Below are positions 1-64,000 of a stretch of 64,000 bases of DNA, piece after piece (position 1 is the first letter of the stretch; every line of letters starts with the position of its first letter). The translations under genes and the position numbers were made by a program. Below the pieces are notes generated by a model. That model ran no database searches. It was not told where the DNA came from and saw nothing but the letters and a program-made list of their open reading frames with translations. This stretch comes from Halobacteriales archaeon QS_1_69_70. GTDB taxonomy: Archaea > Halobacteriota > Halobacteria > Halobacteriales > Haloarculaceae. The stretch spans positions 124,001 through 188,000 of the forward strand of contig PXRI01000008.1 of the NCBI GenBank assembly GCA_003021005.1. Reading direction: 5' to 3'.

Positions 1-285
1 GTCCGGGATGGCGGCGGGCGTGTCCTCACCGGCCGCCTCGTCGGCGAGTTCGCCCTCCCCTTCGCCCTCGGCGCCGCCGACGGCCGCGACCGCCCCGCCA
101 CCGCCGCCGACGGTGCGGTTGGACGGCTCCGGAAAGTCCGTCTCGGGGACGGCCTGGGCCCGCTGCTCGAGGACCTCCCCGGAGATGTCCTCGCGGGGCT
201 GCCACTCGCTGCCCGCCGCGAGGTGCAGCGCCACCGCGACGAGGGTCAGCACCGCCCCGCCGAAGACCCCCACGACACTCACCAT
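1..285 (-). CDS. N-terminal part of a membrane-anchored protein of unknown function (runs off the window)
   Basis: The reverse strand is open for 95 codons from an ATG at 285 to the window edge, with the strong G/C third-position bias of the neighbouring core genes. Residues 3-24 form one hydrophobic helix (start MVSVVGVFGGAVLTLV), followed by an acidic stretch rich in Gly, Ala and Glu. This suggests a protein anchored in the membrane by its N-terminus with a disordered polar tail. I do not recognise the family from this part. A GTG directly after the ATG is an alternative start. Confidence 0.65.
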   Translation of the reverse strand, partial: MVSVVGVFGGAVLTLVAVALHLAAGSEWQPREDISGEVLEQRAQAVPETDFPEPSNRTVGGGGGAVAAVGGAEGEGEGELADEAAGEDTPAAIPD

Positions 286-399
286 GGCCGGAGTTCGTCC
301 AGCCCCCTCAATAGCGTTGTGATTCGAGGCATCTCACGAAATGGGTCCCGTCCTCAGTGCCGACCTGGGAGTGACCCAGATCGGGACGGGACTGCCGCC

Positions 400-567
400 T
401 CAGCCGACGCTGCGGGACACCCGTCTCAGGTGCCGACCACAGTGGGGACACTGGGCGGGGCCTCCCTGACGCTGTCTGATCCCGCAGTCGCGACACTCGT
501 AGGCGGCGTCCCGGTCGCGGACGGACGCGAGGCGGTTCGAGACGGCCCGGCGGATACGGATCCACAT
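400..567 (-). CDS. Small zinc-ribbon protein, 55 aa
   Basis: The frame carries two CxxC pairs, YECRDCG and QCPHCG, spaced as in the many short haloarchaeal zinc-ribbon proteins. A basic, helical N-terminus (MWIRIRRAVSNRL) precedes them. I chose the ATG at 567; an in-frame ATG at 618 would add 17 residues of less typical sequence. Four cysteines suit one bound zinc ion. The role is unknown; such proteins are often regulators or RNA/DNA-binding partners. The long shadow frame that continues upstream on this strand is not coding. Confidence 0.55.
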   Translation of the reverse strand: MWIRIRRAVSNRLASVRDRDAAYECRDCGIRQRQGGPAQCPHCGRHLRRVSRSVG

Positions 568-870
568 ACCGGGGTCATTCGATCGATTCTTCGGCCGTAC
601 CGTGGTTCTTTCGTCCATGATCCGGGTTCCACGTCGGGGTCGAGCGGGGGTATCGCTGTCCCCTCCATTGGCCGGTCGGCTTATGCCCATCGACCGGGTT
701 CCCGGGCGGGGCGACCCGACGAGGCTCCCTTCTGCAGGAAGATGGGCCGTGCCGGCGTCGATCAGACGCCAGCCGAGGGCCACACTGGGGGTGGTCCCTC
801 CGGTAGCAGGGTTCCAGCTAACTTGCGGCAGCGCCGCCGAGTATATCCCGCTCGCCCGCCTACCGGCCGC
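568..870. promoter_or_regulatory. Intergenic stretch with the promoter of the GHR gene
   Basis: No gene is seen here. A TATA-like element (GAGTATATCC, about 840-849) lies about 26 bases before the ATG at 871. This is the spacing expected for a leaderless haloarchaeal transcript, and it supports that ATG as the start. Confidence 0.5.
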
Positions 871-1833
871 ATGGTCAACCAGTTCATCGACGGCGAGTGG
901 GTGACGGACTACGACCCGACCGACGAGGCGGGCGAGTTCGACCGTCAGCCCACCTCCTTCCGGGACGGGGTCGCGCCGGCGGCCGCCGAACCAGGGCGGT
1001 ACCACCTGTACGTCTCCTACGCGTGTCCGTGGGCCCACCGGACGCTCGTCACCCGGCGGCTGCTCGGGCTGGAGGACGTCATCTCGGTCGACGTCGTCGA
1101 CCCCCATCGCGACGAGGGCGGCTGGCAGTTCACGCCCGAGAGGGACGGCTGCGATCCGGACTCGGTCAACGGCTTCGACTACCTCCGGGAGGCGTACGTC
1201 GCCGCGGACCCCGACTACACCGGTCGCGTCACCGTGCCGGTGCTGTGGGACCGCGATGAGGGGACCATCGTGAACAACGAGTCCCGGGAGGTGATGCGCA
1301 TCCTCTCGGACGCCTTCGCCGACCTCGGCAACGGCGTCGAGTTGGCGCCCGACGAGCTGCGCGACGACGTCGACCGCATCCTGGACGAGATCTACGACCC
1401 CATCAACAACGGCGTCTACCGCGCCGGCTTCGCCCACACCCAGGACGCCTACGACGACGCCGTCACCGACGTCTTCGACGCGCTCGGCCGGTGGGACGAC
1501 GTGCTGGCCGACCAGCGGTACCTCGCCGGCGACCGCCTGACCGAGGCGGACGTCGCGATGTACACCACCCTCGTCCGGTTCGACGAGGTCTACCACACGC
1601 ACTTCATGTGCAACAAGCGGCTCGTCCGGGAGTACGACCACCTCTGGCCGTATCTCAGGGACCTCTACGGCACCCGGGGCTTCGGCGAGACCACCCGGAT
1701 GGACCACATCCGGGAGCACTACTACACGACCCACCCCGGCGTGAACCCCACGCGCATCGTCCCCGTCGGGCCGGACCCCGACTTCGAGGCGTCAAACGAC
1801 CGGGACGCCCTGCCCGGCGAGCCGCCGGTGTGA
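871..1833 (+). CDS. Glutathione S-transferase family protein, glutathionyl-hydroquinone reductase type
   Basis: A 320-residue protein of the Xi/omega-like GST class. The N-terminal thioredoxin-like domain holds the catalytic motif YACPWAHR (Cys52), the hallmark of glutathionyl-hydroquinone reductases such as E. coli YqjG. The all-helical C-terminal domain contains the typical LTEADVAMYTTLVRFDEVY region and the conserved Asn/Lys-rich MCNKR segment. Family knowledge: these enzymes reduce glutathionylated hydroquinones using the active-site cysteine. Haloarchaea use gamma-glutamylcysteine in place of glutathione, so the true thiol substrate is probably different (inference). Length is normal for the family. 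It stands alone, with its own TATA box at 840-849. Confidence 0.88.
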   Translation: MVNQFIDGEWVTDYDPTDEAGEFDRQPTSFRDGVAPAAAEPGRYHLYVSYACPWAHRTLVTRRLLGLEDVISVDVVDPHRDEGGWQFTPERDGCDPDSVNGFDYLREAYVAADPDYTGRVTVPVLWDRDEGTIVNNESREVMRILSDAFADLGNGVELAPDELRDDVDRILDEIYDPINNGVYRAGFAHTQDAYDDAVTDVFDALGRWDDVLADQRYLAGDRLTEADVAMYTTLVRFDEVYHTHFMCNKRLVREYDHLWPYLRDLYGTRGFGETTRMDHIREHYYTTHPGVNPTRIVPVGPDPDFEASNDRDALPGEPPV

Positions 1834-1931
1834 GCACAGCTTCCGGCACGGGTTGCGGTTCGAGCTCCAGCGGGCAGGATTCGGCGGTGCCGACACGCCT
1901 ATGTGTGTGGGTGCTATACATTGACATGGGT

Positions 1932-2084
1932 ATGCCCGACACGAAGCGAGGCCGCGAACGGAAGGGGCGGACGAAGCGCCAGCAGCGCCGCGAACACGAG
2001 ATCGAGCGGGCGCTCGCGGCCCGCGACCGCAGCCGCGACTTCGAGGAACTGTACGAGGACGAGGAGATCGACCTCGACATCTGA
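1932..2084 (+). CDS. Small charged conserved hypothetical protein, 50 aa
   Basis: This short frame starts MPDTKRGRERKG. Its first 36 residues are strongly basic and its last 14 strongly acidic (ELYEDEEIDLDI). Short proteins starting MPDTK-x-GRE recur in haloarchaeal genomes with no known function. An ATG six bases upstream (1926) is also possible. There are no cysteines or membrane segments. The polarity suggests a nucleic-acid-binding or chaperone-like tail peptide, but that is a guess. Confidence 0.5.
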   Translation: MPDTKRGRERKGRTKRQQRREHEIERALAARDRSRDFEELYEDEEIDLDI

Positions 2085-2209
2085 CGGCCGCCCGCCCCGC
2101 ACGGCCGCACCCGGTGCCGTGGCCGCGCCGGCCGATAGGGCCATAGTCCGGCCCATACCCGATATGAATCACCCCAAAGGATAGCACTGGGTGGCCCTAA
2201 CGTGCAGTA

Positions 2210-3187
2210 ATGCCACGATCGCGCGTCCTGGTCGTTGCCGTCCTGGCCGGTGTGGCGACGCTCGCGGTGGCGGTCGGACCCGTCGTCGCCCACATCGACC
2301 ACGTCGAGACCGACGACCAGGTGTCCGCCGACGGCACGCTCCGCCTGGAGTGGGAGTTCGTCGCGAGCGACGGCTGGGTGGCCGTGCGGGCCGACGACGG
2401 CGGCGAGCCCGGCGCGGTGCTCGGCCACCGGCGGGCGAACCCGGAGCAACCGTTCCGGACCGACACCACCGTCGGGATCGACGAGGCGGCGTGGGCCGAC
2501 TGGAACGGCAGCCGGCACGTCTGGGTCCTGCTGCACCGGGAGGACGGCGGCGAGGGCTTCGATCCCGCCGAGGACCCGCTGCGGACCGGCCTGGACGGCG
2601 ACCCCGCCGGCAGCCGTATCACCGTCGAGCGGGCCGACGCCCCGGCCAGCGTCACCGCCCAGGGCTTCCAGCCCGAGACCTCGACGGACGGGACCGTCAC
2701 CGTCCGCCGGGTCGAACTCCCCGAGGACGGCTTCGTCGCCGTCCACCCCGTCGACGCCGACGTCGCCGCGACCGCGGCCGACGAGGACGTGGGCGAGCCG
2801 GTCGGGGCGGTTCAGCTGGACGCCGGCGTCCACGAGAACGTCACCGTCGAGCTCGAGGGGACCTACCTGGCGACCGCGGACACCGATGAGCTGTTCGCGG
2901 CGGTGCTCTATACGGGCAGCGAGGGGTTCGAGGCCGACTCGACCGCTCCGGTGACCGTCGAGGACGCCCTCGTTCGAACGACGTTCGCCGTCGAGTTTCG
3001 CGGCGACGTGGTCGAGGGCCCGACGCCGACGCCGACGGAGCCGGACGACGACCTGGTCACCACCCCCGATGCCACTGACACGCCATCGCACACACCGACC
3101 GCCGGCGACGGCGCGGTCGATGGTGTGGCGGCCGCGGTGGTCGCGCTCGCGCTCGGCGGCCTGCTCGCCGGCCGACGGGACCGCTGA
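2210..3187 (+). CDS. Secreted cell-surface protein with DUF7282-like repeats and a C-terminal membrane anchor
   Basis: A 325-residue exported protein. It has a Sec-type signal peptide (residues 1-27, VLVVAVLAGVATLAVAV). Two or three beta-rich repeats of about 100 residues follow, reading like the haloarchaeal DUF7282 domain (for example SVTAQGFQPETSTDGTVTV near residue 147). A Thr/Pro-rich low-complexity linker covers about residues 272-300, and a single hydrophobic helix ends in GRRDR. The tail resembles PGF-CTERM/archaeosortase substrates, but no PGF triplet is visible, so processing is uncertain. Ser/Thr-Pro linkers like this are common O-glycosylation targets. It is probably an S-layer-associated protein of unknown binding function. 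Confidence 0.7.
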   Translation: MPRSRVLVVAVLAGVATLAVAVGPVVAHIDHVETDDQVSADGTLRLEWEFVASDGWVAVRADDGGEPGAVLGHRRANPEQPFRTDTTVGIDEAAWADWNGSRHVWVLLHREDGGEGFDPAEDPLRTGLDGDPAGSRITVERADAPASVTAQGFQPETSTDGTVTVRRVELPEDGFVAVHPVDADVAATAADEDVGEPVGAVQLDAGVHENVTVELEGTYLATADTDELFAAVLYTGSEGFEADSTAPVTVEDALVRTTFAVEFRGDVVEGPTPTPTEPDDDLVTTPDATDTPSHTPTAGDGAVDGVAAAVVALALGGLLAGRRDR

Positions 3188-3260
3188 CGGGGCGCGAACC
3201 GATCGGGCGATTCGACGCCCGGACCAAACACCCTAAACGGTTCAGTGCCTAATCCCGCGC

Positions 3261-4745
3261 ATGCACGACGACCACCCGTCGGCGGCCAACGGGTCGGCTG
3301 ACGCCGACGGCGCCCCGCAGACCCCCGGGGCGGCCGACGCCGACAGGTGTCCCCACCCCGGCGAGCAGGACGAGCCCGACCGGGCCGCCGAACCCGGCGC
3401 GGACGCGGGAGCGGATGGGCGAGCGGCCGACGAGCACCCGCCCGAACGGCGACCGACCGACCAGCGTGGCGTCTCCCGCCGCGCGTTCGGCAAGGCCGCC
3501 GTCGCCATCGGCGGGGCGACGGCGCTGTCGGCGTGTCTCGACCGGTTCGGGCACGGTGCCGTCCCCTCGGGCGTCGAGGACCCCGGGACGCTGCCCGACG
3601 GCCAACACGTCTGGGACGAGTTCCTCGGCCTGGACGACCACGACAACCGCCTCTCGCCCAGACACCACGTGGTACTGCTCCTGGACCTCACGAGCGAGGG
3701 CGTCCCGTCGACCGAGGACCGCGAGACCGTCGAGACGGCGCTGCGGAGCCTCGAGCGCGCCTACGAGTGGAGCAGCGACGGCCTCCTGTTCACCATCGGC
3801 TACGCGCCGCGGTACTTCGAGCGGTTCGACGCCGACCCCGACGGCGTCGCGCTGCCGGAGCCGGAGCCGATGGCGCCGTTCGAGGACATCGAGCCCGACC
3901 GGCCGGACGCGGTGCTGCACCTGGCGAGCGACCGCCCGGACGTCGTCATGGAGGCCGAGGAGGCGCTGTTCGGCGAGGTCGACGCCGCGAACGGCCGCGG
4001 GATGGACGCCACGTTCGAGGGCGTGTTCGCCCGGCCGGACCTCGATGACACGACGGTGCGGCGGACCGGGTTCGTCGGCGAGGGGCTGCCGGCCGACCAC
4101 ACCGACGTCGACGGGGTCCCCGAGGACGCGCCGGTGGACGAGGAGTCGCCGCTGTTCATGAACTTCAAGTCCGGGTTCGAGAAGACCCAGGCCACGGAGT
4201 CGTTCGTCACCATCGAGTCGGGAGGGTTCGCCGGTGGAACGACCCAGCACCTCTCGAAGATCCGGCTGAACCTCCAGCAGTGGTACGAACAGGACAACCG
4301 CGACCAGCGCGTCGGGAAGATGTTCTGTCCGGTCCACGCCGAAGAGGACCGCGTCGAGGGCCCCGGCCACAACCTCGGGACGGACAGCGGGATGGACGAC
4401 GCCTGCACCGAGGACGTCGGCGAGTCGGCCCGCGAGCACGGGCTGGTCGGCCACTCCCAGAAGATGGCCGCCGACGCCCGCGAGGACGACTCGCCGCTTA
4501 TGATCCGGCGGGACTTCGACTCCACGGACGACGGCCACGCCGGCCTCCATTTCCTCAGCGTCCAGCAGTCCATCGCGGACTTCGTCGAGACCCGCGAGGC
4601 GATGAACGGCACCGACCTCACCGACAGCTCCGGCGTCGGCCAGCGCCTGAACAACGGCATCCTCCAGTACTTCTCCGTCCAGCGGCGCGGCAACTACCTG
4701 CTGCCGCCACGGGCGCTGCGGGCGCTCCCGCCGGCCGACCCCTGA
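3261..4745 (+). CDS. Tat-exported DyP-type-peroxidase-like lipoprotein (DUF7405-like)
   Basis: A 494-residue protein with a long hydrophilic N-terminus, a twin-arginine motif SRRAFGK (Arg73-Arg74) and a lipobox LSAC (Cys92), so it is probably a lipoprotein on the outer face of the membrane. The C-terminal region keeps the DyP-peroxidase layout. GHSQK at about 397-401 sits where DyP enzymes have the proximal haem-ligand histidine, followed by an RRDF segment and GLHFLSVQQSIADFVETR, the usual DyP C-terminal strand and helix. I do not find a clear GxxDG distal motif, so peroxidase activity is not assured. Related EfeB proteins work in ferrous or haem iron uptake. The next gene codes for an iron-transporter-like lipoprotein, which supports an iron role. 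A TATA-like CCTAAACGG lies about 28 bases before the ATG. Confidence 0.65.
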   Translation: MHDDHPSAANGSADADGAPQTPGAADADRCPHPGEQDEPDRAAEPGADAGADGRAADEHPPERRPTDQRGVSRRAFGKAAVAIGGATALSACLDRFGHGAVPSGVEDPGTLPDGQHVWDEFLGLDDHDNRLSPRHHVVLLLDLTSEGVPSTEDRETVETALRSLERAYEWSSDGLLFTIGYAPRYFERFDADPDGVALPEPEPMAPFEDIEPDRPDAVLHLASDRPDVVMEAEEALFGEVDAANGRGMDATFEGVFARPDLDDTTVRRTGFVGEGLPADHTDVDGVPEDAPVDEESPLFMNFKSGFEKTQATESFVTIESGGFAGGTTQHLSKIRLNLQQWYEQDNRDQRVGKMFCPVHAEEDRVEGPGHNLGTDSGMDDACTEDVGESAREHGLVGHSQKMAADAREDDSPLMIRRDFDSTDDGHAGLHFLSVQQSIADFVETREAMNGTDLTDSSGVGQRLNNGILQYFSVQRRGNYLLPPRALRALPPADP

Positions 4746-4932
4746 GACCGACCCAACTCCCGGAACGGCCCCACCCACCGACCCGACTATCTCTGAGACC
4801 GACCCCCCACACATCACTACCCACCGACCCGATGGCCTCCGGTTCAGTGCCGTTTCTTGCCGGAGGTGGGTGGTCGTTTCGACGGTCGGACCAGAACCGT
4901 CTTACGGGACATCTCCTTATAAACCGCCACCA

Positions 4933-6024
4933 ATGGAACGCCGACGACAGTTCCTCACCGGGGCAGCCGGGTTGGCGGGTCTCAGCGTGGCGGGCTGTAC
5001 GAACATTTTCGAGTCGGACGAGTCCGACACCGGGCGCGACCGGACGCCCACCGTCGCTGCCACCGTCGCCGAGAACCGTGGGAGGCAGGTCTACATCCCC
5101 ACCCACCGCGACGAGATGGCGATGAAGGGCATGGCCGGCGCCGGCGACTACCGTGTCGGCCTCATGTACACCTACCCCCACCAATTTTGGATCGTGACCG
5201 GCAGCGAGACCGAACGCGTGCCCTTCCGGGACGACGACACCGTCCACCTGATGACGGTCGTCTTCGACGAGGCCACGAGCACCGTCCTGCCGATCGGGGC
5301 CGGCGTCAGCGTCGAGATCGAGCGGGACGGCGACCTCGTCGTCGAGAAGTCGCCGTGGCCGATGATCTCCCAGTCGATGGGCTTTCACTACGGCGACAAC
5401 TTCGCCCTGCCAGGCGACGGCACCTACGACGTGACCGTCAGCCTCAGCAGCATGAACGTTCGGCGGTTCGGCGAGTTCGGCGGCACGTTCGAGGAGCGCG
5501 CCGAAACCACCTTCGAGATGGAGTACAGCGACAGCGAGCGGAACGATCTGGAGATCCGGCAGTTCGAGAACCGGCAGGGCGACCCCGGCGCCGTCTCCAT
5601 GATGGACATGGGAATGATGCCGCTGTCGCGGGTGCCAGCCCCGAGCGACCTGCCGGGCCGGGTGGTCGGGGAGGGCGCGAGCGGGGACGCGACGTTCGTC
5701 GTCAGCGCCGTCGAGGAACCGCCGTTCGTCGAGGGCGAGGACAGCTACCTGCTGGTGTCGCCGCGCACGCCCTACAACCGCGTCCCGCTCCCGATGATGG
5801 CGCTGTCGGCGACCCTCGAGAGCGAGGCCGGGACGACGTTCGAGGGCCAGCTGTCGGCGGGTATCGAGCCGACCGCCGGCTACCACTACGGCGCCGCCGT
5901 CGATGGGATCTCCTCGGGCGACGAACTCACGATCACCGTCGACTCGCCGCCACAGACCTCGCGGCACGAAGGCTACGAGACCGCGTTCCTCGACATGGAC
6001 GCCGTCGGTCTCACCCTCGAGTAG
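4933..6024 (+). CDS. Tat lipoprotein, Tp34/P19-type iron-transporter-like (DUF7350-like)
   Basis: A 363-residue protein with a Tat lipoprotein signal (MERRRQFLTGAAG, lipobox VAGC, Cys22). The body reads as two immunoglobulin-like beta domains. The first has the Met/His-rich features of the Tp34/P19 iron- and copper-binding family (THRDEMAMKGM near residue 57, MISQSMGFHYGDN near 145). A second His-containing motif, GYHYGAAVDG, lies near residue 320. Tp34/P19 proteins bind metal outside the cell and feed FTR1-type permeases. No permease is in this window. It lies close after the DyP-like gene on the same strand, so an extracellular iron-handling pair is likely (inference). The ATG at 4933 was chosen because it begins the Tat signal. 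Confidence 0.65.
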   Translation: MERRRQFLTGAAGLAGLSVAGCTNIFESDESDTGRDRTPTVAATVAENRGRQVYIPTHRDEMAMKGMAGAGDYRVGLMYTYPHQFWIVTGSETERVPFRDDDTVHLMTVVFDEATSTVLPIGAGVSVEIERDGDLVVEKSPWPMISQSMGFHYGDNFALPGDGTYDVTVSLSSMNVRRFGEFGGTFEERAETTFEMEYSDSERNDLEIRQFENRQGDPGAVSMMDMGMMPLSRVPAPSDLPGRVVGEGASGDATFVVSAVEEPPFVEGEDSYLLVSPRTPYNRVPLPMMALSATLESEAGTTFEGQLSAGIEPTAGYHYGAAVDGISSGDELTITVDSPPQTSRHEGYETAFLDMDAVGLTLE

Positions 6025-6287
6025 CCGGTCGGCCGTCGGCGACCCCCCGACTCGTCGCTGCCTGGCGGCCCGCTCGTCGCCCGGCCTGCCCGCTGATGGC
6101 CGCCAGACCAGCAGACGACCGCCGACCGCGGCGGTCCATCACGCGGTCCAGACCCCCGGCCCTCGCCGTGCGTCGCCCGACCGAGCGAGCCACCGGGGAG
6201 CACGGTGGCGTCGGTCCCGGACCGGCGAGCACGCCACGGGGCCGATGCTGACACCGTCGTTTTGTGGCTCCACCCCGTACGCCCCCC

Positions 6288-6992
6288 GTGGCCCACGCGT
6301 GTGTCGTCTGCGGTCGCGACGCGTCCGTCAGCGACGCCTGCCCCCACTGCGGGGCGGCCGTCTGTGCCGACCACCGGCCGGCGGCGGCCCACGACTGCCC
6401 GGGCACCGGGGCCGGCACGACCGGCGGCTGGCGTGTCGACCTCGACGGCGCCGGCACCGACCGGCCGCCCGCCCGGCCGCTGTCGTCGCTGTTCCGCCCC
6501 GGCCTCGCGCTGGCCGTCCTGACGGTCCTCGTGGTCGTCGCCGCGATCGGCGCCGTCGCCTACGTCGGCCCCATCGGCGACGACCTCGACCCCAGCGGCG
6601 TCGAACGCCACATCGCCGAGCGGACGACCGAGGAGCGACGCGCCGCCGGCGTCGGGGCCCTCCGGCGTGACCCCGATCTGGCGGCCGTCGCCAGGGCCCA
6701 CAGCCGCGACATGCGCGACCGCGGGTTCGTCAACCATACCAACCCCGACGGCGAGGGCCCGACCGACCGCGCGGCGGCAGCCGGCATCGACTGTGCCGTC
6801 GGCGAGAACATCTACGGGACGCCCCGGGGCGCGCTGGCGACCTCCGAGCGCGCGCTCGCCGACCACGTCGTCCGCGCCTTCCTGGACTCGCCCGGCCACC
6901 GCGCGACGCTGCTCCGGGACCGCTACACCCGCCAGGGCGCCGGCGTCGCCGTCGGCGACGAGGCCGTCTACGTCACCGTCCTGTACTGCTAG
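6288..6992 (+). CDS. Membrane-anchored CAP-domain protein with N-terminal zinc finger
   Basis: A protein of about 234 residues in three parts. First comes an AN1-like zinc finger at the N-terminus (CVVCG, CPHCG, CADHRP, HDCPG). A transmembrane helix lies at about residues 68-90, and a C-terminal CAP/SCP domain follows, with the signature segments ARAHSRDMRDRGFVNH, GENIYG and FLDSPGHRATLL. CAP domains occur in secreted proteins of many roles; catalysis is not established. The finger would sit inside and the CAP domain outside the cell. The start is a GTG at 6288, chosen so that the zinc finger begins at once; GTG 6264 is an alternative. The 263 bases before it hold no gene. Confidence 0.72.
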   Translation: MAHACVVCGRDASVSDACPHCGAAVCADHRPAAAHDCPGTGAGTTGGWRVDLDGAGTDRPPARPLSSLFRPGLALAVLTVLVVVAAIGAVAYVGPIGDDLDPSGVERHIAERTTEERRAAGVGALRRDPDLAAVARAHSRDMRDRGFVNHTNPDGEGPTDRAAAAGIDCAVGENIYGTPRGALATSERALADHVVRAFLDSPGHRATLLRDRYTRQGAGVAVGDEAVYVTVLYC

Positions 6993-7108
6993 CCGGCCGA
7001 GCACGGGGCCCTGGCGGGTGTCGCCAGCGCGGCGGGTCGCGGGGACCGTTCGGCTCCCGCGGTCTCGCGGGGCGAGCCACCTTTCCGTCCCCGGGCAAAG
7101 GACCGGCC

Positions 7109-8392
7109 ATGCCGCCCCCCACGCGACGGGACGTGCTGGCGTCGAGCGGCGGCGCCGGCCTGGCCGCGCTGGCCGGCTGTCTCGCCGGCTCGCCAGACGA
7201 CCGCCCGACCGGCGAGGCCACCCCGACGTGGCCCGACGACCCCGGGTGGGCGCCGGCCGACGGGTCGCCGCGCGAGGCCGCCGTCGCCGCCGAGACCGCC
7301 GTCCGCGGGCTGTCGGTCCCGTGGGACCTCGCCGTCGCGGGCGGCGACGCCTACCTCACCGAGCGGTCCGGCGGCCTCCGCCGGTTCGACCTCGAGACCA
7401 TCCGGACGGGGGTCGACGAGCCGGCGAGTGCCGGCGCCCGGGTGCTCGGCGCCCGGGACCTCCCGGACAGGACGGCGCCGGGCGAGGGCGGCACGCTCGG
7501 CGTCGCCACCCACCCCTCGTATCCGGACCCGCGGGTCGTGTTCGTCCACTACACCGCCGGCGACCCGCTCCGGAACCGCGTCGTCCGCTACGACTTCGCA
7601 GCCGAGACGGTGACGCCCGTCGTCGACGACATCCCGGCCGCGGAGTTCCACAACGGCGGCCGCCTCGCGGTCGGGCCCGACGAACACCTCTGGGTGACGA
7701 CCGGCGACGCCCGCGACGGGGCGGCCGCCCAGGACCCCTCGAGTCTCGCCGGCGCCGTCCTCCGGGTGACGCTGTCGGGCGACCCCGCGCCCGGGAACCC
7801 CGCGTTCGGCGCCGACGCGGACCCGCGGCTCTACACCGTCGGCCACCGGAACCCCCAGGGGCTGTCGTTCACGCCGGACGGCGAGCCGCTCCTGGCCGAG
7901 CACGGCCCGTCGGCCCGCGACGAGGTGTCGGTACTCCGGCCCGGCGCCAACTACGGCTGGAACGTCGCCCGCGAGGGCCCCGGCGGCATCCAGTACGAGG
8001 CCTATACCGACCACGAGCCGTTCACCCCGCCGCTCGTGAACACCGACGACACGTGGGCGCCCGGCGGGACGGCCTTTTACACTGGCGACGCCATCCCCGC
8101 CTGGCGGAACCGGCTGTTCGTCGCCGGCCTCCGCTCGCAGACACTGTGGGCGGTCACGCTGGCTCGCGACGACGGGCCGTCCGGCGGCCGCCGGTTCGAC
8201 GCCGACTGGCTCGACGACCGCTACGTCGCGACCGCCCACGCCCTGTACGACGGCACCTACGGCCGCCTCCGGCACGTCGAGCAGGGGCCGGACGGCGCGC
8301 TGTACCTCCTGACCTCGAACCGCGACGGCCGCGCGCTCGGCGAGTTCCCGCGCGAGGTCGACGACCGGCTGGTCCGCATCGAGCCGGCCTGA
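7109..8392 (+). CDS. PQQ-dependent soluble sugar dehydrogenase (glucose/sorbosone dehydrogenase family)
   Basis: A 427-residue exported lipoprotein (RRDVLASSGGAGLAALAGC, Tat type with lipobox) followed by the six-bladed propeller of aldose/sorbosone dehydrogenases. The motifs fit: VPWDLAVAGGDAYLTER at the first blade, HNGGRLAVGPD and WVTTGDA in the middle, and GHRNPQGLSF and ANYGWN later, which are the conserved PQQ/calcium-binding loops of the family. It would oxidise sugars outside the cell and pass electrons to the membrane chain, if PQQ is available. Whether the organism makes PQQ is not visible here. Length is normal. It is a single gene with no partner. Confidence 0.88.
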   Translation: MPPPTRRDVLASSGGAGLAALAGCLAGSPDDRPTGEATPTWPDDPGWAPADGSPREAAVAAETAVRGLSVPWDLAVAGGDAYLTERSGGLRRFDLETIRTGVDEPASAGARVLGARDLPDRTAPGEGGTLGVATHPSYPDPRVVFVHYTAGDPLRNRVVRYDFAAETVTPVVDDIPAAEFHNGGRLAVGPDEHLWVTTGDARDGAAAQDPSSLAGAVLRVTLSGDPAPGNPAFGADADPRLYTVGHRNPQGLSFTPDGEPLLAEHGPSARDEVSVLRPGANYGWNVAREGPGGIQYEAYTDHEPFTPPLVNTDDTWAPGGTAFYTGDAIPAWRNRLFVAGLRSQTLWAVTLARDDGPSGGRRFDADWLDDRYVATAHALYDGTYGRLRHVEQGPDGALYLLTSNRDGRALGEFPREVDDRLVRIEPA

Positions 8393-8551
8393 CCCACCGG
8401 CTGCTGGCCATCCTGTCGTGTCGGTCCCGACCGGCGACGCGCGGACCACCTCGACGGCATCGAGACATCGGCGTGTGTCCGCTCGACAGACCCGTGACCT
8501 CGACGATTCGGCCGCCTCGACGGCCACGAGACGTTGACGCGTCGGCCGCGG

Positions 8552-8746
8552 CTACAGCCGCGTGAGGTCCTTCGCGCGGGGGCCCTTGTCGGCCTCGACG
8601 ATCTCGAACTCGACCTCCTCGCCCTCCTCGAGGTCGGGGCCGCCGATGTCCTCCATGTGGAAGAAGACGTCCTCGTCCGCCTCGTCGGTCTCGATGAAGC
8701 CGTAGCCGCCGGTGTCGTTGAAGAAGTCGACCGTGCCAGTTGCCAT
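8552..8746 (-). CDS. cspA: Cold-shock domain protein CspA
   Basis: A 64-residue single cold-shock domain. RNP1 (GGYGFIET) and RNP2 (DVFFHME) are both present, and the sequence is very acidic, as in haloarchaeal CspA. It is an RNA/DNA chaperone. A TATA-like GGATTATGAG on the reverse strand, about 30 bases before the ATG, fits a leaderless transcript. Confidence 0.95.
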   Translation of the reverse strand: MATGTVDFFNDTGGYGFIETDEADEDVFFHMEDIGGPDLEEGEEVEFEIVEADKGPRAKDLTRL

Positions 8747-9097
8747 TGCGCCTCAGCCGTGTGCATCCCCACTCATAATCCTTCCGAGACACCACAGCGG
8801 CGGGTTCGATCGGTGACGGCGCCGGTCCTGCGTGGTCGGGTGGTCGGCTGCTCGACGTCGTCGCGCCCGCGACTGTGAATCGTCGACGCGGCCGGCTCCT
8901 TCGATGGGCCGGTGGGTGGCGTCGCTGCACCGCCGGACGGCCGTTCGGATGACGCCCAAGTTGTAATGTGGGCGGATCGACTCTACGGGGGACTGTAGCC
9001 GGGCCGGCACCGAACGCTTCCTGCTCCGGGCCGCGGGACGCCCGCCGGCACGGCTTTTCGAAACCCTTTTTGATTGCGTCGGCGTGCCCTCTCTGGA
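8747..9097. other. Intergenic stretch between cspA and tRNA-Phe
   Basis: No convincing gene is present. It holds the cspA promoter at its left end and a T-rich run (CCCTTTTTGATTG, about 9064-9076) just before the tRNA. Short open frames here lack haloarchaeal codon bias. Confidence 0.5.
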
Positions 9098-9171
9098 GCC
9101 GCCTTAGCTCAGACTGGGAGAGCACTCGACTGAAGATCGAGCTGTCCCCCGTTCAAATCGGGGAGGCGGCA
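9098..9171 (+). tRNA. tRNA-Phe (anticodon GAA)
   Basis: The sequence folds as a full cloverleaf: 7-bp acceptor stem GCCGCCT/AGGCGGC, D arm GCTC/GAGC, anticodon arm CTCGA-CTGAAGA-TCGAG with anticodon GAA, and T arm CCCCG-TTCAAAT-CGGGG. The discriminator base is A and CCA is not encoded, as usual in haloarchaea. There is no intron. Its 3' end (9150-9171) is the integration site of the element that follows: the same bases return at 15215-15237. Confidence 0.97.
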
Positions 9172-9172
9172 T
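9150..9172. repeat. attL-type direct repeat (tRNA-Phe 3' end)
   Basis: This 23-bp copy begins CGTTCAAATCGGGG and runs through the acceptor stem to one base past the discriminator. It is identical to 15215-15237, and the flanks differ at once on both sides. Confidence 0.85.
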
Positions 9173-9324
9173 ATTCTGAACCTGCGAGCGCAGCGATTAG
9201 GCAAGCCGAACTCGATCGCCTCGACGCTCGGTGAAAGTATTCATCACGAGGCCTCCGAACGTCGTCTAACTGGGTGTGCGGACGGACTGACCCGACGGAT
9301 TAGATCAGATATAACCGCTTGGGA

Positions 9325-9338
9325 TAAGATATATGAAT
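9325..9338 (+). promoter_or_regulatory. TATA box of the HTH/TumE-like pair
   Basis: An AAGATATATGAA element is centred about 26 bases before the ATG at 9359, so the transcript is probably leaderless. A second AT-rich box (GATATAACC, about 9308) lies one helical repeat or two upstream and could be an operator for the HTH protein. Confidence 0.5.
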
Positions 9339-9358
9339 TTGACGGTCGAACTCGGTGT

Positions 9359-9874
9359 ATGAGCGAGACGAGTGCAGCCGACCGCTGGCAGCACGAGCGG
9401 ACAACGTTCCAGCGCGTCTACGACGTCCTCGTGGGCTCACAGTCGCTTCTCACCGCCCACGAGTTTGCCGACCGGGCGGCGTGCTCTGAAACCGCGGCTC
9501 GCAACGCGCTCGAACAGCTGGCCGAGATGGGCGTTGCAGAACGCCGTGACGGGCGGCCGGCCCGCTACCGGCGGAACGATTCGTACTTCCGGTGGAAACG
9601 CGTCGAGTCGCTCGCACGCGAACATGATCCCGACGACCTCCACGATCGGCTCGACGATCTCATTGCGGAGGACGAGGCGTTCCAGGACGAGTATGAAGTT
9701 CCTGATCCCGATGCGGTTTCCACAGCTGCTGACATGCCGGTCGACGATCACGATGCCGTACACGACCGCTGGGAAGATCTGAGCGAGTGGCGCACCGTCC
9801 GGCACGACATCAAACTGCTCCGCCGGGCCGTCGAGCGCGCACACGGCCCTGTCGATGACGGTGTACGCGTGTGA
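9359..9874 (+). CDS. Winged-helix protein, DUF7342-like, probable antitoxin of the next gene
   Basis: A 171-residue acidic protein. Residues about 20-75 form a winged helix-turn-helix (VYDVLVGSQSLLTAHEFADR, then CSETAARNALEQLAEMGV and a wing RRDGRPARYRRN). A helical, coiled-coil-prone C-terminal half follows. Proteins of this type sit directly before a small His/Pro-rich protein in haloarchaea. Here the stop overlaps the next start by four bases (9871-9874), so the two are translationally coupled. A paralogous pair lies at 61432-62408 on the other strand, also in HTH-first order. An autoregulating antitoxin is the likely role, inferred from the pairing. Confidence 0.65.
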   Translation: MSETSAADRWQHERTTFQRVYDVLVGSQSLLTAHEFADRAACSETAARNALEQLAEMGVAERRDGRPARYRRNDSYFRWKRVESLAREHDPDDLHDRLDDLIAEDEAFQDEYEVPDPDAVSTAADMPVDDHDAVHDRWEDLSEWRTVRHDIKLLRRAVERAHGPVDDGVRV

Positions 9875-10302
9875 CCAGCGAGGAGTACTCAAGCGGGCCA
9901 CTCGACGTCCCCACGCTCGACGTGATCGCCCAGCGTGCTGTCACCCATTCACTTGTCGACGGGTGGGCGTTCCAGCCGGATTCCAAGTCACCACGGCGGC
10001 TGGAACTCTATTTCGACGAGGATCAGTATCCGTCACCGATTACGGAGGTACGCCTCGACGTTCGGTGGTTCGAGGGTGGCGACTACACTGTTCACTCTCT
10101 CGAGACACGAGATGACGACACCTGGCAGTGTCGCTGGGATCGACACCCCAAGCCCGACGCGTCGAAGGGGCACTTCCATCCACCGCCGGATGCGGCGTCC
10201 GAGGTTGAATCCTCCACCATGCAGGCGACACACCATCTCGGTGTGCTGTTCGGCGTTCTCGACTGGATCACTGAGCGGATCGAGCAGCTCCAGGACGGCT
10301 GA
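9871..10302 (+). CDS. TumE-like (DUF6516-type) putative toxin
   Basis: A 143-residue protein starting at GTG 9871, overlapping the HTH gene. The fold pattern of beta strands followed by WQCRWDRH and a HFHPPPD motif matches TumE-family toxins, which carry an RYDN...PHH-like His cluster. The paralogue at 61432-61866 keeps the same WQCRWxRH and HVHPPP motifs, so these residues are probably functional. The mechanism is not something I can read from the sequence. With the preceding HTH it forms a two-gene toxin-antitoxin-like module. Confidence 0.6.
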   Translation: MTSEEYSSGPLDVPTLDVIAQRAVTHSLVDGWAFQPDSKSPRRLELYFDEDQYPSPITEVRLDVRWFEGGDYTVHSLETRDDDTWQCRWDRHPKPDASKGHFHPPPDAASEVESSTMQATHHLGVLFGVLDWITERIEQLQDG

Positions 10303-10333
10303 CAGGTTCCTAATTAAGCCTCTGTAACCGTTG

Positions 10334-10947
10334 ATGTCGAACGGATCCGGGCATCGTGACGGGCAGAGCGCAATCGTGAGTTCGTCAACGAGCAGTTCCG
10401 TCGACGGACAAGAGCGGAACCGGGTAGCGAGCAGGGCGGCGATAGCACTGTCCCACGTGAAGACCTTTCGCGGGACGATCTCGCGACGGTCAATCGGGAA
10501 GCACAGGGGATCGCCGAAAAGGTCGAGAACGGTCACAGTAGAGCGGCCGTCGTCCGTCTACTCGCCGACAAGGTCGTGGACGGGTAGGAGGTCACCGATG
10601 CGGTGTTCGCCACGCTCGAAGCGGTGAAGCAGATGCCGGGCGTCAGCATCACGATCGACGAGGTGCCGGACGTGCCGGGTGAGGAGGTGAGCGTCAGCGG
10701 TGAGATCGTCCAGTTGTGGCGGCCGAGTAGTTCGGCCATAAGTCAGGTCGGACTGATCGCGGACGAGAGTGGCAAAATCAAATTCACAGTCTGGGAGAAG
10801 AGCGACCAGAGGGGCGTCAGAGAGGGGGATCGTGTCCAGATCAAACACGCGAAGAAGAACTGGTATCAGGGTCGGTGCAGCATCGCACTGACCTACGATA
10901 GCCGGATCGTGTTTCCGGAGCGCGACTGGCAGTGGTGGACGGCGTAG
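10334..10947 (+). pseudogene. Broken gene for a SOSS-B/RPA-like OB-fold single-strand-DNA-binding protein
   Basis: The C-terminal part (from about 10603) reads as a clear OB fold: VPGEEVSVSGEIVQLW, ISQVGLIADESGKIKFTVW, VREGDRVQIKHAKKNWYQGR. It resembles the plasmid- and element-borne SOSS complex subunit B family of haloarchaea. Upstream the same frame codes for the usual helical N-terminal half (DLATVNREAQGIAEKVENGH), but it is closed by TAG at 10585-10587 and TGA at 10357-10359. The likely ATG (10334) is in another frame. So there is one nonsense codon and at least one frameshift. A product from the GTG at 10603 would be a bare OB fold of about 114 residues; that could still be made. Confidence 0.7.
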
Positions 10948-11274
10948 TGGAAGGGGCGCCCTTTTTATCGTGTGTGCCGAACCGACCAGGCCCCCCTACC
11001 CCACCCTCCACTCCCGGCCTCCCTGCGGTCGGCCGGCAGCCACAACCTGAATCAATTCAACTGTAAGGAGCTGAGTACCTCTTCACGCAATCAAAATGGC
11101 AAATTGAATTTATTTTTCTGAAGCTGTTCGGGATACAGGGCACGAGTTCTGCGACAACTTTCACCCAACTAGGAAAGATACTATATAAATTCGGTGTGAA
11201 CAGTTATCAAAGACGAGCAAATAGACAGACTAACATCCGAACAACGAACGAAATAATCACCAAGGAACTCACTA
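10948..11274. promoter_or_regulatory. Intergenic stretch with a GC-skewed repeat and the promoter of the clamp/nuclease operon
   Basis: It holds a T-rich stretch (CCCTTTTTATCG, about 10960) suited to termination after the broken OB-fold gene. The strongly C-rich strand 10961-11012 reappears, inverted, at 56311-56364. Base composition then shifts abruptly to AT-rich. A strong TATA box ACTATATAAAT (11180-11190) with a purine-rich BRE-like AGGAAAG just upstream should start the operon at 11275. The predicted start site near 11212 leaves a leader of about 60 bases, unusual in a genome where leaderless messages dominate. Confidence 0.6.
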
Positions 11275-12447
11275 ATGAATATCGAACGTCTGGAGGAGAC
11301 AGTCAACCAATACTTCCAGAGCGATATTGATAACGACAGGTACCTTTATTTTAAAACCTACTATAGTACCAGGTCGGTTGATTCAGTCGACTTTAACGAC
11401 TTCTTCATCGAACAGATATCCGATGAGGACATCAATATCGATATTGTCAGTAGATCTGGGGGCGAGGTCATCATCCAGACGGAGAAGAGCACAGTTCTGG
11501 TGTTCGGACTTTCTTATGACAACTGGCTAATCGTCTATTCGAGTGCCTTACCAGACAGTCTTCGAAAGTCGCTCGGCCGATTGGGCGACAGTTTTGGGTG
11601 GCTAACGGATTCTTGGGTTCCGAGTGAAACCGTTGAGTCGCTGTATGAAGGGTATTCCGAGCAGCGAGATAAGGTCCGAATCAAACGCCAGTGGGACCCG
11701 TACTACCTGTACAGGAATTTCTCGTCAATTCCGTCGGAGATGCAGGAGTATTACGAGGAGAACCTGACCAAGTTCGAAGAGCAGGAGACGGAATTCAGTC
11801 TCAGGACTCCACGATGGATGGTCGAGGAGGTTCTCAAATCCCAACTATCGGAGGATTTCCTACAACGGTCCCAAGTTACGGAATCACGGTTTGATATCCA
11901 TCTTTCGAATCCAGGTGAAGCCGCTGTCACCGTCGACAAGTCGGGACAGATTACGCATCGCTCTGGTGAACCTGACGCGACAATAAAGGTCGTCAACGAT
12001 GTCATAGGAAAGGACGAAGAACTCCACTCGGAGTTTGCCGAAGTCGTCCCTGAGAAGGAGTACTCAACCACGAGTGGCGGAATGAAACTGATTGACAGCT
12101 ATGAACCGCCAAAGATTCTCCGCCTCAGGTTCCCCGAGAGCAACTACAACGAAGAGTCCACAATCAAGCTTTCTAATCTACTGACAGTCGGTCAGTCGGA
12201 CGCTAACTTCCACGGCTTCGTCAGCAGTCGCGACGGCTTGGAGTTTCGATGCCATTCATACAATACCTTCGACCAGTCCGAGTTCGAGATTCTATTCACT
12301 GAATACCGAGGTGACCCGACCCTATATGTCCGACCTATTGAAACCACCGTAAACGGGGTCATCAACCTGTATCAGACGCTTAAGTCGAAATTCGGCACTA
12401 CCATCGAACGCGACACGCTGGACGAGATGGAATTCGTGGAGAGGTAG
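11275..12447 (+). CDS. Unrecognised 390-residue protein, first gene of the nuclease/clamp operon
   Basis: I do not recognise this family. It is a soluble acidic protein with no signal peptide, membrane segment, P-loop or obvious catalytic motif. The N-terminal 100 residues look like an alpha/beta sensor domain (EVIIQTEKSTVLVFGLSYDN, then a strand IVYSS). The middle (about 150-185) is helical and charged. The C-terminal 150 residues are beta-rich. Codon usage is markedly more AT-rich than the core genome, like the two genes that follow. It ends 9 bases before the nuclease gene, so the three are one transcription unit. By position it may be the recognition or regulatory subunit; that is inference. 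Confidence 0.8.
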   Translation: MNIERLEETVNQYFQSDIDNDRYLYFKTYYSTRSVDSVDFNDFFIEQISDEDINIDIVSRSGGEVIIQTEKSTVLVFGLSYDNWLIVYSSALPDSLRKSLGRLGDSFGWLTDSWVPSETVESLYEGYSEQRDKVRIKRQWDPYYLYRNFSSIPSEMQEYYEENLTKFEEQETEFSLRTPRWMVEEVLKSQLSEDFLQRSQVTESRFDIHLSNPGEAAVTVDKSGQITHRSGEPDATIKVVNDVIGKDEELHSEFAEVVPEKEYSTTSGGMKLIDSYEPPKILRLRFPESNYNEESTIKLSNLLTVGQSDANFHGFVSSRDGLEFRCHSYNTFDQSEFEILFTEYRGDPTLYVRPIETTVNGVINLYQTLKSKFGTTIERDTLDEMEFVER

Positions 12448-12456
12448 TCGAAATAG

Positions 12457-13419
12457 ATGAATCGCAACCTGGTCACTGATCCTGATTTTGACGATCCTCA
12501 TGCCTATACCTTGAGTAAACTTTACACGCTGTATCGAGTCGATATGAGCGGGCTAGGTAACCTCTCTGATATCGGATATATGGGATATCCCGATCCACGT
12601 TTTGAGAGCGAGAAGAAAGGCCCATACACCCCTGACTTTCTCTCTATCGGCGAAATGGGCGACGCTCAAATTATCGATGTAAAGGGCTTTGAGAATATTG
12701 AGACTTACATCGACCGACGCTCAGACGTTGAGGACAAAATTAAATCGGTGATTGAGGACCTGCAGAAGTACCAGAATGTTACTCCTTCAATGGTAGCAGA
12801 TTACCTTACTCTACACGATATCTCCTATAAGCCCGATCATCACGAGTTGGTCGTTCTCTTCCCACATGAAGTGTACACGAAGTACGAATCTACAGTTGTC
12901 AGTACTGCAGAATCGTTAGGTCTACGGGTATGGGTTCTCGAAGAAAACTCCGTTGAACACCTCTGGTTAGCCCATGGAGAACACAAAAATCAGACGCTCA
13001 CCGATCATATAGAACGAGGAAGCGGTCGAGGCATTCAGGTGTATCAAGGTGGCAAGGACTTAATTCCGTTCGCGAGAGACACAGACAAGGATATTGTCCG
13101 TTTTCATTTTGCTGCCAATATCACAGCCTATTGCTCTCATGAGAGGAAATTAGAGTTCAGATTCGACGAAATCGACGATATTCTCGTAAATAAACAGCGG
13201 CCACAGATGTTCAGCCATCTCCCTGCATCTGAGCGCGAAGAGATCTGGAGGGATTGTATCCGCCAAATGCGAGACCGATTTAATCTCGTCTCTCGAACGA
13301 CAGCCATCAATGACACGTACGAGTGGGAAAAGAAGCGGTTCCTCAAACAACCTCGCGACCGATACAAAATCCTACAAGATGTAGGTGAGGAACTCGGGGT
13401 GTTCGACGAAGACCAATGA
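12457..13419 (+). CDS. PD-(D/E)XK-type nuclease
   Basis: A 320-residue protein. Residues 57-77 carry the nuclease core: PYTPDFL (Pro59-Asp60), a strand and turn, then QIIDVKG (Asp74, Lys76), the PD...(D/E)xK arrangement of restriction-type and Holliday-type endonucleases. A helical region after it (about 85-125) is followed by a beta-alpha region that ends in HELVVLFPHEVYTKYE. A C-terminal helical domain (about 235-310) has many Arg/Lys residues suited to DNA contact. A purine-rich GGAGAGGT 11 bases before the ATG can act as ribosome binding site. It is sandwiched between the unknown gene and a PCNA-like clamp gene, whose ATG overlaps its stop (ATGA). No canonical PIP box (QxxhxxFF) is evident. 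Confidence 0.78.
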   Translation: MNRNLVTDPDFDDPHAYTLSKLYTLYRVDMSGLGNLSDIGYMGYPDPRFESEKKGPYTPDFLSIGEMGDAQIIDVKGFENIETYIDRRSDVEDKIKSVIEDLQKYQNVTPSMVADYLTLHDISYKPDHHELVVLFPHEVYTKYESTVVSTAESLGLRVWVLEENSVEHLWLAHGEHKNQTLTDHIERGSGRGIQVYQGGKDLIPFARDTDKDIVRFHFAANITAYCSHERKLEFRFDEIDDILVNKQRPQMFSHLPASEREEIWRDCIRQMRDRFNLVSRTTAINDTYEWEKKRFLKQPRDRYKILQDVGEELGVFDEDQ

Positions 13420-14174
13420 CCACGTCTATTCGACTTCCACAGAGTAGTCTAAAAGAGATACTGGATAGCATAGACGAGCTGGTCAAATTCTCCGAAGGTG
13501 CTGCTATTGACCTGAATCTTACCACCGACGACGGATGCGTTCTCATTTACGCTCATCCACCAAGTATGTCCTTGGTCCATGAACTCGTTCCAAGTGACGA
13601 CGTAGAGATCTCTACTGATGAAGAGGGGGAACGGATTTGTCTGAATCCTAACGATCTGATGGATGTGGTCACGAAAGCCGAAGAAGGGATGCTCGAAATT
13701 GAGTTTTTGGATTATGACTACGTCGTCAGATATGAAGAAGAAGAGATATTTTCGGAGCCGTTAACCCTACGCCTTAGGCGATTCGTCGATACAGAATTTG
13801 AAGAACCCCCTGAGGTTGGGGACCTCAAGAGCCTCGGCTCACTCAACAGGATATCGCTATCACGAGCACTGAACGTAATGAGTACTGTATCTCCAGTCGT
13901 CAAAGTTACCGTTGACAAAGGGATGCTCTCTTTAAAGGTGGAGGACAAAGTTTCAGGTGAGGGAGAGGTTAGCCCAAAACTCACGAATTCTCAAGTAGAA
14001 TACTTCGAGGCGTGGTACTCAATCGAACCACCGATCCAATTCCTCCGGAAAATAACTAGTGATGAAAATGTAGACTTGTTAATTACAGAAAACAGTACTC
14101 TCGTCTTAGAGGTAGAATCAGATAACAAACACTCGAGACTATTTTTGGCTCCACGGGTTGAGGAACCTCAGTAG
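13416..14174 (+). CDS. Diverged PCNA-like sliding clamp
   Basis: A 252-residue protein of PCNA length. It follows the archaeal PCNA plan across its whole length. The helix SSLKEILDSIDELVKF at the N-terminus matches the first clamp helix, and LNPNDLMDVVTKAEEG matches the 'L..L..I...A..G' helix of domain 1. An interdomain connector (about 119-139, LRRFVDTEFEEPPEVGDL) matches the 'IDPDSIRQEPDIPDL' loop of haloarchaeal PCNA. The C-terminus LFLAPRVEE matches the usual YMLAPRI tail. Sequence identity to chromosomal PCNA is clearly low, so it is a paralogue and not a recent copy. It overlaps the nuclease gene by four bases, so the two are translationally coupled. It may load or guide the nuclease on DNA, or act as a decoy clamp; both are inference. 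Confidence 0.75.
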   Translation: MTTSIRLPQSSLKEILDSIDELVKFSEGAAIDLNLTTDDGCVLIYAHPPSMSLVHELVPSDDVEISTDEEGERICLNPNDLMDVVTKAEEGMLEIEFLDYDYVVRYEEEEIFSEPLTLRLRRFVDTEFEEPPEVGDLKSLGSLNRISLSRALNVMSTVSPVVKVTVDKGMLSLKVEDKVSGEGEVSPKLTNSQVEYFEAWYSIEPPIQFLRKITSDENVDLLITENSTLVLEVESDNKHSRLFLAPRVEEPQ

Positions 14175-14344
14175 GATACTGTTAACGCGTTGGTCTCACA
14201 TTCTATCTATCAGTGCCTGGATTTATAGACTCCTAACATGGGGTTGAAGCTCCACTTAGGAACGTTTCACGACTTGATTTTGTCGGCCCCTGATGGGTGA
14301 GGGACCTGTCACAACAGCACCTCCCTCGTAACTAGGTGAGAGTC

Positions 14345-14482
14345 ATGGCAAGCAGAGACATCTACGAGAACGCGTTCGACGAGGACGTACAGGTAACGGT
14401 GGTAACAGTCTACGAGGACTGTGGACTCGTGCTCGAATTCCATCCGATCGACCATGGTCCCGTGGCGGTCCTTCGAGGATAA
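14345..14482 (+). CDS. Possible small protein, 45 aa
   Basis: An ATG frame of 45 codons with acidic, haloarchaea-like content (MASRDIYENAFDEDVQVTVV) ending PIDHGPVAVLRG. It lies after the clamp operon, in a stretch where everything else is decayed, so it may be the stub of a longer protein. Function unknown. Confidence 0.35.
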   Translation: MASRDIYENAFDEDVQVTVVTVYEDCGLVLEFHPIDHGPVAVLRG

Positions 14483-15214
14483 TGAGACGAATTCGGAGCA
14501 AACCGGTGCGCCGCTCACGCCGACCCGTCACGATCGCGGGCTCTCGACCGAAATCTGGTACAAGATTGACGGCAGCGGGAATACGCTCTCGGGGTCGAAG
14601 CATTGCCAACTCGGGCGGCTCCGGCGCGAGCATGTTCGTGGCCGCTGGCGCTCCAAAGCCGAACGGAATCTCGGCAACTGATAGAAGACACTACCGTCGT
14701 GGTCTTCGAATGCCTGTTTGACGAGCCGTGTCTTTCCGAGTCGGCGGCGGCCGTACACGACAGCTAGTTTCGCGTCGTTAGAATCGAAGAGGGCTCGCAG
14801 GCGGGTGAGCTCCTCCGGTAAACTCCTCCGTTCGGTTCAGGAAGTCCGGCATGTACGCTGCCGTGCAGAGGGAGCAATAAAAATACTCTGAATAATCGTA
14901 CTTGGGAGTATCATAATTGCAGGTATCATATTTGTTCTCGGTCAGGAGCATTATCCAGTTTTGGGTACTCCCTATAACACCACACCCGCACTTACCCTCA
15001 TCACAGTCGTAGCCACGAAGGCATGCCCGCTACCCAAATCATGTGTCGCTGGCGATCCGGAGCGACTCGTGTGCCTCAACGGATACCAGATCTGGGAGCG
15101 AAGCGACCGAGTCCGTGAGCCGGAACTCTGCTCCCGATCCGCTTTGAGCCGACGAGTCGCAGCCCCGGAACGGCGCGAGCACCGCGAGCGCCGCACGCCC
15201 AGAACCTCTCGGTT
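14483..15214. other. Decayed right end of the tRNA-Phe element
   Basis: Apart from the ATPase remnant noted separately, I see no intact gene. Several short frames exist on both strands without support. The GC content rises toward 15.1 kb, so this part probably has a different origin from the AT-rich operon. Confidence 0.45.
14680..14852 (-). pseudogene. Remnant of an archaeal-type P-loop ATPase (Arch_ATPase family)
   Basis: On the reverse strand an ATG at 14852 opens MPDFLNRTEE. After a frame change the sequence continues as EELTRLRALFDSNDAKL and VVYGRRRLGKTRLVKQAF, the N-terminus and Walker A region of archaeal-ATPase-family proteins. The frame change coincides with a near-perfect 13-bp tandem duplication (14804-14816 and 14817-14829), which is probably the cause. 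The similarity ends soon after the Walker A strand near 14680; the rest is missing. Confidence 0.6.
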
Positions 15215-15237
15215 CGTTCAAATCGGGGAGGCGGCAT
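15215..15237. repeat. attR-type direct repeat
   Basis: This is an exact 23-bp copy of the tRNA-Phe 3' end (9150-9172). The sequence to its left does not continue the tRNA, so only the 3' part is present, as expected for the distal attachment site. Confidence 0.85.
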
Positions 15238-15459
15238 CCGGTTTGTACCTGATTCGTATTTGCCGGACAGCGAAGCCTTCGGGCGTATTTCCGCATCGTG
15301 GGTCAGTCTCCGCTTGCCTCGCGTACTTCGGAAATTCCGGAAATGCTTCGTAGCCATTTTTGCTCAACGGCGGGAATGCGCCCTCAATGGCTAACGAACC
15401 TCGTGACGAGAGCAGCGTGATGCGAAGGTTTATCAATGCTATCTGTATAGAGATAACCA

Positions 15460-16140
15460 ATGATGGACTTCGTCGACTCCACCGCGGCGAAGATAGTCTT
15501 GGCCGCGCGTGATGGAGATTCGATCCGTCGGGTCTCCCAGAAGATAGACGGCACGTATTCGTGGGTCTACAACTGGGTCGAACGCATGGAGACGATCGAC
15601 GTCGTCGAACGAACTGATGGGATTCGCGTTACTGCGCCGGAGGTCCGGGACGGGTATGCACGGTTGATGGAAACGATCGCCCGACAGACTTCACCGAGCG
15701 TCGATGAGGCATATATAATTCCCCACTTCGCAGAGATGGATTTCGCGTACACCAAGATCGATGCCGTCTATGTCTGGACCCATGGTGGCTACCAGATCGC
15801 TCGTGGAGGAGACGCATATCCCGTGTTCATGCAGATCAATGACGCCGATACCGAGCAGTGGCGGTCCTTCTTCGATCGGTACGATATTCCATCTGTGATC
15901 GGCGAACGCGACGATACTGTCGTCGAAGACACTGACGATTCTGTCTATTATAGTGTGTACCCGACGACTAACCCGATCGACCCCGAGTGGGTCGACGGCA
16001 ATCCGGTCATATCGTTGTCGGAGACAATCGAATACATGCAGGAGTATCGGTGGAATTTCGAGCCAGCCTTGGAGATGGTTGCCGACGAGTACAACGTCGA
16101 CATCGACGTGGACAGCCCCGACTACGTCCCAGCACAATGA
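15460..16140 (+). CDS. HTH-containing probable antitoxin, 226 aa
   Basis: Residues 5-65 read as a winged helix-turn-helix (AAKIVLAARDGDSIRRVSQK, then TYSWVYNWVERMETIDVV). An acidic C-terminal domain of about 150 residues follows (PHFAEMDFAYTKIDAVYVW), seen in haloarchaeal proteins that precede AbiEii-type nucleotidyltransferases. Two ATGs stand side by side (15460 and 15463). A TATA-like GGTTTATCAA about 28 bases upstream supports leaderless transcription. The stop overlaps the start of the truncated nucleotidyltransferase gene by three bases, so this is an antitoxin whose toxin has been lost (inference from family pairing). Confidence 0.6.
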   Translation: MMDFVDSTAAKIVLAARDGDSIRRVSQKIDGTYSWVYNWVERMETIDVVERTDGIRVTAPEVRDGYARLMETIARQTSPSVDEAYIIPHFAEMDFAYTKIDAVYVWTHGGYQIARGGDAYPVFMQINDADTEQWRSFFDRYDIPSVIGERDDTVVEDTDDSVYYSVYPTTNPIDPEWVDGNPVISLSETIEYMQEYRWNFEPALEMVADEYNVDIDVDSPDYVPAQ

Positions 16141-16229
16141 GCCTCCCTGATCGCGAACAGGAGTCGTTGACGACGCTTAACGCGATCAACGATGCTGGCC
16201 TGCCGTATGTTCTCGTCGACCGGAAGTAG
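16137..16229 (+). pseudogene. Stub of an AbiEii-type nucleotidyltransferase toxin
   Basis: Starts ATG, overlapping the previous stop. It codes for 30 residues (MSLPDREQESLTTLNAINDAG) that match the usual first helix and strand of haloarchaeal nucleotidyltransferase toxins (NDAGLPYVLV), then hits TAG. The catalytic GGxxxxx...DxD region is absent, so it cannot be active. Confidence 0.55.
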
Positions 16230-16679
16230 AGTAGGTGATCGACGAACTCGAAACCGGCCGGGAGGTGCTGAGTTGCGGTCAGTCATCAATCAGCGCTTCG
16301 CGAAATCGCTCGGCGTCTTCAAGGAGGTCGGGCCAGTTCTCGAAGACGGTCATGACCTCTTGGCGGTCGACAGGCCCCTCGGCGGTCCATCCTCGATCTA
16401 CGTTCGTCGAGGGAGAAACGAAAAGTTTCTCAACACGTGGCCGGTTCCTTCCCCATAGGTGACTGACACGTTGTGGGCTGCGAGCGCCGACATCCGGTGT
16501 TCGAACGTCACGATGGTCGGCCCATGGGAGCACATCAGAGTTGCGTGTACGGACGATGCTCGCACGATCACGACGGATGAACCCAGGCCATCGATCACCA
16601 CTCGGTCACACCCGATGAAAGCAGACCGCCGATCCCGTCGCCGGGGTAGATCAGGGGAGACGATGGGAGGTGGCGGCTG
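16230..16679. other. Intergenic stretch with a protein fragment on the reverse strand
   Basis: On the reverse strand, 16279-16431 codes for a plausible protein C-terminus (WTAEGPVDRQEVMTVFENW, ending EDAERFREALIDD), with no start or N-terminus. I do not know the family. The rest shows nothing I can support. It separates the toxin stub from the sulfotransferase gene. Confidence 0.35.
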
Positions 16680-17903
16680 GTGAGTCCCGACGGACAGACG
16701 GACGATCACCGAGAGCGGGCGAGACGGAACTACGACCGCGTGAGAGAGGAGGTCATCTCGGCGGAGAAACGGTCGATACTGTCGGAATATCGAGCCGACG
16801 ACTTCGACAGCGTCCTGCTCGTCGCAACGGCCCCGAGAGGCGGCAGCAGTCTCCTCTTCGACATCCTCCGCCACCACGAGGGGACGTGCAGTCTCGACGG
16901 CGAGCACGACCGGTGGTTCGAGCTGCATGGTGTCTGTTACCCGGCGTTGGAATCCGACGTCGTCCCGGCCGACTTCGATTCGTTCCACCGCGACAGGCTC
17001 CTTTCGGACCTCCTCGCGGAGGTCGGTGCGACCGAGCGGTCCGGCGACCGCGCCCACCGGGTGGACAACACGCTCGTCCGGCTCCCGCTGCAGTTCCCCG
17101 GTCGCGAGTTGCCCTACGGACGGATCCGCGAACGGTTGCTCGATGGCGCATCGCTCGAGGAGGTACTCGAGAGCCTCGACATCCCGCCCCTGCAGTACGA
17201 CGAGTACGCCGAGCGAGATGCGGACAGCCCGTTCGGAACCGAGACGATCGAAGACCGGCCGTTCGTCACCTCACACCGCGACAAGCGCGGTCTCACGGCG
17301 GACGACTTCGAGCGGACGCTCGTCCTGAAAGCGAGCGGCGACGCCTACCGGCTGCCGTGGATCCGCGAGCGGCTGTTCCCCGAGACCGACGTCCGACTCG
17401 TCCACCTCACGCGGAACCCGGCAGCGTCGATCAACGGCCTCTACGACGGCTGGCGGCTGAACAGGGGGTTCCAGACGTACGACGTGGGGCCGCTCGACAT
17501 CGACGGATACGACGGCTCCCTGTGGTGCTACGACCTCCCCCCGGGCTGGGAGACCGAGGGGCGGCTCATCGACGTCTGCCTGCATCAATGGACGCAAGCC
17601 CACCGCCACATCCTCGAAGACCGCGACGCCTTCGAGGACGTCCTCCGCGTCCGGTTCGAGGACCTCCTCACCGACACCCGCTCGACCGTCCGGGAGATCG
17701 TCGAGTTCGCTGACCTCGGCGCGTCGCCGCTGCTGTCGGAGTACGTCGACGCCCCGGACGAGGTGATGACGACGGCGGAACCGAGACGCGCTCGCTGGCG
17801 GGACCGGGAAGAGTTCATCACGGGCGCGCTCGACCGGGCCGACGACACCTACAGGGCTGTGGTCGAGGAGCTGGGCTACACGGAGGCCGACGAATGGATC
17901 TGA
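16680..17903 (+). CDS. Sulfotransferase family protein
   Basis: A 407-residue PAPS-dependent sulfotransferase. The 5'-phosphosulfate-binding loop reads VATAPRGGSSLLFDIL (about 48-63) after the first strand. The 3'-phosphate site reads HLTRNPAASINGLYDGW (about 239-255), the expected R-x7-8-S arrangement. The long insertion between them probably shapes acceptor binding. It starts with GTG at 16680; no ATG precedes the loop at a fitting distance. The sulfate donor would be supplied by the APS-kinase-like gene 245 bases downstream. The acceptor is unknown; a glycolipid or S-layer glycan is plausible given the glycan locus nearby (inference). Confidence 0.82.
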   Translation: MSPDGQTDDHRERARRNYDRVREEVISAEKRSILSEYRADDFDSVLLVATAPRGGSSLLFDILRHHEGTCSLDGEHDRWFELHGVCYPALESDVVPADFDSFHRDRLLSDLLAEVGATERSGDRAHRVDNTLVRLPLQFPGRELPYGRIRERLLDGASLEEVLESLDIPPLQYDEYAERDADSPFGTETIEDRPFVTSHRDKRGLTADDFERTLVLKASGDAYRLPWIRERLFPETDVRLVHLTRNPAASINGLYDGWRLNRGFQTYDVGPLDIDGYDGSLWCYDLPPGWETEGRLIDVCLHQWTQAHRHILEDRDAFEDVLRVRFEDLLTDTRSTVREIVEFADLGASPLLSEYVDAPDEVMTTAEPRRARWRDREEFITGALDRADDTYRAVVEELGYTEADEWI

Positions 17904-18147
17904 GCGACGCGACACTGGCCGGCGGCAGCGGCGATGCCGGCCGTCACCGACGGGCGTCGATGCCGAGACGGCAGCAACCGGCGACTCGACGAGAACGAAC
18001 CGCACGTCCAGGCCGAACCGAGGCGGCCTCGATGTCCACCAGCCTCTCGATCGCGGCGTCGACGTCCGTACTCTATCAGGACGACACCACCCGCGTGGGC
18101 ACGGCGGGGGGTCACAAGTGTGGGCCTCTCGGAGGGGGCCCGACCCG

Positions 18148-19035
18148 ATGATCGGCACCACGACCTGGCTGTTCGGGCTGCCGTGCTCAGGAAAGACGAC
18201 TCTCGCCGAGGGATTGATCGGGCCGAAGACGGTCCACCTCGACGGGGATTACCTCCGGGACACCCTCAACTCGGACCTCGGATTCTCCAAGGAGGACCGG
18301 ACCGAGAACCTCAGGCGGGCCGCCGGCGTCGCCCGGGCGTTGAATGACCAGGGCTTCGACGTCGTGGCGTCGTTCATCACGCCGTACCGCTCGCAGCGAG
18401 AGTTGATCGCAGAGACGGTCGAGAACGTCTCGTTCGTCTACGTCAACGCACCCCTCGAGGTGTGCGAGGAACGTGACGTGAAGGGAATGTACGAGCAGGC
18501 TCGCGCGGGGGAGATCGAGGGGTTTACCGGTATCGACGCGCCGTTCGAGGAACCGGACGGCGCCGAGATCGGACTGGAAGTCCGGACGGCGACACGCTCC
18601 CCGGAGACGAACATCCGGCGGATCAACGAGGAGCTGGACCGGAAGTTCGATCCGAGCCACGTCTTCATCGGTCGCTGGCAACCGCTCCACGACGGCCACC
18701 GCACGATCATCGACTCCGCCGCGGACAACGGCAACGACGTCCTCATCGCCATCCGCGACACGGAACTAAGCGAGAACAATCCACTCACGGCCCAGGAACG
18801 CCGACAGCTCATCGAGGACGTCTACGCGGACCACCCGAACGTCGAGACGATGATACTCCCGGACGTCGATACCGTGGCCATCGGCCGCGACGTCGGCTAC
18901 TCGGTCGTCTCGGTCCCCGAAGAGGTGGCAGAGATCAGTGGCACGGATACCCGAAAGCAGTACGACAAGAGCGAACTCATCGCGGGCCACCACCTGGATG
19001 GAGGCGGCTCCCGCCGACACAGCACGGATGGATGA
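18148..19035 (+). CDS. APS kinase fused to an NMNAT-like nucleotidyltransferase domain
   Basis: A 295-residue two-domain protein. Residues 1-165 are an adenylylsulfate kinase: P-loop GLPCSGKT (10-17), HLDGDYLRDTLNSDLGFSKE with the conserved NSDLGFS, RTENLRR, and ARAGEIEGFTGIDAPFE. Residues about 170-295 are a nucleotidylyltransferase of the HxGH type (GRWQPLHDGH, ending at residue 184, then NPLTAQERRQLIEDVY), closest in look to nicotinamide-mononucleotide or cytidylyl transferases. It makes PAPS for the upstream sulfotransferase. The second domain could form or bind the nucleotide substrate, but a true ATP-sulfurylase motif is not seen. The ATG at 18148 begins right at the kinase fold. It overlaps the next gene by 8 bases. 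Confidence 0.8.
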   Translation: MIGTTTWLFGLPCSGKTTLAEGLIGPKTVHLDGDYLRDTLNSDLGFSKEDRTENLRRAAGVARALNDQGFDVVASFITPYRSQRELIAETVENVSFVYVNAPLEVCEERDVKGMYEQARAGEIEGFTGIDAPFEEPDGAEIGLEVRTATRSPETNIRRINEELDRKFDPSHVFIGRWQPLHDGHRTIIDSAADNGNDVLIAIRDTELSENNPLTAQERRQLIEDVYADHPNVETMILPDVDTVAIGRDVGYSVVSVPEEVAEISGTDTRKQYDKSELIAGHHLDGGGSRRHSTDG

Positions 19036-19771
19036 CGCCGGACTCCTGTTCGACCAGTCCGAGCTGGAAGACGCGATAGAGACGGGCGAGCTGTTCGGGT
19101 GGAAGAAACGGCGGTATCTCACCTTCAGGGAGACGATGCGGGAGACCGCGTATCCGTGTCACTTCGCGGTCGAGGCCGAACGCGGCGATACTGCTCGGTA
19201 CCTCTTCGCCGGGGACGCTCGCGACCGCGACGCGCTCCTCAAGCTCCGAGCGGGATTGGGCCAGTACCTCGACCGGTATCGGTCCATCGCCGACAGAACC
19301 ACGTGTGTAGTGTTTTTCGAACCCCCGGAAGGAGTTCGGAGTGAGGCGGAGTACCGTGACCGCTTCTGGAGCGTCCTCGAGTTCCTCCACGACCGGGATC
19401 CTGAGCCGTGGCCGAGTACCGTCCCCGCAGATCCCGACGATCCCGAGTGGGAGTTCTGCTTTGCCGCCGAACCGGTGTTCGTCGTCGGACGTGCACCCTT
19501 TTACGCGGATCGGCAGAGCAGACACACCCCTCACGGGCTAGAGATGACGGTCCAGCCACGCGGAACACTCGAGGACATCACTGGTGATACCCCGGAAGGC
19601 CAGAAGGCCCGCACAGCCATAAGAGCCCGGCTGGCGGACTACGACGACGTCGATCCCCATCCCGACATCGGCGATTACGGCGATCCTGCCACCCGGGAGT
19701 GGAAGCAGTATCTCCCGCCGACGTCGAACGAAGAGAGTCTCGATGAGTTCCCGTTCGAGATGGATACGTAG
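19028..19771 (+). CDS. YqcI/YcgG family protein (FPC/CPF motif)
   Basis: A 247-residue protein. It has the family marks YPCHFAVEAE (Cys44), where the family has FPCxFA, and EFCFAAEPVFVVG near residue 145. RHTPHGLEMTVQPR follows near residue 165. The family is widespread and linked with oxidation or N-oxygenation-type chemistry in some pathways; here the function is open. The start ATG 19028 lies inside the end of the APS-kinase gene, so it belongs to the sulfation operon or is coupled to it. Confidence 0.72.
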   Translation: MDDAGLLFDQSELEDAIETGELFGWKKRRYLTFRETMRETAYPCHFAVEAERGDTARYLFAGDARDRDALLKLRAGLGQYLDRYRSIADRTTCVVFFEPPEGVRSEAEYRDRFWSVLEFLHDRDPEPWPSTVPADPDDPEWEFCFAAEPVFVVGRAPFYADRQSRHTPHGLEMTVQPRGTLEDITGDTPEGQKARTAIRARLADYDDVDPHPDIGDYGDPATREWKQYLPPTSNEESLDEFPFEMDT

Positions 19772-19839
19772 GTATCGTCGAACCGCTATCCAACCGGAAC
19801 AGCCATATCATTACCGCATATAGTGGGAACATTGCGACG

Positions 19840-20115
19840 GTGGATTCGAAAGGTCGAATCGTCCCCCCGAAAGATGTTCGAGAACGACTCGGCATCACGC
19901 CCAACACGGAACTTGACGTCCGCGAGGATGACGGGAAGATGATCGACGAACCCGAAGACGACCCACGACAGATCCTCGAACGCATGGAGAAACTCGTCGG
20001 GGAAACGTCCTCGAGACGGCGGGAAACAGCTCCCTTCGACGAAACGGCCGGCCCGATTGCCCGGAGGCACAGAGACGCTGTTCGGAGGGGTGCAGACGAC
20101 GAGAGCGATGCGTGA
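19840..20115 (+). CDS. AbrB/SpoVT-type antitoxin, VapB-like
   Basis: A 91-residue protein with a swapped-hairpin AbrB domain at the N-terminus (VDSKGRIVPPKDVRERLGI) and a C-terminal acidic toxin-binding tail. Homologues usually begin MATVDSKGRI. Here the upstream codons read ATT-GCG-ACG-GTG, with no ATG, so either the GTG at 19840 or the non-standard ATT at 19831 starts it. The stop overlaps the VapC stub start at 20108. Confidence 0.7.
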   Translation: MDSKGRIVPPKDVRERLGITPNTELDVREDDGKMIDEPEDDPRQILERMEKLVGETSSRRRETAPFDETAGPIARRHRDAVRRGADDESDA

Positions 20116-20170
20116 CGGTGCTGGCCCATATCTCTTCGATGGCGATGTGATCGCCCTGGCGCAGATCTAT
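20108..20170 (+). pseudogene. VapC (PIN toxin) stub
   Basis: ATG at 20108, overlapping the antitoxin stop, opens a frame starting MRDGAGPYLFDGDVIAL. This is the PIN-domain first strand with its acidic residue as in haloarchaeal VapC (YLFDVGVIAL). Similarity stops after about 20 codons. The frame then runs into unrelated sequence that codes for the next small protein, so the rest of the toxin was deleted. Confidence 0.6.
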
Positions 20171-20227
20171 AGTGGTTTCAACCTATGCCCAACAGTTAAG
20201 AGTCCTCAGCGGGTTTTTGTAAATGAG

Positions 20228-20347
20228 ATGGCTAAGAAACGCGACGTCCCCACGGCTGAGGAAGTCGCTACAGCAGTTAATGGCGACGTAGTCACCGCTG
20301 AGCGAGCGCTCCGTGCTGTCAAGTTCAACGACGACACGGACGGATAG
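20228..20347 (+). CDS. Small protein, 39 aa, before a HEPN-like gene
   Basis: An ATG frame starting MAKKRDVPTAEEVATAVNGD, which looks like a compact helix-turn-helix or helical hairpin (VPTAEEVATAV, then VVTAERALRAV). It ends 8 bases before the GTG of the 223-residue gene. Small size plus tight linkage suggests an antitoxin or accessory peptide (inference). In the same frame it is preceded by the VapC stub, but its own ATG is the better start. Confidence 0.5.
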   Translation: MAKKRDVPTAEEVATAVNGDVVTAERALRAVKFNDDTDG

Positions 20348-20355
20348 CGGCTTCA

Positions 20356-21027
20356 GTGTCCCCTGATTCTTCTTCATCCGAGTACGAATTTCAAATACAG
20401 GAGATCGCCGAACAAGCCGTAAGTCCGGATAGAGGGATCAGCGATGGAAACAGAATGCGTCTGAGCGTAGCCAAGCGTACTCTTGATCAGAATTACCTTG
20501 AGATAGATAAGTATGTTGACGGGGATCTTGAGACAAATCCAATATTCATCTGCCACAATAAGGAGCGAGAAGACGAAGGGTTTGAAGCACTCCGTCTGCT
20601 CCACAATTACCTCGCATCGCTCTATTCGTTCAATGAGACGATTCGCGTTCTCTTCAATCAACATTCCCCCGATGGAACCTCTCTTGAAGGCCGTGACTTC
20701 ACCCCGGCTTCAGGGGGAACAGATCGACTACACTATAGCAGAAAATTGGCCTTTCTGCGTGGTTTGAGAACTGACTTCCAACACGGCGGGTTCTCTTGTT
20801 TTAGCTTCAATAACACGGGAGAGCTTGGAAATTTCGCCGGGTATCATATCGTTTTTGAAAGAGAGAAATTCATGGACGACAGCGGGCTGCATGAACCAAA
20901 CCGCTTCCTGCGACACACCAACACAAATGAACAGCAGTACCCCCTATGTTTCCTTGGGCAATTCCATAAGTACACTCTCCAGAGCTTCTATGAAGATACG
21001 GAAGCATGGTTTGATTCTACTGGGTGA
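20356..21027 (+). CDS. Unrecognised 223-residue protein with a HEPN-like R-x4-H motif
   Basis: Starts with GTG 20356. It is largely helical in its first two thirds (EALRLLHNYLASLYSFNETI). It contains LRGLRTDFQHGG, giving Arg138-x4-His143, the spacing of the catalytic motif of HEPN ribonucleases. The C-terminal third has aromatic residues (FHKYTLQSFYEDTEAWF). I do not recognise a named family. Composition is more AT-rich than the core, so it was probably acquired. With the 39-residue gene before it, it could be a toxin-antitoxin or abortive-infection unit; the evidence is one motif and gene order only. Confidence 0.6.
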   Translation: MSPDSSSSEYEFQIQEIAEQAVSPDRGISDGNRMRLSVAKRTLDQNYLEIDKYVDGDLETNPIFICHNKEREDEGFEALRLLHNYLASLYSFNETIRVLFNQHSPDGTSLEGRDFTPASGGTDRLHYSRKLAFLRGLRTDFQHGGFSCFSFNNTGELGNFAGYHIVFEREKFMDDSGLHEPNRFLRHTNTNEQQYPLCFLGQFHKYTLQSFYEDTEAWFDSTG

Positions 21028-21259
21028 TTTCAGCCACCACTCTCCCTCTCCATCTGAAGGCTATCTGAAACCGTGATTTAGACCTCCGAACCCGGTGCAT
21101 GTATTTAAAGAATTTTTATACTCCGGTTGGCGGAGTGTCTGTCATCCACCGGACGAATTGAAACAAACCGAATTGGAGCGTCGATGGAAAGTGGAGCAGC
21201 GAGGAGCATTCGGAGCCCGCCGGATCGACAGACCGGACGGTGTCAGCCAGCCCCCCAGT
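21028..21259. other. Intergenic stretch
   Basis: No gene found. An AT-rich segment ATTTAAAGAATTTTTATAC (about 21101-21121) stands out but has no clear gene downstream on either strand. Confidence 0.35.
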
Positions 21260-21703
21260 TCAGTGATTCCGTTCGCCGCGAACGAACTCCTCGGCAGTCC
21301 GCTCGCCCGCCGCGAACGCGGTCGCCCGGGCATCGATCCGCGCGGTATCAAACACGCCCTAGCTGACGAGCAGGTGTTCGAGCGCCGCGTGCCACTGCTC
21401 GTAGCAGATCCGTTCGGTTTCGGTCACGTCCTCGCCCAACCGATCGGTGTCCGGGTTCGTCGCCTCGACTGCCTCGATCAGGCGCCGCTGGAACGCCGCC
21501 CAGTCGAACCCATCCCCGTCGTCGTACAGGGCGACGGTCACCCCGAAGGCGCGGGCCTGCCACGGCGTCGCGAACGTCGGCTCCGCGTCGAGTCCGAGGA
21601 GGTCCGCGAACGGGCTGTCGGGATCGTCAACGCCACCGTCCGCCGTCACCCCTGCGCCGCCGGTTACGGTCGAGGTATCGAGCAGTTCGACGCCGACGGG
21701 CAC
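21260..21703 (-). pseudogene. Nitrile-hydratase beta/accessory-like gene interrupted by an in-frame TAG
   Basis: The reverse frame from GTG 21703 reads TFATPWQARAFGVTVALYD (near residue 44), then ERICYEQWHAALEHLLV. These are the two signature segments of nitrile hydratase beta subunits and their accessory proteins (PWEARAFAL..., YYERWLxALExLL). At 21359-21361 a TAG closes the frame. The next 32 codons in the same frame continue as GVFDTARIDARATAFAAGER, the expected family C-terminus, to a TGA at 21260. So one nonsense mutation splits an otherwise intact gene. No nitrile hydratase alpha subunit lies near it. Confidence 0.55.
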
Positions 21704-21708
21704 AATAG

Positions 21709-23199
21709 TCAGGGCGTACGCCGCGTAATGCGGTATGCTTGCTCTTCGTACTGGAACCGGGTTGTCCCATCGTCGTAGCCAACGGTCCAGTCAGCCGTTC
21801 GGTCGTCCGTGCGAAGGACGACACGCTCTACGTCGGCGGTCCCGAAGGCGAGCGTGTTCCGGTAGCCACGATACCGGCGTCGCATCACCTGTTCCGCAAC
21901 GAGCCGTCGGTCGGCATCGCCTGCCGTTTCGAGCACGAGGGAAACGCGTGAGCGACCCTCAGAGTCGGGGGCTGTTCGCCAGCGCTCCGAGGTCGCTGTC
22001 ACTGTTCCGCCGTCACGCTGGGCCGTGACATCATCAGTCGGGACGACAGTCACTGACGGTGCATCGAGCTCGACGAGCGCTCCACTTTGGGCTGTCGCAT
22101 GGCCGTAGCCAGCAATAGCGGCATACCGGCCACCACCGAGGAATGGATAGCTCTGCGCCTGACAGGGCGCCATCTCGGCTGCTGCTGCCCGGAGCGTCCA
22201 CGTCTTTGTATCGCCCGGTGAGACGTTTCGACAGTCAGCCGTGTGTACGAGTGGACCGAGGTGGAACCACTCGGCATCCAGTAATTTGTAGAAGTTCCAG
22301 TGGCCACAGCCCGTTGATTGCCGTGATCGGTTGATGAATGTGAACTCGATCCGGGCAGGCAAGTCCGTCCGTTCGACGCTCGGGCGGACGAACGTGGGGG
22401 TAGACGTGTCCGTATCGTGGAACCATGCGGTATTGCTGTCGCCCGGCAGTTCAGGGACTGACACACCCGTAAACTGCGAGTCGGTCGCGGGTCCGGGCGA
22501 GTCAGTGGGCCAGACCGTGACACGCAGGGGGCGCTCACCCGCACGGGAGAACTCATAGACTCCCGGCGGCCGGCCGCGGCCCGTTCCCTCAGCGTACCCG
22601 ACCAGAGCGTACTCTCCATGGATGGTTTCATCCGGCGCAAGGCGAACTCGCTCGGGGAGTTCCGGGGTTGTATCAGTGGCGAGACGCCAGTAGCCGTCGT
22701 CGGCCCGCTGGATGGCAGGCGGATTCTCGACCAGGTCGTGGTTCGCCGTCGGTGCAAAAATCAACTTTACACGGTACGTGGAATCGCCATTCCGTTCTCC
22801 CATCGGACGTGGGATATCGCTATAGAGTCGCCCGAACGGTGGCGTCCACTCTAACCGAAACGTGTTCTCGAAGGGGTTCTCGTTGGTGAGCGTCGCTTCG
22901 ACCGTCGCAGGCCCCTCCGGTGTCGCCGTCGACGAGAACCGCGCCCTAATGTGTGCGCCATCGTCGGAGTGATAGCTGAGCGGCGCAAGTGCATAGGTAC
23001 GGTCGGCTGTCGTCAAGTCTACGATGCTCGCGGCCCCAATCTCCCATTCCTCACCTTCATCGGGGTCATCGGCCGTCGGTGTCGGTGACTCAGTTGGCGT
23101 CGTCGTCGGTGACTCCCGTTCCACGCCGAGCGTCGTGTTACACCCGGCAAGTGATCCGATACCGGCAGTGAGACTTGCGAGGACAGTACGGCGGCGCAT
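21709..23199 (-). CDS. Tat-exported lipoprotein of unknown function
   Basis: A 496-residue protein with RRRTVLASLTAGIGSLAGC (Tat signal plus lipobox) and a Thr/Pro-rich linker (about 28-45). A large, mainly beta body follows, with several cysteines (GCGHWNFY, HTADCR, APCQAQSY). The ATG at 23199 is preferred over an upstream start because it begins the signal peptide. No enzyme motif is seen. It is a cell-surface protein, probably binding something extracellular. Its stop lies six bases before the nitrile-hydratase-like pseudogene on the same strand. Confidence 0.68.
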   Translation of the reverse strand: MRRRTVLASLTAGIGSLAGCNTTLGVERESPTTTPTESPTPTADDPDEGEEWEIGAASIVDLTTADRTYALAPLSYHSDDGAHIRARFSSTATPEGPATVEATLTNENPFENTFRLEWTPPFGRLYSDIPRPMGERNGDSTYRVKLIFAPTANHDLVENPPAIQRADDGYWRLATDTTPELPERVRLAPDETIHGEYALVGYAEGTGRGRPPGVYEFSRAGERPLRVTVWPTDSPGPATDSQFTGVSVPELPGDSNTAWFHDTDTSTPTFVRPSVERTDLPARIEFTFINRSRQSTGCGHWNFYKLLDAEWFHLGPLVHTADCRNVSPGDTKTWTLRAAAAEMAPCQAQSYPFLGGGRYAAIAGYGHATAQSGALVELDAPSVTVVPTDDVTAQRDGGTVTATSERWRTAPDSEGRSRVSLVLETAGDADRRLVAEQVMRRRYRGYRNTLAFGTADVERVVLRTDDRTADWTVGYDDGTTRFQYEEQAYRITRRTP

Positions 23200-23584
23200 G
23201 GTTCCCTGTTTCACGCGGCTGATAAGCACTTTCTGGAGGGTCAAAGAGCCGCTTTACCAACCGCGGGGCGAGCGGTCCGGCTTCCTCCGGTTCACATCCG
23301 GGAGGAGGTGTCCGTCCACCGCTCGCCTACGGGCAGGGAGAATAACTCGAGGGTCGTCTCGATGGTCTCGTCTTCGTGATCGCCTCCGCTGGACGTGTTA
23401 GTCGGCGACGACGGGGACTGCGGCGTCCGGACGCAACGCCGCCAGTTCGTGGGCCGGCCAGACGACCCCATTCCCCACGGCACGCGGCCTGGGCGGTCGT
23501 CCGGCCCGCGAGTACCGCGTATCCCGCAGCGTCGCCCGAGTGGGTGCCGAAAAGGTATAACACACGGCGGACCGACGTGACTCT
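23200..23584. promoter_or_regulatory. Intergenic stretch with the promoter of the DUF433 gene
   Basis: No supportable gene. A TATA box AAAGGTATAACA (23551-23562) centred about 27 bases before the ATG at 23585 indicates a leaderless transcript. Short reverse-strand frames (23292-23640) look like old coding debris that I cannot assign. Confidence 0.5.
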
Positions 23585-23860
23585 ATGACGCTCACCCGTG
23601 ACGACGACGTGCTCGGTGGTGAGCCACGAATCCAGGGCACGCGTATCGCCGTTCGTCACGTGGGTGGGCGGGTGATCGACGGCGGACAAACCCCTGCCCA
23701 CGTTGCAGACCAGCTGGATGTGTCCCTTGCAGACGTCTATGAGGCGCTCGCCTACTATTACGCTCACATTGACGAGATGCGGGCGCTCGAAGCGGAAAAT
23801 GAAGCGGCGTTTGCGGACGTGCGAGACGAATCCCTGAAGCCCAAAGAACCCGTGCAGTGA
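23585..23860 (+). CDS. DUF433 family antitoxin
   Basis: A 91-residue protein with the DUF433 layout: VLGGEPRIQGTRIAV, then an HTH segment TPAHVADQLDVSLADVYEAL and AYYYAHIDEM. DUF433 proteins partner DUF5615 PIN-like toxins. Here the stop overlaps the GTG of a DUF5615 fragment. A second, intact pair lies at 54140-54763. Confidence 0.85.
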   Translation: MTLTRDDDVLGGEPRIQGTRIAVRHVGGRVIDGGQTPAHVADQLDVSLADVYEALAYYYAHIDEMRALEAENEAAFADVRDESLKPKEPVQ

Positions 23861-23988
23861 GCGCGAGGCAGATTCTGCTCGACGAACACGTCGGTCGGGT
23901 TTTCGAGGGGGTGAATACGCGCCGTTACTTAGTGTTAGATTTCCACCACTTCCACGATTGTCCGGATATCCCACGCCGGTCGCGTTAA
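23857..23988 (+). pseudogene. Truncated DUF5615 (PIN-like) toxin
   Basis: GTG at 23857 overlaps the antitoxin stop. It codes for RQILLDEHVGRVFEGVN, the DUF5615 start with its first catalytic Asp (LLDEHVG), but ends after 43 codons. The full toxin at 54140-54481 has 113 residues. The rest of the PIN-like domain is missing. Confidence 0.7.
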
Positions 23989-24234
23989 GTTAGGGGCGAA
24001 TTCGGTCGCAGTCTGGCGAATTGAAATAAGTCGATGACGAACCCTCGTTCGCGAATGAATCGCTGAACGGTTAGTTTTTGACGGTCTCTATGGAAAGGTT
24101 GCTGAAAAATTCGAGAGATATAAATTGGCTCTCATTAATCGGGCCGTTCAACTCTCTGTCAGCGAATTCCTCTAAATTAAAGCGACCGTCAATGTAGGGC
24201 TCCCTCTGACCGCCACCGGAAGGAATGAACTTAT

Positions 24235-26079
24235 ATGCGTCTTCCGAATTACTCTATGCGTAAATGGAGTCAACCTCCACGCATGTCTGAAGACGAAATC
24301 GGCGAGGTTACACGACGGGAGAAGATACATGCGCTGTTGGATGTTGCGAAGTTCAACCCGAAGTTTACGATTCTGATCGTCGTTCTCGGACTGGGGGCGG
24401 CAATACTGGAAGGAGTCGGACTCGGATTCATTCTGCCGATCATCGAAATAGTGCAGTCAGAGAATCCTGCCGCAGAAGCTGACGGGGTCCTTGGTGTCTT
24501 CGTGACCGTCTATCGTACGATTGGAATACCTTTTACGCTGCAATTCGTCATAATGGGGGTCGCGTTGGTGATGATCGTCAGATACACGCTGAGCTTCATG
24601 GTTGCCTGGTTTCGTGAAGCACTTCGGACGTACTACATCCGAGATCTCCAAATCCGGGCCTTCGATAACGCACTCGATGCGAAAGTGGAGTTTTACGATC
24701 AAGAGGGATCGGACGACATTCTCAATGCAATCATCACACAGACGTTCTACGCGGGTCGAGTGATTATGCGTGTCGTCAAGTTCATCGCACAGTCCTTCCT
24801 CTCGATTGTCTATCTGTTCATCGCAATAGTTGTCGCACCTATGCTCACATTTTTCACGATCGTTGTGCTTGGCGGGATCACCGTCCTCATGCGGCGGGTT
24901 ATCGAGCCGGGGTACGATCTCGGAGACAAAGTGGCCGACGCGAACGAACAGCGACAGGCGGCAGCCCAGGCCGGGACACAGGGAATCCGAGATATCCGCA
25001 TCTTCGGCGTCGCAGACGAGCTTTTCGAAGATTTCGGCGAAGCGGTCAACAGGTATACCGGTGCCCGGATATCACTGCGACGGAACGAGGCCGCGATACA
25101 GAATTTCTACAATTTGCTGGTATCCGTCTCGGTCTTCGCGCTGATATACTTTGCACTCACCTTTGCAAACCTCTCTATCAGCTCACTTGCGATTTTCCTG
25201 TTTGCAATGTTCCGGCTGGGACCGAGAATGAGTAGACTGAATCAAACGTTCTATCGCATCGAGAACGACCTCCCGCATCTCGTCCGAACCCAGGAGTTCA
25301 TCGGGACGCTCAAACAACACGAGGAACCGAACACAGCGACAGGAAAAGTCCCAGAGGTCGAACACGTGGAATTCGAAGATGTCCGGTTCTCGTATGACGG
25401 CGAAGAGAACATTATTCGGGGAATCGATTTCGAAGTAGAGCGGGGCGAGTACATCGCATTCGTGGGTGAGTCCGGTGCTGGCAAGTCGACCATCGTCTCT
25501 CTCCTGGCACGACTATACCAACAGTACGATGGTGACATCCGGGCGAATGGGGTTCCGATAGATGACATGGATATCGGCGAATGGCGGGATCGGATAACCG
25601 TTGTACGGCAGAATCCGTTCATATTCGACGATACCTTGGAGTACAATCTCACTATTGGGAATCGGGATGCTACTGACCGGGAGATAGAGCGGGTGTGTGA
25701 GATAGCCCGCGTCGACGAGTTTCTCGACGAACTACCGGAGGGCTACGACACACTCCTCGGTGACGACGGCGTTCGACTCTCGGGCGGCCAGAAGCAACGT
25801 GTTGCACTGGCACGGGCGCTTCTCCAAGACGCCGATCTCCTGATCCTCGACGAGGCGACGAGTGATCTGGATTCAAACCTCGAAAGGGAGGTCCAACAGG
25901 CGATCGAAGGGATGGACCGGGAGTACGCCATCATCGCGATTGCCCATCGGCTCTCGACGGTCGAGAACGCCGAGCGTATTTATACTGTAGAGGACGGCCG
26001 TATCTCAGAATGTGGTTCGCATAGTGACTTACTCTCGAAGGAAGGTACGTACGCCGAACTATATGCGATTCAGTCGTAG
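24235..26079 (+). CDS. ABC transporter, fused permease and ATPase (glycan/lipid exporter type)
   Basis: A 614-residue half-transporter. Six membrane helices occupy about residues 40-330. The ATPase follows, with Walker A GESGAGKST (about 410), signature LSGGQKQR (about 515), Walker B LLILDEATS and the switch histidine in IAHRLST. It belongs to the MsbA/PglK class that flips lipid-linked oligosaccharides or exports polysaccharides, working as a homodimer. It opens the glycan locus, so it probably flips the lipid-linked glycan made by the following genes (inference). Three in-frame ATGs (24235, 24256, 24283) are possible starts. The 246 bases before it contain no gene. A decayed copy of its C-terminus follows. 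Confidence 0.85.
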   Translation: MRLPNYSMRKWSQPPRMSEDEIGEVTRREKIHALLDVAKFNPKFTILIVVLGLGAAILEGVGLGFILPIIEIVQSENPAAEADGVLGVFVTVYRTIGIPFTLQFVIMGVALVMIVRYTLSFMVAWFREALRTYYIRDLQIRAFDNALDAKVEFYDQEGSDDILNAIITQTFYAGRVIMRVVKFIAQSFLSIVYLFIAIVVAPMLTFFTIVVLGGITVLMRRVIEPGYDLGDKVADANEQRQAAAQAGTQGIRDIRIFGVADELFEDFGEAVNRYTGARISLRRNEAAIQNFYNLLVSVSVFALIYFALTFANLSISSLAIFLFAMFRLGPRMSRLNQTFYRIENDLPHLVRTQEFIGTLKQHEEPNTATGKVPEVEHVEFEDVRFSYDGEENIIRGIDFEVERGEYIAFVGESGAGKSTIVSLLARLYQQYDGDIRANGVPIDDMDIGEWRDRITVVRQNPFIFDDTLEYNLTIGNRDATDREIERVCEIARVDEFLDELPEGYDTLLGDDGVRLSGGQKQRVALARALLQDADLLILDEATSDLDSNLEREVQQAIEGMDREYAIIAIAHRLSTVENAERIYTVEDGRISECGSHSDLLSKEGTYAELYAIQS

Positions 26080-26192
26080 ATGATAACTATAAGGGGGCGT
26101 CTCAATTACAATTATCCAGAACATGATTCATATTAATTCGAAGTTTCCGAAACAGATGCAAATTCTGAGGGGAGCGATGTGTTCGTGATCGG

Positions 26193-26520
26193 TACAACCT
26201 CACGATCGGGAATCAAGACGTTTCACAGGACGAACTCAACAGAGTGACGCGTATCGCCTCCATTGATGACTTCTTGGACGAGTTACACAATGGCTACGAC
26301 ACCAACTCGGCAATGACAGTGTGCGGCTGTCGGGCAGATAGCGTCAACGATCGCTCTGGCTCGGGCTTTGTAGAAAGGTCCACCGACTTTCGACAGTGAG
26401 GAACGCGGATCGGATCTATTCTGTGGATGCAGGAAATCGTCGAATGGGACAGCACGAGGAGTTATAAATAAAGGGGTATAGTACGCCAAACTGAATGCTA
26501 TTCAATCTCAGAGTGGATAA
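26193..26520 (+). pseudogene. Decayed C-terminal part of a second ABC-exporter ATPase domain
   Basis: Across three frames the sequence parallels the end of the preceding gene: YNLTIGNQDVSQDELNRV, then ASIDDFLDELHNGYDT, a shifted VRLSG-like signature, ADRIYSVDAG and finally VYAKLNAIQSQSG before TAA at 26518-26520. The matching residues in the intact gene are YNLTIGNRDATDREIERV and ELYAIQS. Several deletions and frameshifts are present. It is either a relic of a tandem duplicate or of a replaced transporter. Confidence 0.7.
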
Positions 26521-26578
26521 CAAGATATAAACGTATTTACTGACATCTTTCAAATACACTTGAAGATAGCTGACATCA

Positions 26579-27607
26579 ATGATAGCTAACAAAAACATAC
26601 TCGTTACGGGAGGTGCCGGATCGATTGGTCGGGCTCTCGTGTTTCGCCTTCTACAAAAGGATCCCAACGTGATTCGAATTTTCGATCAGAGCGAACCTGG
26701 GCTTGCTGCATTCAAAGCAGAAGTATGCGATGACCGTTGTCGGTTTTTGACAGGTAACATCCGTGACAAAAATCGTCTGGTTCGTTCAGTTGATGGAATT
26801 GACATCGTTGTTCACACAGCAGCGATGAAACATGTCGATATTAGCGAATACAATCCCTTCGAGGCGGTCAAAACGAACGTGATGGGGTTGCAAAACCTAA
26901 TCGACGTATCGATCGGTGCTGGCGTTGAGCGGTTCGTGTTCACGAGTAGCGACAAGGCTGCCCATCCCGCGAATACGATGGGAACGACGAAACTTCTTGG
27001 CGAAAAGCTCGTGACGGCCGCGAACAAATACAGTGGCAGTAGCGACATCCAACTCGCTTCCGTACGGTTCGGAAACGTGATCAATTCCTCGCAATCGGTG
27101 ATTCCGATCTTTCACGAACAGATTAAGGAGGGCGGCCCAGTTACCCTCACGGACCCACAAATGACTCGCTTTTTCCTTACCTACGACGATGTCGCCGAGT
27201 TAGTTTTCGAGGCTGTGAACTATACTGAAGGCGGCGAGATTTTTGTCCACAAGATGGATGCGATACGCATTAAGGATCTCGCAGAGGCGATGATCGACGC
27301 GATAGCTCCCACTTACGGATACGATCCTACAAATATCGAAATTACGCAGACTGGTAGACGTGTTGCAGAAACGTTCCATGAGGAGATTCTCACCGAACGG
27401 GAAGTATCACGGACTATCGAAAACGAGTCGCTCTACGCCGTTATACCGGAGCAATCCGGTGAAAACGGGTATCTCACCCACAATGGAATTCAGGGTTTTG
27501 AGCCTGTTAATGGGGTCGTGCGCTCTTCAGAGAACGCGGAAAAGTTGACGCGAGAAGAAATCTATCGGCTGCTTCGAACGGAATTCGAGGATGAGATTAC
27601 AACATGA
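26579..27607 (+). CDS. UDP-N-acetylglucosamine 4,6-dehydratase-like SDR (CapD/FnlA/PseB group)
   Basis: A 342-residue extended short-chain dehydrogenase. It has a nucleotide-binding loop GGAGSIG (about 11-17), VVHTAAMKHVD, and SSDKAAHPANTMGTTK, the CapD-group substitution for the usual YxxxK segment. The later segment PQMTRFFLTYDDVAELV is also typical. These enzymes remove water from UDP-GlcNAc to give 4-keto-6-deoxy sugars for FucNAc, pseudaminate or bacillosamine-type sugars. It overlaps the next gene by four bases. The TATA-like AGATATAAACG (about 26523-26533) implies a short leader of about 25 bases. Confidence 0.82.
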   Translation: MIANKNILVTGGAGSIGRALVFRLLQKDPNVIRIFDQSEPGLAAFKAEVCDDRCRFLTGNIRDKNRLVRSVDGIDIVVHTAAMKHVDISEYNPFEAVKTNVMGLQNLIDVSIGAGVERFVFTSSDKAAHPANTMGTTKLLGEKLVTAANKYSGSSDIQLASVRFGNVINSSQSVIPIFHEQIKEGGPVTLTDPQMTRFFLTYDDVAELVFEAVNYTEGGEIFVHKMDAIRIKDLAEAMIDAIAPTYGYDPTNIEITQTGRRVAETFHEEILTEREVSRTIENESLYAVIPEQSGENGYLTHNGIQGFEPVNGVVRSSENAEKLTREEIYRLLRTEFEDEITT

Positions 27608-28548
27608 CGCGTGGTAATGTCGCTGTGACTGGTGCAGCAGGTTTTATAGGTCGATGGGTCGTCAACGAACTGCTTGAGCGGGGGTTCAATGTACTTGGGC
27701 TCGACAACCTCTCAAATGGATCCCGACGAAACGTCGCCGAGTTCGAGCCGATGGAGGAGTTTAATCTCACGGTTGGTGATGTCACTAATCAGGAAGTCGT
27801 CAATGAATTACTTGAGGATGATATCGACGCGTGCATACATATGGCCGCAGAAATCGACGTGGAGGAAAGCCTCGATGATCCGCACTCCCACTTTGAGGCG
27901 AACGTCATTGGCACCCAGCACGTCCTCGAAGCATGTCGTGAAACCGAGACATGTCTGGGGCTGGTCGGAACATGTATGGTGTATGATTTGGTCGAATCCG
28001 AGGAGGGTATCGATGAATCCCATCCGGTAAAGCCAGCCTCGCCGTACGCCGGGACAAAGCTCGCTGCGGAAAACATCGCGGAGAGTTACTACGATGGCTA
28101 CGATTTACCAGTGACAATACTCCGGCCGTTCAACACCTACGGTCCCTATCAAAAAACCGGGATGGCAGGGGGAGTAGTCTCGATTTTCACCAATCGTGAC
28201 ATTGACTCGGAGCCACTGAAAATATTTGGGGATGGAACACAGACCCGTGATCTCATGTACGTTACCGACTGTGCGCGGTTTATCGTTGAGGGAACGTTTT
28301 CTGACGAGGCGACTGGAGAGATTATCAATGCCGGGACGGGATCGGATGTCTCTATCAACAATCTCGCCGAACTCGTCGCGACCGAGGGAACGGAGATCAC
28401 TCACGTCAAACATCATCACCCCCAGAGCGAGGTACAAAAACTGCTCTGTGATCCAACGAAAGCTAAAACTATGCTCGACTGGGAATCGGAGGTGTCGTTA
28501 GACGAAGGCATCGAAGAGCTTCGCTCTTGGCTCGTTGAATACTCATGA
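27604..28548 (+). CDS. NAD-dependent sugar epimerase/dehydratase
   Basis: A 314-residue extended SDR. It has GAAGFIG (10-16), LDNLSNGSRRNV, HMAAEIDVEESLDDP, and the active site SPYAGTKLAAE with YxxxK. RPFNTYGPYQK and IFGDGTQTRDLMYV are typical of UDP-glucose 4-epimerase and GDP-mannose dehydratase relatives. The catalytic Ser/Thr comes from GLVGTCMVYD. The exact substrate is not readable. It overlaps both neighbours by four bases (27604-27607, 28545-28548). Confidence 0.82.
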   Translation: MTRGNVAVTGAAGFIGRWVVNELLERGFNVLGLDNLSNGSRRNVAEFEPMEEFNLTVGDVTNQEVVNELLEDDIDACIHMAAEIDVEESLDDPHSHFEANVIGTQHVLEACRETETCLGLVGTCMVYDLVESEEGIDESHPVKPASPYAGTKLAAENIAESYYDGYDLPVTILRPFNTYGPYQKTGMAGGVVSIFTNRDIDSEPLKIFGDGTQTRDLMYVTDCARFIVEGTFSDEATGEIINAGTGSDVSINNLAELVATEGTEITHVKHHHPQSEVQKLLCDPTKAKTMLDWESEVSLDEGIEELRSWLVEYS

Positions 28549-29429
28549 CGCGCTTGTTGGTCACCGGTGGCAGCGGGCTCTTGGGAAGTACAGTCGCACG
28601 TCAGGGTGCGGAGCGGTATAATACAGTCACGACGACGTATCTGACCCGATCGGTCGACTACGCAGGCGTCGACTGCCGTAGAGTGGATCTAACTGATGAG
28701 GCAGCGGTCGCAGCCTTAGCGAAGTTTGCCCCCGACTATGTCGTTCATTGTGCTGCCATGACTGATGTCGACCAGTGCGAGCGCAAACCAGAAACCGCAG
28801 AGCGGTATAATGTTGGGATGGCGGAAAACGTCGCCAAACTTGCCGCCGAAACAGACGCGCGAATGATCCACCTCTCAACTGACGCTGTATTCGACGGTGA
28901 GGAGGGGAACTACACCGTCGAGAACGAGCCTGATCCTGTCAACGTATACGGACGGACCAAACTCGATGCGGAGTCGATCGTCCAGCAGGTCCACGAAGAG
29001 GTAGTCATTGTCCGGACGAACTTTTACGGATGGAATATGACGAGTGGCCAGAGCCTCGCGGAATGGGTGCTCTCGAAGCTTAGAGCTGGTGAAACCGTCC
29101 CAGCATTTGAGGATGCGTATTTCACTCCAATCTATACCGAGGATTTGACCACATACCTGTTCGAATTGCTCGAAAAGGAGTTCAATGGAACGCTCCACAT
29201 CCCTGGCCGAGAGCGATGTAATAAACTTGATTTCGCGCGTGTGATCGCCGATGTCTTTGACCTCGATTCATCCCTCGTGAATCCGTCCTTAATCAGTGAT
29301 GTTGACTTCGAGGCACCGCGCGGCAGGGACCTTTCTCTGTCTCCAGAAAGGACTGAGCAGCTGTTAGAGACGGCGGTGCCGACGCTCAAGAGAGGACTTG
29401 AAGAGATGCGACGCAACGAAAATGAGTGA
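28545..29429 (+). CDS. RmlD-type sugar reductase (dTDP-4-dehydrorhamnose reductase family)
   Basis: A 294-residue protein of the RmlD family: TGGSGLLGSTV, HCAAMTDVDQCE, HLSTDAVFDGEEGNY, VYGRTKLDAE with YxxxK, and VIVRTNFYGW. RmlD-like enzymes reduce 4-keto sugars. Next to a CapD/FnlA-like dehydratase this fits the WbjB-WbjC step of UDP-L-FucNAc synthesis, or a 6-deoxy-sugar step in sialic-acid-like synthesis. Both readings are inference. Confidence 0.8.
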   Translation: MTRLLVTGGSGLLGSTVARQGAERYNTVTTTYLTRSVDYAGVDCRRVDLTDEAAVAALAKFAPDYVVHCAAMTDVDQCERKPETAERYNVGMAENVAKLAAETDARMIHLSTDAVFDGEEGNYTVENEPDPVNVYGRTKLDAESIVQQVHEEVVIVRTNFYGWNMTSGQSLAEWVLSKLRAGETVPAFEDAYFTPIYTEDLTTYLFELLEKEFNGTLHIPGRERCNKLDFARVIADVFDLDSSLVNPSLISDVDFEAPRGRDLSLSPERTEQLLETAVPTLKRGLEEMRRNENE

Positions 29430-30093
29430 TGAGCGAGTTGTCGCGGTAATCCCAGCCCTAAACGAAAAACGGACGATTCAAATGGTTGTTGAGGACGTAC
29501 TCGTTCACACCGATGAAGTGATTGTTGTCGATGACGGATCAACAGATGAGACTAGCAAGCGTGCACGAGATGCGGGTGCCGTCGTTCGGAAACACGAGAC
29601 AAACATGGGATATGACCGGAGTATCGACGAGGGTTTTTCACTAGCTGCCGAGCGCGGCGCTACCATTGTGTTTACTTTCGATGCAGACGGGCAACACCAC
29701 GCTGGAGACATCCCGAAGATGATCAATCCAGTAATTACCGAGGAGTTTGATGTCGTGGTCGGTCAACGACCGGCAAAAGCGCGCTTCGTCGAGAGGCTTT
29801 TCGCGACCTATACACAAACGCGCCTGTGCGTCGCTGACCCCCTCTGTGGGTTTAAGGTGTATCGGACCGAGGTATACCGGGAGGTTGGCCACTTCGACAC
29901 GTACTCGACGATCGGGACGCAGTTAATGCTTGAAGCAAAAAAGCGAGGGTATCGGATACAGCAACGCCGGATCAGTCTTGATGAGCGCGAGGACAAATCG
30001 CGGTTCGGACAACAACTAGAAGCGAACTGGAAGATCCTGCGCGCGATGATTCGACTTATCTGGTTCGATTTGACTACACCTTCTCCCAAGTGA
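29422..30093 (+). CDS. Family 2 glycosyltransferase (dolichol-phosphate sugar transferase type)
   Basis: A 223-residue GT-A fold: VVAVIPALNEKRTI at the start, VDDGSTDET, then DADGQHHAGDI, where the DAD is the metal-binding DxD. LCGFKVYR follows. There is no membrane helix, so it is a DPM1/AglD-like soluble type that would charge a dolichol phosphate or extend a lipid-linked glycan. The ATG at 29422 is preferred and overlaps the previous gene by 8 bases. Its 3' end overlaps the convergent NeuB gene by 20 bases. Confidence 0.8.
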   Translation: MSDERVVAVIPALNEKRTIQMVVEDVLVHTDEVIVVDDGSTDETSKRARDAGAVVRKHETNMGYDRSIDEGFSLAAERGATIVFTFDADGQHHAGDIPKMINPVITEEFDVVVGQRPAKARFVERLFATYTQTRLCVADPLCGFKVYRTEVYREVGHFDTYSTIGTQLMLEAKKRGYRIQQRRISLDEREDKSRFGQQLEANWKILRAMIRLIWFDLTTPSPK

Positions 30094-31132
30094 GGCAGTC
30101 CCCTTCCGGGATTTCCTCAGTCGCGGTACGGTCCACCACTAGGTCAATTTTGTTTGGTTCTATGGCGTGCCGGGGGGCGGGCCGGAGGCTGACAAGATCA
30201 CCTTCTGTGATCACCTCGCCCACCTCAATCTGGCGATTTGCCCGGAGACACCGTCGCTGAAGGATAATGGTCTCTTCCTCTTCCTCATAGATAACTTTCT
30301 GCCCAGTACCCAGCGCCTTGTTGAGGTTTCGCACCTCTTTCACCATATGCTCGAACTCCTCAACGTTCATCGCAAAGCTGTGATCCGGACCTTCTCGAGA
30401 TTTATCATCAGTAAAATGTTTTTCGATGACACATGCACCGCGGCTCACTGCGCCGAGCGGGACCGTACTCCCCGACGTATGATCGGAGTAACCGATCGGG
30501 GCTTCGAACGCCTCTTCTAGCGTTGACATAGCTCGGATATTGGCTGATTCGAACTTGGATGGGTAGTTCGTGACACACTGGAGCAAAATGACATCGTCAT
30601 TGCCGGTTGATCTGATTGCTTCGAGTGCTTCCTCGATTTCCCCCAGTGAGGACGCCCCAGTTGAGAGAATCACCGGATCTCCCTGTTCGGCGACGTACTT
30701 CAGGAACGAGTGCCAAGTGATGTCCCCAGATCCGATTTTAAACGCTGGCATCCCGATATCAGATAATTGATCGACCGCGTCCCTGTCGTAGGGAGTACAG
30801 AGGAAATCAAGCCCCTGGTCAGCGGTATAGGCGGCGAGTTCATCGACCCATCCTCTTGGGAGTTCGGCGTTTTTGTACGTTTTGTAAACGGATTGTTCCC
30901 AGCCTGCCTGAAAACCAGCTTTGAGACCGTCGAAACCATACTGGGAAACAATCTTATCGGCATCGAACGCCTGGAACTTAGCGGCGTCAGCACCACAGTT
31001 GGCCGCGAGGTCAATAAGCTTCTTCGCTCGCTGTTTGCTCCCGTCGAAGTTCGAACCAATCTCAGCAATGATATACGTCTTGTCGGGGGTTCCGAGTTGT
31101 CGCTGTCCAAGGGACACGTCGCTGGTGGTCAT
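30074..31132 (-). CDS. neuB: NeuB-type sialic/legionaminic/pseudaminic acid synthase
   Basis: A 352-residue protein. A TIM-barrel NeuB domain (TYIIAEIGSNFDGS, KFQAF, FLCTPYD, AFKIGSGDI, LSTGASSLGEIEEA, GYSDHTSG, VIEKHFT) is followed by a C-terminal SAF antifreeze-like domain (about 290-352, RRCLRANRQIEVGEVI). It condenses phosphoenolpyruvate with an N-acetyl sugar to make a nine-carbon acid. Length and both domains are complete. A TATA box TTATATATAA about 25 bases before the ATG shows a leaderless transcript of its own. The cytidylyltransferase that would activate the product lies just upstream on the same strand. Confidence 0.9.
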   Translation of the reverse strand: MTTSDVSLGQRQLGTPDKTYIIAEIGSNFDGSKQRAKKLIDLAANCGADAAKFQAFDADKIVSQYGFDGLKAGFQAGWEQSVYKTYKNAELPRGWVDELAAYTADQGLDFLCTPYDRDAVDQLSDIGMPAFKIGSGDITWHSFLKYVAEQGDPVILSTGASSLGEIEEALEAIRSTGNDDVILLQCVTNYPSKFESANIRAMSTLEEAFEAPIGYSDHTSGSTVPLGAVSRGACVIEKHFTDDKSREGPDHSFAMNVEEFEHMVKEVRNLNKALGTGQKVIYEEEEETIILQRRCLRANRQIEVGEVITEGDLVSLRPAPRHAIEPNKIDLVVDRTATEEIPEGDCLTWEKV

Positions 31133-31183
31133 GACAATTGATAGGATTGGCTTATATATAAAACCAGATGACGGGGATCAAGA

Positions 31184-31945
31184 TTAGTTGAGTTGAAAGT
31201 CTTCCGGGGAAGCGTGATCGGTGATGTTGACGATTTCAGGGTGGCGTTCAAACAGTTCGAACACCGCCTGCTGATCGAATGTCCACGAACCATTCGTATA
31301 TAGGTGTTCGTATATTGTCCGTATGAACTCCAGATCAGAGGAATAGTCGACGCTCCAACGTAGTACGGTGTCTTCGTCGGTGGTGCTGTACTGCGAGGTG
31401 TCGAGTAGATTCTCAACGGTCGCCGTCTCAAAGGAGTCGGAACGCCGCATGTAAGTAGTAACGTGTTCTCTATCTTCCTCACGGGTAACTTCATCCCAAG
31501 CACGTTCTAGGATTTCGCCATGCATCGCTTCAACGTCAAGTCCATTCGGATACTCGACTTTCGTGTTGACGTACTCGCTGTCGCCGCCCCGAAAGGTACG
31601 GATCGTCCGGTCAATAATCGTCGGAGAGATGAGCGGACAGTCGGAGGTGATGCGAACGACTGTCTCTGCGTCGGTCTCCTTTGCTGCTTGATAGTAGCGG
31701 TCAAGCACATCCGCTTCACTCCCCCGAATATAATTATATGCTTCCTCCTCGCAGAACGTCACTATTTGATCGTCCTTTTCCTCAACGGTCGTCGCAACGA
31801 CAGTCTCATCGAGCAATGATGCGACACGTGTCCTCTCAACGACGTGCCACAGCATCGGTCTACCGACAATGTCCCTCAGCACCTTGCCCGGAAGACGGGT
31901 TGATCCCATTCTAGCCTGGATGATCGCAACTGTACGTTCGGTCAT
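31184..31945 (-). CDS. SpsF/NeuA-like cytidylyltransferase
   Basis: A 253-residue nucleotidyltransferase. It has IIQARMGSTRLPGKVL at the N-terminus, the SpsF/KdsB-type nucleotide loop, then VRITSDCPLISP with a metal-binding Asp. The family activates acidic sugars as CMP derivatives. Placed 51 bases upstream of neuB on the same strand, it most likely activates the NeuB product (inference). Length is normal for SpsF-type enzymes. Confidence 0.85.
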   Translation of the reverse strand: MTERTVAIIQARMGSTRLPGKVLRDIVGRPMLWHVVERTRVASLLDETVVATTVEEKDDQIVTFCEEEAYNYIRGSEADVLDRYYQAAKETDAETVVRITSDCPLISPTIIDRTIRTFRGGDSEYVNTKVEYPNGLDVEAMHGEILERAWDEVTREEDREHVTTYMRRSDSFETATVENLLDTSQYSTTDEDTVLRWSVDYSSDLEFIRTIYEHLYTNGSWTFDQQAVFELFERHPEIVNITDHASPEDFQLN

Positions 31946-32219
31946 TGCTCCATGTTTTGTTTTTTGGCGGATGTTTCTTTTGAAGACGACCGCAAGTTGG
32001 CCACTCCGAACGGCTGTGAGGATGATAATCTCTTTTATCCTCAGTACCTCACAAAGCGTCGCCAGCTAACTCGTTCTGAGTCGCTCAATCTGTCCTGCTG
32101 AGCTACCATTACCGAGAGAAACAACGTCATGATAGGAAGAGCTTTCGCGTCGGCGGCTGGCCGCTGTCGACAGCGACAGCATCGCTATTCACTCCGCTGG
32201 CTTACTCGGTCGGTAGTTA
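31946..32219. other. Intergenic stretch with a hairpin
   Basis: No gene. A perfect 7-bp inverted repeat TGAGGAT...ATCCTCA with a 13-base T-rich loop lies at about 32016-32042. It could be a terminator or part of an IS end. IS debris begins at its right border. Confidence 0.4.
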
Positions 32220-32559
32220 TCAGTCAAACCGGTTATCAGGTGGCCGGTTCGCGGGGACGGCGCGACGCACCGCGAAGGCCGTCCATGCAGCTCGGCAAAC
32301 CATATTGACGAACTCCTTGTACGGCCACCAGCAGAGGCGACGCCCGTCTCGGCAAGGCGTCGCCACGTTTTCGTAGTAGAGATACCGCCACACTTTCTGT
32401 AGCAGCAGACTCACCACGACGTACAGCACTCTCGCCGTCGCATCTCGCATCGTTGTCGTCGCTATCGCTTGCTCAGACTATCGATAGCTCGACTCGATAA
32501 TGATAGACGGCCTTGACCTCGGTATCAAGGCCGTCGAGAACACCGAGGAACTCAGCGAG
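32220..32559 (-). pseudogene. Remnant of a DDE transposase
   Basis: Reverse-strand pieces read FLGVLDGLDTEVKAVY, then after a break RDATARVLYVVVSLLLQKVW and later AVRRAVPANRPPDNRF before TGA. This is the C-terminal pattern of haloarchaeal DDE transposases (helix VLYVVVSLLL...VWRYLYY). The catalytic core is missing. I cannot fix the IS family. Confidence 0.6.
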
Positions 32560-32840
32560 GACGCTGCTGGCGTCTCGCCGTCCTCGAGGGCGCCCCGTCA
32601 GCATGTAGGTTTTGTTCTGGATCGACAGGAGCATAGGGTTAATATTGTTCATCATCGAGCCGGAACCGGTCTCGTCAGCTGCGACGTGACCCCGCACGGC
32701 GACCAGCTTCGAGCTGTAGCTCCGCCTTGTCAACCCAGTTGTAAATGGTGGATCGGGCGCGACTGACACCGAATGGTTTAAGAATTGAGATGGTGTTAGA
32801 AAGTGATAGATCATCAAAGATGGATTTGAATACATAGCTT
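32560..32840 (-). pseudogene. Remnant of an IS6-family transposase
   Basis: On the reverse strand the frames give DDLSLSNTISILKPFGVSRA, STIYNWVDKAELQ, then in shifted frames HVAADET, FRLDDEQY and APVDPEQN. This order matches haloarchaeal IS6-type transposases (helix-turn-helix, then the first DDE aspartate in AVDET, then ...NDEQYWLYAAVDP). Stops and frameshifts are frequent. It is fused to the other transposase remnant. Confidence 0.65.
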
Positions 32841-32925
32841 CATTAGCAACCTCGGTGTCGCCTTTTGTTCCACAAAACTTAATCGAATATAGATCAAACA
32901 ACTGTCAAGGCCGTCATCCTCGGGC

Positions 32926-34746
32926 ATGGATCCTTCAGAAAACGAAATGCCTCGGTCGTCATCCTTATCTGTACACCGCCGATTTTATATTGAGAACTTT
33001 TACATGAGCCGATATCCAAAAGGCAAGCAAGAAATGGTTTCCCAAAATGTATTACATGTTGCTGAGTCACCATCTGATATTCCACATAATATAACAGGTG
33101 ATTCTTTCATAATTGAATCAAAATTAGGAGACATTTGTGAAGATGAATACAGACGTTTGGATGCCAAATTATACGATTTGGTAGTGAATACTGATTCTCT
33201 TCCCCTTTTCAATATTTGCAGGTTTAGGATATATTCTGGTCACTACTCAACTGAACGGAAGTCCATGTCGAATTATATATTTATTATAGATAGGTTACAG
33301 AATGAGATATCAGAAAAAAGAATAGATAAGATAAAAAGTTATAATATCGGGGGATCTTTAGAGCCTGCTTTACATGACTCAGCTAGACCCTTCGATGTGA
33401 AAGTTGAATTAGATCAAGAACCATCTAATAGGAAGAATAGGATTGTACCCAAAATTATCACTCTATTTTGGGCTTTCCCACTTATAGCTGATCAACTAAT
33501 CGGCTCATTATTTGGAGATTCTGACAAAAATAATTCTACTATTAAAACAGTTTTCGTCCCGTCACAAGCACGATTCAGGAGTATAGAACCAGTCCTTAAA
33601 AATATGGACACAGGTTTTACAATAGTATTAATAGGTTCATATATAATGAGAGCATTTAGAGGTCGTGTAAATCCTGAACTTAAAAAATATGACACGTCGC
33701 TCGCACATACCTATGTATCATTAAGTAATATAAGTTCTCAGCTCCGCTATCTACTCCTTGACTTCATACCAAGGGAGTTGATAAGAAACACGACGGAAAA
33801 GAAGCTAATCGCCTCAGTTGAGGAAGAGTTCGGGTTGAATCTTGAAGATACAATCCCATATATATTTGATGAGATGTATCGATCTCGGATTGCTAATCAG
33901 ATATTAAAATATTATATATATCGGGGGGTATTACAGTCCACCAATCCTGAAAGGATCGTATCAGGCATAGGTTATTTGCCAAGTGCTGAAGCCACTTGGC
34001 TCGCTGCACAAGACTTAGATGCAGAGGCACTTGATTTGCCACATACGATTACCTTGAACCCGCCTCAGATCGGAGAGTTCACAGATGGGGCATACTTATC
34101 CGGAGAATTTGCAAAGGAATATATAAATACTAATTATCCCAAAAGAGCCGAGGGGACTAAATTAAAAGCGGATGGTAGGCCTTATTTAGAACTCCTGGCT
34201 GAAGAGGTTTCAAATGAGACGCAGAAAACGGGTGACCAGGTTAAGGTTTTAATTGCAACTCAACCATTCGATGAAGATACTCGTAAAATGTTTTTGAAGG
34301 GCGCATTACAAGGTTTGGAAAAGGTGCAGTTTCCAACAGAGACAATAATTAAAATCCATCCATACGAAAGCAAAGAATTATATATTTCCTTAAAAGAATC
34401 AAGGGATAATGATTTCGATATTGTTGAAGGGGATATATGGCCGGAATTAGAAAAGTCCGATATTGTAATTACGTTAAATTCCAATGTTGGGTTGGAGGCT
34501 ATTTTGGCTGATTGTTTATCCGTGACTATTAATTTGCGTAGGCTCTATGATTACAGACCCCTTCCTTATGCATTAGCTGGCCCTGTCCCTGTTTTAAAAT
34601 CGGAAGGTGAAATCGACGAATTTTTCGAAGATTTAAGTATTAATAAAATAGAACGTGTTAAAATTAGTCAAAAAAATTTCATTGAAGATGGCTATGAAAT
34701 ATCAGGGGTGGCAAAAAGTATAGCCTCAGACTTAGATTCTGTTTGA
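32926..34746 (+). CDS. Capsule-type (GT-B like) glycosyltransferase, AT-rich foreign gene
   Basis: A 606-residue protein. The C-terminal half reads like the nucleotide-sugar-binding half of capsular polysaccharide or polysialyltransferase-type enzymes: VKVLIATQPFDEDTRK (about 445), IIKIHPYES (about 482), then SDIVITLNSNVGLEAILAD (about 510), the usual HP...SxxGLEA pattern. The N-terminal half is novel to me. Base composition is strikingly AT-rich against all neighbours, and the gene is flanked by IS debris on the left, both signs of recent transfer. It sits next to the NeuB/CMP-sugar genes, so it may use a CMP-nonulosonate (inference). ATG 32926 is the first; 33007 is an alternative. Confidence 0.65.
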   Translation: MDPSENEMPRSSSLSVHRRFYIENFYMSRYPKGKQEMVSQNVLHVAESPSDIPHNITGDSFIIESKLGDICEDEYRRLDAKLYDLVVNTDSLPLFNICRFRIYSGHYSTERKSMSNYIFIIDRLQNEISEKRIDKIKSYNIGGSLEPALHDSARPFDVKVELDQEPSNRKNRIVPKIITLFWAFPLIADQLIGSLFGDSDKNNSTIKTVFVPSQARFRSIEPVLKNMDTGFTIVLIGSYIMRAFRGRVNPELKKYDTSLAHTYVSLSNISSQLRYLLLDFIPRELIRNTTEKKLIASVEEEFGLNLEDTIPYIFDEMYRSRIANQILKYYIYRGVLQSTNPERIVSGIGYLPSAEATWLAAQDLDAEALDLPHTITLNPPQIGEFTDGAYLSGEFAKEYINTNYPKRAEGTKLKADGRPYLELLAEEVSNETQKTGDQVKVLIATQPFDEDTRKMFLKGALQGLEKVQFPTETIIKIHPYESKELYISLKESRDNDFDIVEGDIWPELEKSDIVITLNSNVGLEAILADCLSVTINLRRLYDYRPLPYALAGPVPVLKSEGEIDEFFEDLSINKIERVKISQKNFIEDGYEISGVAKSIASDLDSV

Positions 34747-35677
34747 GATCAATAATGATAGGCACTGTAACATTGTTCGAACTCGAACTCGCGTCGATCA
34801 GAACCAGGCCGGCCAGTGCCAAGTGTCCGCCCATGAAACGCAGGGCGTACGTATACCGGGACCTGGGTGCTTGACCCATCGACAGCGCTCCTGCCAGGGG
34901 AGGTAAGGCATTTATACTACACAGTCTCGGGGACATGCAACTGACCGTCACCGATATGCCGCGAGGCCGGTTCCGGGGTGTCATCATCTGAGATGAGATC
35001 TGGAACCGAACTAAGATCATCATCCCAGTGAGTTTAGTGAGGTACACGAATACGCCCCTACGGTCACCGAGCCAAACCCTTCAAGATACGGGAGGGTCCG
35101 GCCAGGGAATCCGGTGGGCGGTCCAGATTTCGTCCTTCCCTCGATATACCGGAATCACTTCTCAAAGGTTTCGATTCCCAACTTTAACGTGATTACTTTT
35201 AACACGCATTCGGTAACAGGTTAGTACGGCTTAATGGGGCTAGCAAACGGACTACTGTCCGATGAAGGGCTAGATACGCGGCGCTTCGAAGACCTCAGTC
35301 TATCGTTTTACGCTCCACATACACGGGGGTTATCACTACCGACCGTGGCCAGCGGCTAATCGGTAAGCCTCCAGCACCCTTGAATTACAGTAATAGGCCG
35401 GGTTCAGTTCAGGATCGTTCAATCACCCACTCTGATAGAACGAACACAATGCTTATACGAGCCTGATGGAATTAATCGACAACTAGACCAATCGCACACA
35501 TGCTCCTCGTACCACCGGGACAGGGATTTCCAGTGGATAATTTCCACCACGGACCACCGCCGATGACTGACGCCGTCCGGAACGACGAGAACACCGGTCC
35601 GACGGTTTCTCCAGCCCCGGGGCCGGGAACCTCCACCGGAGTGGCTCCAAGGCGACGACCGCTCGGCCGATTCGATC
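34747..35677. other. Long gene-free stretch, about 930 bases
   Basis: No convincing gene. One ATG frame of 41 codons (35234-35359, starting MGLANGLLSDEGLDTRRF) follows a TATA-like ACTTTTAACA, but I cannot support it as a real gene. Composition is intermediate between the AT-rich gene before it and the GC-rich operon after it, so it is probably a junction between two acquired blocks. Confidence 0.4.
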
Positions 35678-36289
35678 GTGACGCGAGATACCGGAGGTGG
35701 GTCACACGTGCGGTGTAGGCTCGGCGACGGGGCGAGTGTCGACCGGTCGGCGACGCTCGGCTACGTGTACGACCGGGACTGTGAACCGGCCGTCATCGGC
35801 GACGACGCGACCGTCCGCCCCGGAACCGTCATCTACGGCGACGTGATCGCCGGCGACCGGCTCCAGACCGGCCATAATGCCCTGATCCGGGAACGGACGG
35901 AACTCGGCGACGACGTGCTCGTCGGCACCGGCGTCGTGATCGACGGCACGGCCACGGTCGGGTCGGACGTCAGCCTCCAGACCGGCGTCTACATCCCCAG
36001 CCACACCACCATCGGGTCGAACGTCTTCATCGGGCCGCGCGCCGTCCTCACCAACGACCCGTACCCGGTCCGGCAGGACGTCGACCTGGCCGGCCCGACG
36101 TTGGGCGAGGACGTCTCCATCGGCGCCAACGCCACGCTGCTCCCGGGCGTCGAGGTCGGCGCTCGCTCCTTCGTCGCGGCCGGTGCCGTGGTCACCGAGG
36201 ACGTTCCACCGGATACGCTGGCGGTCGGGAATCCTGCACGCCACGAACCGTTACCGGAACGGCTCGAAGGGGGGAACGTCCTGGCATGA
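35678..36289 (+). CDS. Left-handed beta-helix acyltransferase, WbpD-like
   Basis: A 203-residue protein made of hexapeptide repeats (VIGDDATVRPGTVIYGDVI and so on), with NDPYPVR and GANATLLPGVEVGARSFV as in sugar N-acetyltransferases. It would acetylate the 3-amino group in the pathway of the next three genes. The start is uncertain: GTG 35678 or GTG 35708, where the second begins closer to the first repeat. It overlaps the aminotransferase gene by four bases. Confidence 0.8.
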   Translation: MTRDTGGGSHVRCRLGDGASVDRSATLGYVYDRDCEPAVIGDDATVRPGTVIYGDVIAGDRLQTGHNALIRERTELGDDVLVGTGVVIDGTATVGSDVSLQTGVYIPSHTTIGSNVFIGPRAVLTNDPYPVRQDVDLAGPTLGEDVSIGANATLLPGVEVGARSFVAAGAVVTEDVPPDTLAVGNPARHEPLPERLEGGNVLA

Positions 36290-37359
36290 TACCGATCGCC
36301 GACCCCGAGGTGAGCGAGGCCGCGATCGGGGACATCCGGGCGGTCCTCGAGAGCGGGATGCTCGCCGACGGCCCGGAGGTCCGGGCGTTCGAAGAGGAGT
36401 TCGCCGCCTTCTGTGACACCGACCACGCGGTCGCGGCCGCCAACGGCACCGCCGCGCTGCAGACCGCGCTGGTCGCCGCCGGCATCGATGCCGGCGACAC
36501 CGTCCTCACGACGCCCTTTTCGTTCGTCGCCTCGGCGAACGCCGCCCGGCTCTGTGGCGCGGACGTCGTGTTCGCCGACATCGACCCCGAGACGTTCAAC
36601 CTCTCGCCCAACGCCGCCGCTGCGGTCGCGGCGGACCACGACGTCGACGCCATCGTCGCGGTCCATCTGTACGGCCTGCCGGCCGACGTGGACGCTCTCC
36701 GCGCGGTGGCCGACGAGCACGACGCCATCCTCGTCGAGGACGCCGCCCAGGCCCACGGCGCCGCCTATCGGGGGGAACGGGTGGGGTCGCTCGGGGACGT
36801 TGCGTCCTTTTCGTTCTACCCGACCAAGAACATGACCACCGCGGAAGGCGGGATGGTCACGACCGACGACGAGGAGATCGCGAACCGGGCACAGCGGTTC
36901 GTCAATCACGGCCGCTCGGGGGCCGGCGAGCACGTCGAGGTCGGACACAATTTCCGACTGACGAGCGTCGCCGCCGCCATCGGTCGCGAGCAACTCGAGC
37001 GCCTGGCCGGCTTCAACGAACGCCGACGGCACAACGCCGCCCGCCTCACCGAGGGACTGGCCGATACGGGCGTCGAGACGCCGACGGTCCCGGCGGACCG
37101 ACGGCACGTCTACCACCAGTACACGGTTCGCACGACGGACCGGGACCGCCTGTCGGCGATGCTGGACGAGCACGACGTCGGGAGTGCCGTGTTCTACCCG
37201 CGATGCATTCACGAGGAGCCCGCCTATGAGTCCGTCCGGGGCTCGTACCCCGAGGCGGAGCGGGCGGCGCGTGAGGTGCTGTCGCTTCCGGTGCATCCGA
37301 ACGTCACGGATGCGGACGTCGAGAACATCATCGAGGTGATCCAGGACTATGCCAACTGA
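36286..37359 (+). CDS. DegT/DnrJ/EryC1/StrS sugar aminotransferase, WbpE-like
   Basis: A 357-residue PLP enzyme: VAAANGTAALQTAL, VLTTPFSFVASANA, VEDAAQAHGA, and SFSFYPTKNMTTAEGGM with the Schiff-base lysine in PTKN. HGRSGAGEHVEVGHNFRLT follows. It transfers an amino group from glutamate to a 3-keto or 4-keto nucleotide sugar. With the neighbours it fits the 3-transamination of UDP-3-keto-GlcNAcA. It overlaps the next gene by 11 bases. Confidence 0.9.
   Translation: MIPIADPEVSEAAIGDIRAVLESGMLADGPEVRAFEEEFAAFCDTDHAVAAANGTAALQTALVAAGIDAGDTVLTTPFSFVASANAARLCGADVVFADIDPETFNLSPNAAAAVAADHDVDAIVAVHLYGLPADVDALRAVADEHDAILVEDAAQAHGAAYRGERVGSLGDVASFSFYPTKNMTTAEGGMVTTDDEEIANRAQRFVNHGRSGAGEHVEVGHNFRLTSVAAAIGREQLERLAGFNERRRHNAARLTEGLADTGVETPTVPADRRHVYHQYTVRTTDRDRLSAMLDEHDVGSAVFYPRCIHEEPAYESVRGSYPEAERAAREVLSLPVHPNVTDADVENIIEVIQDYAN
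37333..37340 (+). promoter_or_regulatory. Strong Shine-Dalgarno site before the WbpB-like gene
   Basis: GAGGTGAT, eight bases before ATG 37349 and inside the previous gene, is an almost full match to the haloarchaeal anti-SD (GGAGGTGATC). It fits internal, SD-driven starts within the operon, in contrast to leaderless starts at operon heads. Confidence 0.6.
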
Positions 37360-38365
37360 CGAGGAGACCGTAGACGTCGGCGTCGTCGGCGTCGGAAGCA
37401 TGGGCAAACACCACGCGCGGGTGTACAGCGGCCAGTCCGACGCGGACCTCGTCGGGGTCGTCGACGCCGACCGACAGCGGGCACGGGCCGTCGCCGACGA
37501 GCACGACACCGACGATCTCCCGTTCGAGGACCTGCTCTCCCGGGTGGACGCCGCCTCGATCGCCGTGCCGACGGAACACCACGCCGAGTACGCGTCTCGG
37601 TGTCTCGACGGCGACGTCGACGTCCTCGTCGAGAAGCCGTTCGTCGACGACCTCGAGAACGGGAAGGAACTCGTGCGCGAAGCTGATGCGGCCGACGCGC
37701 TGTTGCAAGTCGGGCACATCGAACGATACAATCCGGCCGTTCGGACGCTGGCGGACGTCGTTGAAGATCTTGAAATCATCGGCGTCAACGCCGAACGGCT
37801 CGGCCCACCCCGGGACCGCACCATCGAGGACAGTGCCGTCCTGGATCTGATGATACACGACCTCGACATCCTGCTGGCGATGTTCGACCAGCCGCCGACA
37901 GCGATCCGGAGCGCCGGTGTGCGGGACAACCGACACGCGACCGCGACGCTTTCATTCGGCGACGACGTCATCGCGAGCCTCACCGCCAGCCGGATGACCC
38001 AGAAGAAAGTCAGGAAGCTCGAGGTCGTCGCCGAGGAGTGCTTCATCAGCGTCGACTACACCGACCGCTCGGTCGAGATCCACCGCCAGTCCACGCCGTC
38101 CTTCGTCACCCAGGACGAGGACGTGCGGTATCGCCACGAGAGCATCGTCGAGCGGCCGATGGTCGGCAATGGCGAACCGCTCGCGAACGAACTGGAGGCC
38201 TTCCTCCAGTCCGTCCGCACCCGGAGCGAACCGAAGATCACCGGCGAGGACGGCCTGCAGGCACTCTACCTCGCGAACCGGATCGACCGGACTGCGGATT
38301 CACCGTGGTCGGATGCGCAGCTATCGTCGGGCTCCGAGGAGTCCCTGGAGGTGTCGCTGGATTGA
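37349..38365 (+). CDS. Gfo/Idh/MocA family sugar oxidoreductase, WbpB-like
   Basis: A 338-residue NAD(P)-dependent protein. It has a Rossmann loop VGVVGVGSMGKHHARVY, VEKPFVDD (the EKP motif) and VGHIERYNPAV, where the catalytic His/Glu region has GHIERYNP as in WbpB. It would oxidise C3 of UDP-GlcNAcA in step with the aminotransferase. A C-terminal alpha/beta domain is complete. It overlaps the next start (TTG) by four bases. Confidence 0.88.
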   Translation: MPTDEETVDVGVVGVGSMGKHHARVYSGQSDADLVGVVDADRQRARAVADEHDTDDLPFEDLLSRVDAASIAVPTEHHAEYASRCLDGDVDVLVEKPFVDDLENGKELVREADAADALLQVGHIERYNPAVRTLADVVEDLEIIGVNAERLGPPRDRTIEDSAVLDLMIHDLDILLAMFDQPPTAIRSAGVRDNRHATATLSFGDDVIASLTASRMTQKKVRKLEVVAEECFISVDYTDRSVEIHRQSTPSFVTQDEDVRYRHESIVERPMVGNGEPLANELEAFLQSVRTRSEPKITGEDGLQALYLANRIDRTADSPWSDAQLSSGSEESLEVSLD

Positions 38366-39735
38366 GCCAGGTCGTCCCGGACGGCGTCTACTCGGCCGAC
38401 GTCGACACTGCAGCGCTGCAAGCGGCCTTCACGACCGGCGAGTTCCCCGTCGCGGTCTACGGCCTCGGAAAGATGGGCCTGCCGCTGGCCGCCGTGTTTG
38501 GCGACGTCACTGGCAACGTCGTCGGTGCCGACACCGACCCCGACGTCGTCGAGTCGGTGAACCGCGGCGACTGTCACGTCACGAACGAGCCCGGGCTCCA
38601 GGACCTGGTCGCGGAGCTCACCCAGGAGGACGCACTATCCGCCGTGGAGGAGCCAGAACGGGCCGCGACCGACGCGGCAATCCACGTGCTCATCGTGCCG
38701 ACGCCGATCACCGACGACAACGAACCGGATCTCTCGATTCTGGAGGCTGCGACCCGGTCCGTCGCGGCCGGGCTCGATCCCGGTGATCTTGTCATCGTCG
38801 AATGTACGGTCCCGCCGGGGACGACTGACGGCCTCGTCCGCGAGACGCTCGAAGCCGAACGCGACCTGGAGGTCGGGGAGTTCGGCCTCGCCTTCTGTCC
38901 GGAGCGAACCTCGAGCGGGCGGGCCCTCGAGGACATCCGTGCTGCCTACCCGAAGGTGGTCGGCGGTGTCGACGAGACGAGTCGTCGGGTCGCCGAACTG
39001 CTCTACGAGGAGATTAACAGCGCCGGCGTCATCCCCGTCAGCGACGCCCGCACCGCCGAGGCCGTCAAGGTCTTCGAAGGGCTGTACCGCGACGTCAACA
39101 TCGCGCTGGCGAACGAACTCGCCCGGTTCACGGACGAGATGGGGGTCGACGTCCGGGAGGCCATCGAGGTCGCGAATACCCAGCCGTTCTGTGAGATACA
39201 CGATCCAGGGCCGGGTGTCGGCGGGCACTGTATCCCGTTCTATCCGTACTTCATGATCGAGCCGTTCGAGACCGAGGCGCCGCTGTTGCGGACGGCCCGC
39301 GAGGTCAACGACGCGATGCCGGAATTCACGGTCGAGACGCTCCGGCGAGAACTGGAAGCTGAGGGGACTGAACTGTCTTCGGCATCGGTATTGTTGCTCG
39401 GGTTGACGTACCGCCCTGGTGTCGAAGAGAGCCGGGCCTCGCCCTCCCGTGCCATCGCCGAACGGCTCTCGGAAGCCGGTGTGGACGTCTTCGGTGTGGA
39501 TCCGATGCTCGAGACTTCCGACGAGTTCGCTTTAGAAAAGATTGACATCGAGTCCGTGTACGACCACCCGGTCGACGGCATCGTGATGGTGACTCCTCAC
39601 GAGGAATTCGACGACCTGCAGTGGTCGGATCTGGGTCGTGCATCGGGATCGGTCGTGATCGACGGGCGGGATACCCTCTATCTGGACTCGACCGCCCACC
39701 GCGTGTACACCATTGGCCGGGGCGACAATGTATAG
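38362..39735 (+). CDS. UDP-N-acetyl sugar 6-dehydrogenase (WecC/WbpA group)
   Basis: A 457-residue nucleotide-sugar dehydrogenase starting at TTG 38362, coupled to the previous stop. It has FPVAVYGLGKMGLPLAAVF, VIVECTVPPGTT, FCPERTSSGRALED, KVFEGLYRDVNIALANELA, and GPGVGGHCIPFYPYF with the catalytic cysteine in GGHCIP. It oxidises C6 of UDP-GlcNAc or UDP-ManNAc to the acid. With the three genes before it, it completes a WbpA-B-E-D set. No ATG is available near the fold start, which supports the TTG. Confidence 0.9.
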   Translation: MSQVVPDGVYSADVDTAALQAAFTTGEFPVAVYGLGKMGLPLAAVFGDVTGNVVGADTDPDVVESVNRGDCHVTNEPGLQDLVAELTQEDALSAVEEPERAATDAAIHVLIVPTPITDDNEPDLSILEAATRSVAAGLDPGDLVIVECTVPPGTTDGLVRETLEAERDLEVGEFGLAFCPERTSSGRALEDIRAAYPKVVGGVDETSRRVAELLYEEINSAGVIPVSDARTAEAVKVFEGLYRDVNIALANELARFTDEMGVDVREAIEVANTQPFCEIHDPGPGVGGHCIPFYPYFMIEPFETEAPLLRTAREVNDAMPEFTVETLRRELEAEGTELSSASVLLLGLTYRPGVEESRASPSRAIAERLSEAGVDVFGVDPMLETSDEFALEKIDIESVYDHPVDGIVMVTPHEEFDDLQWSDLGRASGSVVIDGRDTLYLDSTAHRVYTIGRGDNV

Positions 39736-40771
39736 GGACCATACCATCGGGGTGGTGATACCCGCGTACAACGAAGAGGGCTTCGTGGCCGAGGTCATCC
39801 ACACGCTCCCGGAGTACGTCGATCGCGCCTACGTGGTCGACGACGCCTCGACCGATGACACCTGGGAGGAAATACAGGAGCACGCTGCCCAGGCTAACAC
39901 AACCGCACCGACGCATATCGACTGCGAGAATCCTCCGGAAGCCGCTGCCCCTGTGGCCGACGGTGGGGCGGTGTTCCCACAGCGAGTTGTCCCGATACAG
40001 CACACCGAAAACCATGGTGTGGGCGGCGCGATCAAATCCGGATATCAACGGGCCCTGGAGGACGAAATCGACATCACTGCCGTGATGGGCGGCGACGGCC
40101 AGATGGACCCGGACATCCTGCCGCGGTTTCTGGACCCGATCGTAGACGGCGAGGCCGACTACGTGAAGGGCAACCGGCTCCTGTACAAGGAGTACCGACA
40201 GGGGATGTCCAAGTGGCGGTTCATCGGGAACTCCATCCTGACATTCCTCACGAAAATCTCGTCAGGCTACTGGAAGACGATGGATCCTCAGAATGGGTAC
40301 ACTGCCATCTCGCATTACGCGCTGTCCAACGTCGGTATCGACTCGATGTACGAGTACTATGGGTACTGCAACGACCTCCTCGTGAAGCTGAACGCGAAGG
40401 GGATGCGCGTCGCCGACGTCGCCATGCCCGCCGTCTACGGCGACGAGAAATCCAGCATCAAGTACTCGACCTATATCCGGCGGGTCTCCGGAATGCTCCT
40501 GAAGAACTTCCTGTGGCGTCTCAAGGTCAAGTATCTGGTATTGGACTTCCATCCGCTCGCCCTCTTTTACTACTTCGGGGCGTTCATGACGTTATTAGGC
40601 GTCCTGGGCGGTGGGTGGTCAGTCTACGCGAAGCTTATGTACGACGACTCGTTGTTCCTGCGGGCGTCGGCGAGCCTCCTCCTCTTCTCCATCGGGAGCA
40701 TGTTCGTCATGTTCGCGATGCTCTTCGACATGCAGGTCAACGAGGACAAAGAAGTCCAGATATATGACTGA
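39728..40771 (+). CDS. Family 2 glycosyltransferase with C-terminal membrane helices
   Basis: A 347-residue protein. The GT-A domain (GVVIPAYNEEGFVAEV, VVDDASTDDT, VMGGDGQMDPDI with the DxD-like motif, NGYTAISHYAL) is followed by two transmembrane helices (about 275-340). It is similar to polyprenyl-phosphate sugar transferases such as AglD-like proteins. An insertion of about 40 residues between the first two motifs is unusual. The ATG at 39728 overlaps the dehydrogenase stop by 8 bases. Confidence 0.85.
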   Translation: MYRDHTIGVVIPAYNEEGFVAEVIHTLPEYVDRAYVVDDASTDDTWEEIQEHAAQANTTAPTHIDCENPPEAAAPVADGGAVFPQRVVPIQHTENHGVGGAIKSGYQRALEDEIDITAVMGGDGQMDPDILPRFLDPIVDGEADYVKGNRLLYKEYRQGMSKWRFIGNSILTFLTKISSGYWKTMDPQNGYTAISHYALSNVGIDSMYEYYGYCNDLLVKLNAKGMRVADVAMPAVYGDEKSSIKYSTYIRRVSGMLLKNFLWRLKVKYLVLDFHPLALFYYFGAFMTLLGVLGGGWSVYAKLMYDDSLFLRASASLLLFSIGSMFVMFAMLFDMQVNEDKEVQIYD

Positions 40772-41684
40772 GGGCCGGCTGGCGGTGTCGGTGGACGTCG
40801 AGGACTGGTATCACGTTCCTGCAGTGACAGGATCATCGTTTTCGGAATACGATGATGTCGGTGAGTTCCTGAGTGAGTGGAACGATGAATATGACTACCT
40901 AACTGAGCCGACCCATCGGACGCTCGACCTCTTAGATAACTTAGGTATTACGGCGACGTTCTTCATCGTCGCTGACGTTGTTGATCAACACCCGGGTCTG
41001 ATTAAATCGATTGCTGAGCGGGGCCACGAGATAGGCTGCCATGGATTACACCACGAGTGTACTATCGATCCAGATACTAAGGAACCCAGATTTTCACGTG
41101 AGGAGTACGCTAACCACCTTTCACGAGCGAAACAGAAGTTAGAAGCTGCAAGTGGTAAGAAAGTGTCTGGCTATCGGGCACCCGGTGCTTACATTGCAGG
41201 CTGGGTAATTGACGTACTCGAAGAGATTGGCTTCGACTACGACTCGTCTGTCGCCCGAAATTCCCTCTATAATAAGACGGATCAGAGGCTTGATGAAATC
41301 AAGACGATACCTTACACCCCTAAACGAGGCACGCTCACCCCGGGTGGTGACAGGGATGTCATTGAAATACCCTGGCCTTATTTTGATGTGAAGATCGGTA
41401 AAATCCCAGCTGCTGGTGGTCCATTGTTGCGTCTTTTTGGACGACGGATTATTCAGGCAGGTATCGAACAAAGTTTACAACGAGGAGATTCCGTGTTCTA
41501 CTTCCACCCAATTGACATTGCCCGCAAATCTTTTCCGTCGGTCGGAAACACCCGTCGTCGGCCGGCCTATTGGTTGTTCAAAGGCGAGCGGACAGAAGAT
41601 CGAATCAGAACACTCCTTTCAGCAATGCCTTCAAGTCGGTTAATCACCTGCTCTTCAATCCACAATCGGACACTAACCCCCTAA
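40764..41684 (+). CDS. Polysaccharide deacetylase (NodB/CE4 family)
   Basis: A 306-residue protein. It begins SVDVEDWYH, the DD-type metal site of the PuuE/HpbA-like branch. TATFFIVADVVDQHP, HEIGCHGLHHE with metal-binding His residues, and SGYRAPGAYIAG follow. It removes N-acetyl groups from sugars, probably from a glycan intermediate. There is no signal peptide, so it acts in the cytoplasm on a precursor. It overlaps the upstream gene by 8 bases and its TAA shares one base with the next ATG. Confidence 0.87.
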   Translation: MTEGRLAVSVDVEDWYHVPAVTGSSFSEYDDVGEFLSEWNDEYDYLTEPTHRTLDLLDNLGITATFFIVADVVDQHPGLIKSIAERGHEIGCHGLHHECTIDPDTKEPRFSREEYANHLSRAKQKLEAASGKKVSGYRAPGAYIAGWVIDVLEEIGFDYDSSVARNSLYNKTDQRLDEIKTIPYTPKRGTLTPGGDRDVIEIPWPYFDVKIGKIPAAGGPLLRLFGRRIIQAGIEQSLQRGDSVFYFHPIDIARKSFPSVGNTRRRPAYWLFKGERTEDRIRTLLSAMPSSRLITCSSIHNRTLTP

Positions 41685-42364
41685 TGAAGTGCGATCTCCA
41701 TATGCACTCGACGTATTCATTCGATTCTATCATGTCACCCAGGAATATAGTCCGGTGTTGCAGCCTGCGGAATCTATCCTTAATTTCTGTCACTGACCAT
41801 GATACCATGGAGATCTATCAAAACGAATTCTCAACCGAACGTAGAACGGAGATATTAGAGAACCACGGAACCCGGATCATACCAGGTATGGAAGTTAACA
41901 CCGACCGGGGCGACATCATCGGCCTATTCCTCGAATCCGAAATTACTGCAAGAGAATTCTCGAACGTCATTTCACAAATCCGAGGTCAAGATGGACTGGT
42001 GCTGCTCCCTCATCCGTATCACCGAAACGTTGATCCTCGAGAGCTTATCCCTGATATCGACATAATCGAAGTTGTTAATGGCCGATGTAAATCCGATTTG
42101 AACGACCGTGCGGCTAACTTGGCGGAGGAATGTTGTTTGCCCACCATAGGCGGAAGTGACGCCCATATCTACTGGGAGATCGGACATATCCACACCCATT
42201 TTGATGATACTTCGGGAATTCTTAGGCAGGATGAATTAACGAAGGAGCTGTTAATCGACTCAGAACGCGATATTCGGGGCTCGCCTTTACCGTTCTATAT
42301 TACGCATGGAGTAAGTTACGCGAGTGGCCGGTTGAAGCGATTGTTGGGGAGGAGTATCCGGTGA
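41684..42364 (+). CDS. PHP-domain metal-dependent hydrolase
   Basis: A 226-residue PHP protein: DLHMHSTYSFDS at the start (HxH), SVTDHDTMEIY, IIPGMEVNTDRG, LLPHPYHR and GGSDAHIY, the full set of metal-binding motifs. PHP enzymes hydrolyse phosphoesters. Inside a glycan operon it may act as a sugar or lipid phosphatase (inference). It overlaps both neighbours. Confidence 0.85.
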   Translation: MKCDLHMHSTYSFDSIMSPRNIVRCCSLRNLSLISVTDHDTMEIYQNEFSTERRTEILENHGTRIIPGMEVNTDRGDIIGLFLESEITAREFSNVISQIRGQDGLVLLPHPYHRNVDPRELIPDIDIIEVVNGRCKSDLNDRAANLAEECCLPTIGGSDAHIYWEIGHIHTHFDDTSGILRQDELTKELLIDSERDIRGSPLPFYITHGVSYASGRLKRLLGRSIR

Positions 42365-43572
42365 CGGTTCTCGTATTGGATGGCTCGATGCGGGCTTCTT
42401 TGGCAATGGTCAGATCGCTTGGTAGAAATGGGATTTCTGTTCACGTTGGCGAAACTCATTCTCGGTCCCTGTCATCGTTTTCAAAATACGCCAGCGGGAG
42501 TCTCACATACTCCGACCCGCAGGCAAGTAGAGAGAAATTCGTTCAAGACCTCGAGAGCATAATTGATCATCATGAGTATGAAATGATCTTCGCTTCTCGA
42601 GAAGTGACGACACTTCCGTTGTCCTACTGCAAGCAGGACCTCGAGGTGTCAACGACTATTCCGTTTCCAGGCTGGGAGACGATGGAGTTGACGGTGGATA
42701 AGGCGAAGACCTTCCAAATTGCGAACGCCGTCGGTATCCCCGCGCCGGAGACCTTCATCCTATCGGAGCCATCGGAGCTCACTTCGATCGAAGACCGCGT
42801 CGACTATCCATTGGTCGTAAAGCCCAGGTCCAAAACCACCTGGATCGACGAGCAGCCCCGAATGCTAAAAGTGACGGAGGAAAATTACGTCGATTCGTTC
42901 GAAGAACTGGAGCGAATATCAACCCGGATTTATGATTCGGTGGATGTGATGCCGCTAATTCAGGAGTATATTCCGGGCGATGGATACGGGGTGGAACTGA
43001 TTTGTGACGAGGGAAGTCCCACCGCGTTGTTCATGCATCATCGATTACGCGAATATCCGATATCGGGAGGTGCAAGCACCTATCGGGAGAGTTATTACGA
43101 CGAGAAACTCGAATCCCCGGCGGTTGAGTTGCTTGACGCGATGGAGTGGGATGGGGTCGCTATGGTCGAGTTCCGTGTCGACGAGCGAGATGGCGTACCG
43201 AAACTCATGGAGGTAAATGGGCGCTTCTGGGGGTCGCTCCCTCTCGCCATCGCGGCCGGCGTTGACTTTCCCTACCTCCTGTATCGCGCCTATCGTGGGG
43301 AATCGATTGAAGCAGGAACGTACGAACCGGGGGTAACAAGCAGGTGGTTACTCCCGGGCGATATACTCTGGTTCGCCTCGACACTACGAAACAAATCACA
43401 TCGGCTCGAGACCATCCGTGAATTCACCTCTATCCGGAATCAAAACTATGACATCCTGTCGACCACCGATCCACTACCAGCGGTCGGTGCTCTGCGAAAA
43501 ATCGTGGGGCAAGCAGTGGACGTAGTGCGGGGTAAACGAAACCTTTCCGGAGAGGTCACCGACCGTTCTTGA
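42361..43572 (+). CDS. ATP-grasp carboxylate-amine ligase-like protein
   Basis: A 403-residue protein starting at GTG 42361 within the PHP stop. It has an N-terminal Rossmann-like domain (VLVLDGSMRASLAMVRSL), YPLVVKPRSKTTW with the ATP-binding Lys, PLIQEYIPGDGYGVEL, and MVEFRVDERDG...LMEVNGRFWGSLPLA with the Mg-binding Glu and Asn. It would join a carboxylate to an amine, for example an amino acid to a uronic-acid sugar, or methylate-like amidations. This fits the uronate-making genes at the start of the operon. Confidence 0.82.
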   Translation: MTVLVLDGSMRASLAMVRSLGRNGISVHVGETHSRSLSSFSKYASGSLTYSDPQASREKFVQDLESIIDHHEYEMIFASREVTTLPLSYCKQDLEVSTTIPFPGWETMELTVDKAKTFQIANAVGIPAPETFILSEPSELTSIEDRVDYPLVVKPRSKTTWIDEQPRMLKVTEENYVDSFEELERISTRIYDSVDVMPLIQEYIPGDGYGVELICDEGSPTALFMHHRLREYPISGGASTYRESYYDEKLESPAVELLDAMEWDGVAMVEFRVDERDGVPKLMEVNGRFWGSLPLAIAAGVDFPYLLYRAYRGESIEAGTYEPGVTSRWLLPGDILWFASTLRNKSHRLETIREFTSIRNQNYDILSTTDPLPAVGALRKIVGQAVDVVRGKRNLSGEVTDRS

Positions 43573-43584
43573 TACCTGGTCCCG

Positions 43585-44793
43585 TTACAAGTATCCCAGG
43601 TCGGAGAGGTTCTCAACCGCATCATCGGATAAGGCAATCTGGTCCTGTTGTGAGTACTTCCCGTCGATAGCGTCGTCGAATAATTCCTCAGCCTCGGTAG
43701 AGGAAAACGCAGGCGAGCCGTATCGTTGCTGCTCCCGCGTAATAGCCCGGTAGGCCGCCCGATATTTGCGATTCCCTCTCGTATACTTTCCGTTGGGCAG
43801 CGCGAACGTTCGGAAGAGATAGACAAGAAGTCGGGTCGGATACGAAGACCGAACGAAACTAAAGCCGCCGCTATCGTCGTATACGGCCTCGATTTCGTAC
43901 CGACGCGTCGGAATCAGATCGGCAACGTATGCGTTGATGCGTCTGAAATAATCATTGATGCTTCTATTGTAGTATGAGGTCCCATACGATGCGAGTTCGT
44001 TTCGGAATAGGTTTCGACCTGGTAACGTCTTCCATTGCTCGTAACCCAGCGCGTCGAGAATCGTCGGGAAGAGATCGATGTGCCGCATCACTCCGTCGTT
44101 TACAGCACCTGGCTCTATTGTTGGATGAATGAAGGTGGTTGGAACCCACACCAGTTCGGGAACTGCAGGGTAATCGTGTCCGATTTGACCATACTCACCG
44201 AGCAATTCGCCGTGATCTGATGTCGCGATGACCAACGTATCTTCTTCGAGACCACGGTCACGAAGTATCTGAAGGCGGTGATCTAACCGGTCAAACCAGT
44301 GCGATATCGCGTCTTCGTAATCACGTTCCAGTTTCAACGTGTCGTGTCCGCTCCGCTCGAAATATCGACTTCCCTCCTTCGGATCTTTCAACGACGGTGG
44401 GTACGGTGCATGCCCCCCAATATCTCGGTCCAAAGCGACGAACGGTTCCTCGATGTTAGTCAACGGGAGTTGATCTTGGTCTCCAAATAACGCCTGATCG
44501 CTGCGTAGCCATTCGTGAAAATCTGAACCCATCTCGTCGTATACGGCGGTATGCTCGGGGAGATCGAAGATGCTCCAAATATCATTTAATTGTTGAAAAA
44601 ACCCAGAGATGCCGTGCGTCGTCGGGTGGTGACCCGTAAACATCGAGGCGAAGGATGTAGGGGTGTGGGTAGAGGAGGCGACGGTCTTGATATTCTTCCC
44701 TCTTTCGACCAATCTATCCTCAGTTTTGCCAAATCGAACAGCGTCCCCCACGAAGACATACACGTTCTCAACATTGAGATTCGGGAGAGGCAC
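43585..44793 (-). CDS. Sulfatase-fold (alkaline phosphatase superfamily) enzyme
   Basis: A 402-residue protein. It has NVYVFVGDAVRFG at the first metal-binding strand, SSTHTPTSFASMFTGHHP at the nucleophile loop, IATSDHGELLGEYG and IGHDYP at the later metal sites, and RHIDLFPTILDALGY at the end. The nucleophile loop has no Cys/Ser-x-Pro-x-Arg formylglycine signature. Thr is the likely nucleophile, so it may act as a phosphodiesterase or phospho-sugar transferase and not a sulfatase. It starts at GTG 44793, is convergent with the ATP-grasp gene (12-base gap) and divergent from the next gene. Confidence 0.75.
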   Translation of the reverse strand: MPLPNLNVENVYVFVGDAVRFGKTEDRLVERGKNIKTVASSTHTPTSFASMFTGHHPTTHGISGFFQQLNDIWSIFDLPEHTAVYDEMGSDFHEWLRSDQALFGDQDQLPLTNIEEPFVALDRDIGGHAPYPPSLKDPKEGSRYFERSGHDTLKLERDYEDAISHWFDRLDHRLQILRDRGLEEDTLVIATSDHGELLGEYGQIGHDYPAVPELVWVPTTFIHPTIEPGAVNDGVMRHIDLFPTILDALGYEQWKTLPGRNLFRNELASYGTSYYNRSINDYFRRINAYVADLIPTRRYEIEAVYDDSGGFSFVRSSYPTRLLVYLFRTFALPNGKYTRGNRKYRAAYRAITREQQRYGSPAFSSTEAEELFDDAIDGKYSQQDQIALSDDAVENLSDLGYL

Positions 44794-44893
44794 TATCCTC
44801 CGTTTAGGACATCGGCCACTATAAGATTGAATACTCTAACATCAAGGGACAACGAAAGATTAGTACCATCAGGGCTTACTGATTACGGTACTA

Positions 44894-45931
44894 ATGGATG
44901 TCATCGTCGGTTTGGGTCATCCAGCTCACGTTCACTTCTATCGTAATACGATCGATGAATTACAAACTCGCGGGCATAAGGTTCACGTAATTACGAAGGA
45001 ACGGCCTCTTGCAATCGATTTATTGAATGCGTATAACATTAAGCACGACGTGGCAGGTAGGGGGCGAATTCAGCACGAGAATCCGCTCAAGACCGGACTA
45101 TCGTTCTTTTCGTTCGAATGTGATGTTATCAGTACAGTTAGACAGTATAGCCCGGAAGTAGTCACGGGCATTGGGAATATACCCTTGGCTCATGCATCTT
45201 CGATCTTCGACTGTACGTCACTGATTTTTACTGATACAGAACATGCCACGTTTGCTAACAGTATTACGTTCCCGTTCTCCGATTACATTTATACGCCGAC
45301 ATGTTTTCAACTCAATATTGGGGAAAATCAGGTCCAATACCCCAGTTATCACGAACTTGCCTATCTTCACCCCGACAGATTCACCCCTGACCCAGGAGTA
45401 CTCGACAATGTCGGGATAAGTAGTGACGAGCGGTTCGTACTTTTTCGAACCGTAGCCTGGAACGCAATCCATGATGCAGGTGATTCTGGATTCGATAGTA
45501 TCATCGAAGTTGTCGAAGAAATTGAAGATCAGGGTGTCCGTGTCCTAATCACCGCCGAAGACAATTTGCCAGAATCTCTGAAAAAATATCAGATATCAAC
45601 AGACCCGCATCAAGTCCATAATCTTCAGTATTATGCGGACCTCTTTTTGGGAGAAAGTGCGACGATGGCGGCTGAAAGTGCCGTACTCGGGACCCCTTCA
45701 ATTTTTGTTTCAACAGTGACTTTAGGATACTTGGAAGAACTGGAACACGAATACGGATTAGTATCGAATTTCTCTGGAGAGCGTCGGCAAATCAATGCGA
45801 TGAATACGGCAATTTCAATTCTTCAAAATTATGACCAGGAACTCTGGGACGAAAGACGACAGAGCATGTTGGGCGACAAAATAGATACAACGGATTTCAT
45901 CGTGAATCGAATTACCCGAACTCTCGATTAA
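44894..45931 (+). CDS. DUF354 family GT-B-like glycosyltransferase
   Basis: A 345-residue protein. VIVGLGHPAHVHFYRNTI is the DUF354 N-terminal signature; VVTGIGNIPLAHASSIF, SLIFTDTEHATFAN and LFLGESATMAAESAVLGTPSI follow. The last region resembles the UDP-sugar-binding part of MurG-like GT-B enzymes. It is common in archaeal surface-polysaccharide clusters. It is followed after one base by another glycosyltransferase gene. Confidence 0.82.
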   Translation: MDVIVGLGHPAHVHFYRNTIDELQTRGHKVHVITKERPLAIDLLNAYNIKHDVAGRGRIQHENPLKTGLSFFSFECDVISTVRQYSPEVVTGIGNIPLAHASSIFDCTSLIFTDTEHATFANSITFPFSDYIYTPTCFQLNIGENQVQYPSYHELAYLHPDRFTPDPGVLDNVGISSDERFVLFRTVAWNAIHDAGDSGFDSIIEVVEEIEDQGVRVLITAEDNLPESLKKYQISTDPHQVHNLQYYADLFLGESATMAAESAVLGTPSIFVSTVTLGYLEELEHEYGLVSNFSGERRQINAMNTAISILQNYDQELWDERRQSMLGDKIDTTDFIVNRITRTLD

Positions 45932-45932
45932 G

Positions 45933-46850
45933 ATGAATGTCTTGAATCTGGTAACTACACCGAGACCGTTCTTCGAGGATCAGGTCCGAATCCTCGAGCG
46001 GAAGGGGGTTACTACCACTACACTAACCGTCCCGGGCCGCGGGTCAACCCAAGATTCGCGGTCTTTCATTGATTACGTCAAATTCTACCAACCAACAATT
46101 CGACATTCTGTGAGAGACTACGACATCATCCACGCTAATTACGGTTTGACCGGCCCATTCGCGCTAGCCCAGCCTCGACGGCCGGTTGTCCTCACACTTT
46201 GGGGATCGGATCTCGCTGGCAAGTACTCCAGAATTAGCCGCATCTGTGCGCGGTTGAGTGATGAAACTATCGTGATGAGTGAAGAAATGCGTAGTGACTT
46301 GAGGGTTGCCGCGCACGTAATCCCTCATGGGGTTGATATGGAAAAATTCCAACCAATTGATCAGAGTTCGGCAATAGATATGGTCGGTTGGAATCCCGAT
46401 TCGAGACACGTACTCTTTCCGTACGATCCTTCCAGACCTGTTAAGAACTTTCCACTAGCAAAAAGGGTCGTGGGCCAGGTACGGGAGGAAGTTAACGTAC
46501 CTGTGGAACTATCTCCCATATATGACGTCCCCCATGAGGATATACCAAACTACATGAATGCTGCTGACGCTCTTCTACTCACATCTCAACGAGAGGGCTT
46601 TCCGAACTCCGTCAAAGAAGCCATGGCCTGTAACCTCCCGATCGTATCGACAGATGTCGGTGGGCTTCGAAACCGTTTATCGGACGTTTCGAACTCTTAT
46701 GTGGCTACAACAGAACAAGAACTCATTGAACTCCTCAGTAGCGTCATAATATCTGGTCAACGATCCGATGGCCGGAACCACGTTACTGATCTAGGCTTGG
46801 ACCAGATGGCAGAAAATATACTTTCAGTTTATAGGAGGGCGTTATCGTGA
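45933..46850 (+). CDS. Family 4 glycosyltransferase
   Basis: A 305-residue GT-B enzyme. It has IIHANYGLTGPFAL in the N-terminal domain, VIPHGVDMEKFQPI in the linker, and PNYMNAADALLLTSQREGFP plus VKEAMACNLPIVSTDVGG, the E-x7-E donor-binding motif of family 4. It is slightly short for the family. It forms an operon with the DUF354 gene (one-base gap). Confidence 0.85.
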   Translation: MNVLNLVTTPRPFFEDQVRILERKGVTTTTLTVPGRGSTQDSRSFIDYVKFYQPTIRHSVRDYDIIHANYGLTGPFALAQPRRPVVLTLWGSDLAGKYSRISRICARLSDETIVMSEEMRSDLRVAAHVIPHGVDMEKFQPIDQSSAIDMVGWNPDSRHVLFPYDPSRPVKNFPLAKRVVGQVREEVNVPVELSPIYDVPHEDIPNYMNAADALLLTSQREGFPNSVKEAMACNLPIVSTDVGGLRNRLSDVSNSYVATTEQELIELLSSVIISGQRSDGRNHVTDLGLDQMAENILSVYRRALS

Positions 46851-46964
46851 GTTTTCGACCCCGTATTCAGCCAAATATTCTAAGAGCCGGGATTCGGAGA
46901 AATTTGTGCCTAGGTCCTTCAATTTTCTATATTAGCGTTATTTGGAATACATTGAAATACCCTC

Positions 46965-46982
46965 AAAGAAATTATAAATAGA
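46965..46982 (+). promoter_or_regulatory. TATA box of the GT-C-like gene
   Basis: GAAATTATAAATAG is centred about 26 bases before the ATG at 47002, giving a leaderless transcript and confirming that start. Confidence 0.55.
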
Positions 46983-47001
46983 AAAATTCCACACCATATC
47001 G

Positions 47002-48972
47002 ATGCCATTACAACTCCCGCATCATACGAAGCTTATCACCAATACTCGTATACTGGTACCGTTGTTTCTCTTAGTTTCCCTAATCGGCCTGGCAGTCGGA
47101 TTCCTCTTCCAAAACATTTACGCGAAACTCTTTCCAGCTTCATTACTGGCTGGCACACTTCTCTTTATTCTATTGCCCCGAAACCGACAAAATGTGGATT
47201 TTGACGAAACCTTTCATAAACTCTTCAAGACCATTCTTATCAGCTACGTCGTCGTCATCGGTATCACCACCCATATCTACCTTGACGCGGGTTTCCAAAG
47301 ATCTATTTATGTTTTCGCCGGAATTACTCTATTGTATGTTCTCTCGTTTCTTACTATAATATCTTGCCGAATGAGTTGTATTTCATTGGCAGTAATCATT
47401 TGCACCGGGATTTTCCAGCGTGCAACTGGATACTATGCGAGTACGTTGTACAGTGGCGTCGATATTTACAGCCACGTCGAGTTTACGTCAGGCGTAATCA
47501 CCGCGAAATCGCTTGCGGGAATAGGTCAGACGAAGTACTACTACGCGCCCGTCTACCATCTTCTTGCAGGCTGGAGTAGCCTTCTCCTCGACATCCCGCT
47601 TCGACATTCGCTATTCCTCGTCGTATCGGTGGCAGTAACCATACTTCCAACTTTGGTGGTCTATTTGATGACCACCCGGGTGCTGGATCGGACCACTGGG
47701 CTGATAGCCGCTCTGCTCTTGGTGGGTAGTGACTTTCTCGTGAACTGGGGGATCAGATCGAGTCCGACATCGCTTGGAGTCGTCTTCTCCGGATTCGCCG
47801 TTCTGGCGACATTGGACTATCTATGGGTGGACAGTCGTATGAGTCGGGCAGACCCGAGAAAACTCCTCATATTGGTTCTCTTTCTGGTTGTTTTGAACTT
47901 TCTCCACCAGTTCAGTCTATTCGTGACGGTCATACTCCTCAGTTCGGTTCTCCTCGGCATTGCTCTCTATGATTCCAATCTATCTACCGCATCATTCAAT
48001 CTGTCGATTATCACAGGATTGATATTATTTATGAATTTCACAATCACCAAATACGCCGGTCCTGGCACCGACGAGAGCTTCCACGACGTTGTGCTGCGGA
48101 ATTTCGTTTTCACGATTCTTCAAACTTCGGCCTACGCACGTCTAGACCGAGATTCGACGACTGGCGTCGTGCCGACATTTCCAAGTGACCCGGCTATTAC
48201 ACGGCTTGGAGCCGAAGGTCTATCAGTCCCACATGTTTTCGGTTCGTCGATACTCCTCACGTTCGGTATCCTGGGTGTCCTCCTGCTTGTGGACCAATCA
48301 CGTCGGACCGGACGTTCGAGGTGGGGGTTCGCGATAGGGATGGCCGCAGGAGTCTCCCTTCTTATCACGCTTATCGGCCCCGTATTCGGAATCCGAAATC
48401 TGCTCCCCTTCCGCTGGTTTGCCTTCATCTATCTTCCGCTATCGCTTCTCGCAGCACACGGGTTTTGGAGCCTTCTCAAATGGGGCGGAAGACGGACGAG
48501 GCGTCAACACCTTCTCGTAGTCGCGGGGGTCGGCATCCTCTTTTGTGCCCCGTACTTCCTGTTCATGTCGGGCAATTTCGCGGCCGCACCCGACGGCCCA
48601 CTCTTCGACGACGATACAGGAGCAGAGCGACTCAGCACGACCGACTCGGAACTGGCCCTATACTCCCACCACGCCGAATTCGGACTCGAAAACCGCACGA
48701 CGCTAGCAGATGTACGCGCCCAACCGCCTCTCGGACACGTCGGCGTAAACGCGAGAAGTCCCGTTGTCGAGTATGGAGACCCGAACACGATTTCGGAAAA
48801 TTCGTATCTCGTAAACAGAGCCTACCTGCGCTCGAAGCACGCCCAGTACCGGATAATATATGAGGGGTCCACATTCAGGGTATCAGGAGCTTTTCCAGTT
48901 CATGGAGTTCGGGATAAGCGGATAGCATTAGTTTATGATGCTGGCGAAGATGAACTATTAATTATTTCATAA
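47002..48972 (+). CDS. Multi-pass GT-C-like membrane protein (glycosyltransferase or polymerase)
   Basis: A 656-residue protein with about 12 membrane helices in its first 510 residues and a C-terminal outside domain of about 130 residues. The first large loop has YSGVDIYSHVEFTSGV, reminiscent of the acidic D-x-Y-x-H motif of GT-C glycosyltransferases and oligosaccharyltransferases. A later loop has GIRNLLPFRWFAFIYLPL. It would use a lipid-linked sugar donor outside the membrane, as a transferase or polymerase of the glycan (inference). No WWDYG motif of AglB is seen, so it is not the standard oligosaccharyltransferase. Confidence 0.72.
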   Translation: MPLQLPHHTKLITNTRILVPLFLLVSLIGLAVGFLFQNIYAKLFPASLLAGTLLFILLPRNRQNVDFDETFHKLFKTILISYVVVIGITTHIYLDAGFQRSIYVFAGITLLYVLSFLTIISCRMSCISLAVIICTGIFQRATGYYASTLYSGVDIYSHVEFTSGVITAKSLAGIGQTKYYYAPVYHLLAGWSSLLLDIPLRHSLFLVVSVAVTILPTLVVYLMTTRVLDRTTGLIAALLLVGSDFLVNWGIRSSPTSLGVVFSGFAVLATLDYLWVDSRMSRADPRKLLILVLFLVVLNFLHQFSLFVTVILLSSVLLGIALYDSNLSTASFNLSIITGLILFMNFTITKYAGPGTDESFHDVVLRNFVFTILQTSAYARLDRDSTTGVVPTFPSDPAITRLGAEGLSVPHVFGSSILLTFGILGVLLLVDQSRRTGRSRWGFAIGMAAGVSLLITLIGPVFGIRNLLPFRWFAFIYLPLSLLAAHGFWSLLKWGGRRTRRQHLLVVAGVGILFCAPYFLFMSGNFAAAPDGPLFDDDTGAERLSTTDSELALYSHHAEFGLENRTTLADVRAQPPLGHVGVNARSPVVEYGDPNTISENSYLVNRAYLRSKHAQYRIIYEGSTFRVSGAFPVHGVRDKRIALVYDAGEDELLIIS

Positions 48973-49640
48973 AAATTTTATATGTTTACGAGGAAAACTT
49001 TGCTGAAGTGGCATCCGTAGAAGTTGAACCGTTAACTAAATCCCGTCAGAAATGGTGCGCGTCCCCGAATGGCTCCTTGCGACAAGTTTGGGAGACGTTC
49101 AAAGTAACAAAATGACTAATGTGGAATCGCTTGCTGTTCTCCGCCAGTTCCGTGAATTCACCCTCAAATGAGCGTCGAATTCATTGTCGATAGTCTCAAG
49201 ACCGCAGCCTCGTGATTTCGAGCATTTCAACATGTTCGAATATTCCGTAAATGCAAAGGAGGAAAATACTGATAGACCCTATTCTTCTGGTAGGCCCTCG
49301 GAGAACTCACAAAACAAGATTTCCTTCCCGTTTGTTTTGTAAATGGGAATATCAATGGTCGGTTGCACCCGGACTGTTGTCAGGTTACTTTCGTGAATTG
49401 TTCAACTGGAGGGCACCATAATCCTGGATAGAGACTTCTTCGGAAACAGTGTATAATACCGATGGCTGGAACCGTTCGTATCCGGGTTGGTAGTCGACAG
49501 CTTTGGGGTCAGACGTTCCCTCCGGGCGACATTTAATCGAGAATGAGATCCGCATGACTGAAACCTTGTATTAGTTCAGGAATTTAGCGTTCAGACGGAT
49601 AGCAAATTATATATTGAGCCGCCAAAATTTTCAATCATTG
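48973..49640. other. Gene-free stretch, about 670 bases
   Basis: I see no coding frame with haloarchaeal bias and no repeat or RNA. AT content is moderate to high. A promoter-like CAAATTATATATTGAG (about 49603-49618) lies about 30 bases before ATG 49641. Confidence 0.45.
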
Positions 49641-50570
49641 ATGGTTGGGCGTCTGACGATCAGTATTGAGATCGAACTCGGATGGGGCGTCCACGATCGG
49701 TCGACCACCGACCACCTCTCTTCAGATGGTTCGGCCGAGCGGGAATATCTGGATCGACTTCTACAGAAAGCGGAGAAAACCGACATCCCGATCTCATTCG
49801 ACATCGTCGGCCATTTACTGCTTGAGGAGTGTGACGGTACCCACGAGGGGCCGTACGAGGATGGGTGGTTCAAATCAGATCCGGGAAGCGACGCCAGCAC
49901 TCGCCCTCTCATGTACGCGCCGGACATGGCCAGGAAAGTTTTAGACGCAGAAACCGACCACGAACTTTGTACCCACACGTTCTCGCACATCCTCTGTGGC
50001 GAGGTATCCGAAGAGGTCGTCGCCGCCGAACTGGAACACGTTCAGGACCTCCATTCGGATCTGCACGCGCCGGTTTCTTCGTTCATTCCGCCGCGCCACT
50101 CCCGGCCAGCAAACAGAACGCTTCGTCGACACGGGATAGATGTCGCCCGATACGCACGGGAAAAACGTTCTCTAACACCGCTGCACCGGCTAAAGGAACT
50201 CGTAGTCGGTCCACTTCCAAGCTGGCAGCCAGAGGTAAACGACGGAGTTCTTGAAACTTACTGTACGACGTACACGTCACTGACTGCGGGGACATTGCCG
50301 GCCGGCCAGCGACCGCCTCTGGTGGGTTACCGGGCTATCCCCACCGAAGCCAGAATACGAACACACAAGTATTATCTCGAACGGGCGACGAAGCGAGCCA
50401 TAAATCTAAATGAAACTGTGCACCTTTGGTGTCATCTGTATGATTTCAGCAATAAGTACCAGTGGCGTATCATCGAGTGGTTTCTCGAGTTCTTAAATGA
50501 TATCCCGGCCAAGGAACTAACTATCAAAACGATGGAGGATCTCAGTGAGGAATATCACTCCCGAGAATGA
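49641..50570 (+). CDS. Polysaccharide deacetylase-like protein
   Basis: A 309-residue NodB-fold protein. It has LTISIEIELGWGVHD at the start, where classical enzymes have SFDDG (here IEIELGWG), SFDIVGHLLLEEC, and HELCTHTFSHILCG with two metal-type histidines. Substitution in the first motif makes activity uncertain. The ATG at 49641 was chosen on the promoter and fold start; a TTG at 49614 is the alternative. It overlaps the formyltransferase gene by four bases, suggesting that both act on the same amino sugar: deacetylate, then formylate. Confidence 0.72.
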   Translation: MVGRLTISIEIELGWGVHDRSTTDHLSSDGSAEREYLDRLLQKAEKTDIPISFDIVGHLLLEECDGTHEGPYEDGWFKSDPGSDASTRPLMYAPDMARKVLDAETDHELCTHTFSHILCGEVSEEVVAAELEHVQDLHSDLHAPVSSFIPPRHSRPANRTLRRHGIDVARYAREKRSLTPLHRLKELVVGPLPSWQPEVNDGVLETYCTTYTSLTAGTLPAGQRPPLVGYRAIPTEARIRTHKYYLERATKRAINLNETVHLWCHLYDFSNKYQWRIIEWFLEFLNDIPAKELTIKTMEDLSEEYHSRE

Positions 50571-51367
50571 ACGACGGACTCAGTGTCTGTCTGCTGGTGG
50601 ATGGGCCGATAATTGCGAGGTGGCAGGCTGCAGCCCTCTCCGAACTGTTCGATGAGACTGATGCATTGCTTTCCATGGTTGTTTATAACGAGTACAATCC
50701 TGAACGTTCAGCCTCCGATTTATTTCGGCGGTTCATAGAACTTCGGGAGTGGAGTGTCGCCGCAGTCCTTTTCCGATTCATAACCCCGACGCCAGAACAG
50801 TTAGATCCGGTCGAACTCGGGGAAACTCTCGATCTCGATGGAGTGACGGAACAACGCGTCCACCCCGATATTATAGATGGATGGAAACAGAGGATTCCGG
50901 AATCGACGGTCGATTCTATCGCCGACAAGTCGGATATAGCAGTCCGGTTCGGTTTTGGCTTCCTCATTGGTACCGTCCTTGAGGAGTTAGAATATGGCGT
51001 GCTCAGCTACCATCACGGTGATATACGAGAGTACCGCGGACAGCCTATGGGCTTTTGGGAATTCATCCACGGTCAAATAGAGGCTGGAATCACGGTTCAA
51101 ATCCTCAGTGAGGATCTGGACGCAGGAAGCGTGGCCGCACTCAAGCGAGTGCGCATCAACGATTTCTACACGTGGCAATCGGTTCGTTCCCACCTTTACG
51201 AGGAATCCCACGATATGCTCCGGTTGGCCGTGGAGAACATCGAATCGGACGATGTCATGTCGCCGGAGTCGCTTGGAGAAATCTACACCCATCCGAAAGG
51301 TAAACCTGTAATCAAGTATGTGTTCAAGAATGGTGTCGGTATATTTCGAGAGTGGATACAAAGTTAA
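50567..51367 (+). CDS. Formyltransferase-fold enzyme, probable sugar N-formyltransferase
   Basis: A 266-residue protein of the methionyl-tRNA/sugar formyltransferase fold. DIAVRFGFGFL and YGVLSYHHGDIREYRGQPMG (about 140-160) correspond to the H-x-S/G-x-L-P-x-Y-R-G active site, and FIHGQIEAGITVQIL to the following strand. The usual catalytic Asn is replaced in SYHHGD, with two His and an Asp present. It would use 10-formyl-tetrahydrofolate. There is no tRNA-binding domain, so it is a sugar enzyme (inference). It overlaps the deacetylase-like gene. Confidence 0.75.
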   Translation: MNDGLSVCLLVDGPIIARWQAAALSELFDETDALLSMVVYNEYNPERSASDLFRRFIELREWSVAAVLFRFITPTPEQLDPVELGETLDLDGVTEQRVHPDIIDGWKQRIPESTVDSIADKSDIAVRFGFGFLIGTVLEELEYGVLSYHHGDIREYRGQPMGFWEFIHGQIEAGITVQILSEDLDAGSVAALKRVRINDFYTWQSVRSHLYEESHDMLRLAVENIESDDVMSPESLGEIYTHPKGKPVIKYVFKNGVGIFREWIQS

Positions 51368-51680
51368 AGATGCGTGTAGACGTATTTCAGTTCCAGCAGG
51401 TCAGAACCGGTGTTCGGATTAACAGTGTCGGTGGTGCAGTCGCGATCAATCCCGGCACGAGGGACTTGCCTGCTGCGATGATAATACAATATTCGATACC
51501 ACCGTCCTATACGATTGGCCGAGAAGGACAGATGAGGGCTTCAGAGTCTATGCGTCCGGCCGTACGGGTGAAACGGCCTCCGACTGCTAGACGCGATTGA
51601 GGAGTGCAAACTGGACAGAGGTGATTACTGCGGTCAGGTTATCTTCCGTCATGCTCTCTACAGTTATCGGCTCTCCGAGT
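51368..51680. other. Stretch without a supported gene
   Basis: Short frames on both strands lack support. A forward frame from 51370 (starting MRVDVFQFQQVRTG) has no recognisable relatives and ends at 51600 in a likely non-coding context. Confidence 0.35.
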
Positions 51681-51870
51681 TCACGATGTCTCTTGCAGAA
51701 GAAGGTCATTGTCGAAATTGTCGAGTCGACTGAACCAAATCCCGTCCTGTAGCAACGAAACGAACTTCGAGAAATCGAGGTATTTACGAACCAGAATCGG
51801 TGCCCCATCGGATCCCTCGGGCAGATCCAGCGAATCGTCTAAATCTGGGATTCTAGCTGTGGTCTCTACG
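51681..51870 (-). pseudogene. Fragment of a DUF2971-type protein
   Basis: On the reverse strand the frame reads DDSLDLPEGSDGAPILVRKY, then LDFSKFVSLLQDGIWFSRLD. This is the N-terminal pattern of DUF2971 proteins ('+Y.....FVSLL....L+FSR.D'). It then hits a stop, and the rest of the domain is absent. DUF2971 proteins are often found with mobile elements. Confidence 0.5.
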
Positions 51871-52116
51871 GTTTGCTCGGGTCGGGACGCGACGAAATCG
51901 CGACGGATTTTCGAACCGATCGAATCAGAGAGGAATTCACGGCCCTCTTTTCTCGTAGTCCTCTTGGAGAATCTCTCGTAGTGCGCTATCGTATTCACCT
52001 GTCGCCTCAACGACTGCATCGAGGTAATCCATATTCCCAATACTCCCGACCGTCACAAAAATAACTGGGCCCCGAGTCTCGTCTGCGATCCCCGTTTCTC
52101 TGTCCGGCTATACCAA

Positions 52117-52141
52117 TTCCTATAGAATATCATAACACCAC
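52117..52141. repeat. 25-bp dispersed repeat, copy A
   Basis: Begins TTCCTATAGA and matches 57671-57695 at 23 of 25 positions, same orientation. In both places it sits at the broken end of a gene. Confidence 0.55.
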
Positions 52142-52183
52142 TTATGACTGAAACGTAGGGTGGGTGTCTCCCCTCCTCGAGTT

Positions 52184-52506
52184 TTACTCGTCCGAGTTGA
52201 CCGGGCCTTTGTATTTAGAGGTCACTTTACCGCCCTCCCGCCACTGCCCGTAGTCGTAGCGATTGTCGTTGATCTCCTTGATCGTGATTGTCGCTTTGGC
52301 AGGGACGTCGTCCGGGAGGTCATCGGTCGCCCCACCACTTCATTCTGGTCTGCCGACTCCTCAAGATGAGCCCCTCGTTCCTTCTGCTCGGCGAGCGCTT
52401 CAGCGTACGTAGTAATCTCTTGGAGCTGCTCCGGGGTCGAGTCGTTGAGCGTGTTGACGATCTCCGTCGGAAGTTTCGCCGGTGGAGTCGGGGGTTCGTA
52501 GGACAT
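52184..52506 (-). pseudogene. Frameshifted small conserved haloarchaeal protein
   Basis: ATG at 52506 gives MSYEPPTPPAKLPTEIVNTL and a helical charged part up to about 52335. After a one-base frame change it continues DDLPDDVPAKATITIKEIND and GQWREGGKVTSKYKGPVNSD to a TAA at 52184. The two halves together match a common short haloarchaeal protein of about 108 residues with an all-beta C-terminus. It is broken by a single frameshift near 52335, or possibly a sequencing error. Confidence 0.6.
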
Positions 52507-52640
52507 CGGCTGCTTTCGAGTTAACCAACACAGCCCGCTAACGCATTGTTGATCAAGGTGGGTGGGAATGGCTTCTGTGCCCGCTGTTTGGAACACTACT
52601 CGAAACTTCTCTATACACAAGTTTCACCCTATGTTACACT

Positions 52641-53554
52641 GTGCTCCGCCGTATCGAACTAGAGGTCCTCGCCATAGTCGCCCCCGGCGACACGATCACC
52701 AAGGTCGCAACGAAGCTCGACCACACCGAGTTACCTCTCTCGTGCCGTCGGCGAGCTCGTCAAAAAGGGACTCGTCTACACGGAACGCGACGGCCGGCGA
52801 AAACGCGTCGTCCCGTCGGATGCTCGCGCCGTCGAACGCTACCAGGACCTCGTCCGCCAGTACTCCCACCTCGAGTTCCCCGAGCTGTTGACCGGCAAGG
52901 CCCTCGAGGTGCTCTACTATCTCGACCGGCCGCGACCCGTCGCCGAGATCGCCGACCGTAGCGACAACTACCGCAATACGGTCAACCGTGTCCTCACGCG
53001 ATTCCGCGACCTTGGTCTCGTCGGGACGGCCGACGGCAGCTATGACTTCGACGCCGACTTCGACCGCCTCCACGAGTTCGCCCGTGAACTCACACACCAT
53101 CTGCATCGCCAACGCCTCGAAGCCGTCGCTCCGAAGGGGATGATTCTCTGGGAGGAGTACGACGAATTCCTCGCGCAGGCCGGGACGGAGATCGACGCCG
53201 AGGGGTTCCACGAAACCGGCCTCCCTCGTTTCGTGGCCTTCGACCTCCAGTTCCTCCACACCAGCCATCGCTACTACGTCTACGCCTAGGAACCCGACGC
53301 AGTCTCGCCGGCGTAACTCTGCTGTCACACGCTCGTGATCCGACGACGGCAGCCGCCACCGCTCGTACTGTCTCCTCCTGCTCGGCCACGTCGACGTCGA
53401 CGAGACGGACCTCCGAGCGCAGGCGACTACGTATGGACTCGACGACGAGATCGACGCCTTGCGTCGCTACCTCGAGACGCACGGCGAAGTCGACGACGAT
53501 CGGCTCCCGGTGTACGAGGAGTTCCAGGAGCAGGCGGTGTCACTACCACGATGA
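52641..53554 (+). pseudogene. Broken winged-helix regulator (antitoxin partner of a nucleotidyltransferase)
   Basis: Pieces in order: LEVLAIVAPGDTITKVATKL, a frameshift near 52730, SRAVGELVKKGLVYTERDGR, then FPELLTGKALEVLYYLDRP, RNTVNRVLTRFRDLGLVG and FDLQFLHTSHRYYVYA. A TAG follows at 53287-53289, another stop after 9 codons, and a final frame change into SYCLLLLGHVDVDETDL and EIDALRRYLETHGEVDD, ending TGA at 53552-53554. The reconstructed protein of about 300 residues is a two-winged-helix haloarchaeal regulator. At least two nonsense codons and two frameshifts make it a clear pseudogene. Confidence 0.7.
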
Positions 53555-53637
53555 GACCACCATTCGGACGCGGATACATCGAGAACGAACTCCGGCGAAT
53601 AGCGGATGGTCTCTCAGCCCCACGTACGGGCGACTAA
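53551..53637 (+). pseudogene. Stub of a DUF6036-type nucleotidyltransferase
   Basis: The ATG overlaps the regulator stop (ATGA). It codes for MRPPFGRGYIENELRRIADG, the usual first helix of haloarchaeal DUF6036 nucleotidyltransferases, then ends after 28 codons. The catalytic GGG...DxD part is gone. Confidence 0.6.
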
Positions 53638-53979
53638 CGGTCGATCGGGTTCGTCGTGTTGGCGACACACTCCGTCCCGTGGAGTAGTCCGGTCACGACT
53701 ACTAGGAGGGAAGCCGGCCGAGCTGGTCGGCGTCTCCGCCGAGGAGTTCAGGACCGAATTTGCCGAACGAGGGGCCCCTCGAGATGCCGGTTTCCTCGAG
53801 CCGGACGAGCGTGAAGAGACGCTCGACGCCCTGGTGTGAAGACGGTTGGTGCTCGTCGACAACATCGTCCTGATACTGCCGGCTGTAATTCTTTCAAGAT
53901 TCCTCGGCGGTATCCGGTTTGATACCGTCAAAAGTCCATCTTCCGGCCGGGACCGCTTCACGTAGTTACAGCCGGCAAT
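53638..53979. other. Debris between two toxin stubs
   Basis: A forward fragment around 53712-53839 (GVSAEEFRTEFAERGAPRDA, ending ETLDALV) looks like a protein C-terminus without its start. Nothing else is supportable. Confidence 0.4.
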
Positions 53980-54120
53980 ATGAGCGCCCTCGCCAAGATC
54001 GAGCGGCTTGAACTCCTCCCGGCGGTAATCGAGGCCGTGGCGGCACCCTGGGCTGTCTTCGACGAACTCTACGGTCCGCGGCTGCAGGCTACGAGTTCGT
54101 CGAGCGAATCGACGCGGTGA
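53980..54120 (+). pseudogene. Fragment of a PIN-domain toxin (DUF3368 type)
   Basis: Codes for LAKIERLELLPAVIEAVAAP and AVFDELYG, the helix-strand segment typical of DUF3368 PIN toxins. After a frame change it continues GYEFVERIDAVNV. The first catalytic strand and the C-terminal half are missing. Confidence 0.55.
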
Positions 54121-54139
54121 ACGTACCGCGAATACACGC

Positions 54140-54481
54140 TTACAGCCAGTTTTCGAGCCATTCGACGTGATCGTCGAACTCCGAGATGGGGATGTGGCGG
54201 TCGATCCTATCGATTGCGCGAACGAAGTCCCGCGGTGTGTGGTCGAATCGGTCGTACTTGATGATACCCGAGTGGTCGTGGTTCCGGGCGAGTCTCACGA
54301 AATCGACGTCGTTGGTGAGGATGACGAGGTTCTCCGCCCGACCGGCGGCAATCAGGCGGTCATCGCTATCACCAGCCTCGTACGCGTCCCCGACAGCAAG
54401 GACGGTATATCCGTTCGAGCGGAGAGCGGATAGATACGCGCTGTCGACGTGCTCGTCGGCGAGAAATTTCATCCGCCCCAT
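54140..54481 (-). CDS. DUF5615 family PIN-like toxin
   Basis: A 113-residue protein. It has MKFLADEHVDSAYLSALRSN with the first Asp, then DDRLIAAGRAENLVILTNDVDFVRLA with the TxDxDF motif, the Mut7-C/PIN-like active site. It is a predicted ribonuclease toxin. Start at 54481, three bases after the antitoxin stop; an ATG nine bases inside (54472) is equally possible. The pair is complete. Confidence 0.85.
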   Translation of the reverse strand: MGRMKFLADEHVDSAYLSALRSNGYTVLAVGDAYEAGDSDDRLIAAGRAENLVILTNDVDFVRLARNHDHSGIIKYDRFDHTPRDFVRAIDRIDRHIPISEFDDHVEWLENWL

Positions 54482-54484
54482 CGT

Positions 54485-54763
54485 CTACGATGACGGGGTC
54501 TCGGGTGCTTTCGAATCGTCTGATAGCTCCTCCCTGAGAGTGACTTCCTCCGTTCGGATGGCTTCCATCTCGTCGGGATTGTCGTAGTAGTACGCGAGGG
54601 CCATGTGAACCTCCGAAAGCGACAGGCCGAGTTGATCGGCGATGTCTTCCGGGGAATACTCCCCCTGTAGGTAGAGCTGTCCGACCTGATAGACCGAGAC
54701 ACGGTGGCCGGCTATTGTGGCCTTTCCGCCCAGCACGTCCTCGGTCTTCACGATGTCAGCCAT
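54485..54763 (-). CDS. DUF433 family antitoxin
   Basis: A 92-residue protein: DVLGGKATIAGHRVSVYQVG, then YSPEDIADQLGLSLSEVHMA (HTH) and LAYYYDNPDEME. It has the same layout as the copy at 23585-23860, though clearly diverged. A TATA-like TTTATTTACGG on the reverse strand, about 28 bases upstream, predicts a leaderless message. It directly precedes its DUF5615 toxin. Confidence 0.87.
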   Translation of the reverse strand: MADIVKTEDVLGGKATIAGHRVSVYQVGQLYLQGEYSPEDIADQLGLSLSEVHMALAYYYDNPDEMEAIRTEEVTLREELSDDSKAPETPSS

Positions 54764-55509
54764 AGTCGATGTTGGGTTAGTACCGTAAATAAACGTTCGG
54801 CACCCACACCCGCGTGAACGGCCGTCATTGATTATCGACCTTGCTCTTGCCGGCCTTGTGTAGGGGCCTGATTTCACCACAGTAACGGCTTCTACTGCGA
54901 AGCGGCTGAAAGCCCTCACCCGCTCGCGGCCGCTGTCGTTCGAAAATCGAAGATTTCCGTGAGCGCGAGCCGGGCGGCGGCGAGCGGTAGCGAGCCGCCG
55001 CCGGATGGGTGAGCGGGAGGAGGGAGCGGAGCGACCGACGACACGCGAGCCGGGCGGCGCGACCAACGGAAGCGCCGCCGTGTGGGCGAGCGGGAGGCGC
55101 GAGGCGCGAGCGACGGGCCTCGGAGACGCGAGCGTGGAGCGCGAGGTCGATCAGCGGGAGGCCTCGGAAGGGGCGAGCGGCGACCGGCGGGAGCCGCGAG
55201 CGAAGCAACCCGCGAGACCGCAGGGAGCCGCGAGCCGGGCGGCGCGACCGCCGGGAGCGCCGCCGGATGGGTTGAGCGGGAGGACCGACCGGAGGGAGGG
55301 ACGACACGTGAGCGGCGCAGCCGCGAACCACGCGGCCAACCATAGGGAGGCCGCGGTGGGATATCCGGCTGAGCGTGCGCGAAACGCGAGGCCGGCGGTT
55401 GCCGGCCTCGATCGGGCGTGCCGGTGGAACCGGCACGCAGCCGAGGGCTTTCGATTTGTTCGTCTCGACCGCGCGTGAAGGCCTGAGACCTCCGATTTCA
55501 AGCGTCTAA
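54764..55509. repeat. GC-rich repeat region, no genes
   Basis: About 54900-55460 is a mosaic of short repeats. CGCGAGCCGGGCGGCG occurs three times (near 54965, 55028, 55219) and GCCGCCGGATGGGT twice (near 54994 and 55260). GAGCGGGAGG and GGGAGCCGCGAG units are scattered between. The ends carry GAAAGCCCTC (about 54908) and, inverted, GAGGGCTTTC (about 55443). Long open frames here are artefacts of composition. The region ends exactly where a rhomboid gene has lost its 5' part. Confidence 0.55.
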
Positions 55510-56187
55510 ACAAGGCCCTCTATCTTCAATCTCTGGAGCTCGGCCTTTGTGCATCGAGGATTCAACCACTTCAGCAATAATTTGGCAGCTTACTGCGTTC
55601 TGATCGGTCCAATATATCTGCTTTTCGTGCTGGCTGATGAACGGAAGCTGTTCAGATACACGTTCTTAGCATTTCTCTTCATCCTCCCGTTCGTCATAGC
55701 TCTGAGCAACATAGCCGCTCTTGGCTATGGAACCGGAGCAGGTTTCTCTGGAATCGGCTCCGCGTTCTTCGGGCTCCTCCCCGTCTCGCTATTTCTTTTC
55801 ATCCACAACAAGGTCTCAGAGGAGATAGAACCCGCACACGGGGTCGTACTGTTCCTCATAGCCGCCGCGATCATCGCAGGAACCTACTCCGGCGTTACTG
55901 CAGCAGCTGGCATTCTGCTGTTCGCTATATTGATTACCATCTACGACACCTACCAGGTGGGCCTTGACGAGGTAAAGGAAGCCGCTGTCGGGCTATCCTC
56001 GATGGGAGGCTATTTTGAACTGGTAATGATCGCAGGCCTCCTTTTCCTGGTGTCTCCTGTACTGCTCTTTCCTCAAGACATCGCCCAAGGCGACAGCGCT
56101 GTGAACATTCTATCCCACTATCTAGGGCTTCTATTTGGATTTTTCGGGCCCACTATTTATTTGTTCTACCGAAAACATCGGAGGTAG
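55510..56187 (+). pseudogene. Rhomboid-family intramembrane protease lacking its 5' end
   Basis: The frame is open from 55510 but has no start before the conserved part: FNLWSSAFVHRGFNHFSNN (the L1 loop and TM2 HxxxN region) begins almost at once. It then has GYGTGAGFSGIGSAFFGLL with the GxSG nucleophile, and near the end ILSHYLGLLFGFFGP with the catalytic His in TM6. The first helix and start codon are missing, cut at the border of the GC-rich repeat. A GTG at 55549 could still start a 212-residue product. About six helices and the Ser/His pair remain, so partial function cannot be excluded. Confidence 0.65.
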
Positions 56188-56310
56188 ATCATCCTAGACA
56201 TCCAGAATGGTTTCTAATTATGTTTCGACAATTGGAGAATGTTAAAACTGATATATGTGCCAAGGGGGGTCGGTCGTGGCTGCGCGCGCAGCGATGCTAG
56301 GAGCGAGCAC

Positions 56311-56364
56311 GGAGCGGAGGGTGGGGCGGTGGGGTCTGGTCGGTCCGGCACACAGTAAAAAAAG
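56311..56364. repeat. GC-skewed dispersed element, second copy
   Basis: The strand GGAGGGTGGGG...CTGGTCGGT..GGCACACA is the inverted counterpart of 10961-11012, with most positions equal across about 53 bases and an A-run at the end (a T-run in the other copy). The 55-90 bases on either side hold no gene. Confidence 0.5.
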
Positions 56365-56447
56365 AATGCTGCGTCGACTGGCTATTCCCCCACCCCCGAC
56401 TGCGCTCCGGGAACTGGATCCGGGAACCCCGCATCTTGATGCGCGAA

Positions 56448-57117
56448 CTAACCATCAGCAACAACCTCCTTGCGGAGCGCATTGAGGCGGTCGCTCCCGT
56501 ATACTGTCATCCCCTCTGCGAAGATCTCCTGGAGTTTCGATCCGACTCTCCCGGCTCTCTGTAGATTCGACGTACGGTTCGAACACGAAACGGTCACCGT
56601 CGAAGCGTTCGGACTGGAGATCGGCGACGACGTCGGTAATCTGCCGGCGGGCTGTCGTCCGGTCGCCATCGACGACCACGAAGCAATCGATGTCGCTCCG
56701 GCGGTCGGCCTCCCCGCGAGCGACGCTTCCAAAGATGACGATCCCACGGAGATCGTCGATATCGTCGGCGTCGGTAATCGTTGCTTGGACGCGGTCGACG
56801 AATGCTCGGATCGGCGCGTGGAACTCCGACTGAGGAATCGCCAGGATCGGGTCGTCCTTCTGGAGGCGGTCCGTGTTGATCGCGACGTAGTTGCGCTGGG
56901 GCGTCTCTCGAATCCGGATCGCGCCGATACCGTCGAGGAGCTCAACCGCCCGCCAGACTGTCGAGCGAGCCACACCCGTAGCGTCGACGAGTTCGGGGAT
57001 CGAGAACTCCGTGTCGTGGGCGTCGGCGAGCAGGCGGAGGATGTCGTCCGCGGCACCGATACGAAAGACATCGGTGTCCGGGTCGGGATACGCATCGATA
57101 CAGACCGTTTCGCCATT
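56448..57117 (-). pseudogene. Broken HTH-nucleotidyltransferase fusion (MNT-type)
   Basis: On the reverse strand the main frame reads CIDAYPDPDTDVFRIGAADD, a winged helix (STVWRAVELLDGIGAIRIRE), then IVIFGSVARGEADRRSDIDC. The last part is the GSxARG...SDxD minimal-nucleotidyltransferase motif. Upstream the frame is closed by TGA (57118-57120) before any ATG. Near 56560 it shifts into another frame that carries the expected C-terminus (GSKLQEIFAEGMTVYGSDRL). So both ends are damaged. Confidence 0.65.
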
Positions 57118-57207
57118 TCAGTCACTGTCTGATTTTGTGCACCGGAATATAATTAGATGGCGGCGTCACGCAGCAGGCTGCGTTGCTCGGCGAAGTAGCG
57201 GATTCAG

Positions 57208-57687
57208 TTAGGCCTCCGTCGGCGCCAGCGTTGCCGGCTCGACGTTTAACCCTGAGGCGGTACGTGCTGTTGTCGGCCCTTGGGGACGCGTGGGGTCCAG
57301 CACGGAGTAGTCACTCGTAAATGACGCGACGAGCGCCGCTCGTGTGGGAAGGTCGATGCCGAGCTGGTCGGCGAGGCAGACGATCCGCTTGGTCGCGGCG
57401 CCGTTGTCGAGCCGCTCGAGATACTCGCCGACGGATTCCCAGAAACAGCCCCCTTCGTCGGCGGCGCGCATTGCGCTCGCGAGTTCGCGGATGCCGCCAC
57501 AGCACGCGGGATGGTCCGCACAGTCGACGAGCGTCTTTTCCAGGTGGCTGACGTGGACGGTGGTCCCTTCGACGGACGTCGGCGTCTTGCCGAAGAACTT
57601 CCGCTCGGTGACCGTCGTGACGCGGTACGGCACGCCGTGAATCTCCCGGCTCTTGGCCCGGCTGTATATCTTCCTATAGAGTATCAT
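57208..57687 (-). pseudogene. AbiEi-type antitoxin lacking its N-terminal HTH
   Basis: Codes for SREIHGVPYRVTTVTERKFF, VHVSHLEKTLVDCADHPACC and GATKRIVCLADQLGID, the C-terminal antitoxin domain of haloarchaeal AbiEi proteins. The N-terminal winged helix of about 100 residues is replaced by MILYRKIYSRA, which derives from the 25-bp dispersed repeat. No AbiEii toxin follows. The frame could be translated from ATG 57687 but would lack the DNA-binding part. Confidence 0.65.
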
Positions 57688-57695
57688 AATACCAC
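57671..57695. repeat. 25-bp dispersed repeat, copy B
   Basis: Begins TTCCTATAGA and matches 52117-52141 at 23 of 25 positions. It lies at the exact break of the AbiEi-type gene. Confidence 0.55.
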
Positions 57696-57765
57696 GAGCT
57701 AGCGTTCGTATATATCGCGTCACCTACGAGTGAGGCTGATTTCGGAAACGTCCAGATCCGGTGTC

Positions 57766-58218
57766 TTATTCCAGGTCGGGCTCGTCAAACTCGAGGGCGT
57801 CCGCGACGGCATCCGGAAGCTCGGGGCGCGGGGCCGATTCGTGGCGCTCGATCTTTTCGGTCTTCCGCGTATTTTCGTAGAGGGCGCGTGCGACCGGGAG
57901 GCCACGGAGATACTTGTACTCGTGGAGGATCTCGACGCCCCGCTCCGTGAATCCGTAGAACTGGGAGGGGAGATCACGTGTTCCCTCGCTTGGGTCGTGC
58001 GTGTAGCGTGCGAGGAGGTCGGCGTCGATCAACGTCTCCAGCTGGTCGTTGATAGCTGCTTGGCTCTTCCCGGTCATGTACTCGAGTTCGGCGAGCGACA
58101 TGAGGTGGGTGGGATGGCCCAGTAGTTCCTGGACGATGAGATGGCGCGTATCCTGGGACAGCAGCTCGAACAGCCGCTGCTGTTCCGCGAACGGCCCTGC
58201 ATCGGCGGTCTCGCTCAT
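57766..58218 (-). CDS. Winged-helix transcriptional regulator (ArsR-like)
   Basis: A 150-residue protein with a winged HTH in residues 12-85 (RLFELLSQDTRHLIVQELLG, LAELEYMTGKSQAAINDQLE, GFTERGVEIL) and a charged acidic tail. It is typical of short haloarchaeal regulators. It is divergent from the 58335 gene with 116 bases between them, so it may control that gene. There are no metal-binding cysteines. Confidence 0.78.
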   Translation of the reverse strand: MSETADAGPFAEQQRLFELLSQDTRHLIVQELLGHPTHLMSLAELEYMTGKSQAAINDQLETLIDADLLARYTHDPSEGTRDLPSQFYGFTERGVEILHEYKYLRGLPVARALYENTRKTEKIERHESAPRPELPDAVADALEFDEPDLE

Positions 58219-58334
58219 ACGTGATGGTATGAGGCAGGGCGCTATAACAGTTGGGGTAACCCAAGTTGGTTAAATCAGGAAAAAGCCAAAGTGATTGGGA
58301 AGGGATAAGGTGGTGTGGTTCGAATCGGCAGCTG

Positions 58335-59135
58335 ATGACCGTGCCAAGCCCTCCGCCGGACGCTGGAGACATCATGACTGTTGTTCACGAGGCCATTGGA
58401 GGCATCGAACTTGAACCAGCGGAGAAACGAGAGATATGGCGGTTCACTCGGCGTGAATTGCCGTATCTCTGGAGTCAGCGGACGTCATATTTCATCCTGG
58501 GGAGCTATCGCGACCCCTACATCCGTCGCCTCCGCGCCGTCCAGAACGAACTCACGAAGCAGCTCGGTGCCTATCCGTTCATTATGGGGGATCTCCTCGA
58601 ACTCCCGACTGACCGGCTCAATACGTCCGATATCATGTTTTCGTTGCTCGCTACTTACAGCGACTACATTGTCGGTATCTTCGAGAAGGAGAGTGGTGGG
58701 GAAGCTCTTGAATTGGGTGAGATCGATGATCCGCCGTATTTCGACAAGTCCTACGCCTTCCCGCGCGATTACGCGTGGGTGACTGACGAGAACCTCGACT
58801 CGAAACAGCACGTCATTCAGGCCAGCCTCGAGATTGCGTTCGCAGACGATCTGTCGGAGGGTGAAGTCGAATCAAAGGTCGGGTCGCTCGTTGATCGCAC
58901 CCAAGATAGCGGTCTCGACATCGACGAACAGGAGGTTTGGGACGTGATCGACGATCGGGCAAGTGAGGACGAAAAGCCGGCAACGTACAGTTGGGTCCAC
59001 CTCAACAAGTTCCGTAAGTTCGAACTCCACCATCGGTGCTTCCCGTGGACGACAGAGGACAAACTTCGTACTCTGGTTGATGAACTTCCGTCCCCGACAC
59101 CCCATCCGGAGTGGGAAGCGGGGGATGAGGCGTAA
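58335..59135 (+). CDS. Haloarchaeal protein of unknown function (DUF7509-like)
   Basis: A 266-residue soluble acidic protein. Its central part (FILGSYRDPYIRRLRAVQNE, then YPFIMGDLLELPTDRLN and YSDYIVGIFEKESGGEALEL) has the layout of a nucleoside-hydrolase or TIR-like Rossmann segment found in haloarchaeal DUF7509-type proteins. The C-terminal part is helical. ATG 58335 is preferred; ATG 58374 also possible. It is divergent from the ArsR-like gene. Function unknown; the 'strand, polar loop, E..SGG..E.G' order hints at nucleotide binding and possible defence use (inference). Confidence 0.55.
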   Translation: MTVPSPPPDAGDIMTVVHEAIGGIELEPAEKREIWRFTRRELPYLWSQRTSYFILGSYRDPYIRRLRAVQNELTKQLGAYPFIMGDLLELPTDRLNTSDIMFSLLATYSDYIVGIFEKESGGEALELGEIDDPPYFDKSYAFPRDYAWVTDENLDSKQHVIQASLEIAFADDLSEGEVESKVGSLVDRTQDSGLDIDEQEVWDVIDDRASEDEKPATYSWVHLNKFRKFELHHRCFPWTTEDKLRTLVDELPSPTPHPEWEAGDEA

Positions 59136-59182
59136 GTGTCGTTGCAGCGTTTCCCAATCCAGTGTGGGTACTTTCCGCCGGC

Positions 59183-59370
59183 TTAGATATAGTCGGCTCT
59201 GTGGTTGTCCGCTGGCCCGTAAGTGACATTTGTGATTTCGTCCCGCTCGTCGAACATTTCAGCATGCGCCGCGAGGTCTAGTTCCTGCTGATAGGTGATC
59301 ATTCCGACGACGTTGGCGGCCTGGAGTCCCGTCACTACCTCGTCGTAAACAGCACCGCGAGAAAAGTCCG
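59183..59370 (-). pseudogene. C-terminal fragment of an unknown protein
   Basis: The reverse frame reads GAVYDEVVTGLQAANVVGMI, ELDLAAHAEMFDERDEITNV and ends TYGPADNHRADYI. It has good haloarchaeal codon bias but no start, and the upstream sequence is in other frames. The parent family is unknown to me. Confidence 0.4.
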
Positions 59371-59407
59371 ATTGATGCCGTCGTAGGGATCGCTTCGGGC
59401 TTAGGCG

Positions 59408-60073
59408 TCATTCTCGGCAATCGGGAGTGAGAATATTGGAAATCTCCTCAGGGTCAGACTTTCCGCCGAGTTCGTATGCAGTCTTTAGATCGATTCGGTC
59501 ATCGCTCACGTCAACCTCTTTCGCGATGTCATCCGGATTTCGAGCAGGCCAAAAGAGCGGTTTCATTTGACATCCCCCAAGTTGATCATCGACGACGATA
59601 TAGATCTGAAACCAAACGGAATCGATATCAGCCCGATTAAGATGTCTGAACCCGCTTGAGAAGTCCGCAAAGCGGTGGGTTTCATCTTCCCGCTGATATC
59701 CCATATTCGGAGTCCCACGGAACGTGACTTGGGCCTCGTGCGGCCGAACCGACTGTTCAAGCGTTGTAATGGAGTCATCAGTCACCCGGCGAGTTCTCAT
59801 GTTGACTAAGATCGGCTCGAACTTCTCAGCGTTCGGCGCGTGAACAACGGTGTGATAAGAGACGTTCTTGGCTAAGCCGTGCCCGTAATTCGAGAGCACC
59901 ACTTCCAAATCATCTCCGTCGAGAGAACGCGATGAAATCTCAATTTCAGGGATTTTCTCGACACGTAGTATCTTTTTCTGTTGATGGTACAGATATACGA
60001 GAGTCGCCGTCAACAAAAGTGATGCTATTGCTTCTGCGTTATTCAGAAACCAAGCGACAGGTGCATCGATCAT
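59408..60073 (-). CDS. Membrane-anchored protein of unknown function
   Basis: A 221-residue protein. One N-terminal membrane helix (about 10-30, NNAEAIASLLLTATLVYLY) is followed by a charged segment and a beta-rich soluble domain with an Ig-like pattern (EVVLSNYGHGLAKNVSYHTV). It looks like a small membrane sensor or effector. TATA box GCTTATATACTC about 25 bases before the ATG supports leaderless transcription and the start. AT content is higher than the core. Confidence 0.65.
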   Translation of the reverse strand: MIDAPVAWFLNNAEAIASLLLTATLVYLYHQQKKILRVEKIPEIEISSRSLDGDDLEVVLSNYGHGLAKNVSYHTVVHAPNAEKFEPILVNMRTRRVTDDSITTLEQSVRPHEAQVTFRGTPNMGYQREDETHRFADFSSGFRHLNRADIDSVWFQIYIVVDDQLGGCQMKPLFWPARNPDDIAKEVDVSDDRIDLKTAYELGGKSDPEEISNILTPDCRE

Positions 60074-60133
60074 AACACGAAATCGAAGAATCGGCTTATA
60101 TACTCTTGTCTGAGGGAGACATCAATCTAACAT

Positions 60134-60289
60134 AATGCCGACGTGAACGGGGCCGAGGACATCCGCGAGAAGATACTTCCGAGTCGCCCCGGATGGCAGA
60201 GATAGGGATACAGTTGGATGGCACACCCAGCAGTCCGCCTGTTCGACAAGTCCACGGGCAGAGTACGCCCACAAGAACAGGTGTACTGA
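60134..60289 (+). pseudogene. C-terminus of a TnpB-type protein (IS200/IS605)
   Basis: NADVNGAEDIREKILPS is the last RuvC strand of haloarchaeal TnpB, with the final catalytic Asp in NAD. After a frame change, GWMAHPAVRLFDKSTGRVRP and QEQVY follow to a TGA at 60287-60289, the standard TnpB tail. Everything upstream is missing. An IS200/IS605 right-end structure follows at once. Confidence 0.7.
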
Positions 60290-60310
60290 AACCATACTAT
60301 CCCAAACGCG

Positions 60311-60347
60311 GTCGGGAAACCGCCCCGTTCACGGCGCGGAGGATGTC
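60311..60347 (+). mobile_element. Right end of an IS200/IS605-type element (omega-RNA 3' end)
   Basis: GTCGGGAAACCGCCCCGTTCACGGCGCGGAGGATGTCA contains a near-perfect hairpin (CCGCCCCGTTCACGGCGCGG) and ends GGAGGATGTCA, the form of right ends seen after haloarchaeal tnpB genes. In functional elements this region is the scaffold of the guide RNA, and the bases after it are the guide. Here those bases are the 3' end of a TumE-like gene relic. Confidence 0.6.
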
Positions 60348-60390
60348 ATTCGTCCCACAGTGCCGGAATCCGGTCTTCGTCTCGGCGCTG
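60348..60390 (-). pseudogene. Relic of a TumE-like gene 3' end
   Basis: The reverse strand codes for EDRIPALWDE, matching the last residues EDRIAALWDE of the intact TumE-like gene at 61432-61866. About 30 of 31 bases next to the IS right end agree with 61435-61465. Only the end of the gene survives. Confidence 0.6.
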
Positions 60391-60487
60391 GAAGTGGCTA
60401 CTGGAAGACCCCACCGATCCGCTGTTACTCGAGCAGATCTTCGACGAAGCGAAAGCCGTTAACGTACGTCACCGAATCACCGGAGCC

Positions 60488-60925
60488 TTAACTGGCGAAG
60501 ACGGCCTCAGCTCCTTCACCGGCGGCAATATCGGTTGTGTAAATATAGGCATGATCTGCTCTACCCTCGGCAAACGCCTGAGCGACAACCCCAGCGAGGG
60601 CTGAATCCGCACGCTCGACCTGGTCGGCAGAGCGGTCGTCAGCGTTCGCGATATAGCGTTGGACACCGTCCATTGCTCGCGACACGAGTGGGATCGTGTA
60701 CTCCAACGGCCCAGAGATATGGGCCCACCCCTCCTCGAGCGCCCCGTCGATCGGCGGATTATCGACGTCGGGGTCAGTGACGGTCAGTTCGTCGTAGACG
60801 CGCTCGGGGAGAACGAACGTGATGTCGTTCTGGCGAGCGAACGCTCTGACTACTCGATACCGGCGGTTCGATGGCTGTCCCATCGCTGCGAACAGGCCGG
60901 TATCAGCGATTTGGATGACGTTCAC
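60488..60925 (-). CDS. PIN-like toxin, C-terminus probably truncated
   Basis: A 145-residue protein with PIN-like acidic residues: IQIADTGLFAAM (first Asp), DITFVLPERVYDELT, VERADSALAGVV and IYTTDIAAGEGAEAV (TTD). Homologues usually continue about 30-40 residues past GEGAE, while here TAA follows almost at once. The TnpB/TumE debris lies just beyond, so the end was probably lost by rearrangement. Its start overlaps the HTH gene's stop by four bases. Confidence 0.62.
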   Translation of the reverse strand: MNVIQIADTGLFAAMGQPSNRRYRVVRAFARQNDITFVLPERVYDELTVTDPDVDNPPIDGALEEGWAHISGPLEYTIPLVSRAMDGVQRYIANADDRSADQVERADSALAGVVAQAFAEGRADHAYIYTTDIAAGEGAEAVFAS

Positions 60926-61398
60926 ACGGTGTCGCCGGCGACGTCTCGGTCAACATCCTCATCGACGCCTTCGATGGCCGCAACCGAGGCCCCCGACTCC
61001 TCGATATCGAAGTACTCGTGAACGACGGGACGGAGTGCCTGGAGGATGATCTCGGCGGCCAGCGGCGAGACGTCGAGGTCCTGGGCCATCAGTCGATGTG
61101 TTACCTCTCCGCGCTCCCGGGCAACCGCGTAGGTGAGCGCCGTTGCGAGCCCGGCGATGCCGTGCCGGTCGATGTAGGTGTCGATGTCGTCGTCAGTCCT
61201 GCGTCGCCCAACGGCGTCGATGAGCGTCGGCGTAATCGTGTACTCGCGATCATCGTCGGCTGCAGTGATGGTCAGGTCGATGTCGCGAGCAACGTACGTC
61301 CGTGGTTGCTCGTCGGTCGTCGCCTCGATGACGCCGGCGTCGACCAGCCGGTTGACGTAGCTGTATGCCGTGCCCTGCGCGAGATCGAGGGCATCCAT
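60922..61398 (-). CDS. HTH antitoxin-like protein of the PIN-like gene
   Basis: A 158-residue protein with a helix-turn-helix at the N-terminus (MDALDLAQGTAYSYVNRLVD) and a wing. A helical middle (IDRHGIAGLATALTYAVARE) and an acidic tail follow. In the same frame the coding sequence reaches further upstream (KEEEATVQEV) up to the TAG of the TumE-like gene at 61432, with no ATG. The N-terminus has therefore been cut, probably when the two modules were joined; ATG 61398 is the only start left. It forms a two-gene toxin-antitoxin-like unit with the PIN-like gene. Confidence 0.6.
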   Translation of the reverse strand: MDALDLAQGTAYSYVNRLVDAGVIEATTDEQPRTYVARDIDLTITAADDDREYTITPTLIDAVGRRRTDDDIDTYIDRHGIAGLATALTYAVARERGEVTHRLMAQDLDVSPLAAEIILQALRPVVHEYFDIEESGASVAAIEGVDEDVDRDVAGDTV

Positions 61399-61431
61399 GA
61401 CCTCCTGGACGGTCGCTTCCTCTTCTTTCGC

Positions 61432-61866
61432 CTATTCGTCCCACAGTGCCGCAATCCGGTCTTCGACCTCGTCCAGCACCACTCGCAGGACAGCACGATG
61501 GTCGGCCGGCCAGGAGTGATCGTCACCGGGCGTCGCGGCGGTGGGCGGGGGATGGACGTGGTCGCGCGTATTGTGGGGGTTGAGATGCCGAGCCCATCGG
61601 CATTGCCAGGGGTGCGCCGAGTAGACCTCTCGGTAGTGGATCGTGAAGTCGTCGTTCGTGTACCAGCGGACAGTCAGGGTAGCTTCATCGACGGGTGCTG
61701 GGTAATATGACGATGCAAAGACGACCTGGAGTGCTAGATGGCCGCTTGCATCCGTGATTGCCGCTTGGGAGACCTGCCTTGTCGTTTGGCGCCGCGTATG
61801 GAGGAACTCGAGGAGTGGCCGATCGATAGGGGCAGGGCTCCCGCCATCGCCTGTCGGTGGCGCCAT
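61432..61866 (-). CDS. TumE-like putative toxin, paralogue of 9871-10302
   Basis: A 144-residue protein. It keeps WQCRWARHLNPHNTRDHVHP and PPP with the His cluster of the first copy, the beta segment VRWYTNDDFTIHYREVY, and the end VEDRIAALWDE. It lies 8 bases after its HTH partner. The two window copies are only moderately similar outside these motifs, so the duplication is old or they were acquired separately. Confidence 0.62.
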   Translation of the reverse strand: MAPPTGDGGSPAPIDRPLLEFLHTRRQTTRQVSQAAITDASGHLALQVVFASSYYPAPVDEATLTVRWYTNDDFTIHYREVYSAHPWQCRWARHLNPHNTRDHVHPPPTAATPGDDHSWPADHRAVLRVVLDEVEDRIAALWDE

Positions 61867-61874
61867 CCAGGGGG

Positions 61875-62408
61875 CTACCCGGACGCGTGTTCGCGCTCGC
61901 CACCCATGCGTTGCTGGCGGGCGCGTTCGTAGCGGTCACGCTCCTCGCGGGCCGTTGCCCAGTCACCGAGGTCGCCGTACACGTCGTCGATGGTTCGCTC
62001 CTCTCTCGCCTCCGCAACGGTGATGGCGTCGACAGCAGCCGGTGTCGTGGCTTCGTACGCGTCTTCATACTCGGTGATACGCGTTGTCAGCTCACGAACG
62101 CGTTCTTGGAGTTCCTCGACGGAATGGTCGGCTGCGAGCTGGTCGATGCGTCGCCACTCGAAATACGCGTCGTTCCGTTCGTAGGTAGCCGGATGCCCGT
62201 CGTGCCTACTAACGATGCCGAGATCGGCAAACCAGCCCAGATATTTCCGGGCGGTCTTGGGGTCACAGTCGGCGCTGTCGGCGATCACGCTCGCCGTCGT
62301 CGGCTCGCGGGCCTGCAGGATGGTGCTGTAGATGCGTTGTTCGGCGTCCTCACTCGTGAACGCCCCCTCGAAGGGTGCTGGCCCATCAGCGGGGTTTGGC
62401 TCGGACAT
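61875..62408 (-). CDS. Winged-helix DUF7342-like protein, partner of the TumE-like gene
   Basis: A 177-residue acidic protein. It has an HTH in residues 20-80 (EQRIYSTILQAREPTTASVI, CDPKTARKYLGWFADLGIVS, GHPATYERNDAYFEWRR) and a coiled-coil-like region after it (EELQERVRELTTRITEYEDA). The order and tight spacing to the TumE-like gene equal the pair at 9359-10302. A TATA-like AACTATATTC about 26 bases before the ATG implies a leaderless message. Confidence 0.68.
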   Translation of the reverse strand: MSEPNPADGPAPFEGAFTSEDAEQRIYSTILQAREPTTASVIADSADCDPKTARKYLGWFADLGIVSRHDGHPATYERNDAYFEWRRIDQLAADHSVEELQERVRELTTRITEYEDAYEATTPAAVDAITVAEAREERTIDDVYGDLGDWATAREERDRYERARQQRMGGEREHASG

Positions 62409-62596
62409 GCTTACGCGTGGAGTGCGCAGAATATAGTTCTTACTTCAGGGAATAGTTTCCCGAAGCACAGTATCGGACGGTAGCCCCGTTTTGCGGCATT
62501 CAGTTACAATCGACTCGCTATCCACCACGTCCCGCAACCCGAACTCATACGTTGCAGACGCAACGAAATGAAGCGTAACTACCCGAAAGACTATCA

Positions 62597-62623
62597 GGGT
62601 ACAACTGATTACATTCGGGTACA
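62597..62623 (+). promoter_or_regulatory. Direct repeat, possible operator of the HTH/PemK-like pair
   Basis: GGGTACA occurs twice, exactly 20 bases apart (62597-62603 and 62617-62623), ending three bases before the ATG at 62626. A nearby inverted TACCC (about 62579) adds a third half-site. Spacing by two helical turns on the promoter of an HTH gene suggests autoregulation (inference). Confidence 0.4.
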
Positions 62624-62625
62624 TC

Positions 62626-63039
62626 ATGCCAGTGCGGCTCGCAGATCACGACTCAGAGATCGACCTTCGACCGGGAACGACGAAGTCAGCCATCGTGGCG
62701 CACCTGTACCGAAACCCCGAGTGGGGATACTCCCCGAAGGACGTCAAGGACGCCCTCGACATTCCCCGGGGCACCGCGACGACCACACTCAAACGGCTCT
62801 CTGAGGACAACTACCTCGGGAAAACCGACGACGGCTACTATTACGCCCTCGGTGAACGGGAAGATGTGCGACGGTACGTTGCCAACCTCGACCAGGCACA
62901 CCGGCTCTTCGGTCACCACCGCGACGCGGACGCCACACCCGAAGAACCCGACACACGGATCGGGGAGGGTCGCACTGAGACGGAGCTTTCCGCAGAACTC
63001 ACAGATTTGGACGGCGACATCGGTGGCGTGAATGAGTAA
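62626..63039 (+). CDS. HTH antitoxin-like protein paired with a PemK-like toxin
   Basis: A 137-residue protein. A winged HTH in residues 18-75 (GTTKSAIVAHLYRNPEWGYS, VKDALDIPRGTATTTLKRLS, YLGKTDDGYYYAL) is followed by an acidic, disordered tail (about 95-137) suited to wrapping a toxin. The stop overlaps the toxin start (ATGAGTAA). Confidence 0.72.
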   Translation: MPVRLADHDSEIDLRPGTTKSAIVAHLYRNPEWGYSPKDVKDALDIPRGTATTTLKRLSEDNYLGKTDDGYYYALGEREDVRRYVANLDQAHRLFGHHRDADATPEEPDTRIGEGRTETELSAELTDLDGDIGGVNE

Positions 63040-63363
63040 GTTCTCGACAGGAGACGTGTGCTGGGCACGGGAGCCCACCGATGCCCACCGATTATCATCT
63101 TAGCTCACGATACCCATCCGTTCAGCGCCACCGATTGTACGGTCATGTGCGTCGGAACCACCGCTGGAAAATACCAACAAACCACCCCAGAACTCAAAGC
63201 CGAGCATCTCGACGGAATTTCGTTCAGTGACGCGTCCTACCTCATGCCGTGGTCGTTATACACGATCCCTCCAGGGACTATCCAGAATGGACGGATGAAG
63301 GGTGAACTGACAGACGCTGGCCGTACGTTGTTGAAAAAGTCACTCATTTCGCTCGTCCCATAA
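63032..63363 (+). pseudogene. Frameshifted PemK/MazF-like toxin
   Basis: From ATG 63032 the frame gives MSKFSTGDVCWAREPTDAHR and stops at TAG. In the next frame the expected continuation is complete: CPPIIILAHDTHPFSATDCT, MCVGTTAGKY, then DASYLMPWSLYTIPPG and LTDAGRTLLKKSLISLV to TAA at 63361-63363. The shift falls on a 10-bp near-tandem duplication (CCCACCGATG/CCCACCGATT). Without it the gene would code for a PemK-like endoribonuclease of about 110 residues. The antitoxin remains intact. Confidence 0.68.
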
Positions 63364-63646
63364 TCGCCACGGAACGAAATCCAAGGGGGTAACGTCCGTC
63401 GCGCCCGTCGCAGACTGGCATACTGCCGGCGCGCCGGTCGCCAGGGGATGCGGCCGGTGGGCGCCGCGATATCGGGCAGTCCACATGAGGGCTGGCTCGT
63501 ATTAGTCACGACGCCTGTGATTGTTGCCAGCACCGAATCACTCGGTAGGAGCACGCCTCCCGATACCGGGGATCTGACTGTTCGACGCTTGATCCCGAGA
63601 GCAAACTCTCCAAACAACTATGGAGCCACGGTGCCAACGACCGGTA
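63364..63646. other. Short intergenic stretch
   Basis: No supportable gene; frames on the reverse strand lack coding bias. Confidence 0.35.
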
Positions 63647-64000
63647 ATGTCGGGTGGTGCGATCGATATCGACGAGTTCGAGGACGCCGCGGAGGACGAC
63701 TTCAAGACGCGAAACGACACCGAGCGGATCGTGGTGTTCCTCGACGAACACGACGACCGCGCGTGGAAGGCGGCGACGATCGCCGACCGCATCGACCTGG
63801 AACCTGATGCGGTGAGTGCGATCCTCTCCCGGCTGAAGGGTCGCGGCCTCGTGCGTCACAAGCGCCCGTACTGGGCAATCACCGACGACGAGGACCGGCT
63901 CCGAGCTGCCTACCGGCTACACCACTACCATCAGAATGCGGACGCGCAGTATGGCGAGGAAGCCCTCGATGCGGTGGAAACTGACGGGATGGAGGACGTG
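63647..64000 (+). CDS. HTH antitoxin-like protein, 3' end beyond the window
   Basis: 118 codons are open from ATG 63647 to the edge. It has an acidic start MSGGAIDIDEFEDAAEDDF, then a winged HTH (RIVVFLDEHDDRAWKAATIA, DAVSAILSRLKGRGLVRHKR, YWAITDDEDRL). This is the layout of haloarchaeal MarR-like antitoxins that precede PemK/MazF-type toxins, so a toxin gene is expected just past 64000. Confidence 0.68.
   Translation, partial: MSGGAIDIDEFEDAAEDDFKTRNDTERIVVFLDEHDDRAWKAATIADRIDLEPDAVSAILSRLKGRGLVRHKRPYWAITDDEDRLRAAYRLHHYHQNADAQYGEEALDAVETDGMEDV

What the first reader, a model, noticed from the sequence alone, without database searches (positions are those of the whole stretch)
11275..14174. 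Operon of an unknown protein, a PD-(D/E)XK nuclease and a diverged PCNA-like clamp inside a tRNA-Phe element
Seen: three same-strand genes with a 9-base gap and a 4-base overlap, AT-rich against the core, with one strong TATA box at 11180-11190. The second has PYTPDFL...QIIDVKG (Asp60, Asp74, Lys76). The third has PCNA length, helices, interdomain connector and the APRV tail. Known: chromosomal PCNA recruits nucleases (FEN1, XPF, RNase HII) through PIP boxes. Inference: an element-borne clamp with its own nuclease could be a DNA-targeting defence or a plasmid/virus competition system, with the 390-residue protein as sensor or regulator. I know of no described system with this composition.
Basis: partly seen in the sequence, partly recalled or inferred. 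Interest (0 to 1): 0.9.

Follow-up and report, generated by a model that had tools for sequence, protein, structure and literature searches.

The report
Mobile operon with its own clamp
Three genes found together in several salt-loving archaea encode a spare DNA sliding clamp, a protein shaped like a DNA-cutting enzyme and an unknown partner; some copies sit among antiviral genes, so this may be an undescribed defence system built around its own clamp.

Summary
Three tightly spaced genes (A 390 aa, B 320 aa, C 252 aa) lie in an AT-rich 6.1-kb stretch bounded by a 23-nt repeat of the tRNA-Phe 3' end. C is predicted to be a sliding-clamp protomer, matching PCNA along its whole length (best Z 24.5). 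The trio occurs in the same order in 5 other haloarchaeal genomes; every A, B or C hit in the genome sets searched lay in a trio. B has a PD-(D/E)XK-like fold plus a winged-helix-like domain. Three of those 5 loci lie within 22 kb of known or candidate defence genes; a weak partial match to the membrane protein sits inside a BREX operon. No library or paper search used here returned a described system of this composition. Best reading: a mobile, probably defensive module using a dedicated clamp as a DNA-bound platform. Defence role and mechanism are inferred, untested.

The parts
9098..9171 (+). tRNA-Phe(gaa), likely integration site of the element
   Evidence: ARAGORN
9150..9172 (+). attL-like repeat: 3' end of tRNA-Phe, 23 nt
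   Evidence: exact 23-nt direct repeat with 15215-15237
15215..15237 (+). attR-like repeat, right edge of the 6.1-kb element
   Evidence: exact 23-nt copy of the tRNA-Phe 3' end
11182..11189 (+). TATA box candidate of the operon
   Evidence: TATATAAA; one of 3 copies in the window, all on the + strand
11275..12447 (+). gene A, 390-aa protein of unknown fold (31-38% identical to its relatives)
   Evidence: no credible family or PDB match
12457..13419 (+). gene B, 320 aa: PD-(D/E)XK-like domain (about residues 13-183) and C-terminal winged-helix-like domain (about 210-313); D60/D74/K76 complete only in this member of six
   Evidence: model pLDDT 86; fold matches; conservation
13416..14174 (+). 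gene C, 252-aa diverged PCNA-like sliding-clamp protomer
   Evidence: model pLDDT 81, pTM 0.82; Foldseek to PCNA E 1.9e-14; best Z 24.5; NCBIfam sliding-clamp model E 6.7e-6 over residues 8-250, below its cut-off
9359..9874 (+). element gene: DUF7342 winged-helix-like protein, probably not part of the trio module
   Evidence: Pfam PF24033 E 4e-26
10603..10947 (+). element gene: possible OB-fold protein, 114 aa
   Evidence: PF01336 E 0.0015, below the gathering score

Best explanation
Genes A, B and C are one mobile, tightly spaced module of haloarchaea, most likely an anti-virus or anti-plasmid system built around a dedicated sliding clamp. Supported by calls: conserved order and co-occurrence, predicted clamp fold of C, predicted fold of B, a tRNA-derived repeat at both edges of the window's element. 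Inferred: C forms a ring on DNA (alone, or mixed with host PCNA) and holds B, through its nuclease-like and winged-helix-like domains, and A on replicating DNA. A acts as recogniser or switch. The outcome is to stall or mark foreign replication. The window's B could still cleave DNA, because its D60/D74/K76 site is intact. In the relatives, which lack that site, the effect would be non-nucleolytic, possibly passed to the convergent membrane-protein-like gene product, which the window's locus lacks.
For: Trio in the same order in 6 genomes of 4 genera, with gaps of -4 to +9 nt. Every hit for A, B or C at E <= 0.001 lies in a trio: C in 4 of 97 and 5 of 391 genomes, A in 4 of 392 and 2 of 344, B in 1 of 125, C by profile in 1 of 148 and 4 of 146; sets overlap, and include the own genome. 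A occurs once in each of the 6 trio genomes. The identity patterns of A, B and C agree (Spearman 0.86-0.94). Clamp fold. Horizontal spread: the window's proteins are 26-37% identical to those of two genomes of its own genus. Defence neighbours: BrxB, BrxC, PglX, PglZ and BrxL and an AAA_5 gene with a weak DUF2357 neighbour in Halohasta; DpdA-like and PDC-S62 in Natrialba; type II R-M and OLD/AriA-like genes in Natronomonas CBA1123. A convergent membrane-protein-like gene within 13 nt of C in 5 of 5 other loci; the family of four is rare (3 of 242 genomes, one of them a trio genome), occurs in the trio genomes only at the trio, and has a weak partial match inside a BREX operon.
Against: No PADLOC model matches A, B or C credibly. 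In the other 2 of 5 loci (G038, N. gomsonensis) I saw no clear defence neighbour; their ORFs were mostly read by eye, with only 1 flank protein of N. gomsonensis scanned (weak mad8 match) and none of the G038 flanks except the DUF2254 protein. I recognised none in the window. Neighbours to scan were hand-picked, with no random-locus control. B lacks the catalytic K in 5 of 6. No PIP signal above background. The membrane-protein family is missing in the window and in G038 and occurs without A in 2 other genomes. No function was tested.
Confidence: 0.45

Rival explanations
1. Element maintenance or replication module: the mobile element carries its own clamp, with a DNA-binding partner, to replicate or stabilise itself, as PCNA-carrying haloviruses may do (recalled).
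For: It lies between att-like repeats. An extra PCNA gene of Natrialba magadii has been traced to the virus PhiCh1 (PMC3404096, passages read). A tyrosine recombinase gene lies near the trio in Natronomonas CBA1123, with a look-alike in N. gomsonensis (by eye).
Against: No polymerase, primase, helicase or initiator was recognised among the six element ORFs scanned; ORFs right of C were not scanned. Flanks differ between most loci. No relatives in viral contigs (A, B, C), phage records (A, B, C) or plasmid records (A, B, C).
Confidence: 0.2
2. DNA-repair or mutagenesis cassette: B is a NucS-like or XisH-like protein tethered by a special clamp.
For: B's nuclease-like domain aligns with NucS/EndoMS (Z 8.5) and an XisH-type protein (Z 10.1), and an MmcB-like phage protein tops the viral list.
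Against: The domain order differs from NucS (recalled: the nuclease domain is C-terminal there). The D-x-K is not conserved. The distribution is rare and apparently horizontal, unlike housekeeping repair.
Confidence: 0.15
3. One reading: a clamp-tethered active nuclease that cleaves foreign DNA.
For: The window's B keeps a canonical D60...D74-V-K76 around a predicted beta hairpin.
Against: Column 74 is K/G/E/T/S and column 76 is V/C/V/E/I in the 5 relatives, while D60, D69 and Q71 are invariant.
Confidence: 0.15

Closest known systems
PCNA / archaeal DNA polymerase sliding clamp
   Same: Two-domain clamp fold over the whole length, 252 aa, an APRV tail in two of the six members.
   Different: 12-20% identity in the listed PDB matches. 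Not matched by Pfam PCNA_N at E <= 10, and hhalign to haloarchaeal PCNA was weak. It is additional to the host PCNA, found elsewhere in 5 of 5 other trio genomes; none was found in the own, incomplete assembly.
Extra haloarchaeal and viral PCNA copies (PMC3404096)
   Same: A second clamp gene, in at least one case acquired horizontally (passages read).
   Different: Those were collected as PCNA_N/PCNA_C homologues. No operon partners were described in the passages read.
XisH-type, AF1548, Can2/Cdn1, NucS and other PD-(D/E)XK-fold proteins
   Same: Fold of B residues 13-183 (Z 8.5-10.1).
   Different: No sequence-level hit. B has a C-terminal winged-helix-like domain and a D-x-K that is not conserved.
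BREX, Dpd, type II R-M and McrBC-like defence loci
   Same: Genomic neighbourhood in 3 of 5 other loci.
   Different: None of A, B, C credibly matches a PADLOC model.

Membership tests
Sliding clamp (PCNA-like) | Two-domain clamp fold along the whole protein | tested here: met
   predicted model: Foldseek E 1.9e-14; best Z 24.5, 239 residues aligned, rmsd 2.7
Sliding clamp (PCNA-like) | Sequence homology to sliding clamps | tested here: met
   NF002222 E 6.7e-6 over 8-250, but 25.8 bits against a cut-off of 207; all 17 PDB sequences found by profile A3 are clamps, best E 2.4e-4. PF00705 not matched; hhalign to haloarchaeal PCNA 6%
Sliding clamp (PCNA-like) | Ring that encircles DNA | not testable with these tools
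   no multimer prediction available
Sliding clamp (PCNA-like) | Partners bound through PIP boxes | tested here: inconclusive
   0 strict Q-type motifs in 12 A/B proteins; 2 in 1 of 4 membrane-family proteins; relaxed patterns recur at unrelated columns
PD-(D/E)XK nuclease superfamily | Core fold | tested here: met
   VIA Z 10.1 to 2okf, 9.6 to AF1548, 9.1 to Can2 and Cdn1; Foldseek against PDB best E only 1.5e-3
PD-(D/E)XK nuclease superfamily | Catalytic D...(D/E)xK conserved across the family | tested here: not met
   D60 in 6 of 6; D or E at 74 in 2 of 6; K76 in 1 of 6, the window
Known defence systems in PADLOC-DB 2.0.0 | A component matches a model | tested here: not met
   best E 0.013 (B, PtuA) and 0.017 (C, AbiLi), no match for A
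Defence system (functional) | Protects against virus or plasmid | not testable with these tools
   needs an experiment

The most novel reading that the evidence does not exclude
An immune system with its own sliding clamp: C forms a ring, or poisons host or viral clamp rings, on invading replication forks; A and the nuclease-shaped B read that state; the convergent membrane-protein-like product, where present, executes growth arrest. Clamp engagement, rather than a DNA sequence or a small molecule, would be the sensing step.
Probability: 0.2. Interest if true: 0.92.

Novelty: categorically new. Interest (0 to 1): 0.74.

Why it matters
Sliding clamps are replication hubs, and my searches returned no described defence or mobile system with its own dedicated clamp. 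If the module is defensive, it would show that immunity can be built on a clamp and make that testable in a genetically tractable archaeon. If it is not, it is still a conserved, apparently horizontally moving clamp operon whose purpose is unexplained.

Tried and rejected
Rejected: B as a confirmed nuclease (complete D-x-K in 1 of 6). PIP box at the N-terminus of A: relaxed pattern in 4 of 6, but two other columns (one in A, 4 of 6; one in B, 5 of 6) fit it as well, so it is background; two strict matches occur in one membrane-family protein only. A related to B or C: hhalign probabilities of 0.6% and 0.2%. Membrane-gene remnant in the window: best tblastn E 0.06, far from C, no profile match in the own genome. 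att repeat of the tRNA-Ala 3' end in the G038 locus: not found within 18 kb.

Led nowhere: Pfam, PADLOC, NCBIfam, PHROGs and PDB searches with A (best PDB E 0.012 to a fimbrial protein, taken as chance); viral-contig, phage and plasmid searches; the first genome-contig scan with C; hhalign of C against host PCNA, probability 6% over 37 columns. Most subscription papers, and all bioRxiv holdings, were outside the library.

Full report
Observation. The stretch is bounded by tRNA-Phe and by an exact 23-nt copy of the tRNA 3' end at 15215-15237, which reads as a 6.1-kb integrated element. No integrase was recognised among the six element ORFs scanned, so it may be non-autonomous or decayed; ORFs right of C were not scanned.

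Gene C is a predicted sliding clamp. Pfam PCNA models do not reach it; single-protein Pfam gives only a weak bacterial beta-clamp match (E 0.024). Over the six members, two bacterial clamp domains match at best E 1.8e-5 (1 member) and 2.8e-4 (3 members). NCBIfam gives a sliding-clamp model over residues 8-250 at E 6.7e-6, below the curated cut-off. A profile of the six members finds 17 PDB sequences, all clamps, best E 2.4e-4. hhalign to haloarchaeal PCNA was weak (6%), a result against a close relation. The AlphaFold2 model (pLDDT 81, pTM 0.82) matches PCNA along its whole length: the 50 listed Foldseek rows are PCNA entries, E 1.9e-14 at best, and the best Z is 24.5 over 239 residues.

Trio conservation. 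At E <= 0.001, relatives of C were found in 4 of 97 genomes and 5 of 391; of A in 4 of 392 and 2 of 344; of B in 1 of 125; of C by profile in 1 of 148 and 4 of 146. The sets overlap, and include the own genome. Two known trio genomes (G015, G325) are not among the hits; searched directly they match strongly, so they were probably not drawn. All hits fall on six loci, each holding A-B-C in order, with A-B gaps of -1 to +9 nt and B-C gaps of -4 to +3 nt. A is found once in each of the six genomes. A scan of the GTDB contig collection with two A patterns gave those four only. Pairwise identities are 31-49% for A, 27-43% for B and 21-39% for C, and the three matrices agree (Spearman 0.86-0.94 over 15 non-independent pairs). 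The window is in the genus of CBA1123 and N. gomsonensis, yet its proteins are 26-37% identical to theirs, while the PCNA of CBA1123 is 93% and 90% identical to those of two other genomes of the genus. This points to horizontal transfer. Host PCNA lies elsewhere in 5 of 5 other trio genomes; none was found in the own assembly, which is 82% complete. No relative was found in viral contigs, phage records or plasmid records with A, B or C queries.

Gene B. The model (pLDDT 86) has a PD-(D/E)XK-like N-terminal domain: Z 10.1 to an XisH-type protein, 9.6 to AF1548, 9.1 to Can2 and Cdn1, 8.5 to NucS. A C-terminal winged-helix-like domain matches Cdc6, Stn1 and MukE chains at Z about 8. Foldseek against PDB alone is borderline (best E 1.5e-3; viral library best 4.6e-5), and Z 7-8 is usual background by the tool's own note. 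The catalytic signature is the weak point: D60 is invariant, but column 74 reads D,K,G,E,T,S and column 76 reads K,V,C,V,E,I over window, G038, CBA1123, N. gomsonensis, Natrialba, Halohasta. D69 and Q71 are invariant, and column 72 is H in the five relatives but I in the window. Either the window copy alone is an active nuclease or the family does not depend on that site.

Gene A has no credible match in Pfam, NCBIfam, PHROGs, PADLOC or PDB. It carries invariant WDPY and LTVGQ stretches. Its fold was not predicted.

A fourth part. In 5 of 5 other loci a convergent gene ends within 13 nt of C (-13 to +13). Four are one family (35-44% identical), membrane proteins by the look of a hydrophobic stretch; in G038 it is a DUF2254 predicted membrane protein. 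The family was found in 3 of 242 genomes: the Natrialba trio genome, G145 about 6 kb from cas1, and a weak partial match (E 5.5e-7) in G061 between BrxC and PglX genes of a BREX operon. In four trio genomes its only copy is beside the trio; G038 and the own genome have none, and G145 and G061 have no A. So the link to the trio is frequent, not exclusive.

Defence context. Halohasta: an AAA_5 gene with a weak DUF2357 neighbour (McrBC-like by recall) ends 416 nt from the trio, and BrxB, BrxC, PglX, PglZ and BrxL begin 8.6 kb downstream. Natrialba: a SWIM protein matching the candidate model PDC-S62 (E 3e-25) 1 kb away and a DpdA-like protein 17-18 kb away. CBA1123: type II R-M and OLD/AriA-like genes 16-22 kb away. 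For G038 and N. gomsonensis I saw no clear defence gene by eye; 1 N. gomsonensis flank protein was scanned (weak mad8 match). Proteins to scan were hand-picked, so this is an association without a control.

Reading. I put a defensive role with a clamp platform at 0.45, with mechanism steps inferred. No library or paper search used here returned this composition. The closest print I saw is the report of extra haloarchaeal PCNA genes (PMC3404096, passages).

Noticed in passing
L054:9288-9917 (G061) and L053:9205-9855 (G145): Relatives of the convergent membrane-protein family lie inside a BREX operon (weak partial match) and about 6 kb from a cas1 gene and an apparent CRISPR array (array by eye), in genomes without gene A.
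   Followed up: partly
window 14343-14758 (-): Short minus-strand ORFs with a GRRRLGKTRLV stretch between C and attR look like a broken archaeal ATPase gene (read from translations).
   Followed up: no
window 9359-10947: The element also carries a DUF7342 winged-helix-like gene, a 143-aa ORF and a possible OB-fold gene.
   Followed up: no
genomes: 8 of 40 haloarchaeal genomes carry two or three PCNA_N matches, so extra recognisable PCNA copies are common there; this clamp family is not matched by that model.
   Followed up: no
window 24235-51367: A large AT-richer cluster of epimerase-like, glycosyltransferase-like and transport-like genes, probably surface polysaccharide synthesis (by eye).
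   Followed up: no
L006:5590-6678 and L007:4549-5556: A XerC-like tyrosine recombinase (L006 scanned; L007 by eye) and a small winged-helix-like gene (by eye) precede the trio in both Natronomonas loci.
   Followed up: partly
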